Source: a virus. From it: DNA of 64,000 nt. The number at the start of each line of letters is the position of its first letter. The first letter of the stretch is position 1. The DNA lies in the IMG/VR virus record IMGVR_UViG_3300023202_000205, positions 62,001 through 126,000 of that record. The stretch is one strand, 5' to 3'. This document shows, in pieces, positions 1 to 64,000 of this stretch. The translations under genes and the position numbers were made by a program. The notes under the pieces were generated by a model that worked only from the letters and a program-made list of their open reading frames with translations, had not been told where the DNA came from and made no database searches.

Positions 1-3000
1 TGTACAGGTTCCTCCTTATCGGGGGTGCTGGCAAGATACAATCCAGCCAGGTAGTCCTGCATCGGCTCCAGGTGGGTCTCGAAGGTACCTGTGAAAAACA
101 GGTTCTTGGAGGGCATCAGCTTCGTTTTAGCGTCTTGAATGGCCTCGGAGGAGGCTGGTACGTGGATATTGATCTGGTCACCATCGTAGTCACCACCGAT
201 ACCCTTGAGAGTATGGTAAGGCATGCCAATGGCGTCGTCATCCCGCAGCTTGCCCCACGCGCCCACATAGGCATAGCGATGAAGCGCGGGCGCGCGGTTA
301 TAGACCACGGGCCTTTCCTTCATCTCTTCTTCCAAAGCCTTTTGAGCAACTGGCTTACGTTCTTTAACTGCCTTCAGGGCGTCCGTCGCCTCCATCCCCA
401 ACCGTCGTAACCGACGGATAACGTAGGGTTTGAAAATCGTGAAAGCCATATCCTTGGGGACACCCACCTCATCCATGTCGAGTGACTTATCGGCTGTGAT
501 AACCCCACGTCCCACAGAATCGACAGCGGTCCCGATGACCTTACGCTGGTAAAAAGCACCCTTGGGACTCTGGCCGACACCGATAGCGTGTCGCAGAACG
601 CCTTTCACACCCTGCTCCGCAGACTTCTGGCTGACCGGATCCCTTGTACCCGAGATAGCCCCCACCGCTTGCATCATCGTCAGATACTCGTCACCAGCCT
701 CCCCGAATTGCTCCTTCGCACCCTTGTAGTTTTCCCGGGATTCGAGCAACTCGTGATACAAGTAGTTCAGGTCGTGAACCACATCGATACCACGAGCACT
801 TGTGATCGGCCGATACTTCGGGGGAACAACTGGGACCTTCGTGACCATTAGCTGTTCTGGGCTGAGCTCCATATTCTTAAGCCCAGCCAGGTAGTTCAGG
901 CGCTTGACCGCCTGGTCTCGCTTCGTCTTCCGCCCAGAGCGTATGGTCTCCTTGGCAAGTCCCATTTCCCGATCGATATTGATCGACTTCAATGCAGTCT
1001 GCACTGCCTGAGGGCCGGTTTCCCCATTGAGCTCTTCCTTGCCGGCTAGAACAGAGTCGAGCTTCTTACCCGTCACACCAAGCAACTTCTGGATGGGATC
1101 CAGGAATAGTGGGTGCGGTATCGGGGCGGGGAGCGTGATCTTGGCAAAACGAGACCCCTCTGCACCTCCTGTAGCTTTGATATCGAAGAGCCCACCCGGT
1201 ACAGGTTTCATTGTTTCGAAATTGAACGTACCAGGATTCTCAACCTCATGATCTGCCAAGGTATCCACTTGGTCGTCCGTCAGAGGTGTTAGTTGAGAAC
1301 GTGTGCCTTTCTCCCGGACATTAACCCCGGCTCCGCGAAGCAGATCCTTGAAGCGCTGGTTGGCAAAGCTCTCTGAGGGAGCTATCGGTTCCTCACCCGC
1401 GCGAATGGCTCGCCAGTAGTCATCATTGCGCTGCCCACGGACTAGTTTGGCGTCACGTAAGAAGTTGGTAGCCCCCGCCGCAAGCAGCGCGTGAGCATCA
1501 AGCATGCTAATCCGCTTACTACCTTCTTTGCCACCCTTGGCCGGGATGCCCTCAGTCGTATACGTACCAACATCTCGAGCGCCAAGTTTGCTTTCAGCCA
1601 TGTGATGGAGCTTCATGAAGTAGCTCTCGCCAGTAAACACATTCGGGATCTTGGATCCATCCCTCGGGTCCGTAAGCGTCTCGGTATCGCGAATCTTCCC
1701 GGTTACCGGGTCCTGCTCGATAACGCCATACTTGAGCGCCTCTTGAAGAGCGAACTCCGTCACGTCTTCCGTGTCAAAACCCTTCACCGCGTAAGGTTTG
1801 CCGCGCTTACGGGCAGCTTTGCCCAGTAGCGACTCGGCTAAGGCGCCCGGATTGGTACGACTAACGATACCCAGGGCGTTGGCGATTACCTCAATGGGGC
1901 GCCCCTCTGAGTCGAGTGGCATTTGATCATCCGGCCGGATCTCCGAGATAACGCCTTTGTTGCCAAAACGACCTGACAGCTTATCTGCACCACGCATGGC
2001 GTCATACGACTTCACGGTAACCTTGATTCCCTTGGGTGTACGATTTACGTCCGTCACCACCCCAGGGGCGTGGTGGTCCCACCGCTGGGCATGGTCGGTC
2101 GTAGTCGATCGAGGGCTGCTCATCAGCGCGCCAACAGCCTTCTTGCCCTTCTTACCAAACCCCAGAATAATCGGATCCCCTGGCTGCAACTCAGCCCCTA
2201 CCTTTATGACACCGTCATCCCCGATCTTTTTGTACTGATCGGCATCAAACTTGTCACTGTAGATCGCCTGATACGACTTCTTATCTGTCGAGTCCACATC
2301 AGAAAGGTCCAAGTCGCTCTTGTAGAGGGCCTCGCTAGTCAACTTCTTAGCAGCACTTTCGCTGATGACGAAAGCGTCTTCAATGGTATCCCCCTCAGCA
2401 GCCATGAAAGCTACCCGCAAGTTGCGGCCAATAGCTGCAGTACCCTTGTCGTCAGTGAAGTTCGACTTGGCAAGCAACTGACCAGGCGTGACAAAGTCGC
2501 CCTTCTTCACCAATGGGGTGTTATGGATCATCGTTTTACGCGCTGACGGGTAATTGTTGTACAGGTCGACAACCTTGTTTTTACCATCAGCTGTACGGAT
2601 CTTGACCTCATCAGGGGTCACGGCGATTACCGTACCCTGCACAGGCGTATAGGCCGCACCCACATAACGCCCCATGGCCTCATGGGTATTCTCTCCGCCA
2701 GGTCCCTTGGTCTGTACTAGAGGTGCCTCCGGCTCTCGCAGTGGCATTGCCTGCTGCGTCATTCGAGCCCCCATCAACAGACGCTGGCCCTTGATGGACT
2801 GCGGGAAAGGAATCATCGCCGTAGCCCGAGACATCATATTCCCAGGGTCTGGGATGGCGTAGTCCACCTCCTCTTTGGGGACATACTGGATTTTGTCGTC
2901 CTTGATGGCTGGGACCCGTTTGGCGTCCTTTTCCATCTCACCAGGGAATGAGATCACTTTGGTAGAAAGTGTTCGCGCGGACACAACTTCTTCTTCGCCC

Positions 3001-4379
3001 GTCTTGATATTCCTTACCGGGGTGTATAGCTGGTTATCGCTCCCCTTCAGGGCTGCATCTGTCGCTCGAAGATCCAAGCCCAACTTGCTGGACTCCGGAC
3101 CTCGGACAGGGTCGATAACGCCAATGTAGCTCGCCTGTACTCCACGAGCACCTCGGCTGACAGCCTGCTCGCTTGAGATGCCACCCTCCCCCATGCGTGT
3201 AATGGCTTGTCGCTGATCATGCACTTCGAACGGGTTGATGTCCTCAACGGAAAGCGCAAGGCCTGAGCCCTCGAAAAGGGATCCAATGTTCTTATCCATA
3301 ACGCCAGTAGGGATCTTCATCTTACCTTGCCTAGCTGACCGCCAGAGCAACTTACGTAGCGTGCCCGCAGGATCTCGCTGCAAACGCTCCCGGATGTAAT
3401 CCTCAGCACCATGGATCGACTGGAAGGCAGGAGAGTCCCGGTTGTCGCTCTTCTCCTCGTTCCTGGCTACGCGGATCACTTTACCCGTGGCGTCCAACAA
3501 CGTGCCGGTTGATAACTGGTCGATCGCCTTGCCAAGTGTCAACTCGGTAGTCTCAGGGTCTACCTGGGCTTTATCTAGAATATCACGGAAAGCTTCGGGA
3601 AGCAGGTCTTCGTCGACGTCGGTCTTCTGCGACCCCAACTTTCCCACCACCTTCTTGAGATCCTTGATGTCGTTGGCCGAAGGCGCTCGGTAGTTCTTGT
3701 TGTAAAGCTCCTCTCCCCAGCGCTTCTTGATGTCCTCATCCGAAACGCCTAGCTGACGAAGAAGTGGATAGAGCCTCGTCGTCGACTGACCGATCTGCAT
3801 CTTGAAAAGACCGGTCTTCGGTTCGAGCAAGATACGGAAGGCTCGCCCGGTACCGGGCTTGATGTTGAAGTGACTCTCAGTGCCCCCATCTGCGCGGGGA
3901 CGAGTGTAGACCCCCGGTCGAAGGCGTGCCTGGTTCCGCAAAGACCAGACCACCCCTTTACGAATGAAGACACCACGGCTATTCAAATGTGGGATGCGAG
4001 CCAACGTAACACGCTGCTCGTCAATTGGGGTCTCGGTAGCCTTGTCTACAAGACGTACCGTACCTCTCAGTGGACGATGCAGGGAAGTTCCCTGCATGAT
4101 CATCTCTTTCTCGTCACGCTTAGCTGGCGTGAAAGGTCCCTCGTAGCCAACATCCGTCACTTCCAGACGGTGTGTCGCATTTTCAACAGGTTTCATTCCC
4201 TGCAAGGCTTCGACGGCAGAGTTATAGATGTCCTCCCGTTGGGTATCCGAGTCATCAAAACGCCGCAACCGAACTGGGCGCGGAGCAGCCACAGGGCTCT
4301 GACTGGCTAGATTACCTGGCTGTACCGGATCCAGTGGAGCTGGAGGGTTTATAGGATCCAGCGGAGAAGCTAGAGCCAT
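1..4379 (-). CDS. rpoBC: Fused beta/beta-prime multisubunit-type RNA polymerase (3' end outside window)
   Basis: DNA-directed RNA polymerase catalytic chain. The reading frame opens at ATG 4379 and stays open for 1459 codons to the window edge, so the C-terminus is missing. Reading in order: beta-like N-terminal region (GVFIRKGVVWSLRNQARLRP, like the beta segment before the lobe), then the beta signature SGRFGNKGVIS near residues 802-811, then DQMPLDSEGRPIEVIANALG, then YFMKLHHMAESKLGARDVG, which is the beta C-terminal region. The same chain continues into beta-prime: GGLFDIK, PPVPPKYRPI, GRGVITADKSLDMDEVGVPK, NRAPALHRYAYVG, and the metal-binding motif GGDYDGDQINIHVP with Asp1397, Asp1399 and Asp1401, followed by PMQDYLAGLYLAS. 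I saw no beta-prime N-terminal zinc-finger cysteines. No alpha or omega subunit lies in the window. It is the last visible gene of the head/ejection block, with a weak ribosome site 5 nt after the previous stop. Homology is certain; virion packaging is inference. Confidence 0.95.
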   Translation of the reverse strand, partial: MALASPLDPINPPAPLDPVQPGNLASQSPVAAPRPVRLRRFDDSDTQREDIYNSAVEALQGMKPVENATHRLEVTDVGYEGPFTPAKRDEKEMIMQGTSLHRPLRGTVRLVDKATETPIDEQRVTLARIPHLNSRGVFIRKGVVWSLRNQARLRPGVYTRPRADGGTESHFNIKPGTGRAFRILLEPKTGLFKMQIGQSTTRLYPLLRQLGVSDEDIKKRWGEELYNKNYRAPSANDIKDLKKVVGKLGSQKTDVDEDLLPEAFRDILDKAQVDPETTELTLGKAIDQLSTGTLLDATGKVIRVARNEEKSDNRDSPAFQSIHGAEDYIRERLQRDPAGTLRKLLWRSARQGKMKIPTGVMDKNIGSLFEGSGLALSVEDINPFEVHDQRQAITRMGEGGISSEQAVSRGARGVQASYIGVIDPVRGPESSKLGLDLRATDAALKGSDNQLYTPVRNIKTGEEEVVSARTLSTKVISFPGEMEKDAKRVPAIKDDKIQYVPKEEVDYAIPDPGNMMSRATAMIPFPQSIKGQRLLMGARMTQQAMPLREPEAPLVQTKGPGGENTHEAMGRYVGAAYTPVQGTVIAVTPDEVKIRTADGKNKVVDLYNNYPSARKTMIHNTPLVKKGDFVTPGQLLAKSNFTDDKGTAAIGRNLRVAFMAAEGDTIEDAFVISESAAKKLTSEALYKSDLDLSDVDSTDKKSYQAIYSDKFDADQYKKIGDDGVIKVGAELQPGDPIILGFGKKGKKAVGALMSSPRSTTTDHAQRWDHHAPGVVTDVNRTPKGIKVTVKSYDAMRGADKLSGRFGNKGVISEIRPDDQMPLDSEGRPIEVIANALGIVSRTNPGALAESLLGKAARKRGKPYAVKGFDTEDVTEFALQEALKYGVIEQDPVTGKIRDTETLTDPRDGSKIPNVFTGESYFMKLHHMAESKLGARDVGTYTTEGIPAKGGKEGSKRISMLDAHALLAAGATNFLRDAKLVRGQRNDDYWRAIRAGEEPIAPSESFANQRFKDLLRGAGVNVREKGTRSQLTPLTDDQVDTLADHEVENPGTFNFETMKPVPGGLFDIKATGGAEGSRFAKITLPAPIPHPLFLDPIQKLLGVTGKKLDSVLAGKEELNGETGPQAVQTALKSINIDREMGLAKETIRSGRKTKRDQAVKRLNYLAGLKNMELSPEQLMVTKVPVVPPKYRPITSARGIDVVHDLNYLYHELLESRENYKGAKEQFGEAGDEYLTMMQAVGAISGTRDPVSQKSAEQGVKGVLRHAIGVGQSPKGAFYQRKVIGTAVDSVGRGVITADKSLDMDEVGVPKDMAFTIFKPYVIRRLRRLGMEATDALKAVKERKPVAQKALEEEMKERPVVYNRAPALHRYAYVGAWGKLRDDDAIGMPYHTLKGIGGDYDGDQINIHVPASSEAIQDAKTKLMPSKNLFFTGTFETHLEPMQDYLAGLYLASTPDKEEPV

Positions 4380-4384
4380 GGCCG

Positions 4385-5341
4385 TTAAAACCAGTTAGGG
4401 GCTGGTTGACGAGAAGCCGTATTGTCCTTCGCCTGCTGCGCAGGGCTACCTGGTTGGTCGACCACTTGTACAGGCACCGGCATAGCCACCGGAGCAGCTG
4501 GGGCCTCTGGCACCGGAACTGCTTGCCTAGCCTCCTCTTCCTCCTCGTCCTCTTCCCGAAGAGCCTCACGAAGGACAGGTACCATAGACAGTTGAGGAGT
4601 AGTAGCTTTCCTGCTGGAAAGGTACTGCTTGATCCGCTGGGCCTTGGTAGCCGAAGGGCTACTACGACGGGCCTGCTGATACCCCGACAAAGCTCCAAAG
4701 GTCAGACCACCACCTACCAGAGACGCCAGGATCCAAGGGAGATCAGACAACCCGACGGCCGCCTGCTTCTGCTGGCCAGCTGGCTGACTGAAGTAAGCGT
4801 CCTCGGCGGCCTTCATCGTGCCGTAGACTTTTTCGTCTTCATCTCGTGGGCGGTCGTTGAGCAGTCCACTAATGCGCTCACGAACCCTGTTGATGTCACT
4901 ACTTGCAGCCTGCTGCCGCATCTTGTCAACCAACAGGTCGGTGAGATACCACCCAAGAAGGCCTCCCCCAGTAGCCGCTGCGCCAAGACCAAGTCCGCCG
5001 AGCATAGTCGGGGACGTCTGGTGCACCGGTACCGCCGCAGGCGTTTTGGCAGCGGCTGCCTTAGAAAGCAACTTACGGACTTTCATTCCCCGCCTACGCA
5101 GCTGTTCCGCCTCCTCCGGGGTCACCTCTACAGGGATCTCCGTAACAGTCGACTTGGGCCGTTTAATCCTGGCAGCCCCCTCAGTCGGCTCATCCCGCGA
5201 CAAGTCGAACAGGTTACGAATAAGACGAGCACCACCGCCAAGTGCCGCCCCTCCCAGCAAGGCTGTAGGGAGACTCCCCCACATGTAACCGGGGTCTGTC
5301 GTGTCAGCCATGTGAGGCTTTTTAAGGACCAGGTCCGACAT
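4385..5341 (-). CDS. Glycine-rich membrane protein of the virion block
   Basis: 318 residues, function unknown. Three hydrophobic, glycine-rich segments are visible: about residues 23-40 (TALLGGAALGGG), 112-134 (GGLGLGAAATGGGLLGWYL) and 203-222 (ILASLVGGGLTFGAL). They resemble glycine-zipper transmembrane helices. Charged linkers lie between them and an acidic, proline-rich tail follows (EEDEEEEE, then PVPEAPAAPVAMPVPV). The start has AGAGG spaced before ATG. It ends 5 nt before the RNA polymerase start, so the two are probably co-expressed. A role in DNA ejection or in a membrane-spanning channel is a guess from composition and position. Confidence 0.7.
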   Translation of the reverse strand: MSDLVLKKPHMADTTDPGYMWGSLPTALLGGAALGGGARLIRNLFDLSRDEPTEGAARIKRPKSTVTEIPVEVTPEEAEQLRRRGMKVRKLLSKAAAAKTPAAVPVHQTSPTMLGGLGLGAAATGGGLLGWYLTDLLVDKMRQQAASSDINRVRERISGLLNDRPRDEDEKVYGTMKAAEDAYFSQPAGQQKQAAVGLSDLPWILASLVGGGLTFGALSGYQQARRSSPSATKAQRIKQYLSSRKATTPQLSMVPVLREALREEDEEEEEARQAVPVPEAPAAPVAMPVPVQVVDQPGSPAQQAKDNTASRQPAPNWF

Positions 5342-5346
5342 GAGCG

Positions 5347-5706
5347 CTACCTCTTCTCAGAGGGTACTTTATACTTCCTGTCCGCCCAGCGCAACAGAGC
5401 CACAAACTTGCCTGAAGATTCCTGAAACTCCGTACGGTGCTCACAAAGCACTGCGTGACCGTCCGCAATTTGCTGCCAGATACGCTCGTACTTCTCGAGA
5501 TCTCCGCCCTCACCAGAGTCTGAAAGGTCGAAAACCCGCACGCGGGCAACCCAGTGCTCCTGGATCTGCTTTTCCGAAGGGGTTTGCTTGTCAACCAGCG
5601 GTAGCTCGTCGACCCCAGCAGGCACTTCAACCAGTGGAGGTGGTTGGTAGCGGCTAGTGGGTATCCCCTTGGGGAGCTTCAAAGATTGTGCCATGCCGTT
5701 ATGCAT
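5347..5706 (-). CDS. Hypothetical protein, virion block
   Basis: 119 residues, not recognised. Proline-rich N-terminal third (PPPLVEVPAG), then a mixed charged domain with several Trp and Arg residues and no membrane segment. Neither the first ATG nor Met5 has a good Shine-Dalgarno sequence, so the start is uncertain. It sits tightly between two membrane-type virion-block proteins, which suggests translation from the same message. Confidence 0.6.
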   Translation of the reverse strand: MHNGMAQSLKLPKGIPTSRYQPPPLVEVPAGVDELPLVDKQTPSEKQIQEHWVARVRVFDLSDSGEGGDLEKYERIWQQIADGHAVLCEHRTEFQESSGKFVALLRWADRKYKVPSEKR

Positions 5707-5721
5707 GTGGGAAGACTAACT

Positions 5722-6435
5722 CTAGCGCTTACGCTTAGCAAGAACCTTGCGCAGCTGGACATTGCGGTTGTCAGCCCTCAACCGATCAAGCTGCTCCTCC
5801 AGAAGCATCCGCTTGACCTTGAGCCGAGTGAGCTCCTCATCACCTTCATCCGGGGCATCCGCGAAGCCAGCCATCGTACCAGCTGTCTGACCCATCCCTG
5901 TCAAAGCCTTCGCTGCTGAGCGGGGCAGCGAAAGCAGGTCCGCCGGATTGAGAGCCAGTACGGGCACAAAGGCGTCCTTCTCCAGCTTCCCCCGGTCTTC
6001 CAAAAGCCCAAGATCCCTGGCCGCCTTGAGAAAGCCTAGACGGAAAGCGTGCTTTCGCTGTTCGGCCACCTTAGGAAGCAGCCGTTCCCTGCGCTCGAGA
6101 TCTGCTTTCTCCTGGTCTTCCGCCCACTTGATGGCGCCTGTATTCATCGCTGCACCCGCTCCCATAGCTGCTGTCTCCAGCTTATCCGCAAAACTGCTGG
6201 GTAATCCGAAAGCCTTGCTCGCCCCACGAGCTACCCCGGCACCCAGCCCAGCCCCGAAAACACCGTGAATTACGTCCTTGAAAGTCCACCTTCGAGGCTT
6301 TGGTTTTTCTTGTGAAGCCAGGTCGTCCCACCTCATCAGCTCGCGAGACTTGTCGGCAAGGTTGCCTGGTCCAGAAACGATATCGTCTCGGGACTCCATG
6401 GCGTCGTAATAGCGAGCAGCGTCCGCGTAAGTCAT
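5722..6435 (-). CDS. Probable virion-associated protein with glycine-zipper segment
   Basis: 237 residues. Around residues 54-76 there is a glycine/alanine helix (VFGAGLGAGVARGASKAFGL). A region rich in Lys, Glu and Arg follows, then ALNPADLL at about 158-165, which closely matches ALNPAELF in the 487-residue protein at 17535-18998. The C-terminus is a charged coiled-coil-like helix (RLKVKRMLLEEQLDRLRADN). The start codon overlaps the preceding stop as ATGA, so translation is coupled. Unknown function; an internal head or ejection role fits the context. Confidence 0.7.
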   Translation of the reverse strand: MTYADAARYYDAMESRDDIVSGPGNLADKSRELMRWDDLASQEKPKPRRWTFKDVIHGVFGAGLGAGVARGASKAFGLPSSFADKLETAAMGAGAAMNTGAIKWAEDQEKADLERRERLLPKVAEQRKHAFRLGFLKAARDLGLLEDRGKLEKDAFVPVLALNPADLLSLPRSAAKALTGMGQTAGTMAGFADAPDEGDEELTRLKVKRMLLEEQLDRLRADNRNVQLRKVLAKRKR

Positions 6436-7715
6436 CCTCTACCACCTGGAACAAGGAAACGGTCAGTCGCCCCTACGGAACGGCGGGCCATATCCTTTGC
6501 CTGTTGCCAGGCGCTTTCAGCAGCATTCTGCGGCTGAGCGGCCTGTTGTGGCTGTTGTGCCTGTTGACCAGGTCCAAAAAGCGAGGAAGTCAGATTCGCA
6601 GGGGCTTGCGCCATGGACTTTCTGATCTGATCCATGAAACCATGCCCTGCCAGGAATGTGTAATCATGGAGCGTCGAGCGAAGGGCTGGGGCAAGATCCT
6701 CGTCCCCACGGCGCTCAGCGATCTGTTCAGCCGCTGCTTCGAGGTCTGAGAACGGAGCAGGGTTACCCTGCTCATCAGTCTGGTTGGCGGCTGTCTGGAT
6801 AGCTTCCAAGGTAGGGGCGTGGTATTTGTTCTTTGGGTTCGTCAACCGGTTATATCGCTCGTAGAGGTTATAGCCGCCTGCTCCCACCGCCAACGCTCCA
6901 AGTACCTTGCCGATATTACCGCCAAAGGTCATGGCGATAAGTCCAGCTGGGATCAGCGCCGTCTGCCAGTTCTCTTTGATCCAATCCGTAAACCCAGTAG
7001 CGTTCGGATTTTCCACCACACCTTCGACGGTCTTCCGCTCAATATCCTTAGCAACCTCGCTAGTACCCTCTCCAACACCTTTCCTGGCTTCCTCGATTAC
7101 GTCAACGCCAGCCAGATCCAACGCCTTCAGCGTAGCCGGATCGGCGATCGACTGACGTACCTTGGTATTATAGCTTTCCCACTGCTCAGGGGACCACGCG
7201 CTCGTCAGCGGGTCCATCGTCTCCGGTAGCCGCGATAGAGCTTGCTGAGCCTGTTGCTGATAGGGACCTCCCCGTGACATACGGAGCAGCTGCGCCTGCC
7301 GAGCAGCTAGATCGTCGAGCGCGCGAGGGGATTGCTGAAAATACGACTGCATGGCCTCTTGGGCAATCTGTTCATCAGTCGCCCCTTCCCCCAACTGCCG
7401 GGCGTAGTGCTTTTTCAGCTCCTGGTTCTGAAGAAGCCTATCTCGAAGACCACCATAGCCCGTCAAGAAGGTCCCTGGGGCAGTCGTGTACTCAGAGACC
7501 GCTCCGGACACCACTTGTGATGGGTCAAACTCTGGTGTCTCTGAAGCTGCCGAAGGAGTAGCTACAGGAGCAGGGGCTGCCTCAGTACTTGATGACATCG
7601 TGTTCTTAGGCGTCGGGGTAGCCGGCGCCGCTACAGCAAGGGGGTCTGCTATTTGAGCCTGTTTACGCAGCGCTCCGTGAACCTGCTCAAGAATGTGCTG
7701 CAGAGTCTTATCCAC
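6432..7715 (-). CDS. Probable virion-associated membrane protein
   Basis: 427 residues, GTG start with AGGGG upstream, overlapping the previous gene by 8 nt. The N-terminal helix (LQHILEQVHGALRKQAQ) leads into a low-complexity Ala/Pro/Thr stretch. A mostly helical soluble part follows, then one clear hydrophobic, glycine-rich segment near residues 252-280 (TALIPAGLIAMTFGGN, VLGALAVGAGG). The C-terminus is rich in Gln and Ala. No catalytic motif seen. Context and composition suggest an internal virion or ejection protein. Confidence 0.7.
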   Translation of the reverse strand: MDKTLQHILEQVHGALRKQAQIADPLAVAAPATPTPKNTMSSSTEAAPAPVATPSAASETPEFDPSQVVSGAVSEYTTAPGTFLTGYGGLRDRLLQNQELKKHYARQLGEGATDEQIAQEAMQSYFQQSPRALDDLAARQAQLLRMSRGGPYQQQAQQALSRLPETMDPLTSAWSPEQWESYNTKVRQSIADPATLKALDLAGVDVIEEARKGVGEGTSEVAKDIERKTVEGVVENPNATGFTDWIKENWQTALIPAGLIAMTFGGNIGKVLGALAVGAGGYNLYERYNRLTNPKNKYHAPTLEAIQTAANQTDEQGNPAPFSDLEAAAEQIAERRGDEDLAPALRSTLHDYTFLAGHGFMDQIRKSMAQAPANLTSSLFGPGQQAQQPQQAAQPQNAAESAWQQAKDMARRSVGATDRFLVPGGRG

Positions 7716-10700
7716 CGATCACCCCTTGTGACTTCAGGCGGGAAAGGGTCTGAGCCACCTCGTCCGCGCCTACCGTCGTGGGTACATTTTGCGGGGCGGT
7801 AGCAGGCTGGTCAACGGAAGTAGCGGGGGCACCTGAGATACCCTGCTGACCCAAGAACTGTTCATAATCGTCAGTCAGAGCCGCCCCCAAAGAAGCCGGT
7901 TGCTGAGGCACCTTCCGAGAAGGCTGTAAAGGCTCCCTAGCGGGAAGCCCCATGCTCCGCCTCTTCTGGGCTTCCAACGTCGCCAAACGACGGTCCCGTG
8001 CCTCTGGAGAGACAATACGCTCCCAGACCTGCTGGCCTCGGTCCTGGGCGAGCTGACGCTGCTCCCTGATACCTCTCAACTCCTGCTTGGCCGTCTGATA
8101 ACGCTGTTCAGATTCTTGGGAACCCCTCCGAATATCCTCTTGCTGCTGACGAATACGCTTCATCTCCTGGACGTGTTCCGCCTGTCGCTGCTGTACCGCC
8201 TCCTCATGCTCCGCCTTCCACTGCTCCTTCTGGAACTCCTTGCCTGCTTCGGAAATCTCCCGTTTCTCCCGACGGAAAGGATTGCGCCAAGAACCTGGAG
8301 CAGACGGGATGGGAGCCTCAGCCCCCTCCGTCAGAGACTCCATCATGACAGGGTTCAAGCGTGGTTGCCCTTCCGCATCATGCGCGATGAACGTCTGGAC
8401 GAACGTCTCATCGCCTACCAACCGCATCAACTCCTGTGCCCGGGAAGCGGCCTGAGGACCGTGCTGACCCTCTATGTGTTCCACAAGGTCGTGCTGTAAC
8501 TGGCTGACTTCACGATCTTTGGGCGCTTCCCCGTGACGGGTCTGCACGCGACTGTATGCGGCGTTATTGGCAAGCACCGCCAGTGTCTGAGGCCCCACGT
8601 TGGGCAGCGCTTCTGCCAACTGCGTATAGGTATCGGAGTACTCCTGGGTCATCTCACGAGCACGCTTGTACTTGCTCAGAAACTGTTGCTTGGCCAGATC
8701 GCGGGCCTCAGAGGGATCCATGGAATACCCAGAGTTGTCGAGCGCCCTGGTAAGGCCCCCAGAAGCAGAAGACGTGATAGCGTTCGTCAGCCCTGGATTA
8801 TCTGCCAGCATAGCTTGAAAATGTGTAGGGTCCCAGAAGGCAGCCTCAGGGAGACTCGCGATGTCACGAAGGGCATTCTGTCCCAAGCCGACCATGCCAC
8901 CCGAGTGGTACTCGTCCAGCCAACGCTTCTCCAGTGCCTGCTCAATACGGCGCTGGCCAGCAGGGCTCAGCCCTTCGTACACGTCCCAAGCACCGGCCCC
9001 AAGGCCGGCAAGAGGACCTAGTACCTTACTCGTTGCGCGTAACCCCCGGAGAGCCTTGAGCGTACTTGGTGATTGGGCCATACGGGATAGACGGCCAGCC
9101 GCGACTGAAGTAAGTGGACCTAGGCGAGAAGCACGGCCCCCACGAGCAACCAACTGAAGCGCTTTGTTCATCGCTTTTGCAGCCCGACCAGTACGGGCAC
9201 TCTCTACCACCGACTTGGTCAGCTCGCTGGCTCGCCGAGGAAGACGTCCAGCCTGCCCTTTCATCGCCCCACCCAGGGACTTCGCCCCCTGCATAGCCTT
9301 TGGAATGCCCGTCGCACGTGAAACCGCTCCACCTGCTTCCTGAATACCCTTTAACGCCTTCTGAACACCAGGTAGTTGCTTAATACGACTACCAACTTCT
9401 CGCCCAAGGCGGTTGGCCTTTTGAGCCATCACCGACTCGGCAAACGCCGTAACAGCAGTATCACCATAACGAGCGGCAAGCTGCCCCCACGTCGGAGAGT
9501 GCGCCGCCATAACCTTATCGATCCCAGCCGCCTTGAGGTCCTCGGTAATCTCTGGGGTCAACTCGGTACCTGGATCGTAGGTCTTTCCAGACCTGCCAGA
9601 AATGGGTTCCATCAGCGTACGGTCACCGACCTCTCCGATCAAAGATGTCGGCTCGCTATTTATGTTGAGTAGCTGCCAGTCCTTCTGACCACGGATAGCT
9701 ACCTCCTGGCCAGTAGTGGCATCCATTCCCGCCTGCATAAGACCCAAGTCGTTCAATACGCTGACAGCTGGCATTACCCTAGGAGCGAGAGCCCAGTTGG
9801 AGCCTTGTGACAACATGCGCTTGACCAACTCCTCTGACTCTTGCGCCTGTCTCTGGGAGATAGCCTTTTGAACAGCGGTACGGTCAGGGAGCGTTTCGAC
9901 AGCCTGGTTAATAGCCCCTATGCTTTCCTGGATTTGCTGCTCCGTCTCCTGCCGAGCATCATCCATCGCTACAAGGCGCTGGTCCTTGTACAACTGAGCT
10001 GTCCCTTCCGGACCACCATATCCGCCCTCCGCAAGACGAGTCCTGGCACGGGTAACCTCCTCTGGGTCGTACCCCTGTTCCCGCTGTGTTTGGTCCAACT
10101 CATCCAGGAGAGCGTTGGATTTGACATACTTGGCCTGCGCGCGAGCGAGGTCTACGTAGGGGGCTAGCCCAGGCCGTCGATTATGCGGGGTTTTCTGTTC
10201 TTCCTTCACATCCCCCATAAATGCTACAGATCCAGCGGGAACGCCGAAATTGGCGAGGAATGACAGAAAAGGACTTCTGGCCAATCCAACCGCTGCGACA
10301 TTGCCCGCAGCATCCAACTCGCTCAGTGTAGAACTAAACTCACGGCTCTTCTCAGCAAGTACTGAGTCGGGGGTAATGTCGTGAGACTGGGCCAAAGGGT
10401 CGAACATCATCGCACTTCCGAGAGTTTCGAAAGCAGATTGCCCCGTACGCTGTCCAAAAGATCGAATGACATCCCCAGCGTACATGGGTCTCTTGGACGC
10501 AGCCTCTATCCAGGACTCCTTGTCGAGCCCCACACCACCCTCTTCCCTGGGCCCAAAATAGTTGGGGTTCTGAATCTCGTAGATATCAGCAATATCGTTA
10601 AGGACCGACTTGATCGACTCGTCGATGTGCGCCCGAGGACCAAGCCGTTCCTCTACCTGCTCTTCTGAGATATCCTGAGCAAGTTTAGCCAGAGCCTTCT

Positions 10701-10848
10701 TATAGTACTTGTCCCAGCCATTGCCCTCGAGAGTGGCTGTACGGTAACCACTCCCAGTCAGATTAACCGCTGGGTACGTAGAAGGGCGCCCTTTACGACC
10801 CTTCTTGACCTCCATCTTTTTCCGCTTCTCAATTCGGGCCTTCCCCAC
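7708..10848 (-). CDS. Large internal virion protein candidate
   Basis: 1046 residues, GTG start with GAGGGT 6 nt upstream. Strongly basic N-terminus (KARIEKRKKMEVKKGRKGRP), a long alpha-helical body, an Ala/Gly/Arg-rich central region about 480-640 that could be amphipathic or membrane-seeking, and a long Gln/Glu/Arg coiled coil around 870-965. No lysozyme or transglycosylase signature is apparent. It lies directly downstream of the portal, where tailed phages often keep ejection or head-maturation proteins. A structural role is likely; a specific function cannot be assigned. Confidence 0.7.
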   Translation of the reverse strand: MGKARIEKRKKMEVKKGRKGRPSTYPAVNLTGSGYRTATLEGNGWDKYYKKALAKLAQDISEEQVEERLGPRAHIDESIKSVLNDIADIYEIQNPNYFGPREEGGVGLDKESWIEAASKRPMYAGDVIRSFGQRTGQSAFETLGSAMMFDPLAQSHDITPDSVLAEKSREFSSTLSELDAAGNVAAVGLARSPFLSFLANFGVPAGSVAFMGDVKEEQKTPHNRRPGLAPYVDLARAQAKYVKSNALLDELDQTQREQGYDPEEVTRARTRLAEGGYGGPEGTAQLYKDQRLVAMDDARQETEQQIQESIGAINQAVETLPDRTAVQKAISQRQAQESEELVKRMLSQGSNWALAPRVMPAVSVLNDLGLMQAGMDATTGQEVAIRGQKDWQLLNINSEPTSLIGEVGDRTLMEPISGRSGKTYDPGTELTPEITEDLKAAGIDKVMAAHSPTWGQLAARYGDTAVTAFAESVMAQKANRLGREVGSRIKQLPGVQKALKGIQEAGGAVSRATGIPKAMQGAKSLGGAMKGQAGRLPRRASELTKSVVESARTGRAAKAMNKALQLVARGGRASRLGPLTSVAAGRLSRMAQSPSTLKALRGLRATSKVLGPLAGLGAGAWDVYEGLSPAGQRRIEQALEKRWLDEYHSGGMVGLGQNALRDIASLPEAAFWDPTHFQAMLADNPGLTNAITSSASGGLTRALDNSGYSMDPSEARDLAKQQFLSKYKRAREMTQEYSDTYTQLAEALPNVGPQTLAVLANNAAYSRVQTRHGEAPKDREVSQLQHDLVEHIEGQHGPQAASRAQELMRLVGDETFVQTFIAHDAEGQPRLNPVMMESLTEGAEAPIPSAPGSWRNPFRREKREISEAGKEFQKEQWKAEHEEAVQQRQAEHVQEMKRIRQQQEDIRRGSQESEQRYQTAKQELRGIREQRQLAQDRGQQVWERIVSPEARDRRLATLEAQKRRSMGLPAREPLQPSRKVPQQPASLGAALTDDYEQFLGQQGISGAPATSVDQPATAPQNVPTTVGADEVAQTLSRLKSQGVIGG

Positions 10849-10857
10849 GGGCTACCC

Positions 10858-12747
10858 TCACATACCACCTTGGAGTAGCATCTGGCCGCCCTGGCTACGG
10901 GCTGACGATCGGATGTCCTCCATCCGCTGCATAACCAAGTCATGAAGGTCCTTATTACCCTCCCGAAGCGCCTTGAGCTCCTGCTTACGACTGAAATCGT
11001 CCATCGTCACAAGCTGCTGGGCAATCTGGTCAGCCTGGTCGGAGATAGCCGACAAAGACTGCGGAGTCTGGCTCTGCGGACCAGGCATACCCCCCATAGG
11101 AGCCCCACCCATACCTGCAGCCGCCGCTCCACCGGCAGCCATGGGATCCATCGGAGCCCCACCTCCAGCCCCGGCCATCATCTGTTGCTGCTGCATAGCT
11201 GACGGAGTTGGGTGCTGAGTCATCCCCTTGAGGACGCCCATCTCCTGCTGCTTCATAGCACGCTCGTCGTATTCCGATTGAATACGGGCCACATAGTCCT
11301 GATGGGACATGACCTTTTTGACCTCTTCGTGAGCGTCGATGCCGAACGGCTGCAGAGCGGTCTGAGGCGACAACTGGTTGGCCGACATGAGCTGCAAGAG
11401 CACTGCCTTACGTTCCATATCATCGGCAATAGTGGTCTTCTGCATCTGAACCTTGGTCCGGTCCAGGCCATACGCCCGCGACACCACATTGACGATCCAC
11501 TCGAGAACCCTGTTATAGAAGGCAGGAATAGCCTGCCAGTAAGCCTCAAACAGACGGAGCGACATAGGAGCTGCCTGGGTAGATAGGTTCATCTGATGGT
11601 ACTCAAGCGGGACACCCAGCTGGTTCAGGTATTCCTGGTGACGGAACTTCAGTTTTTCAGGTGGCAACAGTTTATCGCCTTCCCCTCCCAGGAACTGATA
11701 TTGCAGCGGGTAAGGACTCACGTGGTAGCTCGCCGGATTGTTCCGATGCTCATTCACGATGTTACGAACACGGCCGGAGAAGTTCTCCATACCAGTTGTC
11801 ACCATCGGGTCCTGTCCACCAGGGGTAGGTGTGGGACTTATGATCCTCATACCCAAGGTATAATCGATCGTAATCGCCTGATCCTGTTTGTTAGTTAGCT
11901 GCTGTAGCCACGCAGTACGGAAATTGGCGATGCTGCGAGGAATACCCCACCCTCGCGTACGCAGGCCTGAAATCTGCACCTCTGATTGATGAAGAATCAT
12001 GTCCTCATCGAACCGCAGACGCCCGTTGACGGCGACCGCTTCGAGCACCTCTAGCGGGGTGTCGTCAATGTGAATGCGGGACCTCCCCAGGATGTCCCGC
12101 CGCTCCTCCTCCGGAATCTTCCAGTAGAACTCTTTACGAAGACTAAAGCGATTCTGACTGATCTCGATGTCAGATGGGTCATACCTGTTTAGTTTGACCT
12201 TCGACAAATCGGGGTCCCGGCGATCGAAGACTTCGTAATTCGAACGGTCTCCACAGCGCGGGCATGCCGACTTACGATGCCACCTCAGATAAGGTGCTGC
12301 CGTGTGGAACTCCAGATTATAGCCGACCTCCGAAAGTGGCTGCTCCAGTTGACACCCTTCGCAACGAACAAAACGCTTGAATGGTAAGTAGATACTGACG
12401 AAGGAGTTACCATAACATAGGTAGTCGTAAGCGGGGCCAAGCAGCTCCCGGCGGTAGTCCATATGGTTACTAAACAGATCTTTGAAAGCCGATTCTTCAT
12501 CAGCCTGAAGATCAGGGAACTCCAACACCGTCATGAAATGACAGGCCACTCGCTCCATCGCAGTACGGTAGTTACCGTCTGAGATCCACATGTACTGGGA
12601 CCACCACATCACCAATTCGTGGTTGTCTGGTACCGCCACCGTAGAGTAATCCAGCCACGGAGTCATAAATGGTCGCTGGTTTGGCGACAAAGAGGTGCTA
12701 TTGGTTAGCGCTCGATTATCGGGAGTGGGGATAATTGAGTTAGGCAT
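10858..12747 (-). CDS. Portal protein with zinc-ribbon insertion
   Basis: 629 residues. The portal forms the dodecameric ring at the head vertex through which DNA is packaged and ejected. Supporting features: length; an N-terminal WW/aromatic region; an all-alpha middle with EVQISGLRTRGWGIPRS and KQDQAITIDYTLGMRII; HQEYLNQLGVPLEYHQMNLS followed by SLRLFEAYWQAIPAF; and a Gln/Met/Gly/Ala-rich C-terminal tail. Unusually it carries a treble Cys pair insertion, Cys129-x2-Cys132 and Cys162-x2-Cys165, that looks like a zinc ribbon. Position next to other head genes agrees. The ATG lies only 9 nt below the palindrome at 12757-12772. The assignment rests on overall pattern, not on a single diagnostic motif. 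Confidence 0.75.
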   Translation of the reverse strand: MPNSIIPTPDNRALTNSTSLSPNQRPFMTPWLDYSTVAVPDNHELVMWWSQYMWISDGNYRTAMERVACHFMTVLEFPDLQADEESAFKDLFSNHMDYRRELLGPAYDYLCYGNSFVSIYLPFKRFVRCEGCQLEQPLSEVGYNLEFHTAAPYLRWHRKSACPRCGDRSNYEVFDRRDPDLSKVKLNRYDPSDIEISQNRFSLRKEFYWKIPEEERRDILGRSRIHIDDTPLEVLEAVAVNGRLRFDEDMILHQSEVQISGLRTRGWGIPRSIANFRTAWLQQLTNKQDQAITIDYTLGMRIISPTPTPGGQDPMVTTGMENFSGRVRNIVNEHRNNPASYHVSPYPLQYQFLGGEGDKLLPPEKLKFRHQEYLNQLGVPLEYHQMNLSTQAAPMSLRLFEAYWQAIPAFYNRVLEWIVNVVSRAYGLDRTKVQMQKTTIADDMERKAVLLQLMSANQLSPQTALQPFGIDAHEEVKKVMSHQDYVARIQSEYDERAMKQQEMGVLKGMTQHPTPSAMQQQQMMAGAGGGAPMDPMAAGGAAAAGMGGAPMGGMPGPQSQTPQSLSAISDQADQIAQQLVTMDDFSRKQELKALREGNKDLHDLVMQRMEDIRSSARSQGGQMLLQGGM

Positions 12748-12756
12748 AGAGTCTCT

Positions 12757-12772
12757 GTGTTCGCGCGAACAC
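12757..12772. promoter_or_regulatory. 16-bp palindromic operator-like site, copy 1
   Basis: GTGTTCGCGCGAACAC, a perfect palindrome, 9 nt upstream of the portal start codon in the 55-nt gap between genes. One of nine GTGTTC-N4-GAACAC copies in the window. Confidence 0.8.
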
Positions 12773-12802
12773 TTTTTCCACTGGGGGAGCTGTCATAAGC
12801 TA

Positions 12803-13705
12803 TCAGTCGACCCGGACGAGAACAACTAACAACATCTCGTGACCATCGACTCGCATCTCAAAGGTAAACCCGTAGTATACACAGGGATACGTATTACCTT
12901 CGTGACTGACCGTCAAGCAGTCAGAGGGCTCCTGCGATATAGGGGGCTCAACAATCACCGCATCGTCGTCATCGACGTATCCCAGGACAACGAGCTGGTC
13001 CGAGATAGCAAGCTTGTTCACTCGTAGCCGGTGGCGGCCCATCCGCTCCGACTCCATGATAATCTTGATACGCTCAGCAGACGGGGACGTGGAACTTGCC
13101 ACCCGCAGCCCATTGAGTGCTGCCATACCAGATCCACCAGTAGTCGCCGCAACCGTTTGTGCCATCTCCGGCCCCGGCATAGCTGGTGTAACGTCTGTAG
13201 GAGGCGCCTTCTCCGGCTCTGGGGCAACCTCCTCGTGAGCGGTCTTGGCTTCCTGTCCCTGGACGTTGACAGGGGTTTCCGCGTCGAGATGAGCCGATGA
13301 ACGGCGAACAGGCTGCACCCCCACCCCGTGCTCTGCGGCAGTCTTCGGCGCTGGGGGGCGAACTGTAATGCCCATCGCCTCGACCCCCATTTCCAAAGAA
13401 GCGTCCTTGTGAAGCACGCCCTGAGGGGCCTGAGCAGCATTCTCCGGGTTGACTATGGAGCTCATAGCACAATTGCGGACACCCTCTTCGCGAGATACCG
13501 TCCCATCATCGTTGACAGTCACTTGGTCCACCCGGATATCGGACAGATCACCCTCCCGCGAGGCTACGGAGGCCCCAGAAGGGAGCCGCAGCTCCGTCTG
13601 ATCTTCTCCGGGGGATACGTGTTCCGCCCGGGCCAGGCCGCTAAGTCGGTTAGGGTGGTCCTTGCAGTAATGAATCCCTGCAAAACCTAGATTGCCTTCA
13701 TCCAT
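12803..13705 (-). CDS. Hypothetical virion-block protein
   Basis: 300 residues, not recognised. The N-terminus contains HYCKDHPNR, then a segment rich in Glu and Val, a long disordered Ala/Pro/Glu region (about 100-195), and a C-terminal beta-rich domain with alternating hydrophobic residues (LVVLGYVDDDDAVIVE, MLLVVLVRVD). No membrane segment. It directly precedes the palindrome and the portal gene, so it may end its own transcription unit. Confidence 0.65.
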   Translation of the reverse strand: MDEGNLGFAGIHYCKDHPNRLSGLARAEHVSPGEDQTELRLPSGASVASREGDLSDIRVDQVTVNDDGTVSREEGVRNCAMSSIVNPENAAQAPQGVLHKDASLEMGVEAMGITVRPPAPKTAAEHGVGVQPVRRSSAHLDAETPVNVQGQEAKTAHEEVAPEPEKAPPTDVTPAMPGPEMAQTVAATTGGSGMAALNGLRVASSTSPSAERIKIIMESERMGRHRLRVNKLAISDQLVVLGYVDDDDAVIVEPPISQEPSDCLTVSHEGNTYPCVYYGFTFEMRVDGHEMLLVVLVRVD

Positions 13706-13742
13706 TCCGAATGGTACCCTTCCTTCGGATATTTTGCAAGGG

Positions 13743-14540
13743 CTAGGAGATCGTAGACAACGCAGACGCTAACAGGTTGTCCCAGTTGACTTGGGCGTCG
13801 ACTGCATGGACGTCATCAATATCCAAAAACGGTGTAAAATCGGCAGCTTTCTCCATGTCAGGCACCTCTGACGTTAGAATCCAGTTGGCGCGACTCTGAT
13901 AAGGGATGCCCATGTGAAGCGGCGCTGCTTTGAGAATCTCAGCTACCTGCCTTCCTTTACGCTCGAGTGTATCCGCTACTGACCTCATGGATGGTCCGTG
14001 AAACCGATCGATGACGTTGACGTACATATGCCGGCAGCGCTCACACATCGTACCAAGGTAGCCCTCAAGGATCTCATTCCCCCCGTCATAAGCATCGGCA
14101 CACCCGAAGTCCCACTCATCAAAATGATCCTCGTAGAACCGTGCGGCGTCCTCTATAACGATGTTGAGTCTTCCCTCATCCATGTAGTGGACCAGGAGGG
14201 GGTAGTTATCCAACGCCACTTGGACCATTACCGGGTCAATCTCGATAATCGTCAGATCCACCCGAGGAAAGTTGTAAAGCAGCTGCACAGCGCCGGACCC
14301 GCTCCCGAGACCCACCATGGAGGCTGTAGCGCTTGGGTTCATAACGGCACCCAACATCCACCCGAGTGGGTAGATGGAGCTGGATATCGGCCCAGGAGCT
14401 CCGTATGGAAGTGACTCGTGAACGATGGCTGCTGAAGGCCTTAGGTAAGAAGCCCCCTGCTGTTGTCCATTCAGGAGCAGGATCCGTTGCTGGCCATGGT
14501 CTACGACCTCGATAACACCGAAACGTCCTTTACGCTGCAT
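13743..14540 (-). CDS. Spermidine-synthase-like SAM-dependent enzyme
   Basis: 265 residues with a class I S-adenosylmethionine-binding fold of the polyamine aminopropyltransferase type. Motif I is VGLGSGSGAVQLL (residues 76-88). The end of beta-strand 2 is TIIEIDPVM, with acidic Glu100 and Asp102. Beta-strand 3 is NIVIEDAARFYE with Asp131, and WDFGCADAYDG marks strand 4. In spermidine synthases this architecture precedes catalysis on decarboxylated SAM. The usual catalytic Asp-Thr/Ser-Asp segment reads ADAYDG here, so the substrate is uncertain, and simple methyl transfer is also possible. It overlaps the end of the 1002-residue virion-block gene by 11 nt, which implies coupled expression with structural proteins. 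Confidence 0.75.
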   Translation of the reverse strand: MQRKGRFGVIEVVDHGQQRILLLNGQQQGASYLRPSAAIVHESLPYGAPGPISSSIYPLGWMLGAVMNPSATASMVGLGSGSGAVQLLYNFPRVDLTIIEIDPVMVQVALDNYPLLVHYMDEGRLNIVIEDAARFYEDHFDEWDFGCADAYDGGNEILEGYLGTMCERCRHMYVNVIDRFHGPSMRSVADTLERKGRQVAEILKAAPLHMGIPYQSRANWILTSEVPDMEKAADFTPFLDIDDVHAVDAQVNWDNLLASALSTIS

Positions 14541-17538
14541 CGACCGGAGCCCTCACCGCGTCCTCTTGCTCCTTCTTCTTACGCTTGAGATAACGAACAA
14601 GTGCCCTGGCCCGCGCACGATCCAACTGCCGGTAAGGCTTATTAGTCGCAAGCCCCATACTGGCATAGAAGTCCGTCAAAGCCTCCGTCGGGTCTACTGC
14701 CTCAAACCCCTCAGGTACCTGAGGAGTTTCCCCAACACGAAGACCAACACGGTATCCATGGAAACCCTCATCTGGAATACCCGATTCAGGCACAAAAGGT
14801 ATCTCCGACTCATAAGGAGCAGGCTTACCTGGTCCTTCCGTAGGCAGTGCAAAACGCCGCTGCGGCAACCTCCGAACAACCACCTTCCCCTCTGGCGTCA
14901 GAAGTATGTGCTGCTGCAGCGGTTTGAACTGCGCGACATCAGCAGTCTTATGTTGATCCACGCCCCCCGTACTCGCCCGATCCTTTTGGTCGAGCGTAGC
15001 CTGGACAGGTTGTTGCTGGGCAAACTCGATCTGCTCAGTGGCTTCTGGAGTATCGTCGAAGACTTCCGACTGTACGTCCTGAGAAGAATCCCTGCTCCGC
15101 AGGTGCGTATTCCCACCAAGATCAGGGTCAAGCTGCCCGGGAGACGGAATAAGCGCTGCCCTCTTTAGAATAGCCGAATAGTCGAGCCCCGTCTTCGTAG
15201 CAGCACCGGCGTTTGCCGCCAGTTGTTGCTGCTCATTCTCCGTAGGGCCAATCACGCCAGGGGCTGGCTGATTCATAGCTGTACCGGGGGCCTCCGTCTT
15301 TACCGGGAGTGCTGGGTTTTGCGCCCCATTGTCCAGCTCAGCAAGAATCTCTTCCTCATCCTCCGTATCGGGAATGGTCGCGATCTCGTCGTCATCCGCA
15401 GCTCCCGTACCAATCGTCTGGTCAGGGATCTCAGCGGCGGTCACCTGCATACCTGGTTGGGGTTGCTGCAAAGGCTGGGAAGGCATCTGAGGAGGAGCCG
15501 CATGCTGGGCCATGGGAGGTTGGCCGGTAGCCTGCTGACCCTGCTGTCCCTGCATCAACTGCCTGACAAAATTCTGAGCAACGAATTCAGGATCACCTTC
15601 CTCCAATCGCTGCTGAGAAGGGAGGGGCACCTGCTGACCACCTTGAGCAGGTGGTTGCTGGGCTGGCATACCCGCTTGGTCAGCAGGCGGCTGGTCTGCG
15701 CCCTCCGGAGGAGGAGGCGGAGGGGCAAAAGCCGCACTCTGCGCCTGCTTGGCTGCTGCATATTTGTTGTATGCCAACTCAACCCTCTGAAGCACCTCGA
15801 TAGGGGGCTCCATCGCGTGCTCAGTATAGGTGTCCGCCAGCTTGACTGCTCGGGAAAGCTCAGACAGGAGCTCCTCCGAGGCATGTTTGAACTTGCCTGC
15901 ATCCTCAATATCCCCGACCTGCGTATGCTTCTGCTCTACCTTATGAGCTGAAGTAAGACCATCGGCAGTACGAGCACTACCTGGAGCAGTCTTAGGCTTC
16001 TCGGTAGCAACGGCGTGTATATCGGTGTTAATCTGATCCGTCCAGGTCCCTCTCTGACCGCTACTATAGTCCGTTTCATAATCGTCATGACGCACCTGCT
16101 CCCCATAAGCAGAACCAGCTTGTTTAACCGGTTTGAGAGAAGACTTCACTTTGGCTAGCCGCTTAGCGTTGGCTACGAGCTGGCGGCGCTCCTCGTTATT
16201 GCGCTTTGCCCACCCCTGATCCTCTCGGTCGATCAACTCCTTTAAGCGGGAGAGGACCTTATCGAACGGCATCAACTCGAAGTCTTCCTGGTCGTCGTGA
16301 GTGATGCCTGCCTCACCAGCATCTACCCCGAAAAAGAAGTACGTGCGCTCTCCATCGAAATCTGAGTTATCCCAGAACTCGTTGCCACTATCCTTTGGCC
16401 ACACGGCCTCAACTGTACCAGCGTTGTAAACATTGATAGGGTGGCGGTTCGACTCTTCGATCGTCTCACGAATGGCGGCGTCTCGAGGCTGCTCGCCATC
16501 ATCGACACCCCCACCTGGAAACAGGAGATAGTCGCCTTTATCAATTGCGTAAACCCCACCCGTGTTGAATAGAATCATCTCCGACCGAGGCCGTAGCTTG
16601 TTCTCAGGAGCGGAATCGTGGTGATCAACGAGAGGCTCCCGCTCTTCACCAGCTGTTTTCCCCTGCTCAGAACCTCGCCAAAGACGGCACCAGTGCTCCG
16701 GCTGGATCTCGCCCCGTACCTGTGAGCAGATGTACTTGCCACTCACCACTTTCTGAAAGGCGAACTTGCAACTACCGCACTTCTGCTCCCCTCGGGGCTC
16801 CTTTTTGTAGGTTGCCAGCTCTTTGGACATCTTGTAATTAGGCGTTCCCGACCCGAGCAGGTAGTAGAGCAGTGGAGTCTCCCGCTGCTCCTCTTCCGGC
16901 AATTTGTGGAACCGCTCGATAGCCTGCTGTACCCCTGGAGGGGCATCTTTACCTGCTCCTGGGTAGTGGGTCAGGTTACCGTGCTCATCCTCACCTCTAC
17001 GCTCCAAAAGCCTCTGATACATCCCCTTGATGTCTGCAGACTCCGCCGCCAACTTACCATTCTCGATCAATTGGTCCTGCTCAATCTGGCGAAGCGCCAG
17101 CTTGATCTGCGCCTCTTCAATCCACTCACTAATTTTGTGGAAGCCAACAGGCATACCCGAAGAGTAGCGGTCCACCTTTTCAATGTACTTCATGAGATTA
17201 GCGTTACTCGGACGGGCTGGGTTACCACCAGTAGGGGTCGTATAGAAAGGTTCGTTTCTCTTGGGGGAAAGATCCTGCTCGTCTTTCACACCAGCCTCCT
17301 TGGTCACAGCCTCCAGCGCCTCTATAGCTGCTTCTACATCTCGTCGTGTCCGGGCTTTGGTAGCCTCGACTACTTCAGAGATCGCGCTTACAGGTAGGTC
17401 TGCTACCCGCTGAGCAAGCGTTTTGTTCTTTTTGCGAGTAGGGCGCTTGGCATCAGGTACGCGTTTATACGACTTCCGTGAGCCGATGACGTCACGCAGT
17501 CTCTTACCCAAGCTCGAGGTAAACTGTGGCTGATTCAA
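14530..17538 (-). CDS. Large virion-block protein with Cys4 motif and Nudix domain
   Basis: 1002 residues, TTG start overlapping the previous stop. The N-terminus is basic and helical. At residues 254-284 there is a four-cysteine motif: Cys254-x2-Cys257-x13-Cys271-x12-Cys284, ending PEHWCRLW. It resembles the small high-potential iron-sulphur-like or zinc motif seen in some phage head proteins. Residues about 317-430 form a Nudix hydrolase domain: the box starts at Gly343, with Glu349, Arg357, Glu358, Glu361 and Glu362 in the GX5EX7REUXEE pattern. Nudix enzymes hydrolyse nucleoside diphosphates linked to another moiety. The C-terminal half is low-complexity Gln/Pro-rich linker followed by a small ordered domain with a Lys/Arg-rich end. 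A capsid or decoration role with an attached enzyme is an inference. Confidence 0.75.
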   Translation of the reverse strand: MNQPQFTSSLGKRLRDVIGSRKSYKRVPDAKRPTRKKNKTLAQRVADLPVSAISEVVEATKARTRRDVEAAIEALEAVTKEAGVKDEQDLSPKRNEPFYTTPTGGNPARPSNANLMKYIEKVDRYSSGMPVGFHKISEWIEEAQIKLALRQIEQDQLIENGKLAAESADIKGMYQRLLERRGEDEHGNLTHYPGAGKDAPPGVQQAIERFHKLPEEEQRETPLLYYLLGSGTPNYKMSKELATYKKEPRGEQKCGSCKFAFQKVVSGKYICSQVRGEIQPEHWCRLWRGSEQGKTAGEEREPLVDHHDSAPENKLRPRSEMILFNTGGVYAIDKGDYLLFPGGGVDDGEQPRDAAIRETIEESNRHPINVYNAGTVEAVWPKDSGNEFWDNSDFDGERTYFFFGVDAGEAGITHDDQEDFELMPFDKVLSRLKELIDREDQGWAKRNNEERRQLVANAKRLAKVKSSLKPVKQAGSAYGEQVRHDDYETDYSSGQRGTWTDQINTDIHAVATEKPKTAPGSARTADGLTSAHKVEQKHTQVGDIEDAGKFKHASEELLSELSRAVKLADTYTEHAMEPPIEVLQRVELAYNKYAAAKQAQSAAFAPPPPPPEGADQPPADQAGMPAQQPPAQGGQQVPLPSQQRLEEGDPEFVAQNFVRQLMQGQQGQQATGQPPMAQHAAPPQMPSQPLQQPQPGMQVTAAEIPDQTIGTGAADDDEIATIPDTEDEEEILAELDNGAQNPALPVKTEAPGTAMNQPAPGVIGPTENEQQQLAANAGAATKTGLDYSAILKRAALIPSPGQLDPDLGGNTHLRSRDSSQDVQSEVFDDTPEATEQIEFAQQQPVQATLDQKDRASTGGVDQHKTADVAQFKPLQQHILLTPEGKVVVRRLPQRRFALPTEGPGKPAPYESEIPFVPESGIPDEGFHGYRVGLRVGETPQVPEGFEAVDPTEALTDFYASMGLATNKPYRQLDRARARALVRYLKRKKKEQEDAVRAPVDAA

Positions 17539-18998
17539 ACCACGTACCTTTCTTCCGGTTCATCACTCGTAAGCAGATTTTTGAGTAGTGCAGCACCCAG
17601 GCCCACTCCCCCACCGATGAGGGCTCCCTTACCAAAGCGCGGTTTGAACTCCCGCCACATAGACGGGCTACTCCCAGGGAGATAGGCGTCCTGTGCTTCC
17701 TGCATCCGTCGAGCAGCGGTGGAAGGTTCCATTTCGGTCGCCTGGAAGTTACGCCCCAGCTGTCCCAGAAGAGCACGCCTGTCTGGCTCAACCGCCTGGT
17801 AGGACTGGTTACCCTGATAAGCCCCGTAACCACCATACCCTAAGCCACCCGCCCCAGCACCACCTAGGGTGTACAGCAGGATGTCAGCCATACTGCCACG
17901 CTTCTCTTCTGAGGCCGTCTTCTTCATGTCCTCAGGCAGGAAAAGCTCTGCGGGGTTGAGTGCGGAGGCGAACTTGGGGCGGTAGACCTCTTGGTCGTCT
18001 TGCTCAGGACGGCCCTTTTCACGAGCCCGATTGAGCAGCCGGTAAAGTGCATATAACCCGACTCCGCCCAAAGCAGCACCGCCGCCCCACTTGGCTACGT
18101 CTCCCCACGGAACGGAACTTCCAAAGTCTACGCCACCACGGACGTTAATAGGAAGCCCCTTCTCGGAGATGTTTTTAAGAGCTTGAGCTCCTGCCCCCGT
18201 CCCTTCTCGAACGTTCTTGATGGCTCCCTTCGCCTCCGAAGTAACGTCACCAAGGCCCTTGGTGCCCTCCTCCAAATTGCTGAGAACCTTGTTCAGATTC
18301 TCTGCCGTGCGGTCAGCTTCGCTTACACCAAGCGCAAGACCACCCAACCCGACTTTGGACCCAAGACCACCAGTCATAGCCCAGGTAGCACGGTTCGAGG
18401 CTCTCGGTCCGAGAATCGCCTCGATGCGGGAAAGATCGTCCATACTGGAGATCTCGATGGGAGGGCCGCCCTTTTGCGGAAGAGTATATGTCCCCGGTGC
18501 CTCTCCCATGTTCCACACGGGGTCGTCGAACTTCCCCTTGCGAGCGGTACGTAGAGCCTTGCCAGGATCACCACCCATGTACTGGTGACGAAGCCCACGC
18601 GTGCCCGAGAGCGCACCAAGCAGGCCAAGTGTCGCCGCACTCTCTGGGCTCTCTGGATCAAGTGCATAGCCAGTACCGGCACCCGCAGCTCCACCACCGG
18701 CTACCCAAGGTACGTCACGTACCATGCCTCGGAGAGCTGGGCCGACAGCCGCCCGCTTCTTGAGGCTCTTTTTGACCGCCTGCCCATTCTTCACATCCAT
18801 CAAACCGGCTCCCTCGAGTTTCTCGTAATAGTTGGGGTCTTCCTGGAGGTGCTCTTCAGCGATCTGCTCCGCCTCTGCTGAATCAGATGTGTGCTCAAGT
18901 TCCTCTTCGGAACCGAGCTCGCGCTCCTTCTCGATCGGCCATTTTCCCTCTCGAGCGGCCTTAGAAAGGATGCGTTCCACCGTTTCAGCAGGGGTCAT
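17535..18998 (-). CDS. Virion-block membrane protein with DUF5661-like N-terminus
   Basis: 487 residues. Residues about 28-62 (SEEELEHTSDSAEAEQIAEEH, then LQEDPNYYEKLE) match the DUF5661 pattern of an ELEHT helix followed by a conserved DPxYY. Glycine-rich hydrophobic stretches follow at about 98-112 and 128-140, with further candidates near 320-345, 375-400 and 455-478. ALNPAELFLPE lies at about 350-360. This combination of soluble N-terminus and several weak membrane helices resembles the other proteins of the 4-8 kb block. Function unknown. Confidence 0.7.
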   Translation of the reverse strand: MTPAETVERILSKAAREGKWPIEKERELGSEEELEHTSDSAEAEQIAEEHLQEDPNYYEKLEGAGLMDVKNGQAVKKSLKKRAAVGPALRGMVRDVPWVAGGGAAGAGTGYALDPESPESAATLGLLGALSGTRGLRHQYMGGDPGKALRTARKGKFDDPVWNMGEAPGTYTLPQKGGPPIEISSMDDLSRIEAILGPRASNRATWAMTGGLGSKVGLGGLALGVSEADRTAENLNKVLSNLEEGTKGLGDVTSEAKGAIKNVREGTGAGAQALKNISEKGLPINVRGGVDFGSSVPWGDVAKWGGGAALGGVGLYALYRLLNRAREKGRPEQDDQEVYRPKFASALNPAELFLPEDMKKTASEEKRGSMADILLYTLGGAGAGGLGYGGYGAYQGNQSYQAVEPDRRALLGQLGRNFQATEMEPSTAARRMQEAQDAYLPGSSPSMWREFKPRFGKGALIGGGVGLGAALLKNLLTSDEPEERYVV

Positions 18999-19006
18999 GG
19001 CACACC

Positions 19007-19195
19007 TCAGGAACGAGACTTGAGAAGTCGGTATAGCTGGTCTACAGGGCTTGCGGACCCTTTCTTCTCCCAGGTTTCAGGGACCCGGTTTTCCTTATTA
19101 GCCGTTGAGTAGAACACTTCTTTAGCCTTCTTGTCAGACTTGTACGTGTCCTTCATCGACTCCATGACTTTTTTGGCCTTGCCCTTGAGCGGCAT
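19007..19195 (-). CDS. Small basic protein
   Basis: 62 residues, ATG with GGGGGTG upstream. The pattern is a Lys-rich helix (KGKAKKVMESMKDTYKSDKKAKEV), then FYSTANKENRVPETW. Short phage proteins with the order 'VM.SMK..Y....K...VFY...NK' are common in large phage genomes, but I know no function for them. First gene downstream of the palindrome at 19294-19309. Confidence 0.6.
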   Translation of the reverse strand: MPLKGKAKKVMESMKDTYKSDKKAKEVFYSTANKENRVPETWEKKGSASPVDQLYRLLKSRS

Positions 19196-19293
19196 AGATC
19201 ACCCCCAGCAGTAGGTACTGTAGTATCCTACGCGAGGACCTGTATAGGGCCACCCTTCTACCTAGGCGGCACCCGTACAGACCCCAGGAGAAA

Positions 19294-19309
19294 GTGTTCG
19301 CGAGAACAC
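19294..19309. promoter_or_regulatory. 16-bp palindromic operator-like site, copy 2
   Basis: GTGTTCGCGAGAACAC; arms perfect, centre GCGA, the only copy without a symmetric or RCGY centre. It touches the stop codon of the 195-residue gene and lies 98 nt above the next start. On the minus strand it is followed by CTTTCTCC, so a terminator role is also conceivable here. Confidence 0.75.
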
Positions 19310-19896
19310 TATCCGTCGATCAGCTCTTTCCCCTTATCGACCGCGAAAGTCGTAGCGAAGTCGGTCAGCTTATCGATCACCGCCTTGGGCAGGAAGGCCC
19401 GAACGCTTTCAGGTAGTTTACCAATCAGCTTGACCAGCACCCTATCCAGCAGATCGTCCAGCTCATCCTCCCCCAGACGTTCAATCAGGTCGATGTTCTC
19501 CTTGGCGAACTTACGCAACACCCTGTCCTTAACGTAGTTACGCAACTTGGTCCAGTGATGGCTCCACCGGAACCCGCCCCCGTCTGAGACATCCTTGAGG
19601 ATTGGGGGGATATTGGTAATCAGCCAATGTTCGGCAGTCGAGATGGCAAACGGAGTCACGCGAGTGTCGATCAGGTGATTCCGCTGCTCCCAGAGAGACT
19701 TTTCCTTGTCGATCTCAGCCTTCTCGGAGTCGACTTTGACCTTCTTACGGACCATCGTCGCGATCCACGTCACGAGGGCCACCAGAGCGGCTCCAGCCAC
19801 GGCCACCCAGGTCGTGGTCTCAGGCATGCCTGAGTCAGCCTCCTCAGCGACAAGCAGAGCTGGCAGCAACAAGAGAACGAGGGGATGATAACGCAT
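19309..19896 (-). CDS. Signal-peptide membrane protein, lysis candidate
   Basis: 195 residues. An N-terminal signal-like peptide (LVLLLLPALLVAEEAD) is followed by one transmembrane helix at about 29-49 (TTTWVAVAGAALVALVTWIA), then a basic KKVK stretch and a helical charged cytoplasmic or periplasmic domain. A single membrane helix followed by a charged helix is seen in LLH-type holins and in phage membrane anchors, but no family signature is decisive. Excellent ribosome site (AAAGGAG). Placed between the fibre genes and the head block. Confidence 0.6.
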   Translation of the reverse strand: MRYHPLVLLLLPALLVAEEADSGMPETTTWVAVAGAALVALVTWIATMVRKKVKVDSEKAEIDKEKSLWEQRNHLIDTRVTPFAISTAEHWLITNIPPILKDVSDGGGFRWSHHWTKLRNYVKDRVLRKFAKENIDLIERLGEDELDDLLDRVLVKLIGKLPESVRAFLPKAVIDKLTDFATTFAVDKGKELIDG

Positions 19897-19957
19897 AGAA
19901 GGGTCTCCTTTGTAGGAGTAGAATACCCTTGATAAACCGTATTAGCAAGAGACTAGG

Positions 19958-20869
19958 TCAGCCCGTGGAGTCACACTCGCGACGGTGTCGTTCTCGTACC
20001 GCCTCCTTTGTCTCCACGGTACTGTAACCGCCAGATCCGCCATCATCAGAACCGTGCTTCTCGTAGTTCTTGAGCTTCTTCCCCATTTTCTTGACGAGTT
20101 GCTCGTACCCTTCGCTGCCAACAGGGTAGCCCTCCTTGATCAGCACGGAAGAATCGGTAGCAGCGTACAGGGTGCCTTCATCAATATCCTCAACAGCCTT
20201 GTAATACCCATCCAGGACGTCCTCGCACAGGAGTCTCGCGCGGCCTCTCAAATCCTCTATGGCTACATCCCGCTCTTGGAAATCGCCGTGGTAAAGAGGT
20301 ATAGCCCACCCCCAGAGGGTCTCCCAAACAAGCTGGATATGGTTATCAAAAAGCGATTTGTAGGGATACCGGATCCCGCTGAATTTATCAACCGACGCCT
20401 TTGCGTTCTGAGATGCTTGCTTCCAAGCCCGGAAAATACGGCGAGTAGTAATAGACTCGTTCCCAATAAAGTGATTGTTGTCGATAGAGTTGACAAGCAA
20501 TCGAACGGTCTCCTCACGACACCAATTCCACTGATAACCAATAATCAGCTTCGCGTTCTCCATGGTAATTACGACACCAGAAGCGGCATTGAGGTTGACT
20601 AGCTCCTGCGCAATCTTCTCGAGCAGAGACCTAGTCTGACCACCGTCTTGTAAAGAGAGCATCTCCCGAGTCTCGTCACAAATAGCCCTGACACCAGCCG
20701 CATCTCTACTCATCTTGTCAAGCTGCTCAATCAATGCCTGTAACTCAGACCGCCCACGCAAACGCTCCCTATGGGAGAGCACTCTGTAAATCACTGCTAT
20801 AACAGTAATAGCGAGGACCACCCAGGGGGACGCGTCTTGAAGAAGATCAGCTAGCCGTGCTAAGTCCAC
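19958..20869 (-). CDS. N-terminally anchored membrane protein
   Basis: 303 residues, GTG start with GGAG 9 nt upstream. One N-terminal membrane helix (residues about 15-30, WVVLAITVIAVIYRVL), then a coiled-coil-like helix to about 100, and a soluble, mostly helical domain with several Trp residues. The C-terminal 30 residues are charged and disordered. No catalytic motif recognised. With the signal-peptide protein downstream it forms a two-gene membrane pair, so an i-spanin or lysis-control role is possible but not shown. Confidence 0.65.
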   Translation of the reverse strand: MDLARLADLLQDASPWVVLAITVIAVIYRVLSHRERLRGRSELQALIEQLDKMSRDAAGVRAICDETREMLSLQDGGQTRSLLEKIAQELVNLNAASGVVITMENAKLIIGYQWNWCREETVRLLVNSIDNNHFIGNESITTRRIFRAWKQASQNAKASVDKFSGIRYPYKSLFDNHIQLVWETLWGWAIPLYHGDFQERDVAIEDLRGRARLLCEDVLDGYYKAVEDIDEGTLYAATDSSVLIKEGYPVGSEGYEQLVKKMGKKLKNYEKHGSDDGGSGGYSTVETKEAVRERHRRECDSTG

Positions 20870-21085
20870 AGAGTACGCTCCTGCTGCTGAGCGTATTATG
20901 CTTAAAAAGCCGTCAATTTGAAGATAGAAGACATCTCAGCACACCGCCCCGATCCCCGCGCGCTATTTATATACCCTTACGCGCTAGTAGCTTATTGCGA
21001 TTTAGGGTCTTGAGCATTACAGCCGCACCTCTAGTGGGCGATGCCTAGTTGTGCTGATTTACGGATAAAGAGAATTTTTCCCAAT
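20870..21085. other. Non-coding gap between fibre and membrane genes
   Basis: 216 bases without a convincing gene. An AT-rich patch at 20964-20971 reads TATAAATA on the minus strand, 98 nt above the GTG start of the next gene. About one such octamer is expected by chance in a window this size, so it is only a weak promoter candidate. Confidence 0.4.
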
Positions 21086-22015
21086 CTATGAACCAGTTAA
21101 TGCTAGCCCCCACTTGTCTACCAGATAACTGATGATGTCGTCATGCTCTTGGTCACCGACCGTCCAGTCTAGTCCGGTGTCAGTCGAGTACTCGAACATT
21201 TCACCAAGCGCTACTGACGGCCCCAGAGAATCGATAGTGATTAGTTCGCCCCCATTAGACGGCCATCTGGTAGAGGTGCCGGTAAACGTAGTGGCGAGGA
21301 CATCATCGACATACCAAGTGGAATCTAGTCCATTGTTGCTGATCTCCACCGTTATCACATAAGGGCCTTCTAATTTACCATATATGAAGGTTGTATTATC
21401 GGCCAGTCTAATTCGATTGATGTTACCCTGTTGGAATATCGAGTGTGATGATCCTCTTCTTGGTATGTGAGAACCGCCCGCAGGGGAGGTGTCGTCAAGC
21501 CTTTGGGCCACTACGTACATGATACGCCGCGACGTATCGGACGCCGGCGGCGACGATCCAGGATAGGACAGATTGGTATTGGAGCCCAGTTCGTCGCTGA
21601 TTGTATTCAACCCGTTAATCGTATGGACGCCATAATCCATCTGAGCGTTAGTATCGCTCGCAGGGTCCCCCCACACACCAGACTTATCGGTGACTTCTCT
21701 ATCCGAGCCTACTATATTGACTGAGGACGCGTCACTCAAGTCATACCAGTAATAGAGACCATTGAAGGAATCCGGCCCGCCTCCAGAGGGCTCGGCATCG
21801 TCTGACACCTGCTTGGCCGTTTCAAAGGCTGCCTTGTCGAACTCCACAGGAGGGATTATGTCATCATAAAACTCGGGATCCTCTTGGGCAGACATCCTCA
21901 CTAAAACCTTGCTGGGGTCCCCCGGCTTTTCATGCCACGTTTTGACCTTACGAAGATCGTAAGCAGGACTGTCGCCCCCTGCTGGGTACCAAATGTGGTC
22001 AGATGTAACGGTCAT
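21086..22015 (-). CDS. Tail-associated adhesin with lectin-like C-terminal domain
   Basis: 309 residues. The first 23 residues, including SDHIWYPAGGDSPAYDLRK, repeat almost exactly in the 66-residue protein at 32571-32771, as does AFETAKQ near residue 64. From about residue 85 onward the pattern GLYYWYDLSDASSV...VTDKSG, followed by beta-strand-rich sequence and ITVEISNNGLDSTWYVDD, fits a concanavalin/LamG-like jelly-roll of the type phages use for carbohydrate binding. The domain assignment is by pattern only. It lies directly downstream of the long fibre gene, so a receptor-binding or accessory fibre role is likely. Confidence 0.65.
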   Translation of the reverse strand: MTVTSDHIWYPAGGDSPAYDLRKVKTWHEKPGDPSKVLVRMSAQEDPEFYDDIIPPVEFDKAAFETAKQVSDDAEPSGGGPDSFNGLYYWYDLSDASSVNIVGSDREVTDKSGVWGDPASDTNAQMDYGVHTINGLNTISDELGSNTNLSYPGSSPPASDTSRRIMYVVAQRLDDTSPAGGSHIPRRGSSHSIFQQGNINRIRLADNTTFIYGKLEGPYVITVEISNNGLDSTWYVDDVLATTFTGTSTRWPSNGGELITIDSLGPSVALGEMFEYSTDTGLDWTVGDQEHDDIISYLVDKWGLALTGS

Positions 22016-22027
22016 AAGTGGGTCCTA

Positions 22028-22459
22028 TCAGGAAGCGTCCGCTACAGCCTGGTTGACCACAGCCACCCGCCGCTGCTCAGTTCGGTCGGCGATCATAGCA
22101 TCGAGAAGCTGATCCAAAAGCTGGAGCACCTCCATGGGAGTCACACCCACGTGGAGGCCTTGAGTGAAGGTGTCGGGAAGAGCTGCCACAGCGGCCACCG
22201 TCATATCCACTAGCTGGGGCATTCCACCATCAGAGTCTGGATAGTTGCTAGGGTCGGTGGGATCTCCGACCGCAGCACCGGCCTCGGCCGGGATGTCAGT
22301 ACGGGTGTGACCCCGTAGTTCGCCGTCGACGGTCGACTCCCGTTCGGAATGTACCCTAATGCGGTTAGCCTTACCCGACTCTCGAAGCGCCTCCATACGC
22401 CAAGCGCGTTGAATAACGGTCAAGTTGGTAGGGTCGGTGTTAATGATAGTCGTTGACAT
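22028..22459 (-). CDS. Hypothetical tail-region protein
   Basis: 143 residues from ATG 22459, chosen because AGGAG sits 6 nt before it. An upstream ATG at 22483 would add 8 residues but overlaps the fibre gene without a ribosome site. Helical N-terminus, an acidic Pro/Asp middle, then a hydrophobic helix pair (DMTVAAVAALPDTF, MEVLQLLDQLLDAMIAD). Between fibre and adhesin genes; possibly a fibre chaperone or connector, not shown. Confidence 0.65.
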   Translation of the reverse strand: MSTTIINTDPTNLTVIQRAWRMEALRESGKANRIRVHSERESTVDGELRGHTRTDIPAEAGAAVGDPTDPSNYPDSDGGMPQLVDMTVAAVAALPDTFTQGLHVGVTPMEVLQLLDQLLDAMIADRTEQRRVAVVNQAVADAS

Positions 22460-22467
22460 TACTGCTC

Positions 22468-25400
22468 CTAAAGGATGCGCCATCCGTGCGTTGTAGTAAA
22501 GTGCAAGGTGGCTGACTCATTGGTGGCCAATGTGATGTCGGAGGCCGCGCCATCGATGTTATTCCCGTTCCGACCTATAGTCACCGTGTTAGTGCTATCC
22601 ACCGATTTGACGTAGTATGTCTGTCCCTCGGTAGGTGCTGCATCGAGGTCGAGTGTGGCCGTGTTGCTCGAACCGTCGAGGTAAAAGACCGTATCGGTGC
22701 CGTCTGCGGTCGCATCGGGCGTGCCACCAGCCCCGGTAACGGTCTGCACACCGGCGTAGATGACCCCCTGGTCCAGCTGCGCATTAGTGGCAACGGTAGC
22801 CAGGGTCTCGGTAAAGGTCATTCGAGTAACAAGCGAGCTCGGCGAGGTCCCACTCCCACCGACCGAGCCGGTTTGAATGCGTACCTCACCCGGTGTGCCA
22901 GCCCCCGTGTTCAGACCACCGGCAATGGTAACATGGGCTCCACGGTCATCGGTACCGCTACCACCTGTACCATGATACGTCACATCGTTGGGGTTGCTCG
23001 TAACAACACCCCCTCCAATATAGACGTCACGCACGTCTCGCCCGTTGTTGTCGTCACCTACAACAAACTGTTGCCCACCCGTGGCATGCGCCGCTCGACC
23101 GATAACGTAAGACTGGTGTTGACAATCGGCTCCCGTGCCGATCGCGATACCATCGTTACCGGAACCATTGGCGTCGGCGCCAATCACCACTGAGTCTGCG
23201 CTCGAGCTAGCGTCACGGCCGATAGCCACACCATTTTTAAATGTGGCACTTGCGTCACTACCAATGGCCACAGCTTCGTTCCCAGTGGCCGTCACACCGT
23301 GCCCAATAGCTACCGCTCCCGTACCTCCAAGCGTAGCGTTCTGGCTGATCACTACCCGTTCGCTGCCATCCTCCAGTCCAAGGATACCGTCGATAAAAGT
23401 ATTAGCCCCGAAGCCGCCGCCACCGCCGACAATCAGCGCACCGTTGGTCGAAGCAGTCGAGGCGGTAGTGCTAGAGAACGTCGTGTCCCCACTATCAGCA
23501 TCGACAGTGATCCGGGTGGTGAGCGAATTAGGAGACGAGCCACTGACACCGGAAGGGGTCGTCTGGATTAGTACATCCCCACCGAGTCCCGCACCCGTAC
23601 TCTTACCACCAGCAATGACGAAATCGGTACCTCCCACATCCGTACCGCTACCCCCTGATGTGTTCAACCTCACCTGGGAAGTTGGGGTGGTTGCAGTCAC
23701 CGGTCCGAAGAAAGTCTCAATAGGGGGGCTGCCAGCTGAACCGATAACAAATTGATTAGAAGCCGTGGAGACGGCATTTCTGCCAAGGCAAATGGAGCTG
23801 CTATCAGCAGCGTTGGCACCCCCACCAACCGCTACCGAATCCGCCACGGCAAAGGCAGAACGCCCAATAGCGATGCTCCAGTTACCTGAAGCATCAGACC
23901 CAACGCCGACTGCTACGGCAGCGAACCCAGTACCGGCTATGGCACCAGAGCCTACAGCCGTCGATACATTGCCTATAGCTTGAGCGTTTTCCCCGATCGC
24001 CGTGCAATCGTCCGTTCCTGCAGCACCGTCAGAACGGTTGCCGACAAAAGTGTGTCGAGTACCCGTGGCTGTACGGCCTGCAGAACGACCAACACCTGTA
24101 TTACCAATTTCAGTAGTGATATTTTCTAGACTCAATTGGCCGATGGCGGTATTGTTAACACCGCTCGTCATGTTACCAAGAGCATCGGTCCCTATTGCGA
24201 TGTTCGAGTCGGCGGCTGCATCATTAGCAGCGTTCAGAGCGTCCCGACCGATGGCGATGTTGTTGGCCATACCGGTCACAACGGCGGACATGGCGCCCAG
24301 ATTGGAGGTAGCCAGGTTATCCGTGCCTGTGCCCAGAAGCCTTAGCTGGCCCAGCCCCTCCCCTATTACCAGGTCCGTGCCCGAATCGTTGGTAAAGACT
24401 AGAACACTCGGAGAATCATTACGGACCCAAATAGTACCAGTACCAGCCGGTGTACCTACTGGGTCAGCTGCCTGTTCAGCCATATTCAGCGCAATAGCGC
24501 TCAAATTACCCGACATCGATATGTCGCCGGCTGTGTCGAGTACCAACTGTCCCGAGTTACCCTCAGTGAACAAACTGATTGGTCTCGTAAGACCGCTCCC
24601 AAGCGTCTGATTACGAATCTCGTACTGCAGGTTGCCAGAATCCCAGCCGACAAAGAGCGCCTCGGTATCAGGCGAACCTGACGTACCTGTGTTATCGATC
24701 AGCAACGCAACATCGTCAGTGTTGTTATTATCCTGAGAGGCTAACTCTACCAGGAAGTCTGTCGTTGTCGTACCACCCTGGACCAGGAGATCGTTGCTCT
24801 GAGCAGTAAAAATAACATCCTGTACGCCCGATGCCACAACGGACAAAGTCCCGAGTACCAGCTCGGCGGGAGTATACCCAGTAGCGCCTGTGTTAACCGT
24901 CGTAGTAGGCTCTGTCTCACTATCTACGAAGAGCTTGAACCGTCCACCGTCATCCGCATCTCGGAAAAGACCCGCATACTTGGCAGTAGTACCTGTGTCA
25001 TATTCTGCATAGAGGCCGACATCTAGCGTGTCAGAAGTATTGCCGTTAGCCAACTTGATCAGCGGGTCCTCAACAACGAGGTTGTCTGTATTGTGAGTCA
25101 CCACTGTGCCATTAACAGTCAGATCTCCATTAACCGTGGCGTCGGTCACTGTCAAATTACGAGAAGCATCGAGAACAACGTTGCTATCGTGTTGGAGAGT
25201 TGTACCACTCGACAAGTTGACGGAAGTCGAAGTAATACCAACAATACTGTTATTGCCTACCTGAAGTAGCAAGCTTTGTCCACTAGCCGCGTTCAGAATC
25301 GTTTGGCCCGAGGCTAGCTGCAGAAGCGCGAATTCGTCACTTGCGGACATATCCACATGACTGATATAGGAACGGTCACTCACCCGGCTATCGATCAGTG

Positions 25401-26568
25401 TACGCCCTAGAATGGTCGTACGGTCGGTATCGTTACCAACTGTCAGATCATCTGTAGTATCCAGCGTTCCTGTGATGTCCGTATTACCAGTCAGGCTAGT
25501 CGTACCCGTGACCGACGTATCACCTTGTATATCAAAGATACCATCACGGCCAGCGCCGCCAGATCCGGCTGCTCCGGGGATGGCAACAATGTCACCACCT
25601 CTTGGGTCATTTGCCGAATGCGCACTACCTCCCTGGGCCCTCAGGTAAGTGTCCACCCCGTCCGTATCGGCCGTCGGATGAACAAAAGCACCTGGGTCTG
25701 ACACTGGTTGAAACTTGAACTGAGCGTCTGCCAGCCCGGCGTCCTGCTCCACAAACCAGAATGAAAGAGAGGACCTGTGGGCGGTAGCGTCAGTACGTGT
25801 GAGTGGAGTACCCCCTGTAGTACCCTGCCAGACAGATATGCCTGCTTGGGCGTGGTGCCCTACGGAATAAGTGGTTGACCCCTGGATGAACTCCACCCAG
25901 CCACCACTGCCATCAACCTGTAGGATCGTATCCTCTGTGGCACTGTCCGCAGCTGAGATGGTGCCTCCCGCTGCCCGAATAACGCCACCCACACCAAGGC
26001 CGCCGCCTGTTACCAATGCGCCCGTAGTAGCGTCGGTCGAAACGGTTGTGTCACCAACAGTCAGTCCAGTACCGGCTACATAAGTCAGATTTGCATCACC
26101 TTCGAGTGTGTCTGAGTCTACCCAGACGGCAACCTGGTCGGTTGCCCCGCTACCGTCGATTGAAATACCGCCACCTGGCGAGGCTGCCACAATATCGTTG
26201 TCATCTTCATCTCGATAGACGAGCGCCTTGTCACTATCACGAACCCACAGGAACCCAAAACCAGATCCAGGACCGGAAGGGAGGTCGGTAAGAGCGGTCA
26301 GATCCGCTCTGCTCGCAATGAGCAACCCACCATCAAGAATGTTCGCCCCAACCGTACTCGCCTTGAACCGATCAGTTCCGAGAATCGTATTAACGATCCC
26401 CTCTTCTCCAGCTGTACGATCAAACCAGTACCCGAGACGCCCAGCGTCAGTGTGAGCAGCAGGATCCGTATCGCCATCCGCTAACGCTGCCGCGATAGCC
26501 AAGTCCCCGTTGGAACCCAGTACCCGGCTACGGAGGCCTTTCTTTGCTTCAAAGCTTTGTTCCGCCAT
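22468..26568 (-). CDS. Long tail fibre with YadA-head-like repeats
   Basis: 1366 residues, the largest complete gene here. It is Gly/Thr/Asp/Ser-rich and almost free of Cys and Lys, as expected for a trimeric beta-structured fibre. Residues about 760-1010 and 1130-1220 carry repeated AIG-x-A, AVG-x-GA and AIGTGA units of the left-handed parallel beta-roll typical of trimeric autotransporter heads. A unit of the form (D/T)xG...(I/V)AGGxxTGAGxxGxVxIQT occurs twice, near 1030 and 1255. Collagen-like triplets are absent. The C-terminal ~90 residues end in HFTTTHGWRIL and probably form the tip. Recognises the host surface in the mature tail; the receptor is unknown. Confidence 0.85.
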   Translation of the reverse strand: MAEQSFEAKKGLRSRVLGSNGDLAIAAALADGDTDPAAHTDAGRLGYWFDRTAGEEGIVNTILGTDRFKASTVGANILDGGLLIASRADLTALTDLPSGPGSGFGFLWVRDSDKALVYRDEDDNDIVAASPGGGISIDGSGATDQVAVWVDSDTLEGDANLTYVAGTGLTVGDTTVSTDATTGALVTGGGLGVGGVIRAAGGTISAADSATEDTILQVDGSGGWVEFIQGSTTYSVGHHAQAGISVWQGTTGGTPLTRTDATAHRSSLSFWFVEQDAGLADAQFKFQPVSDPGAFVHPTADTDGVDTYLRAQGGSAHSANDPRGGDIVAIPGAAGSGGAGRDGIFDIQGDTSVTGTTSLTGNTDITGTLDTTDDLTVGNDTDRTTILGRTLIDSRVSDRSYISHVDMSASDEFALLQLASGQTILNAASGQSLLLQVGNNSIVGITSTSVNLSSGTTLQHDSNVVLDASRNLTVTDATVNGDLTVNGTVVTHNTDNLVVEDPLIKLANGNTSDTLDVGLYAEYDTGTTAKYAGLFRDADDGGRFKLFVDSETEPTTTVNTGATGYTPAELVLGTLSVVASGVQDVIFTAQSNDLLVQGGTTTTDFLVELASQDNNNTDDVALLIDNTGTSGSPDTEALFVGWDSGNLQYEIRNQTLGSGLTRPISLFTEGNSGQLVLDTAGDISMSGNLSAIALNMAEQAADPVGTPAGTGTIWVRNDSPSVLVFTNDSGTDLVIGEGLGQLRLLGTGTDNLATSNLGAMSAVVTGMANNIAIGRDALNAANDAAADSNIAIGTDALGNMTSGVNNTAIGQLSLENITTEIGNTGVGRSAGRTATGTRHTFVGNRSDGAAGTDDCTAIGENAQAIGNVSTAVGSGAIAGTGFAAVAVGVGSDASGNWSIAIGRSAFAVADSVAVGGGANAADSSSICLGRNAVSTASNQFVIGSAGSPPIETFFGPVTATTPTSQVRLNTSGGSGTDVGGTDFVIAGGKSTGAGLGGDVLIQTTPSGVSGSSPNSLTTRITVDADSGDTTFSSTTASTASTNGALIVGGGGGFGANTFIDGILGLEDGSERVVISQNATLGGTGAVAIGHGVTATGNEAVAIGSDASATFKNGVAIGRDASSSADSVVIGADANGSGNDGIAIGTGADCQHQSYVIGRAAHATGGQQFVVGDDNNGRDVRDVYIGGGVVTSNPNDVTYHGTGGSGTDDRGAHVTIAGGLNTGAGTPGEVRIQTGSVGGSGTSPSSLVTRMTFTETLATVATNAQLDQGVIYAGVQTVTGAGGTPDATADGTDTVFYLDGSSNTATLDLDAAPTEGQTYYVKSVDSTNTVTIGRNGNNIDGAASDITLATNESATLHFTTTHGWRIL

Positions 26569-26600
26569 GACGATACGTCTCCTGAATTAGCCTGAAGTGG

Positions 26601-26981
26601 CTAGTCGACCTCTAGTTCTTTGATCAGATTAGCCACGTGAGCCGTAAGCACCCAGACTCCCTGTCGGAGATGCTCTCGGACACACTTCCGGCAAGCTTTC
26701 CGCTCACCTTCGGTAAGCTCTAGACTGACAGGCTCGTTAGCCATCTCCGCTACACGACCCTCATAGGCTTCCGCAGTCTCCTTGTCTTCTGGAAGAGGGA
26801 GCTGCTTGAGATCCACCAGCTTGCTCTGTGCCACATTCACCGCGTCGAGAGTCACCTCAATAGGCTGCTCTTTATACCAGCCCCGGCCTGGTAAGTGGTC
26901 TTTGAGTAGAAGCGCCGCACCTCGTGTAAGGTTATGCGTGATCGTCTTTTTATCGGCTGTCGCCGTCGATTCGTCTGCCAT
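26601..26981 (-). CDS. Hypothetical tail-region protein
   Basis: 126 residues from ATG 26981, which has AAAGGGAA upstream; the ATG at 27008 has none. Contains a basic, aromatic DHLPGRGWYKEQPIEVTL segment, a charged helix, and CRKCVREHLRQG near the C-terminus. No family recognised. Sits between two putative tail genes and is probably co-transcribed with the long fibre. Confidence 0.65.
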   Translation of the reverse strand: MADESTATADKKTITHNLTRGAALLLKDHLPGRGWYKEQPIEVTLDAVNVAQSKLVDLKQLPLPEDKETAEAYEGRVAEMANEPVSLELTEGERKACRKCVREHLRQGVWVLTAHVANLIKELEVD

Positions 26982-27027
26982 CAGAGTTCCCTTTCCGTCT
27001 TCTGGCATGTTTTCTATAAATCTACGT

Positions 27028-27672
27028 CTACACAGACATAGAAGAGATCCTATTTACTTTGACATCCCACGTCGATGAGCCCCCTGGCTGTGTTGCCTGC
27101 AGCTCAACGGTCCCCGCATTCCACACGATAGCGAACGAGATTTCACCGGCAGAACCAGGAGTAAGGACTAGTCCGAAACTGGTAGGATAAACGGCTGCTC
27201 CGTCATGCGTAACACGGTGAAGCTCGGTATACCGATCCCCGGCGACATCCGTACGAACCGCAGTCACCTCCCAGGTAACCGAGTCCACGTCGGCAGCGGT
27301 GAAACTGTCCACTACACGGGTCTCATTGGTAATCCCGACAATCGTCGGAAAGTCAGAACCTTCCAAAGCCACCGTCCGCGTGGCCCCAGCAGTATCCACA
27401 TACCGCAAGCGGGTCGTACCGGTGACGTCGGTCAGGAAGATGTCGCCAGAAACAAGAGAGCCAGGGGCTCCCGGGATGATGCGACACCAGAAACGGCCGT
27501 CGCCTTTAGCGCCAAAGCGAGCCACTCCCTGGTTGTCGAACTGATAGATGAAGGCGTCGTCGTCCAGCGACAGAATCGAGCTGAACTCCTCAGAGGGGCC
27601 TGCCGTACTCGTTTCGTCGCCGATACGAAGGCGGCCCGCGCTCTGAATATCACTTACAGGATTCACCGGCAT
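27028..27672 (-). CDS. Beta-rich tail protein
   Basis: 214 residues, ATG with GGGAGCA upstream. Alternating hydrophobic/polar strands throughout, with DAFIYQFDNQGVARFGAKGD and TSFGLVLTPGSAGEISFAIV. The composition resembles small fibre or baseplate-decorating proteins. No lysine in the first 50 residues and no catalytic motif. Assigned to the tail by location between fibre and baseplate-region genes. Confidence 0.6.
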   Translation of the reverse strand: MPVNPVSDIQSAGRLRIGDETSTAGPSEEFSSILSLDDDAFIYQFDNQGVARFGAKGDGRFWCRIIPGAPGSLVSGDIFLTDVTGTTRLRYVDTAGATRTVALEGSDFPTIVGITNETRVVDSFTAADVDSVTWEVTAVRTDVAGDRYTELHRVTHDGAAVYPTSFGLVLTPGSAGEISFAIVWNAGTVELQATQPGGSSTWDVKVNRISSMSV

Positions 27673-27727
27673 AGACTGCTCCCACCAACCTCAACGACAT
27701 TCTAGGCGAGAGCAGCCTGACGGCAAT

Positions 27728-28375
27728 CTAACTGTTCTTACCAAGCACCTTGGCCAACTCGTCCAGCTGGCCTTGGATCTTGGCTTTCCTCGTCTTCGGG
27801 AGTACCTCTCCAAGTGCCAGCAGAGCCTCGCCCATTTGGTAGACCGCTTCCGGAATCTCCAAAGTCAGCTTCCCCCGCTCCGTGGACGGCTCTGGCTCAG
27901 AGGTACTCTCCTCTGCCACCGACTTCTCAGAGACCGCCTCATCCCCCTTTAGCTGAGCTCCCTCCGCCAGGGCTTTCTGATTCTGACGAACCAGGTCTGC
28001 CGACGTCAGATCATTGCTGGCTTGGCCGAAGGCATCTGGGCCCTTCTCTTTCGGGTCTGTTTCCCGCACCCCAGGGGCATGCTTTGGGGCATCCTCCATC
28101 TGTGCATCATGGTAGCCTTGCGCCTTCTTGTGCGCGTCAGGATCGCCATCATAGTCTGGCGCCCACTGCATCGTATTGGCTCCGTCGAATTCAGCGCCCA
28201 CGTCGATAATGCCCAGATTAGCCTTCTTGCCCTCCCCGGAAGGGATCCAACGCCCTGTGTTGTGGTAAATAGGCGGTGTCGTGAATGCACACTGCATCCC
28301 CGAGCGGTCGATTGCGTAGGCAATGGCGTCCGGAAGTACCTTCCGAATACGAGCCCAGCCGTGAGCGTTAGGCAT
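27728..28375 (-). CDS. Hypothetical protein, tail region
   Basis: 215 residues; its ATG overlaps the previous gene's stop, with GAGAAG upstream. A globular N-terminal ~90 residues (VLPDAIAYAIDRSGMQCAFT) is followed by a disordered Glu/Ser/Ala/Lys stretch (about 105-165) and a C-terminal amphipathic helix (YQMGEALLALGEVLPKTRKA). No recognised domain. Confidence 0.6.
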   Translation of the reverse strand: MPNAHGWARIRKVLPDAIAYAIDRSGMQCAFTTPPIYHNTGRWIPSGEGKKANLGIIDVGAEFDGANTMQWAPDYDGDPDAHKKAQGYHDAQMEDAPKHAPGVRETDPKEKGPDAFGQASNDLTSADLVRQNQKALAEGAQLKGDEAVSEKSVAEESTSEPEPSTERGKLTLEIPEAVYQMGEALLALGEVLPKTRKAKIQGQLDELAKVLGKNS

Positions 28376-29207
28376 CGGTCTTCTCCTGGTGTGAGTTAAG
28401 TAGTTGGTCTAGGTGGATTTCAGAATAGCTGGCGCCTGTGTAAGCCGGGTCCCCATAAAAGCGGAACACATCCTCCACCTCCATGGGAATGACGTGGCAG
28501 CCAAACAACTGGGAAGTGTCTGGACTCAGAGCATACCTTGAAAAGGCCGCAAGGAACCTGTCGAGTGTCTTGTGAGCAACATGGACCTCCTTCGGCCCAG
28601 CCTTTCGATTTCCGCTAGCATCGTAAATAGCTTTCATAGCCTTCTTTAGAGAGCCGGCTAGTTGAATCGACCGTACTGGGTACCCCACATAAAGCAGTCC
28701 TCGTGCCCCCATCTGAGCGTCCTGTACCCCGGGAACGTGGGTCTCTCCAGCTGCTGATCGGACGGTGTCTTCGTCGATGTCAGCACGGATATCGAACTCC
28801 CTAGGACGCACCACGCGGGGATTGGGTCTGTTTCGCTCAGCACTCAAACCAATGCGTTCAGGCTCGATGTGTTCGTCAAATGGGGAAGAGGCTCCCTCAT
28901 CTCCCATGACCACATAGGTTTGCCCAGTCGGCTTTCCGTGCTCATCGAACATCGGTTGTACGCCCGCCTGCTCCATCAACTGACGGCGCCTCTCGGGAGT
29001 CAGTTCTTGGCCATCTTCTCCAACAACTACGGGGACGTACTCCTGATGCCGGTCAGCTACGTGTACGTCGGGGAGTGCTATGTTGTGTCTATAAGCAGAG
29101 ATAGCACGCTCCGATGCTTCTCGAGAGGGGCTCACGGTGTGGATGAGTGGTACTTCCTCGCTATTTCCAAAGGAACTCCCACCGGTGTTACTAAACGGAT
29201 CGGACAT
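28368..29207 (-). CDS. Hypothetical protein, tail region
   Basis: 279 residues; ATG 29207 overlaps the preceding stop as TGATG. A disordered N-terminus, a helical middle with PERRRQLMEQAGVQPMFDEHG, and a C-terminal domain (ARGLLYVGYPVRSIQLAGSL) ending in a segment with HLDQLLNSHQEK. Not recognised. Its neighbours are similar unassigned tail-region genes expressed as a coupled chain. Confidence 0.6.
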   Translation of the reverse strand: MSDPFSNTGGSSFGNSEEVPLIHTVSPSREASERAISAYRHNIALPDVHVADRHQEYVPVVVGEDGQELTPERRRQLMEQAGVQPMFDEHGKPTGQTYVVMGDEGASSPFDEHIEPERIGLSAERNRPNPRVVRPREFDIRADIDEDTVRSAAGETHVPGVQDAQMGARGLLYVGYPVRSIQLAGSLKKAMKAIYDASGNRKAGPKEVHVAHKTLDRFLAAFSRYALSPDTSQLFGCHVIPMEVEDVFRFYGDPAYTGASYSEIHLDQLLNSHQEKTDA

Positions 29208-29572
29208 CACACTGCCTGTAGTCGGTTTGACGTAACCTTGTAGGACCAGAGAGGAAGCCGGGAGAGGTGGTCGATGACCTCCTTTGAGCTCCCGAACGCC
29301 GTCACATTAACCATACTCCCTTCTACGTCAATTTGCAAGGACGGTGCCTCACGGGACAGGAGTTCCTCGATCAGAAGGGCGTCTGCGTTCTGGTAGATCG
29401 TCAACCGATTCCCAGCTATAGATAGGCTGCCTAAGGATTTTTCGAAACGTCTATAACCCTCCGGGTCATCGCTATCGACCGCCAAGGCATTTGGCCAGAA
29501 CTCGATGATTCGGCTAAAAACGTACATTAGGATCTCTTGAGGCTGAGCCTCCATAGGTACTTCAAACTGCAT
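29207..29572 (-). CDS. Hypothetical protein, tail region
   Basis: 121 residues from ATG 29572, which is preceded by GGGGAAG; a TTG at 29605 would extend it into the leader. Mixed alpha/beta composition with hydrophobic EILMYVFSRIIEFW near the N-terminus. First gene after the palindrome at 29607-29622. Confidence 0.6.
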   Translation of the reverse strand: MQFEVPMEAQPQEILMYVFSRIIEFWPNALAVDSDDPEGYRRFEKSLGSLSIAGNRLTIYQNADALLIEELLSREAPSLQIDVEGSMVNVTAFGSSKEVIDHLSRLPLWSYKVTSNRLQAV

Positions 29573-29606
29573 AGGCTTCCCCGGGAACGGTGACGAGTAG
29601 GACAAA

Positions 29607-29622
29607 GTGTTCGCGTGAACAC
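29607..29622. promoter_or_regulatory. 16-bp palindromic operator-like site, copy 3
   Basis: GTGTTCGCGTGAACAC, 34 nt upstream of ATG 29572, in the 60-nt gap between two leftward genes. Arms perfect, centre GCGT. Confidence 0.8.
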
Positions 29623-29632
29623 TCTTGAAGAC

Positions 29633-30103
29633 TCAGAAAAAGTACAGTCGTACCATCTGTGATTCAAGTGCCCTTACCGCAAGACCCATGTACCTCGCCC
29701 CCTGCCTACGCTGGGTCTCCATGAACTGCTCATAGGCCTCTGGGGTGTCTGGTATATCGAAACTCTTACCAACCAAGGAGTTGGGCTTAGCCGGCACTGG
29801 CATGGGTGGGCGAGCCGTACTAACCGCCCTATTGGCTGTCGGATCAACTGACCAGTCCTCGTCTGGGTTGATCTGCCTCAGTAGCTTGCCGACCTTGGCC
29901 GGCTCCTCTGAAAGGACGTCCAGCATTGAGTGCCGACAGCTACCACAGCCCGGCTTATCCCGGAACTTGTTCAACGTCTCCCCATGCTGAGGCCAGAGCT
30001 TCACGAACTCACGACCAATCCTGCGCTCCTCATCCGACTGATTGTTTACGTCGGGGGTGCGAAGAAAGTCGAGTACCGTATTGAGATTAACCCGTTTACC
30101 CAC
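29633..30103 (-). CDS. Hypothetical protein with Cys pair
   Basis: 156 residues from GTG 30103, chosen because AAGGAG lies 5 nt upstream, inside the end of the previous gene. Contains KPGCGSCRHSMLDVL (a CxxC followed by His), which may bind a metal, and a Pro-rich linker. C-terminal region helical and charged. No family recognised. Confidence 0.6.
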   Translation of the reverse strand: MGKRVNLNTVLDFLRTPDVNNQSDEERRIGREFVKLWPQHGETLNKFRDKPGCGSCRHSMLDVLSEEPAKVGKLLRQINPDEDWSVDPTANRAVSTARPPMPVPAKPNSLVGKSFDIPDTPEAYEQFMETQRRQGARYMGLAVRALESQMVRLYFF

Positions 30104-30104
30104 G

Positions 30105-32522
30105 TTACTCCTTACACGGATTTCCAATACACCAGCGCCTATTCAACCGACGTACGTTGATTGTACAGGGCTCCGGCCCCTGATTGAGCCCAGGCTGCTC
30201 GAACGGACCACCCCCTCCGTTTTCACAATCTTCTGACGTGCAATCATAGCACGGACACGTGTCTCTGGTTGGGGGAGCTGGGGCATCTACATAGTTGGCT
30301 CTGAGGAGCAGGAACTGCTCACAGTTGGCCTCGTCCGGATGGTCAACAATCATCGTCGTACACTCCGCTGCGCTAATACAGCAGTCAGCTGTCTTGGTTG
30401 ACCGTTGAGTATACGGGATTGGTCCATCATGGTTGAGAAACTTGAAGGGTACCGCACACCCAGGTGAGTCGGTAGTCGTGAGGAGCATGATACCATCCTC
30501 TTCCGTCTCAGAGAGGATGGTCTCCTCAATACACTCCTCGATGAACCACCTTTCTCTTACTTCACTCTCACACTCGGTGACTACTTCAATCGACGTAGTT
30601 GGGAATGCGGTGGGTATAACGACGTCCGACACACCCGCCGTCACCGTTTCCAAATTGGTAATCAGACCGATAGCAGATGTCTCAAGTGATGCCACCAGAT
30701 CGATCGTTGAAATATCGATAGCAGTAGCCACCTCCGCGCTGTCGGCTACCACATTTATCGTATTGATATTTGAGATAACGTCGACCCCACCGGGCACTAT
30801 GCCAAGAGACGTGATCAAATCGATAACCGTCGTACCAGCGGCTACCGTGGTGACATCCGTTACTACAGTAAGCGTGGAGGTAACGGTACCATCACAGACC
30901 ACCAGTTCCGCCGTCCCTAGCGCACTCACCAACCCGCCATTTCCAACTGGCAAAGTGACTCCCACGTCTTGCCCAATTGCTGTAACCGCCTCGATGTTCT
31001 GGACGTCGACGCTATCAACTAAACCACCTGGCTGTACGGAAGAGGCAAACGTGACAAGCCCGGTCTCGACGTTGGTCGCAACATCGACCGGAATAGTCGA
31101 GAACCCCGTTACGAGGTCGACAAGCCCACTCTCCAAAACCGAAACGAGTGCACCGTCTCCAACGGGTACCTGTATTGTCGCCGTCTCCAGATCAGTGACG
31201 AACTCCACCAAGTCCGTCTTGCAACTGGTCATCAGAGTCAGGTCAGTCGTAAAGCAGCTCGAAGGGATCGTAATCTCAGTCGTCGTAACAAACCAGCTAT
31301 CGAAGAAACTGACAGGTACCGACCGCTGAACCGGTTTGATAATATCCTCGGGAACAAAGCAGTCAGCCTGATCAGGCGTGACCGTTGCCTTACAATCCTC
31401 TGTGCAGAACTCCTCACACTCCGGTTTATAGATAACCGCCTGGCCTTCATAACCAGGGTTGGGGTGGTTCCAGTTGCCTGTCTTAGGAACGGTACGCCCA
31501 AACCTGCCGATAATCTCCACCTGAGCCATCGGGCAGTCAGGAATACCAGCACAGCTGACGTCACTAAGTAGTGACGCCCCGTACCCATTGGAGAAGTTGA
31601 CCACCCCTACATTGCAGGGATCAAGCTGGCGTAGCTGGTCGAGTGGGTAGACCTGGCCAGGCTCTGTTGCTCCGTAGAGCTCCATGGCCGCTTCCCACAA
31701 CTCTGAGTTCCGTGTACACTTCACACAACCACAGGTCTTGAGAAGTGCTAAGTAGAATGGGTGGGTGCATCTGACGGGAACGTTGAGGCCATTATTGACA
31801 ATGAATTGGCTTTTGTTCCCTTCAAAGTCTCCGCACTGGGCCGTGGGGTTACAGAGTGTTGAGAACAGTAACGCGTCTACGTTGGCCCCAGCCGCGCCTC
31901 CCGCACCTCCACCGCCGTCACCAGCAATAGCGCTTGTACACGCGCACGGGTCTGGGGGTGCTGGCGGGTCTGCAATACCCCCGCCAGCAGGGCCTTGCGT
32001 TTGAGGGACCGGGTTGTCCGGGCAGTCGTCAGGAGCTCCGTCGGACTTATAGAAGCCAACTGCCCCCGGCTCAAAAGTCATGAGCCGTTGCTCCAGCCCG
32101 TTGATGGCGATGGGCGACCCCATGTTGATCACCATCAGCCGTCCCGTCACGCTAACGACATCGCCGCCCCCGATCTTGGACTTGTTGAGCAAGACGATGT
32201 TCGTGTTCCACACGACCAGCGCCTCGGAGAGCGACATAGGGTTAACGCCAGCCCAGACGATATACGGACGCGCCGCCTGTGCAGCAGGGGCGCCTGACAA
32301 CAAACCGCCAGGCTCGGTGAACTTGATCTTGGGGCCTTCGGAAACGTTCCCTTCACCATCTACCCGGGTACCGGCTATCGGGGCACTAGGGTGCTCCAAG
32401 CGGGCGTAAACGGGGGATGTCAGGGGGAAGCTGACGGTGCCCGTACCTGTACCGGTGTTGGACCGTAACCACGGACCACTCGGTGAAGGATCGTCAGTTA
32501 AGTAGCCATCGGCCTGAGCCAT
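30105..32522 (-). CDS. Large cysteine-rich tail or fibre protein
   Basis: 805 residues from ATG 32522, which has GTGGGGA before it; a GTG at 32555 lies inside the palindrome and is rejected. The N-terminal 200 residues are Gly/Pro/Thr-rich. There are more than 25 cysteines overall, many as CxC or CxxC, for example PCACTS, KTCGCVKC and CPCYDC near the C-terminus. Residues about 430-650 are a Val/Thr/Leu/Asp-rich region with a loose recurring LVxxVTxLET pattern, suggesting a beta-solenoid stalk. Position among tail genes suggests a structural adhesin stabilised by metal or disulphides. Confidence 0.7.
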   Translation of the reverse strand: MAQADGYLTDDPSPSGPWLRSNTGTGTGTVSFPLTSPVYARLEHPSAPIAGTRVDGEGNVSEGPKIKFTEPGGLLSGAPAAQAARPYIVWAGVNPMSLSEALVVWNTNIVLLNKSKIGGGDVVSVTGRLMVINMGSPIAINGLEQRLMTFEPGAVGFYKSDGAPDDCPDNPVPQTQGPAGGGIADPPAPPDPCACTSAIAGDGGGGAGGAAGANVDALLFSTLCNPTAQCGDFEGNKSQFIVNNGLNVPVRCTHPFYLALLKTCGCVKCTRNSELWEAAMELYGATEPGQVYPLDQLRQLDPCNVGVVNFSNGYGASLLSDVSCAGIPDCPMAQVEIIGRFGRTVPKTGNWNHPNPGYEGQAVIYKPECEEFCTEDCKATVTPDQADCFVPEDIIKPVQRSVPVSFFDSWFVTTTEITIPSSCFTTDLTLMTSCKTDLVEFVTDLETATIQVPVGDGALVSVLESGLVDLVTGFSTIPVDVATNVETGLVTFASSVQPGGLVDSVDVQNIEAVTAIGQDVGVTLPVGNGGLVSALGTAELVVCDGTVTSTLTVVTDVTTVAAGTTVIDLITSLGIVPGGVDVISNINTINVVADSAEVATAIDISTIDLVASLETSAIGLITNLETVTAGVSDVVIPTAFPTTSIEVVTECESEVRERWFIEECIEETILSETEEDGIMLLTTTDSPGCAVPFKFLNHDGPIPYTQRSTKTADCCISAAECTTMIVDHPDEANCEQFLLLRANYVDAPAPPTRDTCPCYDCTSEDCENGGGGPFEQPGLNQGPEPCTINVRRLNRRWCIGNPCKE

Positions 32523-32539
32523 GAGTCCCCACACACATA

Positions 32540-32555
32540 GTGTTCGCGCGAACAC
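32540..32555. promoter_or_regulatory. 16-bp palindromic operator-like site, copy 4
   Basis: GTGTTCGCGCGAACAC, extended to 22 bp by flanking ATA/TAT. It lies 17 nt upstream of ATG 32522. Confidence 0.85.
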
Positions 32556-32570
32556 TATAATCAGTTGGAT

Positions 32571-32771
32571 TCAGCCACCTGCATCGAGTGATGTCTGCTT
32601 GGCCGTCTCGAAAGCTGAAAGGCTTGCGAAGCGTACGGAGGCTGGCATCCCCTGAAACCGGACATCCACAGCAGTTCCGTCTGGCGACGACCACATCACC
32701 GCTTTGCGCAAATCGTAAGCAGGGCTATCACCTCCTGCTGGGTACCAGATATGGTCGCTCGTAACTGCCAT
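32571..32771 (-). CDS. Short protein with duplicated adhesin N-terminal module
   Basis: 66 residues, strong ribosome site AAGGAG. SDHIWYPAGGDSPAYDLRK and AFETAKQ recur in the same order in the 309-residue adhesin at 21086-22015, but the lectin-like part is absent here. It may be a stand-alone attachment module or a truncated paralogue. Lies just above a palindrome and the Cys-rich tail gene. Confidence 0.65.
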   Translation of the reverse strand: MAVTSDHIWYPAGGDSPAYDLRKAVMWSSPDGTAVDVRFQGMPASVRFASLSAFETAKQTSLDAGG

Positions 32772-32783
32772 CGTCTAAACTCC

Positions 32784-33173
32784 TTAAGTGGTAGCGGCCG
32801 GCTTGGCGTAAGCACCTATCTCGAGCTGCCTACAAACCTCATGCCGCTTTCGCCACTGATCTTGGGCTTCGGGGGTATTCTCAATACCGCAGTAGGAGAT
32901 ACCATACATTTCCAGCGCCAGTTCTGGTATAGGTAAATCCACAGATGGCTGGGACCTCTTCGCAGGAACGGTTTCTTCCCTCCTCTTGAAAATGCGGGGA
33001 AGGAACACCCTGAGGAACAAACCCGACGTGCAGCGACGCTCTTCCCGCTTGAGAGCCCTGTGCAGCCTCTTTCGCCAGAGCGTGTGGCGCTTACTGATGC
33101 CGATGAATGTATCCCTGCAAAGAATACGGCGATACCACCACAGAAGAACAAGACGGGAAAGCTTTCTAAGCAT
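32784..33173 (-). CDS. Basic hypothetical protein
   Basis: 129 residues, ATG with AAGGAAT upstream, overlapping the end of the three-HTH regulator by 8 nt. N-terminal 60 residues are hydrophobic and strongly Arg/Lys-rich (LVLLWWYRRILCRD, LWRKRLHRALKREERRC); the C-terminal half is acidic and soluble. It may associate with membrane or nucleic acid. Not recognised. Confidence 0.55.
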   Translation of the reverse strand: MLRKLSRLVLLWWYRRILCRDTFIGISKRHTLWRKRLHRALKREERRCTSGLFLRVFLPRIFKRREETVPAKRSQPSVDLPIPELALEMYGISYCGIENTPEAQDQWRKRHEVCRQLEIGAYAKPAATT

Positions 33174-33759
33174 GTCTACTATTCCTTTTGGGGAACCAAG
33201 TAGGATGCTTCTTGCGGAGATTGACGACCCTCACTGATACCGAGCCAGGATTCAGCCCCAGCTTCTTGGCCATTTGCGGCACCGTATAGCCTTTCCGCCA
33301 CAACTCACGCCACTTCTTGTAACGCTCCTCTTTCTCGAGTTCACGGATTCTCTGCCGTTCCGCCTTCTCGGCTTCCTTCTTCCTGATCCGCTCCGCTCTC
33401 CTCAGGAGCTGGAGCTCCCTCCCGCTCGGAGCCCCGATCGCTTCCGCTATCTGACGAACCCGCTCCCGAGAGAGATTGTAAGCCTTCGCCAGCGGACCAT
33501 GTGAACGGCCCGCCAGAAGCTCGTTTTCCAGATCCTGCCTCCCTGTATGGGATAGCTTGGAAGATGGGTGATCGGCTCCCCGCAGAGTGTAAGTCCCACG
33601 ACCCAATATCTTTACGTCGTTCTTTTTGAGGATCTTCGTGACCTGGGCGTAGCTCTCCCCCGTCACCTGGCATACCTGGTTGATCGGCTGGCCCTGTTTG
33701 ACGTACAGATCCACGATCTGCTGTTCTAACCCATGCGTGTTTGGCTGCCCGTTGTCCAT
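33166..33759 (-). CDS. Three-HTH DNA-binding protein, sigma-region-4-like
   Basis: 197 residues. Three helix-turn-helix segments are visible: residues about 15-46 (IVDLYVKQGQPINQVCQVTG), 87-107 (GPLAKAYNLSRERVRQIAEA) and 155-184 (YTVPQMAKKLGLNPGSVSVR). The second is very close to bacterial sigma-70 region 4.2, where the SRERVRQIE helix reads the -35 element. The linker (120-150) is a highly charged Lys/Arg/Glu helix. No sigma region 2 is present. A promoter-specificity or activator role, perhaps with the phage polymerase, is an attractive inference. Its 5' part overlaps the frame of the upstream gene. Confidence 0.75.
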   Translation of the reverse strand: MDNGQPNTHGLEQQIVDLYVKQGQPINQVCQVTGESYAQVTKILKKNDVKILGRGTYTLRGADHPSSKLSHTGRQDLENELLAGRSHGPLAKAYNLSRERVRQIAEAIGAPSGRELQLLRRAERIRKKEAEKAERQRIRELEKEERYKKWRELWRKGYTVPQMAKKLGLNPGSVSVRVVNLRKKHPTWFPKRNSRHA

Positions 33760-34177
33760 CTACCTCATCCCATGGCATCGTTGGTAGTACTGGCTGCGGC
33801 CACCCCGCCTCCCTCAGCTTGGTCAACCTATCTACCAGTACCTTGCGGGCTTCCTTGATCAGAGAACGGCGGTCGTTCTTGGCCGCCGTTCTGAGCCGCT
33901 TGAGCCAACCTTTCCTGAATCCACGCTTAGGGTACTCGCTTTTCGGCAATTCCGCAAGTTGGTTGTCCAACTCGGACAACTTCTTGCCTAGAAAGCCAAT
34001 GTAGGCGTTATACAAGATGCCTACAGCATGCTCAGGGTCGTCTGTCTCGTATAATTTGTGTTTCTGACCGGGGTAACGGAACGATACCCGATAGTTCTCA
34101 CCAGACTGACGAAGGTACCAGTAACCAAGCAGCTTCTTGCGACCTGTGTAAAGCGGTATACGTATCGGCTCACCCAT
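33341..34177 (-). CDS. Hypothetical protein, 3' half overlapping the HTH gene
   Basis: 278 residues if read to its own stop. The first ~140 residues look real: a beta-rich start (IPLYTGRKKLLGYWYLRQSG) and a basic helical part. Beyond about residue 143 the frame overlaps the three-HTH gene by 419 nt and the composition turns to Gly/Ser/Glu/Arg low complexity, which looks like an out-of-frame shadow. The true protein may end early through frameshifting into the HTH frame, or the two genes may really overlap. No good ribosome site at ATG 34177. Confidence 0.5.
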   Translation of the reverse strand: MGEPIRIPLYTGRKKLLGYWYLRQSGENYRVSFRYPGQKHKLYETDDPEHAVGILYNAYIGFLGKKLSELDNQLAELPKSEYPKRGFRKGWLKRLRTAAKNDRRSLIKEARKVLVDRLTKLREAGWPQPVLPTMPWDEVDGQRAAKHAWVRTADRGSVRQTGPADQPGMPGDGGELRPGHEDPQKERRKDIGSWDLHSAGSRSPIFQAIPYREAGSGKRASGGPFTWSAGEGLQSLSGAGSSDSGSDRGSEREGAPAPEESGADQEEGSREGGTAENP

Positions 34178-34188
34178 GATAGCGTTGT

Positions 34189-34830
34189 CTAAGGCGTTTC
34201 CGTGGGGTCCTGGTCAATAAGCAGGCGAGGAACACCTCCACCAGGGAGGTCCACATAGGTCAGCTCGTAGGCTGCATCAGGCCACCTCCAACTATAGACA
34301 TAGTGATGTTCATCCTCATCAGCCGTCTGAAAGACTGTTACGAACCCCATCTCCGTGAGAATGTGGTGAAGATCGTCCCGATCGACAAAACAGACCAAAC
34401 CTCCCCCATCGCTCGTCGCTACCTGCTCAACTCCTGGAATTAGAAGCAAAAAGTGGGATAGCTTCTCAGGAGAATGAAAATCATAGGAAGGAAGCGCATC
34501 ACTGGCTTCTACTACCTCAGGCTCTTCGGCCTCGATGACCTTCGCGTCCCCATCAATAAGTGTGATAGGGGGTATCGCCACCTTGCCGTCCGCCCGGCCC
34601 CGCACATGAAATTTCTGAAGGAGTACCTCTAAAAGGCATTTGACCAGATTAGCCGACTGAGCCCCAATACTGACAAACCCGTTGCTGTCAGAGGGCATCC
34701 CCTCAGTAGGCCTGCCGTAAACCAGAATCATCCCGTGCTGTGGGCTCGCCTGCGCCCGGGACCGTAACTCCTCGATCAATTGCTCATCCGTGGCGAGGCT
34801 CAAGTCATTGAAGTCGAAGCTGTCGCTCAT
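34189..34830 (-). CDS. Hypothetical protein
   Basis: 213 residues. Acidic, mixed alpha/beta, with an apparent two-domain layout split by a Glu-rich linker near 100 (VIEAEEPEVVEASD). The second half has FHSPEKLSHFLLLIPGVEQV and a run of acidic/aromatic residues. No catalytic motif. Followed 12 nt later by the next start. A 136-nt non-coding gap lies upstream; it holds a 7-bp stem (TACCTGC/GCAGGTA) but nothing else I can assign. Confidence 0.6.
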   Translation of the reverse strand: MSDSFDFNDLSLATDEQLIEELRSRAQASPQHGMILVYGRPTEGMPSDSNGFVSIGAQSANLVKCLLEVLLQKFHVRGRADGKVAIPPITLIDGDAKVIEAEEPEVVEASDALPSYDFHSPEKLSHFLLLIPGVEQVATSDGGGLVCFVDRDDLHHILTEMGFVTVFQTADEDEHHYVYSWRWPDAAYELTYVDLPGGGVPRLLIDQDPTETP

Positions 34831-34966
34831 AGCTAAACACTACCTGCAATAGCTCAACCCGCAAGAACGGCTGCCGCAGGTACCGTATCTCTGCTCAGAC
34901 AATAAATAGGAGGTAAAGTGTTATAGGGTAGGTTCCTCGTAAGGTTCCATCCATCCAACAGTTACG

Positions 34967-35266
34967 TTAGTCCTTGCTCGGCGCTACGTACGGGTTCGGC
35001 TCCTCATCGAGCCTCCGCCAGTAGAAACCGTGGGCCGTCTGACTCGAGCCATGAACGATGCTGGTTTCGACAATGGTCTGCCGGCCAGCTCCGTCTTCAC
35101 GCTTCGGATCGCTACTCACGTAGACGAGATTGATGCACGGGTTCTCAATCTGGCCGTCCTGATCCCAGGATACCTTCACGAGAGCGTTGTACGTCTTCCC
35201 GTACTTGTCGTGGTAGACGACGACGTCCCCAACACAAGGGCTCTGACGTTTCATGGTATCTGCCAT
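34967..35266 (-). CDS. Conserved phage protein of unknown function
   Basis: 99 residues with a perfect AGGAGGA ribosome site. The pattern VGDVVVYHDKYGKTYNALV, CINLVYVSSDPKREDGAGRQ, ETSIVHGSSQTAHGFYWR is a small family I have seen in many phages, but its biochemical role is not known to me. Probably a single beta-barrel-like domain. Confidence 0.75.
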   Translation of the reverse strand: MADTMKRQSPCVGDVVVYHDKYGKTYNALVKVSWDQDGQIENPCINLVYVSSDPKREDGAGRQTIVETSIVHGSSQTAHGFYWRRLDEEPNPYVAPSKD

Positions 35267-35315
35267 GATTCCTCCTCCTATTCAGTTGTCAAAGATAGCC
35301 AACGTGGCTATGTCG

Positions 35316-35495
35316 TCATTCTAGATCAGTTTTCTCGCGTGCATAGCGCGTAACTACCTTCGTAGCCTCACGGCTAGCTTCGCTGTATATCGGGAACTCC
35401 TTACTCCAGAATATAAGGAACCCGCCATCACTCATATACTCCCCTACCAGGGCAACCCAGCCAGGGTAGAGCCAACAAAGCCGTACTTCCAGCAC
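35316..35495 (-). CDS. Small hypothetical protein, start uncertain
   Basis: About 59 residues from GTG 35495. The open frame runs further up through the tRNA-Gln gene, which cannot be coding, so the start must lie below 35551. ATG 35435, with GGGGAG 3 nt upstream, is the alternative and would give 39 residues. The body WVALVGEYMSDGGFLIFWSK, FPIYSEASREATKV looks like a real compact domain. Function unknown. Confidence 0.45.
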   Translation of the reverse strand: MLEVRLCWLYPGWVALVGEYMSDGGFLIFWSKEFPIYSEASREATKVVTRYAREKTDLE

Positions 35496-35550
35496 ACGGG
35501 CCAGTCTCGTAAAACGGCCGCCAGAGACAATACCCCTCAGCGGAAGAAGT

Positions 35551-35620
35551 AGCCCCACCCGGACTCGAACCGAGACCCCCAGGGCCAGAACCTGGTGCTC
35601 TACCAATTGAGCTATAGGGC
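35551..35620 (-). tRNA. tRNA-Gln (anticodon CTG)
   Basis: Cloverleaf read on the minus strand: acceptor GCCCTAT pairing with GTGGGGC, anticodon stem CCAGG/CCTGG, loop TTCTGGC giving anticodon CTG, T-arm with GGTTCGAGTCC. No encoded CCA. Confidence 0.9.
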
Positions 35621-35634
35621 GCTAAGATGCTTCC

Positions 35635-35931
35635 ATGAACCCACTCTTCTCCGCTCTCGCTGATGCCTTTGGAAAAGTCACTGGTGCGTGGCTCTACTTT
35701 ATCGGTAGTGAGGTTGTCCTCGTCACGTCGGCTGTGTCGCTACTCCTGGCAAATAGCGACGCTACCTTCGACTCATTCAACGAGCCACCTGCACCACCCC
35801 CAGAGCCACCTAGCTACGCTTTCATCGCCTACGTCATGCTGGGGTTTGTCCTGCTACGAGCTGCATGGTTGATGGGTGGACTCCTTTTTGCCAAGAAAGC
35901 TATTGAGAAGGCCGTCGAGAAAGACGGGTAA
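35635..35931 (+). CDS. Small two-helix membrane protein inside the tRNA cluster
   Basis: 98 residues on the plus strand, opposite to nearly all other genes. Two hydrophobic helices (about 19-39, WLYFIGSEVVLVTSAVSLLLA; about 62-84, FIAYVMLGFVLLRAAWLMGGL) are joined by a loop with PPAPPPEPP, and the C-terminus is charged (KKAIEKAVEKDG). No clear ribosome site. Size and topology are compatible with a holin or a superinfection-type membrane protein, but nothing proves either. No competing minus-strand gene exists here. Confidence 0.55.
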   Translation: MNPLFSALADAFGKVTGAWLYFIGSEVVLVTSAVSLLLANSDATFDSFNEPPAPPPEPPSYAFIAYVMLGFVLLRAAWLMGGLLFAKKAIEKAVEKDG

Positions 35932-36000
35932 AGCCCGGCCAGGAATCGAACCTGAGCACCCAGGGCCAAAACCTGGTGCACTACCACTATGCTACCGAGC
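35932..36000 (-). tRNA. tRNA-Gln (anticodon TTG)
   Basis: Minus-strand cloverleaf: acceptor GCTCGGT with GCCGGGC, anticodon stem CCAGG/CCTGG and loop TTTTGGC giving TTG, T-loop GGTTCGATTCC. A second Gln tRNA, reading CAA where the other reads CAG. Confidence 0.9.
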
Positions 36001-36005
36001 TATAT

Positions 36006-36090
36006 CGGAGAGGGTGGGATTCGAACCCACGGAGGCTCACGCCTCGACGGTTTTCAAAACCGCTGCATTCAACCGCTCTGCCACCTCTCC
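36006..36090 (-). tRNA. tRNA-Ser (anticodon TGA)
   Basis: Long variable arm (GTCGAGGCGTGAGCCTCC region) typical of tRNA-Ser. Acceptor GGAGAGG with CCTCTCC, anticodon loop TTTGAAA giving TGA. Confidence 0.93.
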
Positions 36091-36095
36091 CCATA

Positions 36096-36169
36096 TCGGA
36101 ACAGCAGGATTCGAACCTGCGACCTTCTGGTCCCAAACCAGACGCTCTGCCAAACTGAGCTATGCTCCG
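36096..36169 (-). tRNA. tRNA-Pro (anticodon TGG)
   Basis: Acceptor CGGAGCA with TGTTCCG, anticodon stem TCTGG/CCAGA, loop TTTGGGA giving TGG, T-arm GGTTCGAATCC. No encoded CCA. Confidence 0.93.
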
Positions 36170-36173
36170 GTAA

Positions 36174-36246
36174 CTGCCCAAGCAGGACTCGAACCTGCAA
36201 CCTCGGCGTTAACGGCGCCTTGCTCTACCAATTGAGCTACTGGGCA
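36174..36246 (-). tRNA. tRNA-Asn (anticodon GTT) with unusual C33
   Basis: Acceptor TGCCCAG with TTGGGCA; anticodon stem GGCG/CGCC with loop CCGTTAA, giving anticodon GTT. Position 33 is C instead of the almost universal U. T-arm GGTTCGAGTCC is normal. Confidence 0.88.
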
Positions 36247-36251
36247 ATAAA

Positions 36252-36327
36252 CTGCGGAAGATGGGACTCGAACCCATAACAAGCGGTTTAGAAGACCACT
36301 ACTCTATCCAATTGAGTTACTTCCGCA
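36252..36327 (-). tRNA. tRNA-Arg (anticodon TCT)
   Basis: Acceptor TGCGGAA with TTCCGCA, anticodon stem GTGGT/ACCGC, loop CTTCTAA giving TCT (reads AGA), T-arm GGTTCGAGTCC. Confidence 0.93.
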
Positions 36328-36333
36328 CGACAA

Positions 36334-36404
36334 TGCTGCACCGAGGAATCGAACCCCGCTCCCTGGGTTACAAAGCCAGAGCATCGCCACAATGCTTGTG
36401 CAGC
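36334..36404 (-). tRNA. tRNA-Thr (anticodon TGT)
   Basis: Acceptor GCTGCAC with GTGCAGC, anticodon loop TTTGTAA giving TGT, T-arm GGTTCGATTCC. The last anticodon-stem pair is a C-C mismatch. First gene of the cluster in the direction of transcription. Confidence 0.9.
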
Positions 36405-36429
36405 GTGTTCGCTATCGATTTTCAAAGAA

Positions 36430-36459
36430 AAACCCCAGCCTTTTTAGGGGCTGGGGTTT
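36430..36459 (-). terminator. Rho-independent terminator upstream of the tRNA cluster
   Basis: Inverted repeat AAACCCCAGCC / GGCTGGGGTTT, 11 bp with an 8-nt loop. On the minus strand the stem is followed by TTTTTCTTT, ideal for leftward transcripts. The plus side has TTTCTTG, so it may work both ways. It separates the 72-residue gene from the tRNAs, which therefore need their own promoter or read-through. Confidence 0.85.
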
Positions 36460-36488
36460 CTTGTGTGGGAGAAGACCTTGATCTTGTT

Positions 36489-36540
36489 ACACAAACACCC
36501 CAGCAGGCGCTCTATTCGAGGAGCCTGGGTTCTGTTGTGT
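36489..36540. other. Stem-loop element beside the terminator
   Basis: Nested pairing ACACAA/TTGTGT, CCCA/TGGG, GGC/GCC and CTC/GAG around loop TATTC. It may be a second terminator or a processed leader. The strand is not determined. Confidence 0.45.
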
Positions 36541-36653
36541 CTGTGAGTTGGGGGTTCCAAACATCTTGCTGAGCATCCTCCCTATAATAGTGAGTGAGGC
36601 AAGTTCAATATGAGCGCGCTACGCCCGGCTGTCTTGTAGAGGAGCACCCCCTA

Positions 36654-36872
36654 CTACCTGATAAGCGTATATCCCTTACTCGGCTCGAAAATAACGATCT
36701 CACCTGTCTGATAAGACACCCCCTCGAACTCGCCTACCTTTGTAAACAAATCCTCTCTCTGGTTGTGGGGATCTATGGCTTCAGTCACCGGGTTTACCAG
36801 AAAGTCACGGCCAAAAGGGATATCAGCCCATTCGACGTTCTCCGCCTCAATGGTAGAGGAGGTACGGTCCAT
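36654..36872 (-). CDS. Small hypothetical protein
   Basis: 72 residues, excellent ribosome site AAGGAG 9 nt before ATG. Acidic, with DIPFGRDFLVNPVTEAID and a beta-like C-terminus (EGVSYQTGEIVIFEPSKGYTLI). Divergent to the plus-strand gene at 36972. Function unknown. Confidence 0.65.
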   Translation of the reverse strand: MDRTSSTIEAENVEWADIPFGRDFLVNPVTEAIDPHNQREDLFTKVGEFEGVSYQTGEIVIFEPSKGYTLIR

Positions 36873-36971
36873 GTTGCTTGCTCCTTGGAGTAGTGAGTAG
36901 ACTCTCTACCATAAGCAGGGCACTTGCAAGTCAAGCTACCACAGGGTAGTCTTCGTTCCGAGGAGAGGGAT
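36873..36971. promoter_or_regulatory. Divergent intergenic promoter region
   Basis: 99 nt between divergent start codons. The minus strand has TTGACT, a good -35-like hexamer, about 15-16 nt above TATGGT/ATGGTA, a weak -10. The plus side has TTGCAA followed 17 nt later by TAGTCT. The octamer CTTGCAAG is a palindrome in the middle. Divergence makes promoters here likely; the exact elements are tentative. Confidence 0.4.
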
Positions 36972-37166
36972 ATGGCAAAAGGGGCTGAACACGTTGACGG
37001 CGATACCGACGACGCGTCTGACAGGATCTATGACGCTGTCTGGTCTTGTCGAAAAGACGGCATCTCTGAGGCAAAGATACTCATGGCGCTTACGGGAGAG
37101 ATAAGTGGCGTATTCAAACGCATACAGGAACAGGGCGGACTAGAGGCGGCCCAAGACACGCCATAA
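36972..37166 (+). CDS. Small plus-strand hypothetical protein
   Basis: 64 residues from ATG 36972, preceded by GGAGAGGG. Acidic N-terminus (EHVDGDTDDASDRIYDAVWS), then a helix (ISEAKILMALTGEISGVFKRI). Its 3' end converges on and overlaps the lipase gene by 27 nt. One of only two convincing rightward proteins. No function recognised; size and charge would suit a regulator or an inhibitor. Confidence 0.65.
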   Translation: MAKGAEHVDGDTDDASDRIYDAVWSCRKDGISEAKILMALTGEISGVFKRIQEQGGLEAAQDTP

Positions 37167-37775
37167 AGCATCCTGATAAGCGGGCATTACGTGAAACCGT
37201 GTTACCCTCGCCCGCAGAGACCAGTTGAGTGAAAAGAACGTAGAGAGTAGGCACATAAACCAACTCGGTCCCAGCTTTAAGCGGAAAGTCTCCCTATGAT
37301 AGAAACCAGGAGGTAGATGTGGCACAGGATCACCTCGATGAACAACCCGGCAGTGATAGTCGAGTAAACCACCCTCCTGCTTACTGTCATAGATCGCAAA
37401 AGACCCAAAGGTGACACAGGGTATTTCATACTTGGCTGAGAGCACCTGTGCTGTGGCACCCCCAAGGCTGTGGCCTACCAGCAACCTGACATTGCGGAAA
37501 TCAACCCCTTGCTCGATTAACTCAGCATGTTTACGGGCACCGCGATGTAAGGCCTTCTCACTACCAATGCCTACATCCAAGCTCTGAGCTACATCATCGA
37601 GGTCATCCGTCCCTAGAATGTACAGTGTGTCCCCTCGCTGCGCGTATCGGGCGTTCCCCGCCTTTATGACCTTACTCGAACCATCGTAAAGGTCCGTCAA
37701 CCCCTCCGCGTAACGCAAAAGATTATGGAACTGAGAGCACTGCTCAAACTCTATGATTTTCAATCGATTAGGCAT
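37140..37775 (-). CDS. Lipase class 3-type alpha/beta hydrolase
   Basis: 211 residues. The nucleophile elbow LLVGHSLGGATAQVL (GHSLGG at 101-106, Ser103) and the class-3 feature RVVHRGDPVPHLPP (Asp149) are clear, and His195 in RFHVMPAY completes a Ser-Asp-His triad at the usual spacing. Lipase_3 enzymes hydrolyse acyl esters of glycerolipids. There is no signal peptide; a hydrophobic stretch at 171-184 (SWFMCLLSTFFSL) could touch membrane. A use in host-membrane attack, release or entry is inference. Confidence 0.85.
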   Translation of the reverse strand: MPNRLKIIEFEQCSQFHNLLRYAEGLTDLYDGSSKVIKAGNARYAQRGDTLYILGTDDLDDVAQSLDVGIGSEKALHRGARKHAELIEQGVDFRNVRLLVGHSLGGATAQVLSAKYEIPCVTFGSFAIYDSKQEGGLLDYHCRVVHRGDPVPHLPPGFYHRETFRLKLGPSWFMCLLSTFFSLNWSLRARVTRFHVMPAYQDALWRVLGRL

Positions 37776-37790
37776 AAAAAGCCAGGTCGG

Positions 37791-38363
37791 TCAAGTCACC
37801 GTCACACTACCACAGATAGCGTCTGCTGGGGGTGTCCACGACTGCGCCCCCGTAGAATCACCACAGTCACATACCCACTCCAGGCAGAACTTGATCTTCA
37901 CCACGTTATCATCCTCACAACCTGACGCGCTTGACACATGGATCATCCAGGCGTCTATATCCGTAAACGAGCCATCTAGCCCACCCCCATCACCTAAGCA
38001 AAGATTACGCTTAACAGATCCAGAGGTAAAGCCATCTGTAGAGTTGATCGACACAGTATCCCACGAACGCCATCCATTATAGACAGGTACACCAAAAAGA
38101 GATGAAGGAGTTTGGATAGCAAAACCCAGCCAAAAACGCACTGTTACAGCACAACATGCGTGTACACAATACCGTATTCGTACCCATGAGGCATGTTTGA
38201 TAATAGGACTTATGCTCTGCGAAAGACACGAATTGACCGTACCCCCACGGCAGGTAGAAGGCCCCCCTGTTATTTGGCAGGCTGGTTCGCGAGCCAAAGA
38301 CGGGTCTGTCTGATCCGCGTTTGTCGTGTCGAGTGTCGTAACTGCCGTACAGAGTTGTACCAT
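37791..38363 (-). CDS. Cysteine-rich hypothetical protein A
   Basis: 190 residues from ATG 38363, which overlaps the previous stop as TAATG. At least 12 cysteines, including HACCAV and CEDDNVVKIKFCLEWVCDC. Its C-terminal pattern KIKFC...SW aligns with the next gene upstream, so the two are tandem paralogues. Ser/Thr/Gly-rich beta composition suggests a secreted or virion-surface protein. Confidence 0.6.
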   Translation of the reverse strand: MVQLCTAVTTLDTTNADQTDPSLAREPACQITGGPSTCRGGTVNSCLSQSISPIIKHASWVRIRYCVHACCAVTVRFWLGFAIQTPSSLFGVPVYNGWRSWDTVSINSTDGFTSGSVKRNLCLGDGGGLDGSFTDIDAWMIHVSSASGCEDDNVVKIKFCLEWVCDCGDSTGAQSWTPPADAICGSVTVT

Positions 38364-38896
38364 TAGGGCACCACCGTCGTCCAACTAGCTGGGGCGGATG
38401 TGTCCTCAGTAGCGTCCACACAGAACTTGATTTTGGTTTCTTGATCGGTTCCGCAAGAAGGGTTCGCTGGGGATATCCCAAGTACTCGTAGTCGAATATT
38501 AAGAATCTCCTCACCCCACGTCTCAAACCCAGTGCCACTGGAAACCCGGAAGGCTGTGCCACACCCTGACCGAAAAACAAACGTAGGGCTATTAGAGCCT
38601 ATATTGAAGGAGGCTGTTAAGCATGGGTCGTCAGGAGGACTCGTGCAACTAACCCCAGCTAATGCCTTCTCAAAACGGTCCGTGTAAATGCACACTCGAT
38701 AAGTAACAAAACAACATGCTAACCCGGCCCATCGCACTCGAAAACCACTTATCATTGAGGACCCAAATGGTCTCGGAACGGCTATCGGCACCTCTGTAAA
38801 AGGGGTCTTATCAAATACGCATGCTGCGCTATTATTCGGCACCGTCAGAGTAGGCATGTTTGGTGCGGTACTCGTGTATGTGTGCTCAAAAGGCAT
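38363..38896 (-). CDS. Cysteine-rich hypothetical protein B
   Basis: 177 residues from ATG 38896, 2 nt after the previous stop. Contains TKIKFCVDATEDTSAPASWT, matching protein A, plus a FRVRWAGLACCFVTYRVCIY segment. Nine or more cysteines. Probably a structural paralogue of protein A; role unknown. Confidence 0.6.
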   Translation of the reverse strand: MPFEHTYTSTAPNMPTLTVPNNSAACVFDKTPFTEVPIAVPRPFGSSMISGFRVRWAGLACCFVTYRVCIYTDRFEKALAGVSCTSPPDDPCLTASFNIGSNSPTFVFRSGCGTAFRVSSGTGFETWGEEILNIRLRVLGISPANPSCGTDQETKIKFCVDATEDTSAPASWTTVVP

Positions 38897-38898
38897 GG

Positions 38899-39108
38899 CT
38901 AGCCACAACTCTCGTCAGAACACGCCCACGTCGAGTATTCCGACTCTGTGGAGGCTGGAATACAGCCCCCGTTACCTTCCGCAACAGATATACAGGAGTC
39001 GAGTTCTGTGCAGACATCGTAATCATCCTTGCCTTCGACAAAGTTCGTAACCGTCTCACAAGGGGAGGAGTTGCAACAGTCAGGTGCTGGTCGAACGATC
39101 AGTGCCAT
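38899..39108 (-). CDS. Small cysteine-rich protein
   Basis: 69 residues, good ribosome site AGGAG. Ten cysteines, e.g. DCCNSSPCETV and ELDSCISVAEGNGGC. It overlaps the zinc-ribbon protein upstream and runs into protein B, so the three are one unit. Likely disulphide-bonded or metal-binding. Confidence 0.6.
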   Translation of the reverse strand: MALIVRPAPDCCNSSPCETVTNFVEGKDDYDVCTELDSCISVAEGNGGCIPASTESEYSTWACSDESCG

Positions 39109-39688
39109 CTTCGTGCTCCTTGTAAGGCCCCCATTTCTGAAGAGGGCAGCTCGCCTCTGCTAATGTGTTCTTAGCCTTGGAATAGCATCCACACTCTCGG
39201 CAGCGCCCTTTTTCTTCGTCCCAGGAGTCACAGGCATAGCACAGCTCCCACCGCTCACGTACAACCTCCTCTGGGGCTAATACCCTACCGGTCTTCGCCG
39301 CTTGCATCGTAGCCCGTGCGGCAGTACCGACAAGGGACGCTGCTTGTGTCAGTAATGGCGGGTACGCTTTCTTGGGTAGGGAACTTTTGCGCAGCTGCGT
39401 TACCATAATTGGGGTATCTTCGATCCCCATGATTTCAGCCTGGTAGTAGTCCCCCTTGAGCACCAGCGTCACCTCCGGCTCTACAGCGCCTGCTGCTTCA
39501 CGAAGCACCTGGGAAAAGGGCCTCCCGTCCTGCGAGTGTACCGGGTTGGTGCGCAGAACCTCGGCAAGGATGTCCTCACTCTCTGAGGCATCCTCATACT
39601 CGTAAATCTTGACCAGCTCATCGAATAGCTCGAAAGCCATCCACTGGAACGACTGCTCGATAGCTGTAGTCTCACCCATGCCAGACAT
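39080..39688 (-). CDS. Zinc-ribbon protein of the phage tail/adaptor type
   Basis: 202 residues from ATG 39688. The ATG at 39748 is rejected because it lies in the T-tract of the terminator at 39765. The C-terminal motif CYACDSWDEEKGRCRECGCY, KAKNTLAEASCPLQKW has six cysteines spaced as in a phage zinc-binding family. The N-terminal 130 residues are mixed acidic alpha/beta. Function unknown. Confidence 0.7.
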   Translation of the reverse strand: MSGMGETTAIEQSFQWMAFELFDELVKIYEYEDASESEDILAEVLRTNPVHSQDGRPFSQVLREAAGAVEPEVTLVLKGDYYQAEIMGIEDTPIMVTQLRKSSLPKKAYPPLLTQAASLVGTAARATMQAAKTGRVLAPEEVVRERWELCYACDSWDEEKGRCRECGCYSKAKNTLAEASCPLQKWGPYKEHEDGTDRSTST

Positions 39689-39764
39689 TACCGGCTCTTT
39701 TCCACCCCCGCAAGTAGCAACCCCTTGTAAAACGCTTGAAGCAGTCATAGCTAAGAAAAAGAAG

Positions 39765-39792
39765 ACGCCCCCGGCCAGCTGGCCGGGGGCGT
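39765..39792 (-). terminator. Rho-independent terminator
   Basis: Perfect 28-bp palindrome, ACGCCCCCGGCCAG and its complement. On the minus strand it is followed by CTTCTTTTTCTT. It ends the 68-residue gene's operon. Confidence 0.9.
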
Positions 39793-39814
39793 TAAGACTC
39801 TGAGCAATCTCAGG

Positions 39815-40021
39815 TCACTCTGGTAAGGCATCGCCCTCCTCGGCCTGAATGAAGTAGTCGCACTGGTCCATGCCCTCTCTCAGGAAAGTGGACGTGGCTA
39901 CCACCCGCAGAGGGTCGTGAGAAATCGCCCGTTGAAGAAAACGAAGGCACTGAGCGCTCTGAGGACAGTGGTTGTCGTGGCACCGACAGCGATCGGTGGG
40001 AAGTATGTACTTACTCGTCAC
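39815..40021 (-). CDS. Small cysteine-rich probable zinc protein
   Basis: 68 residues. CRCHDNHCPQSAQCLRFLQR and DQCDYF give five cysteines and a histidine in a typical small-phage zinc arrangement. The start overlaps the previous gene by 11 nt. Confidence 0.65.
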   Translation of the reverse strand: MTSKYILPTDRCRCHDNHCPQSAQCLRFLQRAISHDPLRVVATSTFLREGMDQCDYFIQAEEGDALPE

Positions 40022-40694
40022 ACTTAAACTCCTGCGGGCGCCTTACCTGCTCGCGTGGCCTGTTTATAAGACCACTTATGGGGCGCAAATTCTTTGCCCG
40101 TACACGCCTAATACTCGTGAGCTTACTCTCTAACAAGCATATCTCGTCAAAGATATAAGCCATCGCCACCTTTTTAGCAGCTTTCAAAGTACGGAAAAAG
40201 ATGATGTCATTGACGTCACAGCCAACATGGTCGGATAGCCAATTCTCAACCCTCACATCAAATATACCCGAACTCAGCGTACTCCCCGTGTATATGGGTA
40301 GCTTACGACTACTACACGCGTTAATAAACGACTGAAAGTCAGTGTCGATACCGTACCCATCCTGGAAATCAGAGGGCAGAGCCTTCAACGATATTTCCGA
40401 AACAACCCAGTGAAGTTCTTGCTGCAAATAAATCGTCTCAGGTGCTTCGAGAGTTCGTATAGCTGGGACTCCCTCATCGAGCGATTCAAACTCTGACGCA
40501 ACTAATATAAAGGACACTTTCCCCGCAGGGATGCTATGCTTGATTCGCTTCGCTTGCAGTTTAGCCAACGCATCCCTGGAAGCCTGCTCGTGCTCTTGCT
40601 TCTTGAGCTCCTCCTCTCTTTTTTCCTTTTTCTGCCTACGCTTTAACTCCTGCTCCAGGTATGAGGTTTCATACTCCTTAATACTCTTAGCCAT
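40011..40694 (-). CDS. Hypothetical protein with charged coiled-coil N-terminus
   Basis: 227 residues from ATG 40694, chosen for GGAGA 6 nt upstream; ATG 40715 has none. Residues 1-45 are a Lys/Glu/Gln helix (YLEQELKRRQKKEKREEELK), followed by an alpha/beta domain with SFILVASEFESLDEG and a C-terminal Arg-rich segment. Not recognised. Confidence 0.6.
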   Translation of the reverse strand: MAKSIKEYETSYLEQELKRRQKKEKREEELKKQEHEQASRDALAKLQAKRIKHSIPAGKVSFILVASEFESLDEGVPAIRTLEAPETIYLQQELHWVVSEISLKALPSDFQDGYGIDTDFQSFINACSSRKLPIYTGSTLSSGIFDVRVENWLSDHVGCDVNDIIFFRTLKAAKKVAMAYIFDEICLLESKLTSIRRVRAKNLRPISGLINRPREQVRRPQEFKCDE

Positions 40695-40729
40695 AGGGTG
40701 TCTCCAATTCGCCATGAACTCGTTCTTCG

Positions 40730-40930
40730 TTATCCGTGATCCAAATTCTTGTCTTTTGTGTCACGCCACCGAGCCTCTACCGCCCTAGTAAAACAGCCTT
40801 CATGTGCCTGGGCTGGAAGCTTGGTGGCTAAGCGGACTCGCCACAAAGTAGGTTGGATCTCCTCGCCACAGATAAAACATGTGGCCCTTAATGGAGAACA
40901 CTCCATTTTGATAGGTACCTCGATCCCCAT
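40730..40930 (-). CDS. Small zinc-finger-like protein
   Basis: 66 residues, GGGGG ribosome site. CFICGEEI ... HEGCF is a CxxC...HxxC motif that probably binds one zinc. Lies 30 nt below the palindrome at 40961-40976. Confidence 0.65.
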   Translation of the reverse strand: MGIEVPIKMECSPLRATCFICGEEIQPTLWRVRLATKLPAQAHEGCFTRAVEARWRDTKDKNLDHG

Positions 40931-40960
40931 GGTAAACCCCCTTTTTACAGGCTAGGAAAA

Positions 40961-40976
40961 GTGTTCGCGTGAACAC
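40961..40976. promoter_or_regulatory. 16-bp palindromic operator-like site, copy 5
   Basis: GTGTTCGCGTGAACAC, 30 nt upstream of ATG 40930 and 8 nt past the stop of the 214-residue gene. The minus strand continues CTTTTCC. Confidence 0.8.
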
Positions 40977-40984
40977 TCACTCAA

Positions 40985-41629
40985 CTACTCCGCGTGTACA
41001 TACCCAGACCACGTCTCCGGCCACGCCGTGCCCAACTCAGCAACCCTGTCATAGTGGTGGCGTAAACTCAGAGCCACACAGCTACTTGCGAATACGTAAC
41101 TACCAATACCCCAACGCCTATCTTCAAGATAAACGTGATTTGATTCTATTCTGGCGATTGTCTGCGTACATTTCAGCGCGGCATCCATTGGTGGCGCCCA
41201 ATTGCTCCTACTGATTCCCGGCACTCTCCATTTGCGAGGATCGATAGCCATAACACTCTCATAAGAAAGAAAGTCTAAACCGCTATCGCCACTTGCGATT
41301 ACAGAATTATATCCAATAGGGACGTGACCCCATATAAACACCTTATCGCCCACCTTAAAGTAACCCGGTATTTCCCGCCGAGGGTCGAGCACCCTGCCGA
41401 AAAAAGCTGCATGTCCTTCCACATTGAAATAGACATTGGGGAAATGGGAACTCTTTACCGTTACAGGAGCAGGAGACTGCTCGGTCTCTCCTCGTGAGAA
41501 TCGAGCCCAGTCCCGAATGAACTTCGTTGAATCCTGAGTGTGCTGCTCCTCCATGCGTGAGCTATCACGAAAGCTTGAGATATAGTGAAAATCGGAGAAC
41601 TCCAAATGGGATGAAGCCGTATCTACCAT
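40985..41629 (-). CDS. Hypothetical protein, intact member of a tandem pair
   Basis: 214 residues, ribosome site AAGGAAGG. Shared with the next locus: FIRDWARFSRG, FGRVLDPRREIPGYFKVGD, KVFIWGH, SNWAPPMD, SYVFASSCVALSLRHHYDRV. The conserved GRxLDPRRxIxGY and VF(I/V)WGH blocks may form a beta-barrel-like binding domain. Function unknown. It keeps one continuous frame, unlike its partner. Confidence 0.65.
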   Translation of the reverse strand: MVDTASSHLEFSDFHYISSFRDSSRMEEQHTQDSTKFIRDWARFSRGETEQSPAPVTVKSSHFPNVYFNVEGHAAFFGRVLDPRREIPGYFKVGDKVFIWGHVPIGYNSVIASGDSGLDFLSYESVMAIDPRKWRVPGISRSNWAPPMDAALKCTQTIARIESNHVYLEDRRWGIGSYVFASSCVALSLRHHYDRVAELGTAWPETWSGYVHAE

Positions 41630-41685
41630 TTTCCTTCCTTTCTACCGCCAGGTTCTGAGTCCTGCGCAGCCTGATGAATATGTTC

Positions 41686-42254
41686 TCAACCCCCTTTTAC
41701 CACCTCTTTGGGGTCCAGCGTGATCGGCCATTTATCGCCCAACTCTTCGACTCGTTTCAAATGAACATTGAGAGGTAGCGCTAAACAAGTCCCCACGAAG
41801 GACCACGACTCATAGTGGTTAAGTATGGCATAACCAGCCGCGTTTAACCCATCTGCTGACCCAATAACACAAAACATACCACAACACAGTCATTCATTTG
41901 TGGGTCCCAATTGTACCGTATGCACCGGCCCAGCCAGGTAGTAGGGGTAAAACTCCAGATATCACGTAACAAACAACTTTTTCCAGCAAGTACAGGTGAA
42001 GGAGGTGCAAAACTGTGGCCCCATACGAAGACCTCGTCGCCCGGTCTAAGATAACCTTTAATCAGCCTACGTGGGTCCAGCGGCCTACCAAAGACCTTTA
42101 CCCCAGCACCCGTAGTGTAAGTGACGTTTTCTCGGCCCAGCCCAGACGGTGGCGCCTCCTCCATTCCTCTCGAATAACGAGCCCACTTGTGAATGAACTC
42201 GATAGGTTTGGCCAGCTCTTCAAACTGCTTGACACTACTCACTACCACACCCAT
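41686..42254 (-). pseudogene. Frameshifted paralogue of the 214-residue gene
   Basis: Two overlapping frames together reproduce the neighbour: 42254-41844 gives FIHKWARYSRG, FGRPLDPRRLIKGYLRPGD, EVFVWGH and NWDPQMND, then stops. 41877-41686 in the -1 frame continues with SWSFVGTCLALPLNVHLKRVEELGDKWP. Joined near 41878, the segment between NW-PxM and the C-terminal block has exactly the same length as in the intact copy (42 residues). The join sits in GTATGTTTTGTG, a T4 run. Either a decaying gene, a sequencing slip or a real -1 frameshift. Confidence 0.7.
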
Positions 42255-42450
42255 GTACTCTTTCGGCCATAGAACCCATGACCAGGCTGAAATGGTGGCA
42301 GCACAGATAAGCTGTCAGATTGTGTATTCCAGTAGGTGCTGTCTGTTCCTCTCCTACTTTGTGCATCGCCGGTGCACCACAGCGCGGCTCTCCTTCGTCA
42401 GAGCGAAAATTGCACAATTCGCCCCGGCAGGTTGGATGTTGTTCATGCAT
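42235..42450 (-). CDS. Cys/His-rich small protein
   Basis: 71 residues from ATG 42450 with GGGGGAA upstream. HPTCRGELC, EPRCGAPAMHKV and YLCCHH give six or more potential zinc ligands. First gene after the non-coding repeat zone. Confidence 0.6.
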   Translation of the reverse strand: MHEQHPTCRGELCNFRSDEGEPRCGAPAMHKVGEEQTAPTGIHNLTAYLCCHHFSLVMGSMAERVHGCGSE

Positions 42451-42660
42451 CGCGTTCCCCCTTGTTGTGTAGTAAAAATGACGGGCTGCCACACTTTATA
42501 CTGCGGCCCGCCGCGCAGCTCACTTAACACTGTTAGCAGGAGTGCATCCCGGCTCGCGCCGGTGTCATTGAACCAACAGTGCCCGCTCTACCATCACAAG
42601 TGTGGCTGGTGGATAGAGCGATTCAGCTCAAATTATATCCCTTTTATCGTAGATGCGCCA

Positions 42661-42981
42661 GTCACAGATACCAAACCTCTAAGCGGGCATAGCGAGGAGT
42701 ACCAGGGCCAGACGATCCACCTCGGCACCATAGTCAGTCACAGATACCAAGCCTCTGAGCGGGCATAGCGAGTGAGCGCGGGGTAGCTAACAGTCATTTA
42801 GGGGGCGTCACAGATACCAAGCCTCTGAGCGGGCATAGCGAGCACCCAACGGATCCCTCGTTCTCAGGCACAGTCACAGATACCAAGCCTCTGAGCGGGC
42901 ATAGCGAGCTCAGCACAGCGCTGGTCGGTGGGCGCCCGCTGGTCAGTCACAGATACCAAGCCTCTGAGCGGGCATAGCGAG
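42661..42981. repeat. CRISPR-like array: five 36-nt direct repeats with unique spacers
   Basis: Repeat copies at 42661-42696, 42737-42772, 42807-42842, 42873-42908 and 42946-42981. Plus-strand ends of the repeat: GTCACAGATACCAAGC ... GAGCGGGCATAGCGAG. Four copies are identical; the copy at 42661 has two substitutions and is the one furthest from the conserved hairpin, as expected of a leader-distal CRISPR repeat. Spacers are 40, 34, 30 and 37 nt and unrelated. Against CRISPR: no cas gene in the window, uneven spacers, and single copies elsewhere. On the minus strand the order is hairpin, repeat, spacer, repeat. Confidence 0.6.
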
Positions 42982-43046
42982 AGGGCCTTTATAACTAGGT
43001 TCATGGAACCGTGTTATATCGATATCCGCGAGAGCCCTCATCTCAG
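42982..43046 (-). ncRNA. Conserved hairpin adjoining the array (copy 1)
   Basis: About 65 nt that recur next to the single repeat at 43721. On the minus strand three helices can form: GGGCUCU with a partly matching AAGGCCC, UAUAAC with GUUAUA, and GGUUC with GAACC around CAU. It could be an array leader or a structured RNA. Confidence 0.45.
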
Positions 43047-43173
43047 CTGATCCTAGCACCCTTTAGATCACTGCAATATCTCCACCTAAACCACTATCAG
43101 CAAAGAACATCGAGCGCCTCCCAGGTTTTCCCGACCAGAAAGGCGCTCGAAACTTGCTGACAACCCTCACTCA

Positions 43174-43189
43174 GTGTTCACGCGAACAC
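43174..43189. promoter_or_regulatory. 16-bp palindromic operator-like site, copy 6
   Basis: GTGTTCACGCGAACAC. No leftward gene starts near it, but on the plus strand a GAGGAGG ribosome site and ATG 43208 follow 18 nt later, the same spacing as copies 7 and 9 on their strand. Confidence 0.8.
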
Positions 43190-43207
43190 TTTCTGTTCGA
43201 GGAGGCT

Positions 43208-43267
43208 ATGGACGATGGTGTGCGTGATGGCAGCGATCCGAGGATGGTTCGGGTTCTGCTAGAATAG
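43208..43267 (+). CDS. Possible 19-residue plus-strand leader peptide
   Basis: ATG with a perfect GGAGG 3 nt upstream (GAGGAGGCT before ATG), 19 codons, ending inside the tail of the convergent HTH gene. Supported only by the ribosome site and the palindrome spacing. Confidence 0.25.
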   Translation: MDDGVRDGSDPRMVRVLLE

Positions 43268-43651
43268 TACAGATAATTTACCTATGAGGCGTCCGATCTC
43301 CTCCGCTGGCACACGCCAGAGGTGAGGTCCAAGCTTACGAGCTTCGATACGGCCGTCTCGAGCCATGCGACGAACAGTCTCCTCACAAAGGCCTAGAATC
43401 GTCGCCGTTTCTCTGATGGTATAGGCTGAGTCTGAAACGATACAGACATCCAGCTTCTGATGGGAAGGGAGCCACCGCCGATCACCAATGCGGACGATCA
43501 ACCCAAGCTTCTCCGGATTACCCCAGGCGGGTTCTGTGCCGCGCTCCCAGAGCGAATCCGTCATCGATTTGGCTGGATTTTGATAGACCGCCCTGACGAA
43601 CTCGGCTTCCAAGTCGCTCAGTAGGTCGTTTAGCAGAACTGCTCTGCTCAT
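43259..43651 (-). CDS. HTH protein, excisionase/MerR-like
   Basis: 130 residues. The C-terminal domain AYTIRETATILGLCEETVRR, MARDGRIEARKLGPHLWRVP (residues 77-115) is a helix-turn-helix with a wing, the HTH_17 or excisionase type, and binds DNA. The N-terminal 70 residues are helical and unassigned. Lies between the repeat array and the single repeat with hairpin, so it could act on those elements or on the nearby palindrome. No recombinase is visible nearby, so a transcriptional role is as likely as excision. Confidence 0.8.
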   Translation of the reverse strand: MSRAVLLNDLLSDLEAEFVRAVYQNPAKSMTDSLWERGTEPAWGNPEKLGLIVRIGDRRWLPSHQKLDVCIVSDSAYTIRETATILGLCEETVRRMARDGRIEARKLGPHLWRVPAEEIGRLIGKLSVLF

Positions 43652-43720
43652 AATGCACTCCTTTATTGGTTTGAGTTAATGGTTTACGTATGTCAGATAC
43701 GTCAGTGTCAGTCAGTGTCA

Positions 43721-43756
43721 ATCACAGATACCAAGCCTCTGAGCGGGCATAGCGAG
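43721..43756. repeat. Single copy of the 36-nt repeat beside a hairpin
   Basis: Identical to the array repeat except for the first base (A for G). Preceded by short iterations of GTCAGTGTCA at 43701-43720 and followed directly by hairpin copy 2. Confidence 0.75.
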
Positions 43757-43820
43757 AGGGCTCTTATAACTCGGCTCAGGGAACCGTGTTATATCGCTAT
43801 CCGCGAGAGCCCCCATTTCA
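43757..43820 (-). ncRNA. Conserved hairpin (copy 2)
   Basis: Paired with the repeat it forms a 100-nt composite about 85-90% identical to the one ending the array. On the minus strand GGGCUCU/AGAGCCC, UAUAAC/GUUAUA and GGUUC/GAGCC pair fully. The A-to-G difference in the third helix turns a U-A pair into U-G, which keeps pairing only on the minus strand. Confidence 0.45.
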
Positions 43821-43994
43821 GTCGACCCTAGCTTTATCCCCCTCGCCATGGGTTTCCCGCTCTCCTGCCAGATACAGCAGGTCTCGAACGGTGATGTGAA
43901 CAAACTCGCCGGGCCTGCCTTGTTCACGAGCCCAGTCGATAATCGACTGGATATGGTCAGGCCATTCCTGCTCTCCTTCAGTCTCCTCCGTCAT
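43818..43994 (-). CDS. Small acidic hypothetical protein
   Basis: 58 residues from ATG 43994 with GAGCGAG upstream; overlaps the previous gene by 17 nt. Acidic N-terminus, then a helix pair (HIQSIIDWAREQGRPGEFVH, VRDLLYLAGERE). Not recognised. Confidence 0.5.
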   Translation of the reverse strand: MTEETEGEQEWPDHIQSIIDWAREQGRPGEFVHITVRDLLYLAGERETHGEGDKARVD

Positions 43995-44223
43995 AGTCTC
44001 GCTCTCTTTCGTGATAGGGCTCTGGATAAATGGCCAGGGTACATTTGACAATGGTGAACGGGGCTGACTTACCCGTTATACGCTCTTTGGCCAGCTCAAG
44101 CGCTTCTCCCTGTGTACGAGCGAACGTACCCCATCGGAACGCACCATGACTGGTAACAGCACAGTAACCGGGTACTGCCTGCTGCTTCACATATCCTTTC
44201 TTATACCGTGGTGGAATACTCAT
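43978..44223 (-). CDS. Small hypothetical protein
   Basis: 81 residues from ATG 44223 with GGGAGG upstream. Single alpha/beta domain with GAFRWGTFARTQGEALELAK, a pattern like small phage DUF proteins in which a Trp-containing beta hairpin precedes a helix. Function unknown. Confidence 0.6.
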   Translation of the reverse strand: MSIPPRYKKGYVKQQAVPGYCAVTSHGAFRWGTFARTQGEALELAKERITGKSAPFTIVKCTLAIYPEPYHERERDYDGGD

Positions 44224-44266
44224 GCCTACACCTCCCGTACTTCTACTGGGAGAAACTAACCGGAAA

Positions 44267-44530
44267 CTATCTGGTAGATTCCTCAACAATGTTTGGCCCC
44301 CAATGCGTCAAACCGCCTACCTTGGTAGATGCCTTCCACTTACCTCTGCTACGCTGCACCAACTTGTAGGCGCAGTCATCACAGATCAGTGCTTGAAGGT
44401 GGTCAGTATCGTTCCCACTTCCATACCCGAAGTGCATGGCGATTACACCTGCTTTAAAGAAACAACCGTCCTGGTGACAGGCGATGTGGTCTAGGCAGAG
44501 GACGCATTGTTCTTCTGTGGGTTGTCCCAT
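44267..44530 (-). CDS. Small zinc-finger-like protein
   Basis: 87 residues. CVLCLDHIACHQDGC and CDDCAYKL with an intervening His give a plausible zinc site. AGGA ribosome site. Unknown role. Confidence 0.6.
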   Translation of the reverse strand: MGQPTEEQCVLCLDHIACHQDGCFFKAGVIAMHFGYGSGNDTDHLQALICDDCAYKLVQRSRGKWKASTKVGGLTHWGPNIVEESTR

Positions 44531-44551
44531 GTGTGTATGTCCTATCGTGTG

Positions 44552-44950
44552 TTAGAATTGTTTCCCACCGTTCATGCGGGATCGGCTCTTGTTCATTCGA
44601 ATTTTAGCGAGAATGGCGTCGATCACGTTATGCCCACACCCCTCTGCGTGGTCGAGAATACGTATGATCGTATCAGCCAGCTCACTCTCAACAGACCGAA
44701 ACTCAGGTATCTTGTCATCGGGCGGATTCCCATGCCGAAGCCCTTCGAGAGCCTCCGACAGCTCGCTGTGATGGAGGGCAATCATCTCGCCCTCGTTTCG
44801 TTCTGCGTCCCAAAACCCCTTTTCCTTGGCAGTCTCGTGAATCTCCTCTTGAAGAGATCTTAGACCGAGCCGTATATGCTCATATCTGTAGGTATTCAGC
44901 ATGTCCTCCGTGAACCCCACTTCCTGTAGGTCGTCATCGAGTGGTCCCAT
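44552..44950 (-). CDS. MazG-like nucleotide pyrophosphohydrolase
   Basis: 132 residues. The all-alpha NTP-PPase signature is present: Glu63-x2-Glu66 in HSELSEALEG and Glu90-x2-Asp93 in SELADTIIRILD. These four acidic residues bind magnesium in MazG and dUTPase-2 families. Such enzymes cleave (d)NTPs to monophosphates plus pyrophosphate; in phages they may clean nucleotide pools or lower ppGpp signalling. Upstream residues KEKGFWD are also typical. Confidence 0.85.
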   Translation of the reverse strand: MGPLDDDLQEVGFTEDMLNTYRYEHIRLGLRSLQEEIHETAKEKGFWDAERNEGEMIALHHSELSEALEGLRHGNPPDDKIPEFRSVESELADTIIRILDHAEGCGHNVIDAILAKIRMNKSRSRMNGGKQF

Positions 44951-44959
44951 ACGTGTCTC

Positions 44960-45931
44960 CTAGTCCTCGTGATCAGCCTCCGCTGCCTTGGCAACGGTAA
45001 GCAGTTCGGTGATGAGTTCGAGCTTCTGCTTGTGGGCCTTCTTCAGGTAGGCGGGGGTACGGCGATCAGAGCGCTTGCGCAGGTCGGCGAGCATGTCAAA
45101 GGTGCCACTACCCATCGTTTGGGCCAACACACCTCCGATACCGTCTGCCTTACTGAGCAGATCAGCCGCGTAGGGCAACAATGTGAGAATCAGTGAGGTC
45201 ACGTCGTCTCGGAACATCTGCAGACGTCCTTCGATAGCATCTGCCAGCTCAGCATCTCCTTCTCCAGCTAAGGCTCGCGCAAGTAGCTCCTTGAGCTCAT
45301 CAGAGGTCTCCCACGCGAAAGCTTGGTACCTGCGCTGGCCTGTAACGACCCCTATCGAAGTAAGCCACCCCTGAAGGGTACGCGCCGTCTCAAGGGCGTG
45401 CACGACGGCAGGCTGCTTGCGTGCCTCGACCTGCGCACGATAGACAGCCATAGCCCGCTCCTTGTCCATCGCGCGTGCTACGGCGGCAAAGAAGTCACCA
45501 CTGATTGTATTATCAACTCCCCGCTTGGTTGCCTGCTTCTTAACAACCAACCGCCCCTTCTGGGCAAGCATCCAACCACAGCCCTCGGGAACCTCATCAG
45601 CTGCATTGACGACACCGGGCGCTGTGACGTACCAGAACATGTGACTATTGTCCATGAACCACGCGTTCTTATGGGGATTGTTGATTTCGCTCAAGAAATC
45701 ACTACGGCTGACCTTGACCTCAAAGGCCTCACGATGGATACCGTCACTTGGCCACATGCTGAATACCATAGCGTCGATCCACGTCGACTTGTGTGCAAAC
45801 CCTGTCGCCGGCGCTACCTGTTCGACGAAGACGTAGCGCTTCGAGTTGCCGTTGCCGGTCTTGTCGTAGCGCTCGCGCAGGAGGTCGATGACCTCCTCGG
45901 CCGTCCACTTATGCTTCTTGGCTTTGGCCAT
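44960..45931 (-). CDS. PD-(D/E)XK nuclease candidate, MmcB-like N-terminus
   Basis: 323 residues from ATG 45931 with GAGAGAGGG upstream. Residues 50-100 hold the nuclease core: Asp53 (WIDAMVF), then Glu71-x-Lys73 in REAFEVKVSRSDFL and a following NSHMFWYVTAPG strand. The EVKVSRxDFL block is close to MmcB-type DNA-repair proteins. Metal-dependent DNA cleavage is the expected chemistry. The C-terminal 200 residues are helical and unassigned. It sits in the nucleotide-metabolism part of the region. Confidence 0.65.
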   Translation of the reverse strand: MAKAKKHKWTAEEVIDLLRERYDKTGNGNSKRYVFVEQVAPATGFAHKSTWIDAMVFSMWPSDGIHREAFEVKVSRSDFLSEINNPHKNAWFMDNSHMFWYVTAPGVVNAADEVPEGCGWMLAQKGRLVVKKQATKRGVDNTISGDFFAAVARAMDKERAMAVYRAQVEARKQPAVVHALETARTLQGWLTSIGVVTGQRRYQAFAWETSDELKELLARALAGEGDAELADAIEGRLQMFRDDVTSLILTLLPYAADLLSKADGIGGVLAQTMGSGTFDMLADLRKRSDRRTPAYLKKAHKQKLELITELLTVAKAAEADHED

Positions 45932-46250
45932 TTGCACCCTCTCTCTTGAGCTCGCCCAGGATCCGCTTGGCGATCGATGTTGGGTTGGCGTTCACGCCAT
46001 GCGTCCCAATCGCTGATTTCACGCCATTGGCAATAGCTGCCAAGCTGAATGGCCCTGTCAGACACCTGACGGCCGCCTTAGCTGCTTCTTTGGTCAACTG
46101 TCTCGGGCCCGAGAATCTACAGTTCGGGCACTCCAACTGCCAGGTAGCAGGGTTCACCGGGTGGTTCAGTATCAGGTCAAAGGTCAGCGGGAACCCGTGC
46201 GCGTTGAAGGCATGCGTGACCATATCAGCGTTGCAGTGCGGGCATTTCAT
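45909..46250 (-). CDS. Zinc-ribbon hypothetical protein
   Basis: 113 residues from ATG 46250, overlapping the previous stop as TGATG. N-terminal ribbon MKCPHCNADM ... LECPNCRF with CxxC pairs about 35 residues apart, then a basic helical C-terminus. DNA or RNA binding is possible. Confidence 0.6.
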   Translation of the reverse strand: MKCPHCNADMVTHAFNAHGFPLTFDLILNHPVNPATWQLECPNCRFSGPRQLTKEAAKAAVRCLTGPFSLAAIANGVKSAIGTHGVNANPTSIAKRILGELKREGANGQSQEA

Positions 46251-46441
46251 CACCTATGATGCTCCATATTCGTGATCATCTCTGCTTCCTTATCTCTGAA
46301 TGAGATGCCCATCACGAACCACCACTGAGGCCCTCCCCGTTCGATCTGCTCAGGCAGGAGTCCGAGATCCCACAGCGCGCTGATCAAGTGTGGCGTGTCG
46401 TTGATGTGATTCAGCATTTCTTGTTGGGTTTGCTCATCCAT
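46250..46441 (-). CDS. Small hypothetical protein
   Basis: 63 residues, helical N-terminus (QQEMLNHINDTPHLISALWD) and QWWFVMGISF. Coupled to its downstream neighbour by stop/start overlap. Confidence 0.55.
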   Translation of the reverse strand: MDEQTQQEMLNHINDTPHLISALWDLGLLPEQIERGGPQWWFVMGISFRDKEAEMITNMEHHR

Positions 46442-46442
46442 C

Positions 46443-46703
46443 CTAGTCTTCCTCTTCCAAAGGAGGGTGACATATAATCTGTCGAGAGAAAGCGTCAGCC
46501 TTTTTGATGACCGCCTTGGCCCGGTCGGCTAGCCGACCATCCTTGTTCATCGCAAAAGCGACGGTGCTCTCCTTCGAGCCGCTGGACTCCAGCTTACTCA
46601 ACTGGCTCCGGGCGTTGCTTTCGATCCGCTTATGCAGGAATCCCTGCTCAATCCGGTCGCGAATCTTCTGCACCTCTTCCTGCCGTCTTTTGGTGTCAGA
46701 CAT
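46443..46703 (-). CDS. Small helical hypothetical protein
   Basis: 86 residues from ATG 46703 (AAGGAAA at good spacing; ATG 46709 is too close). Highly charged helix (RRQEEVQKIRDRIEQGFLHK). Unknown role. Confidence 0.55.
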   Translation of the reverse strand: MSDTKRRQEEVQKIRDRIEQGFLHKRIESNARSQLSKLESSGSKESTVAFAMNKDGRLADRAKAVIKKADAFSRQIICHPPLEEED

Positions 46704-46718
46704 GTGCATTTCCTTGTG

Positions 46719-47003
46719 TTAGGGCGTAATAAACCCCGTCTCGCCGGTGGTGAGTGCGATGCTGTCCTGTCGGAAGTCGGCAGCCGCCCGACGAAGACCT
46801 TCACGCAGCTGATGCAACTCGGCTGCATGGATCTCGACGACGAAGCAAGCATTCTGCCAAACTGCGTCGGGTATCGAATACCCTGAGAAGTGGATCTGCC
46901 CCAGCTCTCTCAGCACGGTATGCACGCGCCGGCAGAACAGCGCCCAATCGTGCTGGCCGAGCTTGTCGTCGGTGTTCCCAACCTGGATGACGGCGGTCAG
47001 CAT
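46719..47003 (-). CDS. Small hypothetical protein
   Basis: 94 residues from ATG 47003 with GGAGG upstream and TGATG overlap with the previous stop. Alpha/beta with TAVIQVGNTDDKLGQHDWAL and a helix-rich end. The pattern suggests a dimeric small fold, not recognised. Confidence 0.6.
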   Translation of the reverse strand: MLTAVIQVGNTDDKLGQHDWALFCRRVHTVLRELGQIHFSGYSIPDAVWQNACFVVEIHAAELHQLREGLRRAAADFRQDSIALTTGETGFITP

Positions 47004-47422
47004 CACGGAACCTCCATCACTTGGTCCGGCCGCACCAGATAGGTCCACAGCCGCGGAGGCTGCACCCAATCCTCACCTTCTTCGCCCGGCTCGCCACAAT
47101 ACCCCTGCCCGCTATCGAGCAGGAAGCGGACTTGTCCATCGTCGCAGGTCACGTATTGGCCGAAGTGCGCCTCGTAGAACAGCGCCGGCGAGCCATCGGC
47201 CTTCCGGTGGTTGAGTTTGGTGACAATGCTCAATCCGAGCACGGCACTATCGCCCCAACGGCCGTTATCTGGAAAGGTGTCGGGATTGTCTTCGTCGAAG
47301 ACTACCCACTGCGGAATGGCGCTGGCGGCAAGCAGATCGTCAAGCACAGGGCCAGGATCCTCGCCAGCGTCGAGAAACGCATTAAGAGTATCAACGGGTT
47401 TGGCAAGCTCTGGACTGGTCAT
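47003..47422 (-). CDS. Hypothetical protein
   Basis: 139 residues, acidic, beta-rich C-terminus (FGQYVTCDDGQVRFLLDSGQ, WTYLVRPDQVMEV). Overlaps the start of the larger neighbour by 4 nt. No family recognised. Confidence 0.6.
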   Translation of the reverse strand: MTSPELAKPVDTLNAFLDAGEDPGPVLDDLLAASAIPQWVVFDEDNPDTFPDNGRWGDSAVLGLSIVTKLNHRKADGSPALFYEAHFGQYVTCDDGQVRFLLDSGQGYCGEPGEEGEDWVQPPRLWTYLVRPDQVMEVP

Positions 47423-48717
47423 GGATTAACTCCTGTTTCGTCAATGTTCTGTAAGGCACCTTCGGCGATGTTGGCCAGCTGATACGCCAGGTCACCCTGT
47501 TCTAATGTGAGGTTGTCGTGACACACACTGTGGATCTTACCCAACGTATCGAGCGCGCCCTTGAGACCGGCCAATGCTCGTGACAACGGATGCTCCGGGC
47601 ATGTCTTGATGTGTTCGGCCAGCGCCTCGGCAGGCACCTGCTCATCACCAGGCCCGTAGCGGTGGCCACAGTAGACGCAGTTGATGTAGAGCTTGGTCTG
47701 CAGGTCGTTGACCCACTTGCGCAGGTCACGCACGCGCTTCACGAGGTCGGACAAGCGCTGCAAGCCGAAGTGCGGGTCGTCCTCGTCGTACTTGCCGTCG
47801 AGCGCCTCCTCGAAGCGCATACAGGCGCCTTCGACGCCGGTGTCATTACCACGCCACCACCTTGGGTCGGTCTCGTCGTAGATCTCGTCGTCGGCCCACT
47901 GCTTGTAGCGTTCGAGCTCGGCCTCGGCTTCATAAGCACGAGACGCTGGGACCATCGGTATCTCCTGCATGATCTTACCGATCTTCAGAGGTGGCTCATC
48001 TGGCGGCCGCGGCAGGTCCGGATCAAGTGCATGCGCCGCCCACTTCTGCATCCACTGCGCTGTCGGGTCCTCGTTGCGGCCAGCGCCACGGATCTTCTCC
48101 AACGCCTCGGTGACATGGATGTGCGGCTTGTGCGGCGTAATCGAACTCGGCACCGCGGGCAAATGTCTGAGTGGGTTGTCCGCCGGTGGTAGTTGAGCAT
48201 TCCGCTCCAGCGCCTGCTCTCCAAGCTCAGAAAGATATGCCATATCACGTTGCAGGCCGGGGTTTCTGCTCATGGCCTCCCGCACGTCCTCTAAGGCCTT
48301 CTGCAGCTCAGGCCCGGAGGCCCTGGCGGCGAGCGCAGCGTCTTCGATCGACTGCGGCCAAACCTGGAAGCCGTGATCGATGAACCACTTTATGACCTGC
48401 AGGTTGGCGACATTGTCGCCCATGTAGTCGATGACTTCGCCAACGCGGATCTCGTAGTGGTAATAGTCCACTTCGCGGTCCATGGACTCGACGGCCACCT
48501 TGAAATGCAGGTGCTCCTTCCGCATGGCGCCGGGGTCGGCCGCGTAGAGGTACATGCCATACTCGGGGTGGTAGCTGACCTTATCGCCATGGTCGTCATC
48601 ATCGTCGTCTTCGTCGGCGAGCACGATGCCGCTGAAGTCGAAGGCGCCGGCGGCCTGGCAGATCTCGAGCAACTCGTCGATCTCGTTTGGAGTGAGTTGG
48701 GTGACGCTAGTTCGCAT
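47419..48717 (-). CDS. Large accessory protein with zinc-binding C-terminus
   Basis: 432 residues from ATG 48717 (GAGGGAA upstream); the ATG at 48762 has no ribosome site. Acidic Asp-rich stretch near 36-42, a beta region with HPEYGMYLYAADPGAM, and near the C-terminus CVYCGHRYGPGDEQVPAEAL, HIKTCPEHPL, a CxxC...HxxxC zinc motif found in assorted phage accessory proteins. This stretch looks more G/C-rich at third positions than its neighbours, which might mean recent acquisition. Confidence 0.65.
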   Translation of the reverse strand: MRTSVTQLTPNEIDELLEICQAAGAFDFSGIVLADEDDDDDDHGDKVSYHPEYGMYLYAADPGAMRKEHLHFKVAVESMDREVDYYHYEIRVGEVIDYMGDNVANLQVIKWFIDHGFQVWPQSIEDAALAARASGPELQKALEDVREAMSRNPGLQRDMAYLSELGEQALERNAQLPPADNPLRHLPAVPSSITPHKPHIHVTEALEKIRGAGRNEDPTAQWMQKWAAHALDPDLPRPPDEPPLKIGKIMQEIPMVPASRAYEAEAELERYKQWADDEIYDETDPRWWRGNDTGVEGACMRFEEALDGKYDEDDPHFGLQRLSDLVKRVRDLRKWVNDLQTKLYINCVYCGHRYGPGDEQVPAEALAEHIKTCPEHPLSRALAGLKGALDTLGKIHSVCHDNLTLEQGDLAYQLANIAEGALQNIDETGVNP

Positions 48718-48877
48718 AAGGATGTTCCCTCTGGGAGATCGGACTGGGTAAGTCACCTCCATTTGGTGTTGCGCGTTCCTTGGGAGTCGCCTCCCTTATT
48801 GTCCCACCCATGGTTGCGGCCTCGGTAAGATCATCTACACGGATCTCTCGACTACCGACCTTGACAACATAGCTCAT
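48707..48877 (-). CDS. Small protein, 56 residues
   Basis: ATG 48877 overlaps the previous stop as ATGA, with a strong AAGGAG site. Basic N-terminal half with KVGSREIRVDDLTEAATMGG, then a Pro-rich tail. Overlaps the next gene by 11 nt. Confidence 0.6.
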   Translation of the reverse strand: MSYVVKVGSREIRVDDLTEAATMGGTIREATPKERATPNGGDLPSPISQREHPYAN

Positions 48878-49089
48878 AGTTCTTGCTCCTTTGGATTCTC
48901 ATGGTCCGTCACCGCTGACCCAGGCGGTAGCTCACCAAAAAGACGCTCAGCAAGATAGCGGATATTTGTTCGGATCCTCCGCTTCAACCTGCGACCATTC
49001 TCCGTAAGCTCCTCCTCCGGTTGGATACCGTAGGTCGTTACCAAGAATGTAATCTCACCCCACATCTCTTGCTCTTCGCTTTCAGTCAT
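48874..49089 (-). CDS. Small hypothetical protein
   Basis: 71 residues, AAGGAG site. Helical and charged (ENGRRLKRRIRTNIRYLAER). Coupled to both neighbours by overlaps. Confidence 0.55.
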   Translation of the reverse strand: MTESEEQEMWGEITFLVTTYGIQPEEELTENGRRLKRRIRTNIRYLAERLFGELPPGSAVTDHENPKEQEL

Positions 49090-49201
49090 GGCGCTCCTTC
49101 AACAACGACTGACGTCGTCTCCGACGCTCCCTCGCTAACTTGGTGTATAAATACCAAGTAGTGGGTGCTCGCTTTGTTACCTTGATCCTGTGAGCTTTCA
49201 T
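49082..49201 (-). CDS. Very small basic protein
   Basis: 39 residues, GAGGGGG 2-3 nt before ATG 49201. Arg/Lys-rich (KLARERRRRRQSLLKERHD), overlapping the next start. First gene 18 nt below the double palindrome at 49220-49252. Confidence 0.5.
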   Translation of the reverse strand: MKAHRIKVTKRAPTTWYLYTKLARERRRRRQSLLKERHD

Positions 49202-49219
49202 AGCCCCCTCGTAGTAAAA

Positions 49220-49235
49220 GTGTTCACGCGAACAC
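49220..49235. promoter_or_regulatory. 16-bp palindromic operator-like site, copy 7
   Basis: GTGTTCACGCGAACAC, 18 nt upstream of ATG 49201. A degenerate second site, TGTCCGCGTGAACA, follows at 49239-49252, giving a tandem pair 19 nt apart. Confidence 0.85.
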
Positions 49236-49418
49236 AGTTGTCCGCGTGAACAGGTGTTGAGTTAAGAATGCCCTATGCCCGCCTGGTGAGACAGGAGATT
49301 GTGTCCACCTTGTCGTCACACAGGTAAGCCGCCTGATCGAAGAAAACCCAGAAACTCTTGCCATCTTTCGCCTCGACTATCAAACTTTGCACCCACTCCC
49401 CCTCGTCGGGTCGCGTCT

Positions 49419-49454
49419 GTCACAGATACCAAGCCTCTGAGCGGGCATATCAAG
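49419..49454. repeat. Single 36-nt repeat copy with altered end
   Basis: Matches the array repeat over the first 30 nt, but the end reads CATATCAAG instead of CATAGCGAG. In the 278-nt gap between genes, same orientation as all other copies. No hairpin partner follows. Confidence 0.7.
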
Positions 49455-49479
49455 CGCACCACGCCGCTGATCTTGGTGG

Positions 49480-49776
49480 TTAGCTGGCCCCCGGCACCCC
49501 ATAGTTCTCATGGATCCACTGCAGCGCAGGCAGGCTCGTGTTACGGATCGCTTCGTGCAGCTCCTTCACGTAGTGAGTCTCGCCGTCGTGCATGTGGACG
49601 AACTTCGGGCAAGCCCACAGCTCGACGGTAAGGCCTTCGGCGTGATACGTTATCGCAGTGTAATGGTCGGCCTCACCTTGCTCACGGCGGTCTTCCGTCA
49701 AACGAATGAGCAGAACCGCCATATCGCCCAGTGAGAGGTCCTTGAGGATCTTGGCGGCCGTCTCTTTGGTCTTCAT
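49480..49776 (-). CDS. Small hypothetical protein
   Basis: 98 residues, start coupled to the previous stop as TGATG. Helix-rich N-terminus and a beta hairpin (TAITYHAEGLTVELWACPKF). No family known to me. Confidence 0.6.
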   Translation of the reverse strand: MKTKETAAKILKDLSLGDMAVLLIRLTEDRREQGEADHYTAITYHAEGLTVELWACPKFVHMHDGETHYVKELHEAIRNTSLPALQWIHENYGVPGAS

Positions 49777-50201
49777 CACGTCTCCTGGTGTTCCGTGGCG
49801 CCGGGAGAAGACTGGCTACCACTGATGTCGGTGTGACCGCAGTCGTCCTCATCATCAGTTACCTGCATAATGATCGGCTCGCCGGTCGCCGGGCACGGGA
49901 CCCAGTGGGTCCATTCATCGGACCCGCCAGCTGGGCGGCTGAACTTCCGGAAGGTCAGGTCGGAATGCGTGCCGCCGCATCGCGCGCAGTCACGCACGGT
50001 AACAGGCCGCGGGAAGCGCTCAGCGTTATCGGAGCCGTGAGCTGCGGCCTCCAAGCGAGCAACAACGCAGTCGTCATCGTGCCCTTTGCCCGTGTGGTAA
50101 GCGGGTCCGCCGCATAGTGAGCAGTTGGCGTCCACCTGGTTAGTCAGCTTGACGATGGCATCACGTGCTTCACGTAGGAGTTCGGCAGTTGGTTGTGTCA
50201 T
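49776..50201 (-). CDS. Cys/His-rich hypothetical protein
   Basis: 141 residues from ATG 50201 (AAAGGAT upstream). CSLCGGPAYHTGKGHDDDC and CARCGGTH are two probable zinc sites. The first, with an acidic HDxDC, is a common arrangement in small phage proteins. Acidic C-terminus. Confidence 0.65.
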   Translation of the reverse strand: MTQPTAELLREARDAIVKLTNQVDANCSLCGGPAYHTGKGHDDDCVVARLEAAAHGSDNAERFPRPVTVRDCARCGGTHSDLTFRKFSRPAGGSDEWTHWVPCPATGEPIIMQVTDDEDDCGHTDISGSQSSPGATEHQET

Positions 50202-50285
50202 TGATCGATCCTTTGGTAGTTGCATAGGTTGATCACAGAACCCGATCACGCCGTGTTCTTCGGCGGCTTGCGTCTCACGCTTCAC

Positions 50286-50543
50286 CTACTCCCCTTCCAA
50301 TATGGTCATCTCCCCGTCTCTCACCTGCTGCTGCAGCGCATCTCGCTCGAAGGTGAGGGCGCGGACGGTTTCGACCAGTTCCGGTGCAGCGGCAAGTAGG
50401 TCTGCGTCCGCACGGGATATCAGACCTCCTAGATACCCGTGACCGACAGGGCCGTAAACGTCCCAGGATTGCTCCTGTTCGTTCCACACGGCATGATACG
50501 GCCCCGGCGTGTACCCAGTGGGTAGATCTTCAGATGTCGGCAT
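50286..50543 (-). CDS. Small hypothetical protein with aromatic N-terminus
   Basis: 85 residues from ATG 50543, perfect AAGGAGG site. Pattern YTPGPYHAVWNEQEQSWDVY then ARADADLLAAAPELVETVRAL-like sequence (as ISRADADLLAAAPELV), a frequent phage protein layout of unknown function. C-terminal coiled coil. Confidence 0.65.
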   Translation of the reverse strand: MPTSEDLPTGYTPGPYHAVWNEQEQSWDVYGPVGHGYLGGLISRADADLLAAAPELVETVRALTFERDALQQQVRDGEMTILEGE

Positions 50544-50727
50544 CGTTGGCCTCCTTTTGACGATGGGTTTGAGCGTCCTCTCTCCCGAGTTCGTAGTACC
50601 TGAGGTAACGCTTACCCCAGGTTCGGGCAACATGGCCCCGCCCGTCATAGCGGCCAAGAGCCTCGTCGATGTAACCGTGGCTGGCACAAAAGCTACCTAT
50701 TACTGGGTCGAGAGGTCGTTTACTCAT
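50530..50727 (-). CDS. Small protein sharing a duplicated segment with 52233-52373
   Basis: 65 residues. The N-terminal PLDPVIGSFCASHGYIDEAL recurs in the 46-residue protein at 52233-52373, nearly identical also at DNA level. The C-terminal half here is Arg/Gln-rich and different. Unknown function. Confidence 0.6.
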   Translation of the reverse strand: MSKRPLDPVIGSFCASHGYIDEALGRYDGRGHVARTWGKRYLRYYELGREDAQTHRQKEANDADI

Positions 50728-50969
50728 AGAATACGAACCTTCTCACGGATTTTGCGTCGTGCATAGCTGCTTGGATCGTTTTTCTCCCACCCAAAGAGCC
50801 AGCACTCATCGTCAACGATCTTCCCGTCCTCGAAGATCAGATCCCCACTCATTTTGCGTGCCATTGCTGCCGCGCCCAAATTAGGGTAGTTCCCGAAATC
50901 ATAGTACTCGATAATCTCCCCGGTCCGACCCTCGCGTAGACCTAGAATGTGGTATCCAGTCAGTTTCAT
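50724..50969 (-). CDS. Small hypothetical protein
   Basis: 81 residues from ATG 50969 (AAAGGAAAGG upstream). Alpha/beta, with YHILGLREGRTGEIIEYYDF and WLFGWEKNDPSS. Overlaps the next start. Confidence 0.55.
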   Translation of the reverse strand: MKLTGYHILGLREGRTGEIIEYYDFGNYPNLGAAAMARKMSGDLIFEDGKIVDDECWLFGWEKNDPSSYARRKIREKVRIL

Positions 50970-50994
50970 GGTACCTTTCCTTTCTTTACATAAC

Positions 50995-51321
50995 CTAAAT
51001 CCAGTTGGTGGCTGCGTCACTATCTGAAATGTCTTCCCCAGTCGCCATTAAATGCGTGCTGCGATTGCATGCTTCACGCCACTCGCGCAGGACTCGCATG
51101 AAGGCATCAGCCAGATCAATGCTCTTGCCGTCATCGTCCTCGTCGTAGTTGTCATCGACAAGACCACGCTTCACAGCTTCCTTGAGTGCAGAAAAGATGT
51201 CCTGCTCGTTCTCGTTCACGAACTGAACAATGGCGTATTGCTTATTGTCCTGCTCTCGCACAAGATCCATCAGGCGCTTCTGCTTGGCTTCTGTATTCAC
51301 GTTGGGCATAAAATTAGTCAT
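50995..51321 (-). CDS. Small acidic hypothetical protein
   Basis: 108 residues, AAGGAG site. Helix-rich, with a very acidic NYDEDDDGKSIDLADAFMRV centre. Not recognised. Confidence 0.6.
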   Translation of the reverse strand: MTNFMPNVNTEAKQKRLMDLVREQDNKQYAIVQFVNENEQDIFSALKEAVKRGLVDDNYDEDDDGKSIDLADAFMRVLREWREACNRSTHLMATGEDISDSDAATNWI

Positions 51322-51379
51322 AGTTCATTCTCCTTCAGTGTTCGAATGGTTAAAACGAGGGTCTCTTATAGTTTTAGCG

Positions 51380-51709
51380 TTAGCGGGTTGGTGATTCTAA
51401 ATATTCCTGGAATGCCTGCTCCGGTGTTCTATCAACCAGGCACTTCTCTTTGAGCCAGAATGTGTATTCCATATTTTTTGAGCACCCGACGAACTTTTCA
51501 TAGGTGGCCTGGAGTCCAGGGCAGCCGCATATTGGACACACCGGAATGATTCCTGATCTCGATGTCTTGGTCCAGTCGTCCGTCCAGTACGCGCAACGCG
51601 CGGAATACCAGACCATCCGATTATTATCGCGGTCTGTAGTGGGTCGGCCTTCGGCGGTCTGGAATCGCGGCTCTTGCATCTTGTTATTCCTATTACGAGT
51701 GTCAGTCAT
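51380..51709 (-). CDS. Small zinc-ribbon-like protein
   Basis: 109 residues from ATG 51709 (GGAGAAGCA upstream). CAYW and CPICGCPGLQ motifs plus a conserved-looking Trp/Arg block. The first codons overlap the neighbour by 8 nt. Confidence 0.6.
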   Translation of the reverse strand: MTDTRNRNNKMQEPRFQTAEGRPTTDRDNNRMVWYSARCAYWTDDWTKTSRSGIIPVCPICGCPGLQATYEKFVGCSKNMEYTFWLKEKCLVDRTPEQAFQEYLESPTR

Positions 51710-51926
51710 TGCTTCTCCACTCCTCTCGAGCTTTAGCGCGAACTTCTTTACATTGGCACTCGTCGGTGCACCACCCGTCGATGTCAAACGAATGCTTACA
51801 GAAGTCGGGGTCGATCTCATCTCCGCTGGGTTCGTACCCCTCGCATCTCTTCATCTCTGCTTCAGGGTAGCACCGATTTTTCGGAGAACACGCTAGGTAC
51901 TTTCCGTTGAATTTACATAGATGCAT
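51702..51926 (-). CDS. Small cysteine-rich protein
   Basis: 74 residues, GAGGAG site. Eight cysteines (LCKFNGKYLACSPKNRCY, DGWCTDECQCKEV). Probably binds zinc. Confidence 0.6.
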   Translation of the reverse strand: MHLCKFNGKYLACSPKNRCYPEAEMKRCEGYEPSGDEIDPDFCKHSFDIDGWCTDECQCKEVRAKAREEWRSND

Positions 51927-51950
51927 TATTTCTCCTCAAAGGTTCAAAGG

Positions 51951-52229
51951 TTATGTTTCCTGATCGATAGTAAATCCGCGAATCGTCAACCCGCCGGTAA
52001 AGCAGATGTAAGACTCCCTGGAATTGCCGTGGCCACAGCAGGCATTGGTCACGCCGGGAAGGTGACCTAGGCACGGATCTGGCAAGCCGTCTGCGCTACT
52101 ACCGTGCTTACCGCACTGACCGCAGGGGCGATCGGCCCACGTCTCTACCGTGAGCTCGTCGTCGTCACAAAAACGCCATTCGCCATCGGCGTCCTGATAT
52201 ATGGGCCATCCTCGCAGAGTGTCAGTCAT
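51951..52229 (-). CDS. Conserved zinc-binding phage protein
   Basis: 92 residues. PCGQCGKHGSSADGLPDPCL, then GVTNACCGHG and ESYICFTGGLTIRGF, form a family pattern I recognise from many phages: two CxxC-like clusters and a conserved GxxIRGF end. Binding of one or two zinc ions is expected; the biological role is unknown. Confidence 0.75.
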   Translation of the reverse strand: MTDTLRGWPIYQDADGEWRFCDDDELTVETWADRPCGQCGKHGSSADGLPDPCLGHLPGVTNACCGHGNSRESYICFTGGLTIRGFTIDQET

Positions 52230-52232
52230 AGA

Positions 52233-52373
52233 TCATTCCTCCATGAAGCCTTCCGGCGGTATTCTCGACTCATTATAGGTTCTTAGTTCTTCTGAAATTC
52301 CAAGTGCCTCGTCGATGTAACCGTGGCTGGCACAAAAGCTACCTATTACTGGGTCGAGAGGTTTCTTACCCAT
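52233..52373 (-). CDS. Short duplicated-segment protein
   Basis: 46 residues from ATG 52373 inside the end of the previous gene. Starts MGKKPLDPVIGSF and continues like the 65-residue protein at 50530, then diverges. Either a functional mini-gene or a recombination remnant. Confidence 0.5.
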   Translation of the reverse strand: MGKKPLDPVIGSFCASHGYIDEALGISEELRTYNESRIPPEGFMEE

Positions 52374-52872
52374 TGTCGGGTAGTTCCCTAACGCTAACAC
52401 GGATGTGGTGTGTCTTACCACTTTTAAAGAGCACGTTGGGGTAAACCAGATACAGATCGTCTGGTTGGTCGCCAGGAAACCCCTTATCGTCATCTTCTGG
52501 CTCACGGCCAGTAAGCCGGTGGAACGTCTCTGCGTCGACGCCGAAGCAGAAGCACTGCATATCACCGCCTGCGTAGGCTATGAACTCGATGTAGGCTATG
52601 GACTCGATGACGGTCTCCCCAGGCACTTGATCACAGTAACCTATAGCATCTCCATCCAGTGTTACTATGTAGATCCTCCCCCAGTTGATGCGGGCATCTA
52701 CCACCTCCTTTTCCACATCAAGAACACCATCCCGCACTCGCCTAGCGAGAGCTGGAGCGTGCCGATAGATTACGTCGGCGATATGGCGACGTATTGCCTC
52801 ATATGTCGGGTCGATCTCTACTTCAGTAGCTAGACTCTCGACAAGCCCGCCGCGTATTTCTCTGAACTTCAT
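52366..52872 (-). CDS. Hypothetical protein
   Basis: 168 residues from ATG 52872 (AAGGAGAAG upstream, inside the previous gene). N-terminal helical part, then a beta-rich domain (DARINWGRIYIVTLDGDAIG, CFCFGVDAETFHRLTGREPE). Not recognised. Confidence 0.6.
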   Translation of the reverse strand: MKFREIRGGLVESLATEVEIDPTYEAIRRHIADVIYRHAPALARRVRDGVLDVEKEVVDARINWGRIYIVTLDGDAIGYCDQVPGETVIESIAYIEFIAYAGGDMQCFCFGVDAETFHRLTGREPEDDDKGFPGDQPDDLYLVYPNVLFKSGKTHHIRVSVRELPDNG

Positions 52873-53153
52873 GACTTCTCCTTGATCACAGGCATCACGA
52901 TGCGGTCGAAGACGATCTTGGTACGCAACGGACGAACGTTGCGGAAGGGTGGCAACCGAATCAGCAACCACTGCACCCACCTGGCTCGGCGCCAGAAGAA
53001 TCGCTCACGACGATTCATCTGATCCATCGGCACACCACGGACGTAACGGCTAGGGGCATCCGGGTCGCTGATCGGAATCACCACCGGCTTCCTGTTCGGA
53101 TCGAATAAACCCGCCGGTTTTCCATTCGGGAATCTGTTCGGGAAAACGCTCAT
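52869..53153 (-). CDS. Small basic hypothetical protein
   Basis: 94 residues, Pro/Arg-rich N-terminus, then a hydrophobic RFFWRRARWVQWLLIRLPPF stretch that could sit at a membrane surface. ATGA overlap with the next gene. Confidence 0.55.
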   Translation of the reverse strand: MSVFPNRFPNGKPAGLFDPNRKPVVIPISDPDAPSRYVRGVPMDQMNRRERFFWRRARWVQWLLIRLPPFRNVRPLRTKIVFDRIVMPVIKEKS

Positions 53154-53157
53154 GCGT

Positions 53158-53304
53158 CTATTTCATCACGACGACCTGATAATGGCCTCGGTCGCAATAC
53201 CCCGGTCGCTGCTTGATGAAGGCCAGCATCTCGTTCTCGTCATAGAGCTCGAGACAGACGGTATGCTCGCCGTCGTTGAGCTTCCATTTCCAGTTGTTTC
53301 CCAT
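53158..53304 (-). CDS. Very small hypothetical protein
   Basis: 48 residues, AAAGGGAG site before ATG 53304. Contains WKWKLNDGEHTVCLELYDEN and a Tyr/Cys/His-rich end. Ends 4 nt before the next ATG. Confidence 0.55.
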   Translation of the reverse strand: MGNNWKWKLNDGEHTVCLELYDENEMLAFIKQRPGYCDRGHYQVVVMK

Positions 53305-53321
53305 GTTATACTCCCTTTGGT

Positions 53322-53522
53322 TTACTCGTAACTGCAACAGCCTATAAGGCCATCTAGAAACTTGAGAATCTCAGTGACCTCTGGCTCCCTACTGTGTGTC
53401 GGTGCCCACTCCTCGAGCTTACGCTGCACCGCCCGACCACGCTCCTTTCCATGCATAGTAATGACGGCTGCCAACTGCACCAGTTGATGTGCCTCCGCGA
53501 TTATCTCGTCTTCATCTCTCAT
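53322..53522 (-). CDS. Small helical hypothetical protein
   Basis: 66 residues, GGGGG site. Helix-rich, acidic and charged (DEDEIIAEAHQLVQLAAVIT), ending LIGCCSYE. Confidence 0.55.
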   Translation of the reverse strand: MRDEDEIIAEAHQLVQLAAVITMHGKERGRAVQRKLEEWAPTHSREPEVTEILKFLDGLIGCCSYE

Positions 53523-53557
53523 AAAACCCCCGCTCAGTAAGACTTACGTTGGCGACC

Positions 53558-53881
53558 CTAAATGATCGGATCGCTGAACTTGTTGAGCTGGTCCTTGTGC
53601 TCACGCACATACGTGAGGCACCGATTGAGGCGTGACACCCCGCGGTCATATCCGGCCGCGATTGCCTCGGCAAATCCCTCGCGGTGGTCGCCGCTCAAGA
53701 TGAGAAAGTACTCCATCTGCCCGAGCACGAGCGCGGTGGTCACGTCGCCGTAGATATACGTGTCGTGACTATTATAGGAGATATACCAGTGCTTGCTCCC
53801 GGTATCGACCTCGTCGGTCCGGTTGGGAACAGTGCACGGCATCCCTTCGATAACAGCCATATAAGCTGAGCTACGTTTCAT
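53558..53881 (-). CDS. Hypothetical protein
   Basis: 107 residues, AAGGTAGC before ATG. A beta-rich first half (KHWYISYNSHDTYIYGDVTT) and helical second half. Lies 38 nt below palindrome copy 8. Confidence 0.6.
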   Translation of the reverse strand: MKRSSAYMAVIEGMPCTVPNRTDEVDTGSKHWYISYNSHDTYIYGDVTTALVLGQMEYFLILSGDHREGFAEAIAAGYDRGVSRLNRCLTYVREHKDQLNKFSDPII

Positions 53882-53919
53882 GCTACCTTATCTTTCTTTT
53901 ATCCGTCTATTAGTGAATA

Positions 53920-53935
53920 GTGTTCACGCGAACAC
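53920..53935. promoter_or_regulatory. 16-bp palindromic operator-like site, copy 8
   Basis: GTGTTCACGCGAACAC, extended to a 24-bp palindrome by AATA/TATT. 38 nt upstream of ATG 53881 and 2 nt past the stop of the preceding gene. Confidence 0.85.
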
Positions 53936-53937
53936 TA

Positions 53938-54234
53938 TTACTCGTGGTGACTCTCGATCACTCGACGAGACGCTTCGACCCAGTTATCTATGGCCTCTCG
54001 CATCTCCTGGCGGACCTCACTCAGCACCTCAGCGTGTTGGTCGTCATCCCCCTCAGAAACCACGTCCGCAATCCGACGTGTTAGTAATACGTCGAACAAC
54101 CCTACGTGGTCCCGCAAGAACCGAGCACACCCGAGGGCGGCCTGGTCCAGCTGCTCGGCACTCTGCTGGGTTGCACCGTGGTACGCCTCCGCGTCGAGCT
54201 CAGCAGCTCGATGAGGATCTCCTTCTGATGGCAT
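53938..54234 (-). CDS. Small acidic hypothetical protein
   Basis: 98 residues from ATG 54234 (GGAG 8 nt upstream). ATG 54276, overlapping the previous gene, is an alternative start. Ala/Glu/Arg helices (AAELDAEAYHGATQQSAEQL) throughout. Confidence 0.55.
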   Translation of the reverse strand: MPSEGDPHRAAELDAEAYHGATQQSAEQLDQAALGCARFLRDHVGLFDVLLTRRIADVVSEGDDDQHAEVLSEVRQEMREAIDNWVEASRRVIESHHE

Positions 54235-54259
54235 TTGTAGCTCCAAGTAAGGTAAGTGG

Positions 54260-54565
54260 TTAGGTGTTTCCGTCATCAAATAAATCAAGGACCAGGCTCT
54301 GGATCTTTTCACGGACATCCCGCGCCTCCGGAAGTGGTTCCGGTTCCCCCAACTGGTTGTGTGGTGCTGTCGCAAACTCCCATAGAATTAACAACCTCTC
54401 ACGGAGGTCCTCTGAGTACTGCTCCTGATTCTCCAAACAATCCTGTAACCGCTCTATCTCCTGAGCAGCTTGCACCATCTGCTGACAGCAGATGTCTCGT
54501 TCCCAGGGCTCTCCGTCAGTCGCTCCGAGACCTACTGACGCCCGTAGTTTCTGTACTAGACTCAC
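54260..54565 (-). CDS. Small helical hypothetical protein
   Basis: 101 residues, GTG start with AAGGAGG upstream, overlapping the previous stop as GTGA. Central coiled coil (AQEIERLQDCLENQEQYSED). Unknown. Confidence 0.6.
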   Translation of the reverse strand: MSLVQKLRASVGLGATDGEPWERDICCQQMVQAAQEIERLQDCLENQEQYSEDLRERLLILWEFATAPHNQLGEPEPLPEARDVREKIQSLVLDLFDDGNT

Positions 54566-54837
54566 CGCTCAGCCTCCTTTTGCCATTTCCGGGCGTACTG
54601 CAGCGCCCTCCGCAGGGCACTCTCGATGCCCTCAGAGGTCCCGTCGTGCTCCACCTGCACATCCGCGAGGGCCCGGGATATGCTGACACGGTCTGACTTT
54701 CTCCAGAAAATAACGGACACTTCTGATGCATCTATTTCGATCTCGGCCTCTCCTGACCGACTGCCTAACTGGATAGCTTCTGAAACCAGGTCTGAGAGAG
54801 TCCTTTGTTCATCCCCCAGCACATTGTGGTCGCACAT
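54562..54837 (-). CDS. Small hypothetical protein
   Basis: 91 residues, AAGGGGC site; its start overlaps the previous stop as TAATG. Alpha/beta with EIDASEVSVIFWRKSDRVSI and a C-terminal helix. Confidence 0.6.
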   Translation of the reverse strand: MCDHNVLGDEQRTLSDLVSEAIQLGSRSGEAEIEIDASEVSVIFWRKSDRVSISRALADVQVEHDGTSEGIESALRRALQYARKWQKEAER

Positions 54838-54968
54838 TAAACGCCCCTTTCTTCACTCAACTGCTCGGTGACCTGCTCTGCGAATGCGAATATATGCTCG
54901 ACGACACCATCGCCGAAGTCTACGTGCGCTCGTTTCGACCGTAACGCCCAAGGACATCCTCCAGTCAT
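54837..54968 (-). CDS. Very small protein, 43 residues
   Basis: Both ends are coupled: ATG 54968 overlaps the previous TGA and its TAA overlaps the next ATG. Acidic helix DFGDGVVEHIFAFAEQVTEQ. The overlaps are the main evidence. Confidence 0.45.
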   Translation of the reverse strand: MTGGCPWALRSKRAHVDFGDGVVEHIFAFAEQVTEQLSEERGV

Positions 54969-55039
54969 GGCAGGTTCCGCCGCCACACTCCTTGAATCGC
55001 TTTCGCGACCGCGCGATTTAAATCTATCGTAACAGGCAT
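54965..55039 (-). CDS. Very small protein, 24 residues
   Basis: ATG 55039 with GGGAGAT upstream, ending in an ATGA overlap with the next small gene. May be a translated leader that couples its neighbours. Confidence 0.35.
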   Translation of the reverse strand: MPVTIDLNRAVAKAIQGVWRRNLP

Positions 55040-55041
55040 TC

Positions 55042-55284
55042 TTATCTCCCCCGGCGTTTATGCTTCTTCATTTTCTTGCGGCGGGCTCTGGCCGCCCGAC
55101 GCTTCTGCTTCCCCAGCAAGCTATGATTATGACCCCAGGGCTTTGACGGTAGAGGTGCCACATAACCCGGCTGTGCCTTCAGCACGAACGGCCTATCCCC
55201 CTGTTCACGCCGCCTCCTCATCTCCAGGCCAAGAACACGCTCGAGGATAAGGACACGCTCGCGCTTAGTTAGATGTCCCGCCAT
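55042..55284 (-). CDS. Small, extremely basic protein
   Basis: 80 residues. C-terminus KQKRRAARARRKKMKKHKRR; net charge strongly positive. Nucleic-acid binding is likely. N-terminal HLTKRERVLILERVLGLEM is a helix. Confidence 0.6.
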   Translation of the reverse strand: MAGHLTKRERVLILERVLGLEMRRRREQGDRPFVLKAQPGYVAPLPSKPWGHNHSLLGKQKRRAARARRKKMKKHKRRGR

Positions 55285-55747
55285 CAGCTTTGCTCCGTCT
55301 CCGGCTCATGTCCGGTAGATAGTGGGCGATCTGCTCAGCCCAGGTTCGCCCCGTCAGGTTCCCCGTCGCCTGCATGTAGCCACAGGCAAAGAAAATCTGG
55401 TCCGGTTCGACGCCGGTCAGTTCGTCGACGAGCTCTCGTGTCCCGTCTTTGAAGAAATGTCCGAAGTCGCACTCGACCACCCATTCCACAGGATCGATGC
55501 CTAAGATCTCAAGGGCATCGAGCAGCGGATAGACATTCTCCCACCATTCGTAGGCCACTCCCGCACCCCCTGACAGGTCGCACTCACCGAGCTTGATGTG
55601 ACGGATTGCTAGCAGCATGTGAGCAATCTCGTCATACGACCGGTCGGACAACCCCTCCTTGATAGATTGGGCGACGAACCGCTCGTCTGGATCGAGTTTT
55701 ATACGCAAAAGCGTATCGACAAATTCATGCGTGCTCTCTATATGCAT
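55265..55747 (-). CDS. Hypothetical protein below a structured leader
   Basis: 160 residues from ATG 55747, with AGGAGATC upstream. Helix-rich and acidic (HEFVDTLLRIKLDPDERFVA, YEWWENVYPLLDALEILGID). The 28 nt above its start touch the large RNA-like element at 55775-55909, so its expression may be controlled by that structure. Confidence 0.6.
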   Translation of the reverse strand: MHIESTHEFVDTLLRIKLDPDERFVAQSIKEGLSDRSYDEIAHMLLAIRHIKLGECDLSGGAGVAYEWWENVYPLLDALEILGIDPVEWVVECDFGHFFKDGTRELVDELTGVEPDQIFFACGYMQATGNLTGRTWAEQIAHYLPDMSRRRSKADGGTSN

Positions 55748-55774
55748 TGTCAGATCTCCTGTATAGTCTATCTG

Positions 55775-55909
55775 TTCTGTCACCAAAGCGCCCACTAGGC
55801 TATCAAGGCTTAGACAGAGCTACTCGTCAACAGCTCCCACCCCTATCTGCCCGAGACGATAGGGACCTTCTTAAGACGGGCTCACCTAGTGAGCGCTTTG
55901 GTGACAGAA
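55775..55909 (-). ncRNA. 135-nt structured RNA candidate with 25-bp closing stem
   Basis: Left arm 55775-55799 and right arm 55885-55909 are complementary over 25 positions with one exception, 55792/55892. That position is a C-A mismatch on the plus strand but a G-U pair on the minus strand, which favours a minus-strand RNA. Inside, on the minus strand: CCCUAUC/GAUAGGG and GAGCU/AGCUC hairpins, AAGG/CCUU closing a junction, and GCCCG that can pair with CGGGC in the first hairpin loop as a pseudoknot. It lies between a terminator and ATG 55747. Candidates: riboswitch-like leader, processed ncRNA, or RNase III site. Confidence 0.55.
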
Positions 55910-55932
55910 ATATGGTGTTTGTAGAAATCAAG

Positions 55933-55962
55933 AGAAAGGGCCGGCAAGTACCGGCCCTTTCT
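55933..55962. terminator. Bidirectional rho-independent terminator
   Basis: AGAAAGGGCCGG/CCGGCCCTTTCT stem of 12 bp, 6-nt loop. T-rich on both sides; it ends the 148-residue gene leftward. Confidence 0.85.
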
Positions 55963-55977
55963 GCTTTTCTTTATCTA

Positions 55978-56424
55978 TCAGTCGATTACCCGCCTTTTGG
56001 TACGGAGGTCGACCTGATAGGTGATCAAGTAGATCCCTTCCTGGAACACGTGATCGTCATGCTCGGGATGTGCCAGCGTCCACTCACCTGTCGCCTCGAT
56101 CACCGGCCCCAGGCATTCCTGGCGCATAGCGGGATCATCACGAAAAAGATCGACTGGACACGCCTCCGCCGCCCGGGCAGCATCGTCGGGCCAGAAAATG
56201 CGAACGGGACCTTGCGCGTGATGCCGGGACCCGACGGTCTGGCCGAGAGCCACCTGCCTGGACTGCTCAGTATTTTCGACGTTCCACGCCGCCGGGCGTT
56301 TGGAGATGGGGTGACAGTAAACATCCCCCTGATGGCCCGCAGCATCCTTGTCATGCTTACGAACCTCCTGCTGGACCTTCGCGGCCTTGTCGTTCAGTTC
56401 CTTGATGTGTTCTTGGACGTTCAT
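55978..56424 (-). CDS. Hypothetical protein
   Basis: 148 residues, GAGGAGAG site. N-terminal coiled coil (HIKELNDKAAKVQQEVRKHD), then an alpha/beta region with PISKRPAAWN and a C-terminal strand pair (EGIYLITYQVDLRTKRRVID). Last gene before the terminator. Not recognised. Confidence 0.6.
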   Translation of the reverse strand: MNVQEHIKELNDKAAKVQQEVRKHDKDAAGHQGDVYCHPISKRPAAWNVENTEQSRQVALGQTVGSRHHAQGPVRIFWPDDAARAAEACPVDLFRDDPAMRQECLGPVIEATGEWTLAHPEHDDHVFQEGIYLITYQVDLRTKRRVID

Positions 56425-56440
56425 GTCTCTCCTCTAATTC

Positions 56441-59089
56441 CTAGCTCTGGTGAGCTATGGTGGTCTCGTCGAAACCACAGATGGATTCGTGAGCTTCGCG
56501 ACACGTTGTCGCGTTAGCGTCGACAGGCATGGCGTACACCCGGCCAGTCGAGTTATCTGAGCCATACAGATATTGGTCTGCGTGCATGTCCTGAACCAGG
56601 ATACGGGGAAGACCGTGGTACATGTCCGAGTCAACTAATTTAGTATCGGTATCCCCTAGATATCGCTCAATCCCGTATCGTTCGATCAATACACGACGCA
56701 CCTCTGCGTTTACTTCTCCCCCAATCTCTTCGAGGGTTATCAAGTGAGGTTCCATGATCACGTGTTCTTTCACCCGCACACCATGCCAGTGATATAACGA
56801 CCACCCGTCCCGCCACCTATGCGAAGGACCTTCCTCACAATGTGCGCGGTTTTGCCTGTCTGTAAAGACTACCTCGGGGTTTTCACTTACTACACAGAAC
56901 TTTTCATGAAAACACTGAAAACCACCCTCAGCCGCATCCTCGTAATGTCTCCACTTCTCATACTCCGGGAGATCCAACCAACCCATCTCCCGGAAAGCTG
57001 TGATGAAAGTAATCCAACCGCCCCACGTGCGGCCTCCCTGGTAAACACGGCCCCACTTAGTGGCACAGCCAACAGCATTCTTTATAGAAATGCCAGTCCT
57101 ACAACAGAACAAAGCAACGCCGCATAACACCTGCGAAAGAGTATCCTTTGACCACTTAACCTCTTTCGCCTTACTCATTTCAGCATACACAGCTTCGCGG
57201 GTGGCGTCGCCCACAGCTTCGTGGGTGGCGTCGGACACAGCTCTGAGGGTGGCTTCGTCCACAGCTCTGTGGGTGGCGTCGGACACAGCTCTGAGGGTGG
57301 CGTCGGACACAGCTCTGAGGGTGGCAGCATACACAGCTTCGCGGGTGGCGTCGTCCACAGCTTCGCGGGTGGCGTCGTGCACAGCTCTGTGGGTGGCGTT
57401 GTGCACAGCTCTGAGGGTAGCGTCGGACACAGCTCTGTGGGTGGCTTCGATCACAACATCGCCGGTGACGGCATACACAGCTTCGCGGGTGGCTTCGTCC
57501 ACAGCTCTGTGGGTGGCGGCATACACAGCTTCGCGGGTGGCTTCGTGCACAGCTCCGAGGGTGGCGTCACCCACAGCTTCGCGGGTGACGTCGTCCACAG
57601 CTCTGTAGGTGGCTAAGTCCACAGCTTCGCGGGTGGCAGCGAACACAGCTTCGCGGGTGGCGTCGTCCACAGCTTCGTAGGTGGCGGTGTCCACAGCTTC
57701 GTGGGTGGCGTCGTCCACAGCTTCGTGGGTGGCGTCGTCCACAGCTCTGAGGGTGGCGTCGTGCACAGCTTTGCGGGTGGCGTCGCTCACAGCTCTGAGG
57801 GTGGCGTCGTGCACAGCTTCGAGGGTGGCGTCGTCCACAGCTCTGTAGGTGGCTAAGTCCACAGCTCTGAGGGTGGCGTTGTGCACAGCTTCATGGGTGG
57901 CGTTGTGCACAGCTTCGCCGGTGGCGTCGTTCACAGCTCTGAGGGTGGCGATGTCCACAGCTTCGAGGGTGGCGTCGTGCACAGCTCTGTAGGTGGCGTT
58001 GTGCACAGCTATGCGGGTGGCGTCGTCCACAGCTTCTTGGGTGGCGTCGCCCACAGCTTCGTGGGTGGCTTCGTGCACAGCTTCGCGGGTGGCGTCGTGC
58101 ACAGCTCTGTGGGTGGCGTTGTGCACAGCTCTGAGGGTAGCGTCGGACACAGCTCTGTGGGTGGCGTCGTCCACAGCTCTGCGGGTAGCGTCGGACACAG
58201 CTCTGTGGGTGGCGAAGTGCACAGCTCTGAGGGTGGCGTCGTCCACAGCTCTGCGGATGGCGATGTGCACAGCTTCGCGGGTGGCGTCGCCCACAGCGTC
58301 GGACACAGCTTCGCGGGTGGCGTCGTCCACAGCTCTGTGGGTGGCAGCGAACACAGCTCTGAGGGTGGCAGCGAACACAGCTTCGCGGGTGGCGGTGTCC
58401 ACAGCTCCGAGGGTGGCGTCGTCCACAGCTTCGTAGGTGGCGTCGCCCACAGCTTCGTGGGTGGCGGCATACACAGCTTCGCGGGTGGCTTCGTCCACAG
58501 CTCTGTGGGTGGCGGCATACACAGCTTCGCGGGTGGCGTCGGACACAGCTCTGAGGGTGGCGTCGGACACAGCTCTGAGGGTGGCAGCGAACACAGCTTC
58601 GCGGGTGGTGGCGTCCACAGCTTCGTGGATGGCTTCGTGCACAGCTTCGTGGGTGGCGTCGTCCACAGCTCTGTAGGTGGCTAAGTCCACAGCTCTGAGG
58701 GTGGCGTTGTGCACAGCTTCATGGGTGGCGTTGTGCACAGCTTCGCCGGTGGCGTCGTTCACAGCTCTGAGGGTGGCGTCGTGCACAGCTTCGAGGGTGG
58801 TGTCGTGCACAGCATCGCGGGTGGAAGGCCTCGGCATAGACTTAGAGGACTCCTGCCCCTGACGATACCACCACAAGGCAGCCGTACCATAAACCAATGC
58901 CATCTGCAGGGGGCTATCAACAATCACTACTTTCGGTTCCGATAGTCCTGCAGATTCGTATAACCCTCGAATACCGCTGATAACGCGGTCCCGATCACAA
59001 CGCTCGGTAGAGCGCGTATGTTCGATCCACTTTTCTGTATGTTTCTTCAGGTTCTCGTAGTCCTGTTCCGTTAAGTCAAGGTGCAGCAT
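56441..59089 (-). CDS. DUF6745-type protein with about 68 octapeptide repeats
   Basis: 882 residues from ATG 59089 (AAAGGAGTGC upstream); the ATG at 59167 has no ribosome site. Three parts: a short N-terminal domain (LDLTEQDYENLKKHTEKW, VVIVDSPLQMALVYG), about 550 residues of consecutive octads of the form A-V-x-x-A-T-x-(R/E), e.g. AVDDATRE and AVSDATLR, and a C-terminal domain with WRDGWSLYHWHGVRVKEHVI and IERYGIERYLGD, typical of DUF6745 proteins. In relatives a shorter run of similar small-residue repeats occupies the same place. The repeat is probably a regular helical or coiled array. Function unknown. The reverse strand is also open for hundreds of codons, which is a composition artefact. 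Confidence 0.75.
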   Translation of the reverse strand: MLHLDLTEQDYENLKKHTEKWIEHTRSTERCDRDRVISGIRGLYESAGLSEPKVVIVDSPLQMALVYGTAALWWYRQGQESSKSMPRPSTRDAVHDTTLEAVHDATLRAVNDATGEAVHNATHEAVHNATLRAVDLATYRAVDDATHEAVHEAIHEAVDATTREAVFAATLRAVSDATLRAVSDATREAVYAATHRAVDEATREAVYAATHEAVGDATYEAVDDATLGAVDTATREAVFAATLRAVFAATHRAVDDATREAVSDAVGDATREAVHIAIRRAVDDATLRAVHFATHRAVSDATRRAVDDATHRAVSDATLRAVHNATHRAVHDATREAVHEATHEAVGDATQEAVDDATRIAVHNATYRAVHDATLEAVDIATLRAVNDATGEAVHNATHEAVHNATLRAVDLATYRAVDDATLEAVHDATLRAVSDATRKAVHDATLRAVDDATHEAVDDATHEAVDTATYEAVDDATREAVFAATREAVDLATYRAVDDVTREAVGDATLGAVHEATREAVYAATHRAVDEATREAVYAVTGDVVIEATHRAVSDATLRAVHNATHRAVHDATREAVDDATREAVYAATLRAVSDATLRAVSDATHRAVDEATLRAVSDATHEAVGDATREAVYAEMSKAKEVKWSKDTLSQVLCGVALFCCRTGISIKNAVGCATKWGRVYQGGRTWGGWITFITAFREMGWLDLPEYEKWRHYEDAAEGGFQCFHEKFCVVSENPEVVFTDRQNRAHCEEGPSHRWRDGWSLYHWHGVRVKEHVIMEPHLITLEEIGGEVNAEVRRVLIERYGIERYLGDTDTKLVDSDMYHGLPRILVQDMHADQYLYGSDNSTGRVYAMPVDANATTCREAHESICGFDETTIAHQS
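57185..58830 (-). repeat. 24-bp tandem repeat tract encoding octapeptides
   Basis: About 1.65 kb of degenerate 24-bp units. On the plus strand each reads roughly CACAGCT(C/T)yGnGGGTGGCGnC with variation mostly at codons 3, 4, 7 and 8. Some blocks recur exactly, e.g. 57835-57990 and 58670-58800, showing block duplication. Confidence 0.85.
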
Positions 59090-59381
59090 TGTGCACTCCT
59101 TTCCTGTAGAGCAGGGAACGGCTCTTACCGTCCCTTGCAGTTTTCTAGAATAGCTGATAGTTTTCAAACAACCAGCATAGAAGGGTCACTAGAGAGTATC
59201 GTCATAAGTCGTGTGTCTGTAGGGGTTTACGTACCCCGCGATACCAGACCTTATCAGCCCTCCCAAAACAACCCCACTTTACCCATCTTTCTGACACATG
59301 TCGCCACAGACGACAAAACCCCATTATCCAAATAACACCCCTTTGATCACTTTTTGAGCGATAACAAAACGACTCTTTGAG

Positions 59382-59786
59382 TCAGGCTCTCTTACTCACT
59401 AGATCGATCAGGTGATCCACGCGAGCATCCTTTCCCCGCAAGCCCTGTAGGTACTCGCTGATCCTCTGAGCGTTCTTCAACTGGTGATTATGGGGTTCCG
59501 GCCTCCCCTCCTGGCCACAATTGAGAAACTCAGCACGAAAGAATGCCCACGACCGTTCCGTCAGCAGCCAGTGAAGCAATCCCGTGAAAGCCTGCTCTGT
59601 AGGCGACAGCGTCTCCTCAGTGGGGGCGGGCTCTGGTGCTTGGTAGTCCTGTGAGGCCTCCCTCCTAGCCTGTGAGGCCTCCCTACTAGCTTGCTCCTCG
59701 ACCCAGGACAGCTTGTTGGACAGCTCCCTTAGTGCCTCTCTGACCTCTCTGACTGAGTGAAGGTTCTTTTCCGGATCCTGAGACAT
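59382..59786 (-). CDS. Hypothetical protein with coiled coil
   Basis: 134 residues from ATG 59786, AAGGAGG site. Helical N-terminus (SVREVREALRELSNKLSWVE) with short EASQARREASQ repeats, Pro-rich linker, and a C-terminal helical domain. Above it (59168-59381) is a 214-nt gap with no feature I can support. Confidence 0.6.
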   Translation of the reverse strand: MSQDPEKNLHSVREVREALRELSNKLSWVEEQASREASQARREASQDYQAPEPAPTEETLSPTEQAFTGLLHWLLTERSWAFFRAEFLNCGQEGRPEPHNHQLKNAQRISEYLQGLRGKDARVDHLIDLVSKRA

Positions 59787-59797
59787 GAAGAGCCTCC

Positions 59798-60226
59798 TTA
59801 GTTGGGCAGCTTGGCGTAAGGGAACTGCTGCTTGATCTCCTCCACGGTGGAGACCGTTACCGGGCGTTGCCAGGGGATCTGGAACACTTTGGCGACACGA
59901 TGCAGTCCTGCTCCCCACGTCTCAGGGTCCATGCAGTCGTGCAAGCAGGTGAGTTGGTACAGCATCTTCAGGGTTCTGGGGTCGTGCATATTCACTCCCG
60001 ACTCCCTCAGGGCGCTCTGCAGGGCAGGACTGGCGAGATTACACGAATGCTGCACGTGACCCTCGAGGTACTGTTCGTCGAGGGCGAAGCCGATAGCATG
60101 CTTGTATCCCTCCTCGGAGACGAGAACTGAAGACGGCCCATAACTGGGTGAGTAGTAGATCGCTTTGGCATTCTGCCGCAGCAGGCCCTCAGCAATGCGG
60201 TAGAAGAGTTGTTTGAGTGTAAGCAT
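59798..60226 (-). CDS. Conserved phage/host accessory protein, copy A
   Basis: 142 residues from ATG 60226 with AAAGGAGG. Layout shared with the next gene: N-terminal 'FxxxAExLLxQ' helix, a short beta region with HAIGFALDEQYLEG, and a C-terminal 'LxxLxxxHDxxxPxxWxxxLxxVAxxFxI' helix pair. It belongs to a small widespread phage family of unknown function. Confidence 0.65.
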   Translation of the reverse strand: MLTLKQLFYRIAEGLLRQNAKAIYYSPSYGPSSVLVSEEGYKHAIGFALDEQYLEGHVQHSCNLASPALQSALRESGVNMHDPRTLKMLYQLTCLHDCMDPETWGAGLHRVAKVFQIPWQRPVTVSTVEEIKQQFPYAKLPN

Positions 60227-60289
60227 GATAATGCCTCCTTTGTGACTAATGGGTGAATAGACAATGACCTGGAACAACAACGTCGTTGC

Positions 60290-60691
60290 TCAGGCTGAGA
60301 CTGATTCTGGTGACCAGTCGATCTGGTAGGAGCGGGCGAGCAGCAGGAGCCGATCGGGCCACTCCCTGGGAGAAAAACGGTCGTGGATGATCTGCAGGGA
60401 GATCACCAACTCACGGGTCCGGCGATCTTCGAAATCAACGCCAGAAGCCACCAGAGCAGCCTTCAGAGGCTCTGACTCTGGGTTGGTGGGGTTGACTCGG
60501 GTAAGTGGGACCTCCTCGAAAGAGCTGTGGTAATGCTGGTCGTCGATCAGAAGACCGACGCTGACCGGCTTGCCACGCCTCGTACGGTACCGTCGGACCT
60601 GGCGGTGCGCGGTTCCCACTGGCACCACGCGACCCTCCTTGAGGAGATGATCGGCGACTTTCGTGAATATCTGAGTAGCAGATTTTGCCAT
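60290..60691 (-). CDS. Conserved phage/host accessory protein, copy B
   Basis: 133 residues. Parallels copy A: QIFTKVADHLLKEGRV, SVGLLIDDQHYHSSFEE, SLQIIHDRFSPREW, LLARSYQIDW. A tandem paralogous pair with low overall identity, so the duplication is old. Confidence 0.65.
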   Translation of the reverse strand: MAKSATQIFTKVADHLLKEGRVVPVGTAHRQVRRYRTRRGKPVSVGLLIDDQHYHSSFEEVPLTRVNPTNPESEPLKAALVASGVDFEDRRTRELVISLQIIHDRFSPREWPDRLLLLARSYQIDWSPESVSA

Positions 60692-60726
60692 GTCTCGAAT
60701 TCCTTGAAGACAGAGTGATAGACGAA

Positions 60727-60750
60727 CACCCCACGCAAAAACGTGGGGTG
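60727..60750 (-). terminator. Hairpin, possible terminator or attenuator
   Basis: CACCCCACG/CGTGGGGTG, 9 bp with a CAAAAA loop, between the 71-residue gene and copy B. The downstream T-tract is short on the minus strand, so termination strength is uncertain. Confidence 0.55.
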
Positions 60751-60807
60751 CTGTTCCGAGGTGTTTGTGAAAACTCGGGTTAGGACTTTTTTGAGCTGTG
60801 AACTAGC

Positions 60808-61023
60808 TCAGCGCGATGGGCTTATCGTCCAGTAATAGACGACGGTGTGGGAGAAATGATAATCAGAGCCACACACCTCACACATGGGAAGGCAGTTCCA
60901 GCCATCCGCGAGAGTGTCTGAGGGGGTCATCTTTATGACGGGCTCCTCATTTGTACAAAGACAGCTGCTCTCAAAAACAAGTAGCACGTCCGTGTCATCG
61001 ACACGGGCTGGAAGACGTTCCAT
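60808..61023 (-). CDS. Small Cys/His-rich protein
   Basis: 71 residues from ATG 61023 (AGGATCTG upstream). CLC, CLPMCEVCGSDYHFSH give a probable zinc site. Overlaps its upstream neighbour by 29 nt. Confidence 0.55.
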   Translation of the reverse strand: MERLPARVDDTDVLLVFESSCLCTNEEPVIKMTPSDTLADGWNCLPMCEVCGSDYHFSHTVVYYWTISPSR

Positions 61024-61207
61024 GGTCAGATCCTTTCCAGGCTCGTAAGTGGTCTCGGATGTACTCCCTAACAGCCCATTCACCACACTCCAAGGTGTCC
61101 GATGGAACCGTCAATGAGAGTACCCCATAACGTTTCCGCCATTTCTTGTTGATGCGCTTCTTCGGGTGGGATCGGACCTGAACGTCCACGCGATGGTCAG
61201 TTTCCAT
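60995..61207 (-). CDS. Small basic protein
   Basis: 70 residues, GAGGAGG site. Basic centre (HPKKRINKKWRKRYGVLSLT), then a helix (EWAVREYIRDHLRAWKGSDH). Nucleic-acid binding possible. Confidence 0.6.
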   Translation of the reverse strand: METDHRVDVQVRSHPKKRINKKWRKRYGVLSLTVPSDTLECGEWAVREYIRDHLRAWKGSDHGTSSSPCR

Positions 61208-61226
61208 AGTACCTCCTCGCAGTTGG

Positions 61227-61439
61227 TTAGTAACTTCGCGGAAAAAGGAGAAAAACCAAAAGAATAGCAGTGACGATCGTCATGAATATGTCAAATCCAG
61301 TGACGCCCGCGTAGCCCGCAGATTGGCTCTGTATGATCACAATCAAAAACCAAACCGCTAAAAGCAGCCCAGCTAGGATTATGTCAAATCCAGTGACGCC
61401 CGCGTAGCCCGCAGATTGGCTCTGTATGATCACAATCAA
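61227..61439 (-). CDS. Small membrane protein built from a tandem duplication
   Basis: Two membrane helices. VIIQSQSAGYAGVTGFDI occurs twice because a 93-bp unit is duplicated in the DNA. The frame opens above 61439 (T at TTG) without a good start; an ATC preceded by AGGAGG lies near 61485. Holin-like size, but the duplication and missing start make function uncertain. Confidence 0.45.
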   Translation of the reverse strand: MIVIIQSQSAGYAGVTGFDIILAGLLLAVWFLIVIIQSQSAGYAGVTGFDIFMTIVTAILLVFLLFPRSY

Positions 61440-61471
61440 AAACCAAACCGCTAAAAGCAGCCCAGCTAGGA
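61288..61471. repeat. Tandem duplication, 93-bp unit
   Basis: 61288-61380 and 61381-61471 are identical as far as I can read, beginning ATGTCAAATCC and ending AGCTAGGAT on the plus strand. The unit is a multiple of three, so the frame is kept. Confidence 0.9.
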
Positions 61472-62143
61472 TGGGGTGCCGAGATTTGATGGCTCACCCT
61501 CCTGTTCAGCCTGGCCTTCCTCGTTTTTACGAACGAGTGCCTTGTGGATCGTCGACGTCTCCTCCCGCCACTGCTGGATCTTGCCCAGGACATAACTCAA
61601 TTGAGTAGTACCGCTCCGAGAGTAATGCTCCGCACCCGCCTCATTCCAAGGCATGGGCCAGAGACAAGCCCCACCACCACGGGCCCGGAACTGCTGGACG
61701 TGACGCATACTATCGTCGATCAGAAACGTCAGAGGGCCCGCCGCAGCTGCCTTCCTCGGCGTGATCATGAAATCTCGGAAAAACCGATTACAGAAAAAAT
61801 CCTGCAACCACTGGACCTTTCCACCCGCAGCCGAAGGGTCCACGCTGGGAGACGTGCAAATCACTACCCGACAAGAGGTTGTGTCATGTAAGGTGTTGAA
61901 CAGCATTCTCGCCCACGGGAGAGGCTCCAGGTTGCTCCAAAAAGCGGCTCCCTGGGCATGAAGCGTATCCCACATATCGCTTTGCGTTTCCCAACCGAAA
62001 TGCTTTTCGACACCCCAGTCAGGTGGTGGGTTGTGAAAGTGGTCCGAATCCCGGTTCTGGGATGCGTAGCCCGCGACGGCTTTGACGAAATTGGTCAAAA
62101 CACCATCCATGTCCAAAAGGATCACTCGCTCACCCTTGTTCAT
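61466..62143 (-). CDS. HAD 5'(3')-deoxyribonucleotidase-like phosphatase
   Basis: 225 residues. HAD motif I is LLDMDGVLTNF with nucleophile Asp11 and acid Asp13. Motif II is VVICTSPS (Thr97/Ser98). Motif III Lys131 is in MITPRK and motif IV in TFLIDDS (Asp143, Asp144). EPLPWARML and GKVQWLQDFF are typical of the NT5C deoxyribonucleotidases that dephosphorylate dNMPs. With MazG and the exonuclease it suits nucleotide-pool remodelling. The C-terminal tail is acidic and disordered. Confidence 0.85.
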   Translation of the reverse strand: MNKGERVILLDMDGVLTNFVKAVAGYASQNRDSDHFHNPPPDWGVEKHFGWETQSDMWDTLHAQGAAFWSNLEPLPWARMLFNTLHDTTSCRVVICTSPSVDPSAAGGKVQWLQDFFCNRFFRDFMITPRKAAAAGPLTFLIDDSMRHVQQFRARGGGACLWPMPWNEAGAEHYSRSGTTQLSYVLGKIQQWREETSTIHKALVRKNEEGQAEQEGEPSNLGTPS

Positions 62144-62949
62144 TCGTCACCCTTCCCAAAAGTGGCTTTGCTCAGATACTCGGCCAGAAACGGGTTTTCC
62201 ATCCGAGACACCTGGCCCCTCGCGTGAACTCGCAGATCCCGCTCCCGCATCGGCGTAATACGACCCCTGAGGACCTCGCAGCGCAAAAACAGCAAATACG
62301 TATCCAGAGCGTCGCACATGGCGTAATTGAAGATCTGCTGTTGTTTTCCATCCTGCCACATCTGAAAAACCTGAGACCCGTCAATACCCATGCTCTTACC
62401 TGCTCCTCCGGCAAAGTAAGCAAACATGTCCAACCCACCCGGAATTCGTTGACCGCCAAAATTCGAGATGAATTCCTGACAGTCGAAATGGGCGTCGGTA
62501 TTGAACCGATATCGGGGATGCTTGTAATTAGGCCCCTCCTGGGAAAACCAGTGCCGGGCTTCCTCAATACCGTAACGAAACGCATAGGTCTCCAAAACCG
62601 GCATATCGAAACCCCGACCGTTGTAGGTCACCAACGTTGGGCCACCATATTTCTCCCAGCCCCGCCAGAATTTGCGGGCAACCCCCTCAGGGCCACCCTC
62701 CAAATCGTGAACCGCCAAAACCTGCCTTAAACTCAGGTCAGGCCCAGCCTTGCAGAGGCCAATCGCAACAGGGCTGTGCCACGGAATCGGCAGAAACGTC
62801 GATTCCCCCAATTCCCGCTGCTCCTCCTGCCACGTAGTATAGAGATCCTCACCCCGCATAGTGCTACCGGGGTATTTGAAATCCCGCAGCAACTGGATAT
62901 CCGGAATGGTCTCAATGTCGAAAACGAAAATGTCAACGCCGTCCTTCAT
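62140..62949 (-). CDS. 3'-5' exonuclease, PolB-exonuclease type (DEDDy)
   Basis: 269 residues from ATG 62949 (AGGAG upstream). Exo I: FVFDIETIPD with Asp11 and Glu13. Exo II: LVTYNGRGFDMP with Asp115. Exo III: Tyr209-AMC-Asp213. This set belongs to the predicted stand-alone exonucleases related to the PolB proofreading domain (Pfam DNA_pol_B_exo2). It would digest single-stranded or mismatched 3' ends. It overlaps the nucleotidase start by 4 nt and lies 18 nt below palindrome copy 9. Confidence 0.88.
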   Translation of the reverse strand: MKDGVDIFVFDIETIPDIQLLRDFKYPGSTMRGEDLYTTWQEEQRELGESTFLPIPWHSPVAIGLCKAGPDLSLRQVLAVHDLEGGPEGVARKFWRGWEKYGGPTLVTYNGRGFDMPVLETYAFRYGIEEARHWFSQEGPNYKHPRYRFNTDAHFDCQEFISNFGGQRIPGGLDMFAYFAGGAGKSMGIDGSQVFQMWQDGKQQQIFNYAMCDALDTYLLFLRCEVLRGRITPMRERDLRVHARGQVSRMENPFLAEYLSKATFGKGDE

Positions 62950-62967
62950 AGGGACTCCTCTCAAATT

Positions 62968-62983
62968 GTGTTCGCGCGAACAC
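62968..62983. promoter_or_regulatory. 16-bp palindromic operator-like site, copy 9
   Basis: GTGTTCGCGCGAACAC, 18 nt upstream of ATG 62949. Confidence 0.85.
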
Positions 62984-62986
62984 AGA

Positions 62987-63064
62987 TCAGACTGTGCCCA
63001 AACCACCTCTGAAAAACTGATTCAGTCGAACCACAAGCAGATTGGCCTGGTTGATGAGTTTCAT
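62987..63064 (-). CDS. Possible 25-residue peptide
   Basis: ATG 63064 with GTAGGAGTCTTCCG upstream, a good ribosome site. Contains MKLINQANLLVVRLNQFF. It ends just above the palindrome. Supported by the site only. Confidence 0.35.
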   Translation of the reverse strand: MKLINQANLLVVRLNQFFRGGLGTV

Positions 63065-63113
63065 CGGAAGACTCCTACCGGTTTCCGGTTCAGATATCGA
63101 ATGTGCCTCGGGT

Positions 63114-63488
63114 TCAGTTCAACTCAGCCTGCTCCTTCCGAGCCTCACTGGTCAACTGCCTCAGGCGATTTTCGAACCGCCTCTTGGCTTCCTGGTCGAT
63201 CATCTCAACCAACTCCGTCTCCTGCATCTCCTCCTGACTGCAAACGAAAGCAGGCCCCACCAGCAAGCTGCCTACATGGCCAGAGAGAATAGCGGCGTAA
63301 GAGTTCAGGTCGAGATTCAGCAGTAGCCCCTCGTCGTCTACGTAGATGTCCCACCCACAGGCGGTGCCTTCAAGAATCGGAACTGCGCAGAAAAGCCCTG
63401 AAGGGAAAATCTGGTGTGTGTTGTTGAGTAGACGGTGGTGTTCCACGTGGAACATCACCTCTCCATTCGGCTCTATGATGAGTGCCAT
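63114..63488 (-). CDS. DUF3846-like protein containing a parS sequence
   Basis: 124 residues. GWDIYVDDEGLLLNLDLNSY, GSLLVGPAFVCSQEE match the small DUF3846-like layout in which a beta region ends in a GPxFVxG-like strand, followed by an acidic helix (ETELVEMIDQEAKRRFENRL). Codons for MFHVEH lie over the exact parS site at 63439-63454. Function unknown. Confidence 0.65.
   Translation of the reverse strand: MALIIEPNGEVMFHVEHHRLLNNTHQIFPSGLFCAVPILEGTACGWDIYVDDEGLLLNLDLNSYAAILSGHVGSLLVGPAFVCSQEEMQETELVEMIDQEAKRRFENRLRQLTSEARKEQAELN
63439..63454. promoter_or_regulatory. Exact match to the bacterial parS centromere
   Basis: TGTTCCACGTGGAACA, the 16-bp palindrome bound by ParB in many bacteria. 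It lies inside a coding frame (MFHVEH). No ParA or ParB gene is visible in the window. Confidence 0.55.
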
Positions 63489-63528
63489 GATGCTCTCTTT
63501 CTCAGCGAATAGGAGGCGCAGTCACGCT

Positions 63529-63963
63529 TTACGCGTCCTGCTCTCCTTCTTTTTCCTCTTGCTCTACAATCAGACGGTCCAACGCCTCGTTGAAACTCAT
63601 CCCCTCGGTCCGCAACTGGTCGAGCCGCTTGGCCAACTCCCTATCGGCCCCTACCCTGCGCCACATACCAATCCGCTCCGACCCGCTCCTGGCCCTCGGA
63701 GGTGGATCACCAAGGTCGTAACATATCTGGTAACCTGTCACAGATACCAAGCCGCTGAACGGGCATAGCGAGCCGGCGAGATGGGTAGCGACGGAATCAG
63801 CCGTATCAGAGCTCCTCACACCAACTAGGTTGTCCGTAGTCCCGCAGTTTTGGAGCCCCGAGCCCAAAAACGTAGTCCAGCTAACCCCAGTAGCGCTCGA
63901 AGCTAGCAAGCTTCCCGAACTTTGGCACTCCTGGCCCTCTCTGCTCTCCGTCTCCTCCTCCAT
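63529..63963 (-). CDS. Hypothetical protein containing a repeat copy, start uncertain
   Basis: 144 residues from ATG 63963, which has GAAGGAG at good spacing. The N-terminal 95 residues are Ser/Gly/Thr-rich and atypical. The C-terminal 45 (VGADRELAKRLDQLRTEGMS, NEALDRLIVEQEEKEG) look like a genuine helical domain. ATG 63666 with GGAG upstream could be the real start. The repeat copy at 63737-63772 falls in the doubtful part. Confidence 0.45.
   Translation of the reverse strand: MEEETESREGQECQSSGSLLASSATGVSWTTFLGSGLQNCGTTDNLVGVRSSDTADSVATHLAGSLCPFSGLVSVTGYQICYDLGDPPPRARSGSERIGMWRRVGADRELAKRLDQLRTEGMSFNEALDRLIVEQEEKEGEQDA
63737..63772. repeat. Single 36-nt repeat copy, most right-hand
   Basis: Same family as the 42.6-kb array with two substitutions (CCGCTGAAC for CCTCTGAGC). 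Same orientation as the other seven. Either intergenic or inside the doubtful N-terminus of the last gene. Confidence 0.7.
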
Positions 63964-64000
63964 TGTCTGCTCCTTCTGTGCGCGATTGGATCCACCGAGC

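Follow-up and report, generated by a model that had tools for sequence, protein, structure and literature searches.

The window (64,000 nucleotides, positions 62001-126000 of G000, a virus record of 179,364 bases) begins with a single open frame on the minus strand, at window positions 3-4379, that continues beyond the window to G000:61913, 88 bases past its start. The encoded protein, chain 1, is 1488 amino acids long. A sequence-only reading had claimed an uninterrupted frame here, and this is confirmed, with the end lying outside the window. Stop-free stretches as long as this one have a log10 P of about -27 in base-shuffled sequence; the other five frames reach 189 codons at most. The motifs GRFGNKG, PIEVIANALG, MKLHHMAESK, NRAPALHR and GGDYDGDQ listed in that reading are all present, and the one given as PPVPPKYRP is actually VPVVPPKYRP.

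Pfam matches RNA_pol_Rpb2_6 at residues 582-941 (E 9e-50), followed in the same chain by Rpb1_2 (E 1.1e-18) and Rpb1_1 (E 1.9e-8, below the family cut-off), and residues 1107-1487 match beta-prime chains in phmmer. Beta and beta-prime sequences of recognisably bacterial type, separate proteins in most bacteria, are thus present in one polypeptide, as had been proposed. Chain 1 terminates 86 residues past the active-site loop DYDGD, and beta-prime is continued by a second gene (chain 2) located 3.3 kb downstream, with three other genes in between; about 460 residues of beta-prime are within chain 1 and 632 form chain 2. The proposed "fused core" therefore stands for beta and the N-terminal part of beta-prime (beta-prime-N), and since the rest of beta-prime is encoded separately, the fused chain is only part of the core. 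The clamp-helix pair of chain 1 is presumably the counterpart of the docking site for σ region 2 in E. coli.

Table 1. Polymerase genes, their parts and neighbouring genes in the window and in the rest of the virus record (G000).
Feature	Position	Strand	Basis or remark
Chain 1, beta and beta-prime N-terminal part	window 1..4379	minus	residues 1-1459 of 1488; in-frame bases 3-4379
Chain 1, last 29 codons and stop	G000:61913-62000 and window 1-2	minus	outside window
Beta part of chain 1, about residues 1-1024	window 1308..4379	minus	Pfam Rpb2_6; end aligned opposite E. coli beta C-terminus
Beta active-site lysine region ADKLSGRFGNKGVIS...EVIANALGIVSR, about residues 795-860	window 1800..1997	minus	aligned to E. 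coli beta 1060-1110
Fusion junction, residues 1013-1066	window 1182..1343	minus	beta C-terminus ..GAGVNVREK, then beta-prime N-terminus HEVENPGTFNFETMKPVPGGLFD; no beta-prime zinc ribbon
Beta-prime N-terminal part, about residues 1025-1488	window 1..1307	minus	Pfam Rpb1_1 and Rpb1_2; phmmer
Clamp-helix pair, residues 1203-1243	window 651..773	minus	alignment; two neighbouring helices in model (segment residues 944-966, 970-984)
Catalytic loop GGDYDGDQ	window 174..197	minus	NADFDGDQ in E. coli; D1397, D1399 and D1401 all kept
Portal-protein homolog, 629 aa	window 10858..12747	minus	same strand as polymerase, about 6.5 kb upstream
Chain 2, beta-prime C-terminal part, 632 aa	G000:56681-58579	minus	PF04998, E 3e-18; outside window, left
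σ factor, 216 aa	G000:19338-19988	minus	σ regions 3 and 4 matched; outside window, left

The placement of the polymerase downstream of a virion gene, also proposed earlier, is borne out by the portal homolog. This protein is 23% identical (E 8e-54) to Arash gp204, which is annotated as a portal, and its family includes proteins with matches to PHROG portal families; a PHROG search with this phage's own portal homolog gave no match. At 153 of 178 loci from viral contigs a portal homolog lies within 9 kb upstream of the polymerase gene and is encoded on its strand, a count of loci that includes duplicates and in which one contig may appear repeatedly. The σ gene has a baseplate homolog close by in this phage, in Arash and in 9 of 19 other stretches. 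The TerL of the phage matches phrog_675 (E 2.5e-49). PF04997 was matched only once in the record, in a search that a divergent second enzyme could escape. A k-mer search of this genome for promoter motifs yielded CRISPR-like repeats and no promoters.

A σ-like factor, as judged by a match to region 2 or region 3, is present in 26 of the 29 records searched. Region 2 was matched in 14 of them, in every case above the cut-off, and region 3 in 25 (20 above the cut-off); three records, which may be fragments, matched neither. One iterated profile family holds 19 σ frames from those records together with the σ factors of this phage and Arash, and as the 19 stretches were picked by their region 3 match, the presence of region 3 in 21 of 21 is not an independent test. 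Alpha and omega were each found in none of the 29 records (positive controls matched in 13 and 14 of 14 genomes, respectively). PF01000 (alpha) was not found in the record of this phage, whose enzyme may use host alpha.

The fused segment of beta and beta-prime-N is also present in four named records, those of Salmonella phage Arash and Vibrio phages D69, D181 and D148. The two-gene layout of Arash and D69 is identical to that described above; in D181 and D148 the chain 1 gene is broken by a homing endonuclease gene. Since relatives share the layout, an assembly error or a frameshift, either of which the earlier reading named as grounds for rejecting it, is very unlikely. A scan of viral contigs for close relatives with chain 1 as the sole query gave no match, and relatives were found using an alignment of chain 1, Arash and D69. 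The same alignment, when used to scan bacterial genomes, returned 66 stretches that fit a pattern and no relatives. The viral contigs contain 88 distinct sequences with beta and the entire beta-prime in one frame, 74 of them no longer than 2250 residues and 82 carrying NADFDGD; L086 (many frames), L099 and L101/L277 (two frames) are left out of the fused locus count, and L086, L099 and L101 are nonetheless labelled fused in the tree. Further contigs carry beta and beta-prime-N on separate ORFs.

In a tree with 78 bacteria, a set without Helicobacter, Wolinella and Wolbachia, the phage chains form a single clade apart from the bacteria with a support of 1.0, so that this tree lends no support to a position of the phages within a bacterial clade. 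It omits six duplicate loci, six loci with less than 60% coverage, 21 rows more than 93% identical, and L213-L286. The phage clade was also recovered, with a support of 100/100, in an IQ-TREE tree of 34 taxa (10 bacteria); in both trees bacteria are the only cellular comparison, with no mReC, archaeal or eukaryotic sequences. The fused chain is not unique to this phage, given the four named phages and the 88 fully fused frames. The stem of the phage clade is long (1.03-1.12 in the two trees), as is the branch of this phage (1.17-1.24). The fused group is supported at 0.999 in the 78-bacteria tree versus only 94/77 in the 34-taxon tree, and the sister relationship of this phage to the Arash group is moderately supported (0.93 and 81/87, respectively). 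With such values, fusion and cuts may have come in another order than the one proposed below.

The forms in which beta and beta-prime-N are apart bear on how they arose. In the combined profile beta proper ends at about column 995 (995 in E. coli, 994 in YerA41, 996 in Carin-5); the profile border, set at column 1019 (residue 1050 in this phage), is slightly within beta-prime. The beta ORFs of three split forms extend further, to column 1085 in L026, 1086 in L028 and 1084 in L032, with the following ORF beginning at columns 1085-1088; about 90 beta-prime columns are carried by the beta gene. A beta gene ending in beta-prime sequence points to the scar of a cut fused gene. No such scar was seen in AR9, YerA41 or Carin-5, the C-beta of AR9 having no match past column 917 and hence no visible beta-prime tail, so the descent of these three from a fused ancestor is not supported. 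Va2 and RHph_Y65 were examined for beta-prime only.

The structural model (pLDDT 83.4, pTM 0.72) has a bacterial beta as its best PDB match (E 2.6e-52); in a BFVD fold search the best query TM-score among the 50 matches listed was 0.40. As judged by alignment, the three catalytic aspartates, the GNKG lysine region and the trigger-loop histidine are kept in this phage. All five phage sequences aligned are devoid of the beta-prime zinc ribbon and of the trigger-loop arginine, the histidine being retained in each. This phage alone among the five has lost the cysteines of the second zinc site, its beta flap tip is the shortest, and its catalytic loop is GGDYDGD as opposed to NADFDGD. The altered loop, the short flap tip, the lost cysteines and the missing arginine suggest, at the level of sequence, that its polymerase may be unusual or weakened.

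We consider it likely that the locus encodes a phage-specific, σ-using two-chain core from a large clade that probably had a fused ancestor; we propose that linkage replaces alpha in it and that it may be carried in the virion. Chain 1, with both catalytic barrels, and chain 2, with the bridge helix and trigger loop, would together form the core of a DNA-dependent RNA polymerase that would start at phage promoters via a dedicated phage σ factor, while the covalent link between beta and beta-prime would do in assembly what the alpha dimer otherwise does. The ancestor of the phage clade was probably a single beta-beta-prime chain. A first cut after the beta-prime barrel would have led to this phage, Arash and D69, and a later cut inside beta-prime to the forms with beta and beta-prime-N apart. 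From the position of the core gene after that of the portal, and of the σ gene close to the baseplate homolog, we infer that the likeliest use of the enzyme is virion packaging: made late, it would be carried in the particle for the next infection. More tentatively, the fused frames may represent a large phage class with a self-contained, alpha-free, σ-dependent one-chain core loaded into the virion beside the portal, whose split forms, this phage among them, would have arisen by fission, the homing endonuclease insertion of D181 being a step in progress.

One can also imagine that the polymerase is made in infection for middle and late genes only and stays unpackaged. We regard this as a real possibility that falls somewhat short of probable: packaging is here inferred, and the later genes of AR9 and phiKZ are served by an nvRNAP of their own (PMC7598289, available part of the text), but the positions of the portal and σ genes fit a late-made virion part better, and the single PF04997 match, from a search that could miss a divergent second enzyme, may also speak against it. 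Decay of the polymerase, with the phage now relying on host polymerase and its own σ, would agree with the changed catalytic loop, the lost zinc site, the shortened flap and the long branch; it is improbable, as both frames are open and intact, the catalytic residues listed above are retained and the fold is predicted with confidence. Still less credible is that a fused rpoBC was recently acquired from a bacterium. Bacteria of the Helicobacter/Wolinella type do have covalently fused beta-beta-prime (PMC3294249, available part), but the phage clade sits on its long stem outside the sampled bacteria (trees without Helicobacter and Wolinella), the five phage sequences have no zinc ribbon, and no alpha gene was found in the phage record.

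That these polymerases are mReC and nothing further is conceivable, though we lean against it. mReC are phage beta/beta-prime enzymes of a deep clade apart (Weinheimer and Aylward 2020, PMC7481178), characterised in the available text by NADxDGD in beta-prime, a beta-prime of at least 800 amino acids, terminase PF03237 and, where detected, major capsid protein PF07068 (8 of 97 contigs). The phage polymerases described here are bacterial-type and form the same kind of deep clade, as compared with bacteria only; the 82 fused frames with NADFDGD would pass the mReC motif filter, and that study drew partly on an earlier IMG/VR release. As to length, the two beta-prime pieces of this phage have about 460 and 632 amino acids, and chain 1 as a whole exceeds 800. 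Conversely, mReC are reported as beta and beta-prime subunits, the available text gives fusion for crAssphage alone and σ nowhere, the GGDYDGD of this phage fails the NADxDGD filter, and PF07068 was found in 0 of the 29 records (positive control T4, E 1.6e-122). The mReC representative contigs 3300017989 and 3300000786 were not seen among the matches listed. While phage beta/beta-prime enzymes have thus been known since 2020, our literature searches, with supplements outside their scope, turned up no account of the fused layout seen here or of its fission.

Two origins compete for split phage polymerases, which may be ancient relics or cut-up derivatives of a cellular-type enzyme; the available part of one paper argues that they predate the last common ancestor (PMC7824862). 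In the phage clade the cutting runs one way only, and its scar is open to checking at the level of single residues. If the more tentative one-chain reading is correct, there is no need to see split phage polymerases as relics of a multi-part enzyme older than cells, and the alpha platform can be replaced by covalent linkage. A one-chain, alpha-free, σ-using core would be a simple tool for asking what portion of a bacterial RNA polymerase is required, and the named phages Arash and D69 make the fused-polymerase model testable.

Among known systems, phiKZ and AR9 have no alpha or omega, a beta-prime cut after the active-site barrel, a beta that is also cut, usually two enzymes and no recognisable σ homolog (PMC7598289, PMC7824862, available parts). 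The cut in beta-prime after the DPBB is shared by this phage, with chain 2 continuing where chain 1 ends, but its beta is whole within chain 1, so the layout is indeed distinct, as had been claimed, and it has a σ factor with regions 3 and 4. The fused enzyme of Helicobacter and Wolinella is cellular, has alpha and an uncut beta-prime, whereas the phage chains fall outside the 78 bacteria (a set without these genera and Wolbachia). The crAss RNA polymerase has no detectable match to beta/beta-prime profiles and YonO is highly divergent (PMC7481178, available text); they too have both barrels in one phage chain, but chain 1 strongly matches Pfam beta and beta-prime models. Closest are Arash, D69, D181 and D148 (records of 181-188 kb), with the same beta-beta-prime-N fusion and beta-prime C as its own gene. 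The Arash group differs from this phage in sequence (about 30% identity), in having AA in place of GG before DYDGD and in keeping the cysteines of the second zinc site. Arash itself (OQ632216) has counterparts in gp206, gp216 and σ gp10/gp196, and shares with this phage the chain limits, the partner gene, the upstream portal, annotated as such in Arash, and a related σ factor.

The polymerase core of this phage, whose record G000 is 179,364 bases long (the window being G000:62001-126000), consists of two chains according to the domain and structure matches of each: chain 1 carries beta and the N-terminal part of beta-prime (beta-prime-N), and chain 2 the C-terminal part (beta-prime-C). Among solved structures, phmmer matched chain 1 to bacterial beta (best 7.9e-67) and, farther along, to residues 166-554 of E. 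coli beta-prime; chain 2 matched beta-prime from about residue 640 onward (2.8e-37). The sequence-only reading had claimed both beta and beta-prime in one uninterrupted frame. The frame is indeed uninterrupted, its missing 3′ part was recovered, and the profile search which that reading proposed located the domains listed below. The fusion holds for beta and beta-prime-N, but beta-prime-C is a separate gene, so that the title overstated one half. Chance or artefact is not a tenable source of the fused frame, since its stop-free run has a log10 P of about -27 in shuffled sequence and tblastn recovers the fused segment from the records of four named phages (Arash, D69, D181 and D148; 96% of length, ca. 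30% identity). Between the two genes lie three others (139, 292 and 585 aa), for which neither Pfam nor PHROG gave a match below E 0.1.

Features of this phage and of two named phages (L, locus in a viral contig or named phage)
Feature	Position	Strand	Length	Evidence
Chain 1	window 3-4379 open, then 88 bases past window edge to stop	minus	1488 aa	
RNA_pol_Rpb2_6	chain 1 residues 582-941			Pfam, 9e-50
Rpb1_1	chain 1 residues 1145-1223			Pfam, 1.9e-8, below family's own cut-off
Rpb1_2	chain 1 residues 1346-1419			Pfam, 1.1e-18
Chain 2 with Rpb1_5	G000:56681-58579		632 aa	Pfam, 3e-18
Sigma factor	G000:19338-19988		216 aa	region 3, 1.4e-10; region 4, 5.4e-7
Portal homolog	window 10858-12747			
Protein with NUDIX domain (residues 337-431)	window 14530-17538	minus	1002 aa	Pfam, 2.5e-10
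Protein with several helix-turn-helix matches and recombination endonuclease VII domain	G000:42150-42929 (= L003:12150-12929), outside window		259 aa	endonuclease VII, 2.7e-17
CRISPR-like array	window 42663-42977	minus		
CRISPR-like arrays	G000:165056-165633 and G000:171936-172824, outside window			
Cas12u1/Cas12f-like protein	G000:166465-168345		626 aa	PADLOC, 9e-71 and 2.6e-69; no Pfam match
Lone copies of array repeat	window 43723-43752, 49421-49450, 63739-63768; G000:36525, 129415, 168437			
Homing endonuclease gene within fused polymerase gene, Vibrio phage D181	L011:13468-14416			
Polymerase of Cobetia phage Carin-5	L212:4541-8394			

When aligned to E. coli, this phage retains the GNKG lysine region, the three catalytic Asp residues, the clamp helices, the bridge helix and the trigger-loop His. 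All five phage sequences aligned have a deletion of the zinc ribbon at the beta-prime N-terminus and lack the trigger-loop Arg (this phage has Ser at that place); the second zinc-site Cys are lost in this phage only, which also has the shortest beta flap tip of the five. Structure prediction, likewise proposed earlier, gave an AlphaFold2 model of residues 260-1459 (31 relatives, pLDDT 83.4, pTM 0.72) with bacterial beta as its top PDB hit (2.6e-52); in a BFVD fold search, its query TM-score did not exceed 0.40 among the 50 matches listed.

The Arash counterparts are gp206 (1525 aa), the fused gene, and gp216 (606 aa), its partner; D69 has the same pair. The tblastn match is split into two pieces in D181 and D148. 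Chain 1 of D181 is interrupted by a homing endonuclease gene, which leaves frames of 532 and 1006 aa, and D148 is likewise interrupted, possibly a snapshot of how such genes get cut. Carin-5 carries a different, more divergent polymerase whose beta-prime is not divided; immediately upstream stands a gene annotated as sigma.

A scan of viral contigs with the fused chains of this phage, Arash and D69 yielded 24 loci. Three complete chains from these retrieved relatives in 227 contigs, of which the best 80 were used, as were the best 80 of 173 relatives found with another seed set; the lists overlap, and the loci used favour complete chains. Profiles for beta, beta-prime-N and beta-prime-C, applied to 186 loci (this phage, named phages and duplicates included), found all three in one open frame at 141, two chains at 10, a contig-end cut at 18 and other layouts at 17. 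The last comprise seven loci with beta and beta-prime-N in separate frames (a separate beta-prime-C gene being seen only in the stretches of L026 and L027, which are alike), four named outgroup phages, four broken frames (L086, L099, L101 and L277) and two loci, L021 and L029, whose remaining parts are missing from the stretch examined. At least 88 complete fused sequences are distinct, with a median stop-to-stop length of 2101 residues (range 2010-3033, above 2250 in 14); the catalytic loop reads NADFDGD in 82 of the 88, NADFNGD in three, NADFDGN in two and GADFDGD in one.

Inserts of 352-512 aa, called intein-like from their position and ends, occupy conserved sites in nine fused frames (L036, L047, L078, L093, L100, L112, L113, L116 and L119) among the complete frames above 2180 residues, plus L078, that were screened. 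Six frames, five of them distinct (L112 and L113 are identical in sequence), have them at the NADFDGD loop, three at the beta TPE|S motif, and L036 at two other sites.

Phylogeny with bacteria, another check that the sequence-only reading had named, united all phage chains in one clade, both by FastTree (160 taxa, 78 bacteria, 1805 columns; support 1.0, stem 1.12) and by IQ-TREE (34 taxa, 10 bacteria; SH-aLRT/UFBoot 100/100). By FastTree the clade splits in two: the fully fused forms make up one group (0.999), while the other (0.93) unites this phage with the Arash type and with the beta-apart forms, in which beta and beta-prime-N have separate frames. By IQ-TREE the fused group received 94/77, this phage grouped with other split forms (81/87), and the beta-apart forms were sister to the Arash type (100/100).

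The cut in the beta-apart forms does not coincide with the beta/beta-prime border. In the combined profile, beta proper ends at about column 995 (E. coli 995, YerA41 994, Carin-5 996); the beta ORFs reach columns 1085 (L026), 1086 (L028) and 1084 (L032), the next ORF beginning at 1085, 1088 and 1085, and at the other beta-apart loci the beta frame likewise bears the start of the beta-prime-N profile. Because it ends in ca. 90 columns of beta-prime, such a beta gene would most simply be a cut fused gene. No such tail shows in the combined profile for YerA41 and Carin-5, and AR9 C-beta has no profile match past column 917; descent from this fused ancestor is therefore not supported for those lineages. 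Since beta-prime is uncut in the fused clade and in nearly all outgroup bacteria (cyanobacteria being the known exception, PMC7598289), we infer that the ancestor of the whole phage clade was probably one full beta-beta-prime chain.

Of the 178 loci that include a beta N-terminus, duplicates counted, 153 have a portal homolog upstream in the same orientation, at a distance of 9-8989 bases; the best hit was downstream in none, and the flank examined gave no hit for 25. The label comes from the Arash annotation and from PHROG, where four families, all named portal, match members of the alignment, one of them 11 of 25 members.

The sigma gene product matches PHROG sigma (1.6e-15) and Arash gp10 (5.7e-14); Pfam sigma region 2 was not found in the record. 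In 29 records, which may be fragments (this one, 19 fully fused, seven two- or three-chain contigs, Arash and D69), region 2 was detected in 14, region 3 in 25 (20 above cut-off) and either in 26. The 19 sigma stretches picked by their region 3 match form one iterated profile family with the sigma factors of this phage and Arash. The gene lies near a baseplate-wedge-like protein in this phage (phrog_6, 7.3e-6) and near a homolog of that protein in Arash and in 9 of the 19 stretches, the other ten having none within the stretch. Alpha and omega were found in none of the 29 possibly fragmentary records (controls 13/14 and 14/14, respectively).

The sequence, layout, conservation and partners observed here can be read as follows. 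Chains 1 and 2 would assemble, and sigma would direct promoter binding via the clamp helices and flap, which are the sigma docking sites of E. coli polymerase. Covalent linkage may take the role of alpha, and the enzyme would be produced late and then packaged.

The record also holds three CRISPR-like arrays of 5, 9 and 13 repeats of ca. 32-36 nt, with spacers of 23-44 nt and one common leader; Rfam gave no match in window 42300-44000. Together with the Cas12-like protein, they apparently constitute a phage-encoded type V CRISPR system. Two of the lone repeat copies stand behind a similar leader, and one precedes a reading frame by 17 bases.

The original observation thus holds, and behind it stands a broader finding, namely a family of single-chain phage polymerases together with its fission products. 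Searches of the main texts of open-licence papers turned up no account of such a phage enzyme with beta and beta-prime in one chain. Phage beta and beta-prime form a deep clade in the mReC study (PMC7481178), in the available text of which crAssphage is the sole case where fusion comes up; the available portions of PMC11835377, PMC12619734 and PMC12153180 add nothing further on fusion. The fused group likely shares members with mReC; this phage fails the mReC NADxDGD filter, and the PF07068 capsids of mReC were found in none of the 29 records. According to available passages of PMC7598289, PMC7824862 and PMC13282480, the polymerase cores of jumbo phages comprise four or five chains and lack both alpha and omega; no sigma homolog is recognisable by sequence, and phiKZ gp68 bears a structural likeness to sigma. 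PMC7824862 argues that these polymerases are pre-LUCA relics and not cut cellular enzymes; the present clade, while no test of the jumbo phages themselves, is a counter-example in kind.

What the first reader, a model, noticed from the sequence alone, without database searches (positions are those of the whole stretch)
42661..42981. CRISPR-like five-repeat array without cas genes
Five 36-nt repeats with unique spacers of 30-40 nt. The repeat furthest from the conserved hairpin is the only degenerate one, as in a CRISPR array whose hairpin side is the leader. It might be a phage mini-array using host Cas proteins, or a new kind of repeat-RNA array. Uneven spacer lengths and single copies elsewhere argue for caution.
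Basis: partly seen in the sequence, partly recalled or inferred. Interest (0 to 1): 0.78.

Follow-up and report, generated by a model that had tools for sequence, protein, structure and literature searches.

The report
Phage CRISPR-Cas12m with scattered arrays
The repeat array is one of three real CRISPR arrays in a large bacteriophage that also carries its own DNA-binding, probably non-cutting CRISPR protein (Cas12m) about 61 kb away, and the phage and a distant relative also have single CRISPR repeats scattered elsewhere, many of them just in front of genes, including the gene for that protein.

Summary
In detail: five 36-nt repeats with four different spacers at 42661-42981. It is not an array without cas genes. 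The window is 64 kb of a 179,364-base phage contig with 33 copies of the repeat, all in one orientation: three arrays (5, 9 and 13 repeats; 24 distinct spacers) and six single repeats. Each array has the same leader at one end and its most degenerate repeat at the other, so crRNA runs on the minus strand. The contig encodes a 626-aa Cas12m (subtype V-M; PDB Cas12m E=2e-40), between the other two arrays. Its aligned RuvC catalytic positions read Met-Pro-Asp, so binding without cutting is expected. The repeat matches the published Cas12m pseudoknot. No cas1, cas2 or cas4 was found. A related phage (89 shared proteins, mean 44% identity) has Cas12m, a related repeat, different spacers, and many scattered single repeats. 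In both phages a single repeat lies upstream of cas12m. One spacer perfectly matches the phage's own gene; no foreign target was found. Best reading: a phage-borne, self-contained type V-M system that silences DNA by binding, with a possible second role for single repeats in regulating phage genes (inferred). A new variant of a known kind.

The parts
42661..42696 (-). Array 1, terminal (leader-distal) degenerate repeat
   Evidence: 2 mismatches to consensus; terminal repeat also the degenerate one in arrays 2 and 3
42697..42736 (-). Array 1 spacer 4 (40 nt)
   Evidence: no match in phage or plasmid collections
42737..42772 (-). Array 1 repeat, perfect
42773..42806 (-). Array 1 spacer 3 (34 nt)
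42807..42842 (-). Array 1 repeat, perfect
42843..42872 (-). Array 1 spacer 2 (30 nt)
42873..42908 (-). Array 1 repeat, perfect
42909..42945 (-). Array 1 spacer 1 (37 nt, leader-proximal); no exact IMG/VR match to its first 22 nt
42946..42981 (-). Array 1 leader-proximal repeat, perfect; crRNA sense CTCGCTATGCCCGCTCAGAGGCTTGGTATCTGTGAC
   Evidence: Cas12m-type pseudoknot fits
42982..43153 (-). Leader of array 1, shared with arrays 2 and 3: dyads TATAAC/GTTATA and GGTTC/GAACC next to the first repeat, then about 115 nt of conserved sequence and an upstream GAGCGCC...GGCGCTC hairpin
   Evidence: alignment of leader copies; folding z-score -2.8 for the 59-nt dyad on the plus strand
43259..43651 (-). 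130-aa excisionase/regulator-type HTH protein between two leader copies; association with the system is by position only
   Evidence: PHROG_66 E=1.7e-6
43721..43756 (-). Single repeat, 69 nt 5' of the HTH gene start
   Evidence: 1 mismatch; distance
43757..43832 (-). Second leader copy attached to the single repeat (a zero-spacer array)
   Evidence: 116-nt repeat plus leader element is 90% identical to the array 1 copy
49419..49454 (-). Single repeat
   Evidence: 2 mismatches; downstream small ORF not supported by the RBS/start test
63737..63772 (-). Single repeat in the 5' part of a minus-strand ORF
   Evidence: 2 mismatches; start codon not resolved by the test

Best explanation
[quoted passage not shown] From the leader, the array is transcribed on the minus strand. 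The pre-crRNA repeats fold into the Cas12m pseudoknot and are processed by the phage's own Cas12m, encoded at contig 166465-168345, about 61 kb from array 1. Cas12m carrying a crRNA binds matching DNA next to a PAM and blocks transcription or replication there without cutting. Steps shown by sequence here: three arrays with shared leader and polarity, distinct spacers, a V-M effector on the same contig, a repeat of the V-M type, substituted RuvC catalytic residues, no adaptation genes found. Steps inferred from characterised relatives: processing by Cas12m, PAM-dependent binding, silencing. Most likely use: competition with other mobile elements in a shared host, and possibly control of the phage's own genes. 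Confidence in the identification alone is about 0.95; in silencing as the working mode about 0.75.
For: Contig-wide: 33 repeats, all one strand; arrays of 5, 9 and 13 repeats with 24 distinct spacers of 19-40 nt, and the most degenerate repeat at the leader-distal end of all three; longest word shared by any two spacers 11 nt. Leader shared by the three arrays. Effector: 626 aa, PDB Cas12m 23vw E=2.3e-40, PADLOC Cas12u1 E=9e-71, open frame without stops. Repeat shares the 14-nt core GCTCAGAGGCTTGG with one repeat variant of the Allomeiothermus silvanus Cas12m plasmid array and resembles the Rctr197k phage Cas12m array. The published Cas12m pseudoknot and stem (PMC10442227) pairs 90.5% of cells across 28 repeat variants, against at most 50% when slid, with a C-G to U-A double change. 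RuvC positions M-P-D where relatives carry D/N and E/D/K. No Cas1, Cas2 or Cas4. A related phage carries Cas12m plus a related array with other spacers. Cas12m without cleavage, silencing plasmids and phages: PMC11013384, PMC10442227.
Against: No spacer has a foreign target: none in 50,697 phage records or 72,556 plasmids (only E of about 4), and none for the 22-nt seeds of three leader-proximal spacers in IMG/VR. The one perfect target is the phage's own gene, and its flank GGC is not the TTN PAM known for two Cas12m proteins. The repeat has a U.U mismatch in the pseudoknot that relatives lack. The effector's zinc ribbon is shortened and its RuvC is further eroded than in relatives, so decay is possible. 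No expression data.
Confidence: 0.85

Rival explanations
1. A phage mini-array that borrows host Cas proteins, or an RNA anti-CRISPR made of single repeats.
For: Viral mini-arrays and single repeat units of this kind are known (PMC11656645); the array in the window lies about 61 kb from the effector; six single repeats exist.
Against: The contig has its own effector matching the repeat type. 24 spacers, not one or two. The searched repeat core is absent from the GTDB species genomes.
Confidence: 0.07
2. A decayed, non-functional remnant of a V-M system.
For: RuvC reads M-P-D, zinc ribbon shortened; a U.U mismatch in the repeat pseudoknot; a self-matching spacer is tolerated.
Against: The frame is intact; the repeats are nearly perfect and the only strongly changed ones are terminal; Cas12m proteins with substituted RuvC residues are active binders (PMC11013384); the association is seen in two phages diverged to about 44% mean protein identity.
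Confidence: 0.12
3. The repeats are DNA elements (promoter, operator, replication or partition iterons), not CRISPR.
For: Single copies lie upstream of genes in both phages; tandem GTATCTGAGAC half-copies 11 nt apart in the relative look operator-like.
Against: Arrays with unique spacers of fixed polarity, a matching Cas effector, and retention of the RNA pseudoknot with a compensatory change. No sigma-70-like site in the leader region at the tool's threshold.
Confidence: 0.04

Closest known systems
Type V-M (formerly V-U1) CRISPR-Cas12m of plasmids, e.g. Allomeiothermus silvanus pMESIL02 (MsCas12m), Mycolicibacterium mucogenicum and Gordonia otitidis Cas12m
   Same: Effector family, 36-37 nt repeat with stem and pseudoknot and terminal GAC, no adaptation genes found, substituted RuvC residues
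   Different: Sits in a 179-kb phage; three dispersed arrays with a shared leader instead of one next to the gene; RuvC reads M-P-D; single repeats scattered in the genome; one spacer matches its own genome
Virus Rctr197k (KX853510), a 197-kb phage from a DAMO enrichment culture
   Same: Phage with Cas12m (25% identical to this one) and an adjacent CRISPR array with a related repeat; the only other phage record with a full-length relative
   Different: Unrelated phage (4 shared proteins); no copies of that repeat found outside the array; gene annotated only as similar to transposase
IMGVR_UViG_3300023202_000336 (180 kb), and near-identical 57-kb contig 3300022723_000242
   Same: Related phage, 89 shared proteins; Cas12m (29-33% identical); array repeat CCGCTTATGCCCGCTCAGAGGCTTCGTATCTGAGAC; single repeats, one upstream of cas12m
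   Different: One array of 9 repeats next to cas12m; many more single repeats of a distinct sub-type; RuvC reads D-E-D
CreR, crRNA-like regulators of type I and V-A systems (PMC12737573)
   Same: A repeat-bearing element near the cas gene that could autoregulate it
   Different: No guide match of 10 nt or more to the cas12m promoter region was found; here only the repeat is conserved

Membership tests
Type V-M CRISPR-Cas | Effector homologous to Cas12m | tested here: met
   PDB Cas12m E=2.3e-40; PADLOC Cas12u1 E=9e-71
Type V-M CRISPR-Cas | CRISPR array: near-identical repeats, unique spacers, leader, degenerate terminal repeat | tested here: met
   Three arrays, 24 distinct spacers
Type V-M CRISPR-Cas | Repeat forms the Cas12m stem and pseudoknot, with a G.A pair and a final C | tested here: met
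   Published structure counted on 28 variants: 90.5% paired; one U.U mismatch in this phage's own repeat
Type V-M CRISPR-Cas | Does not cut target DNA | not testable with these tools
   Supported by substituted RuvC residues M-P-D in alignment; activity needs an experiment
Type V-M CRISPR-Cas | Guided by crRNA alone, no tracrRNA | not tested
   No RNA data; the leader has a short stretch that could pair with the repeat, and it weakens from array 1 to array 3 (seen by eye)
Type V-M CRISPR-Cas | Spacers target mobile elements next to a PAM | tested here: inconclusive
   No foreign match; one perfect self-match without a TTN PAM
Adaptive system able to acquire spacers | Cas1 and Cas2 (often Cas4) on the genome | tested here: not met
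   No match on the contig; controls ring in other genomes. The contig may be incomplete
Viral mini-array using host Cas | One or two spacers, repeat identical to a host system, no own effector | tested here: not met
   24 spacers, own Cas12m, searched repeat core absent from GTDB species genomes
CreR-type cas autoregulator | Guide partly complementary to the cas promoter | tested here: not met
   No local seed match longer than a partial repeat copy

The most novel reading that the evidence does not exclude
The single repeats are Cas12m-binding RNA elements in the 5' untranslated regions of phage genes. Cas12m, when not occupied by array crRNAs, binds or cleaves these transcripts and so controls a set of phage genes, including its own, through the repeat rather than through a guide. 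Together with the self-matching spacer this would make a phage CRISPR system part of the phage's own gene-control circuit.
Probability: 0.25. Interest if true: 0.88.

Novelty: new variant of a known kind. Interest (0 to 1): 0.62.

Why it matters
Type V-M systems are reported mainly on plasmids and in some prophages. This phage carries one split over three arrays, and a related phage has one too, so it is a natural case of DNA silencing without cutting used by a virus. The scattered, structure-conserving repeats, including one upstream of the effector gene in both phages, make a concrete question testable: does a CRISPR effector also act as an RNA-binding regulator of virus genes? The case also shows that an array without cas genes in a window can have its effector tens of kilobases away.

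Tried and rejected
Single-sequence searches for close Cas12m relatives in IMG/VR and GTDB found none; the relative was reached through the terminase. An alignment of seven Cas12m proteins was too divergent for a profile scan. Exact 36-nt repeat in IMG/VR: none; relaxed repeat: only the related phage. Spacers against phages, plasmids and IMG/VR seeds: nothing convincing. CreR-type guides: not found. Promoter scan of the leader: nothing above chance; a by-eye ATAACA-18-TATAAA reading of the leader was not pursued. TIGR-Tas was considered from memory and set aside because the effector is Cas12m. Gene-start test for single repeats: 4 of 6 here and 11 of 19 in the relative have an RBS plus start codon within 110 nt, against 17-19% of random positions, but 29% of random intergenic positions, so the excess over intergenic sequence is modest. 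By the same rough gene calls only 3 of 6 and 9 of 19 of these copies count as intergenic. Structure prediction was not run: the sequence match to Cas12m was already decisive, and the tool's stated list of accepted loci does not name those this protein came from.

Full report
What is there. No such match occurs in shuffled sequence. Three more single copies are in the window, at 43721, 49419 and 63737, and a 116-nt element made of repeat plus adjoining dyad is duplicated at 42942 and 43717.

The rest of the genome. The window is positions 62001-126000 of a linear virus record of 179,364 bases with 33 copies of the repeat, all on one strand. Besides the array in the window (array 1) there are array 2 at contig 165054-165637 (9 repeats) and array 3 at 171934-172828 (13 repeats), and six single repeats at 36523, 105721, 111419, 125737, 129413 and 168435. 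The 24 spacers are all different (19-40 nt; 21 of 24 are 30-40 nt and three are 19-20 nt). In each array the most degenerate repeat is at the left end, and the right end continues into the same leader of about 170 nt. By the usual CRISPR polarity the array is read from right to left, so crRNA is on the minus strand, the strand of most genes of this contig.

The effector. Between arrays 2 and 3, at contig 166465-168345 on the minus strand, a 626-aa protein matches Cas12m: PDB 23vw at E=2.3e-40, Cas12m2 and Gordonia Cas12m more weakly, PADLOC Cas12u1 at E=9e-71. In an alignment with six relatives, the RuvC residues are Met, Pro and Asp where the others have D or N at the first position, E, D or K at the second, and D at the third. 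Characterised Cas12m proteins with D-E-D, H-D-D or N-D-D bind DNA and do not cut it (PMC11013384). Absence of cutting is thus expected here but not shown. A 213-aa protein without convincing family matches follows the effector gene, and then the leader of array 2. No Cas1, Cas2 or Cas4 was found on the contig, with working controls; the record may be incomplete.

The repeat fits the effector. The core GCTCAGAGGCTTGG is identical to that in one of the repeat variants of the Allomeiothermus silvanus plasmid array next to its Cas12m, and the repeat of Rctr197k, a phage with Cas12m, is similar. The Cas12m2 crRNA structure (PMC10442227) has a stem, a six-pair pseudoknot, a G.A pair and a final C. 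Written on this repeat, the same structure pairs 90.5% of cells over 28 distinct variants from two phages, against at most 50% when the partners are slid. One pair changes from C-G to U-A in ten variants; these may be few independent events. This phage's own repeat has a U.U mismatch in the pseudoknot. The conserved part of the scattered copies is positions 6-36, close to the part ordered in the Cas12m2 structure, where the first seven nucleotides are disordered.

Relatives. The terminase finds a 180-kb IMG/VR contig (G004) and a 57-kb contig 99.9% identical to part of it. G004 shares 89 proteins with this phage at a mean 44% identity. It has a Cas12m (29-33% identical) with RuvC D-E-D, an array with the related repeat, and none of the same spacers. 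So the system is shared by the two phages and the spacers differ. Rctr197k shares only four proteins but also has Cas12m and an array. Among 50,697 phage records it is the only one with a full-length relative.

Targets. One spacer (array 3, second from the leader, contig 172683-172718) matches the phage's own gene 18695-19351 over its full 36 nt, 65 nt into the gene. The match ends at the spacer ends. The gene has no family match and lies next to a baseplate-type gene. The flank on the non-target strand is GGC, not TTN. Whether this spacer is silent, was taken from a related phage, or controls the gene cannot be told. No other spacer has a match in its own genome, G004 or Rctr197k beyond 16 nt, and none was found in the phage or plasmid collections. 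Three leader-proximal seeds have no exact match in IMG/VR.

Single repeats. In this phage, single repeats lie 89 nt before the start of cas12m, 69 nt before the HTH gene, 37 nt before contig gene 128506-129375 and 14 nt before 35684-36508. In G004, 35 of 35 copies of the 3' motif CGTATCTGAGAC (up to one mismatch), array copies included, are on the crRNA strand; that strand also carries about 87% of the coding sequence, so strand alone is weak evidence. A single repeat precedes cas12m there too. The gene at contig 164117-164950 follows array 2 here, and its relative in G004 follows a single repeat. Many G004 copies belong to a sub-type that differs from its array repeat by the compensatory change above. 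Near-start location is enriched over random positions (4 of 6 and 11 of 19 against 17-19%) but only modestly over intergenic positions (29%). Rctr197k has no copies of its Cas12m-array repeat outside the array. Two of this phage's single repeats carry a leader copy or part of one and may be remnants of arrays. The regulatory reading is therefore open, and I give it 0.25.

Verdict. The array is a true CRISPR array belonging to a self-contained type V-M system of the phage. It is new mainly in its setting (a large phage, three arrays, single repeats, self-match), not in kind.

Noticed in passing
window 12757, 19294, 29607, 32540, 40961, 43174, 49220, 53920, 62968 (15 copies on the contig): Palindrome GTGTTCNCGNGAACAC occurs 15 times on the contig, several times within about 130 nt of a gene start, but once in the relative G004 and never in Rctr197k; it looks like an operator of a phage regulon.
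   Followed up: partly
window 57091-58900: More than 60 overlapping register copies of a head-to-tail 24-nt unit (8 codons) inside the 908-aa ORF 56441-59167.
   Followed up: no
window 35549-36404: Seven tRNA genes in a cluster.
   Followed up: no
window 61284-61469: A 93-nt tandem duplication, 99% identical.
   Followed up: no
L071:1765-1977 (G004:161765-161977): A short ORF just after a group of repeat copies in G004 resembles the C-terminal part of Cas12 (E=9e-6).
   Followed up: no
L038:6652-6906: Rctr197k has a second CRISPR array with a different repeat next to another transposase-like protein.
   Followed up: no
L068:9646-10200 (G004 array), and arrays 2 and 3 at L037:2054-2637 and L037:8934-9828: Spacer lengths fall in two classes in both phages, 18-20 nt and 30-40 nt; a 17-bp guide duplex is reported as optimal for Cas12m2, so short spacers could work.
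   Followed up: partly
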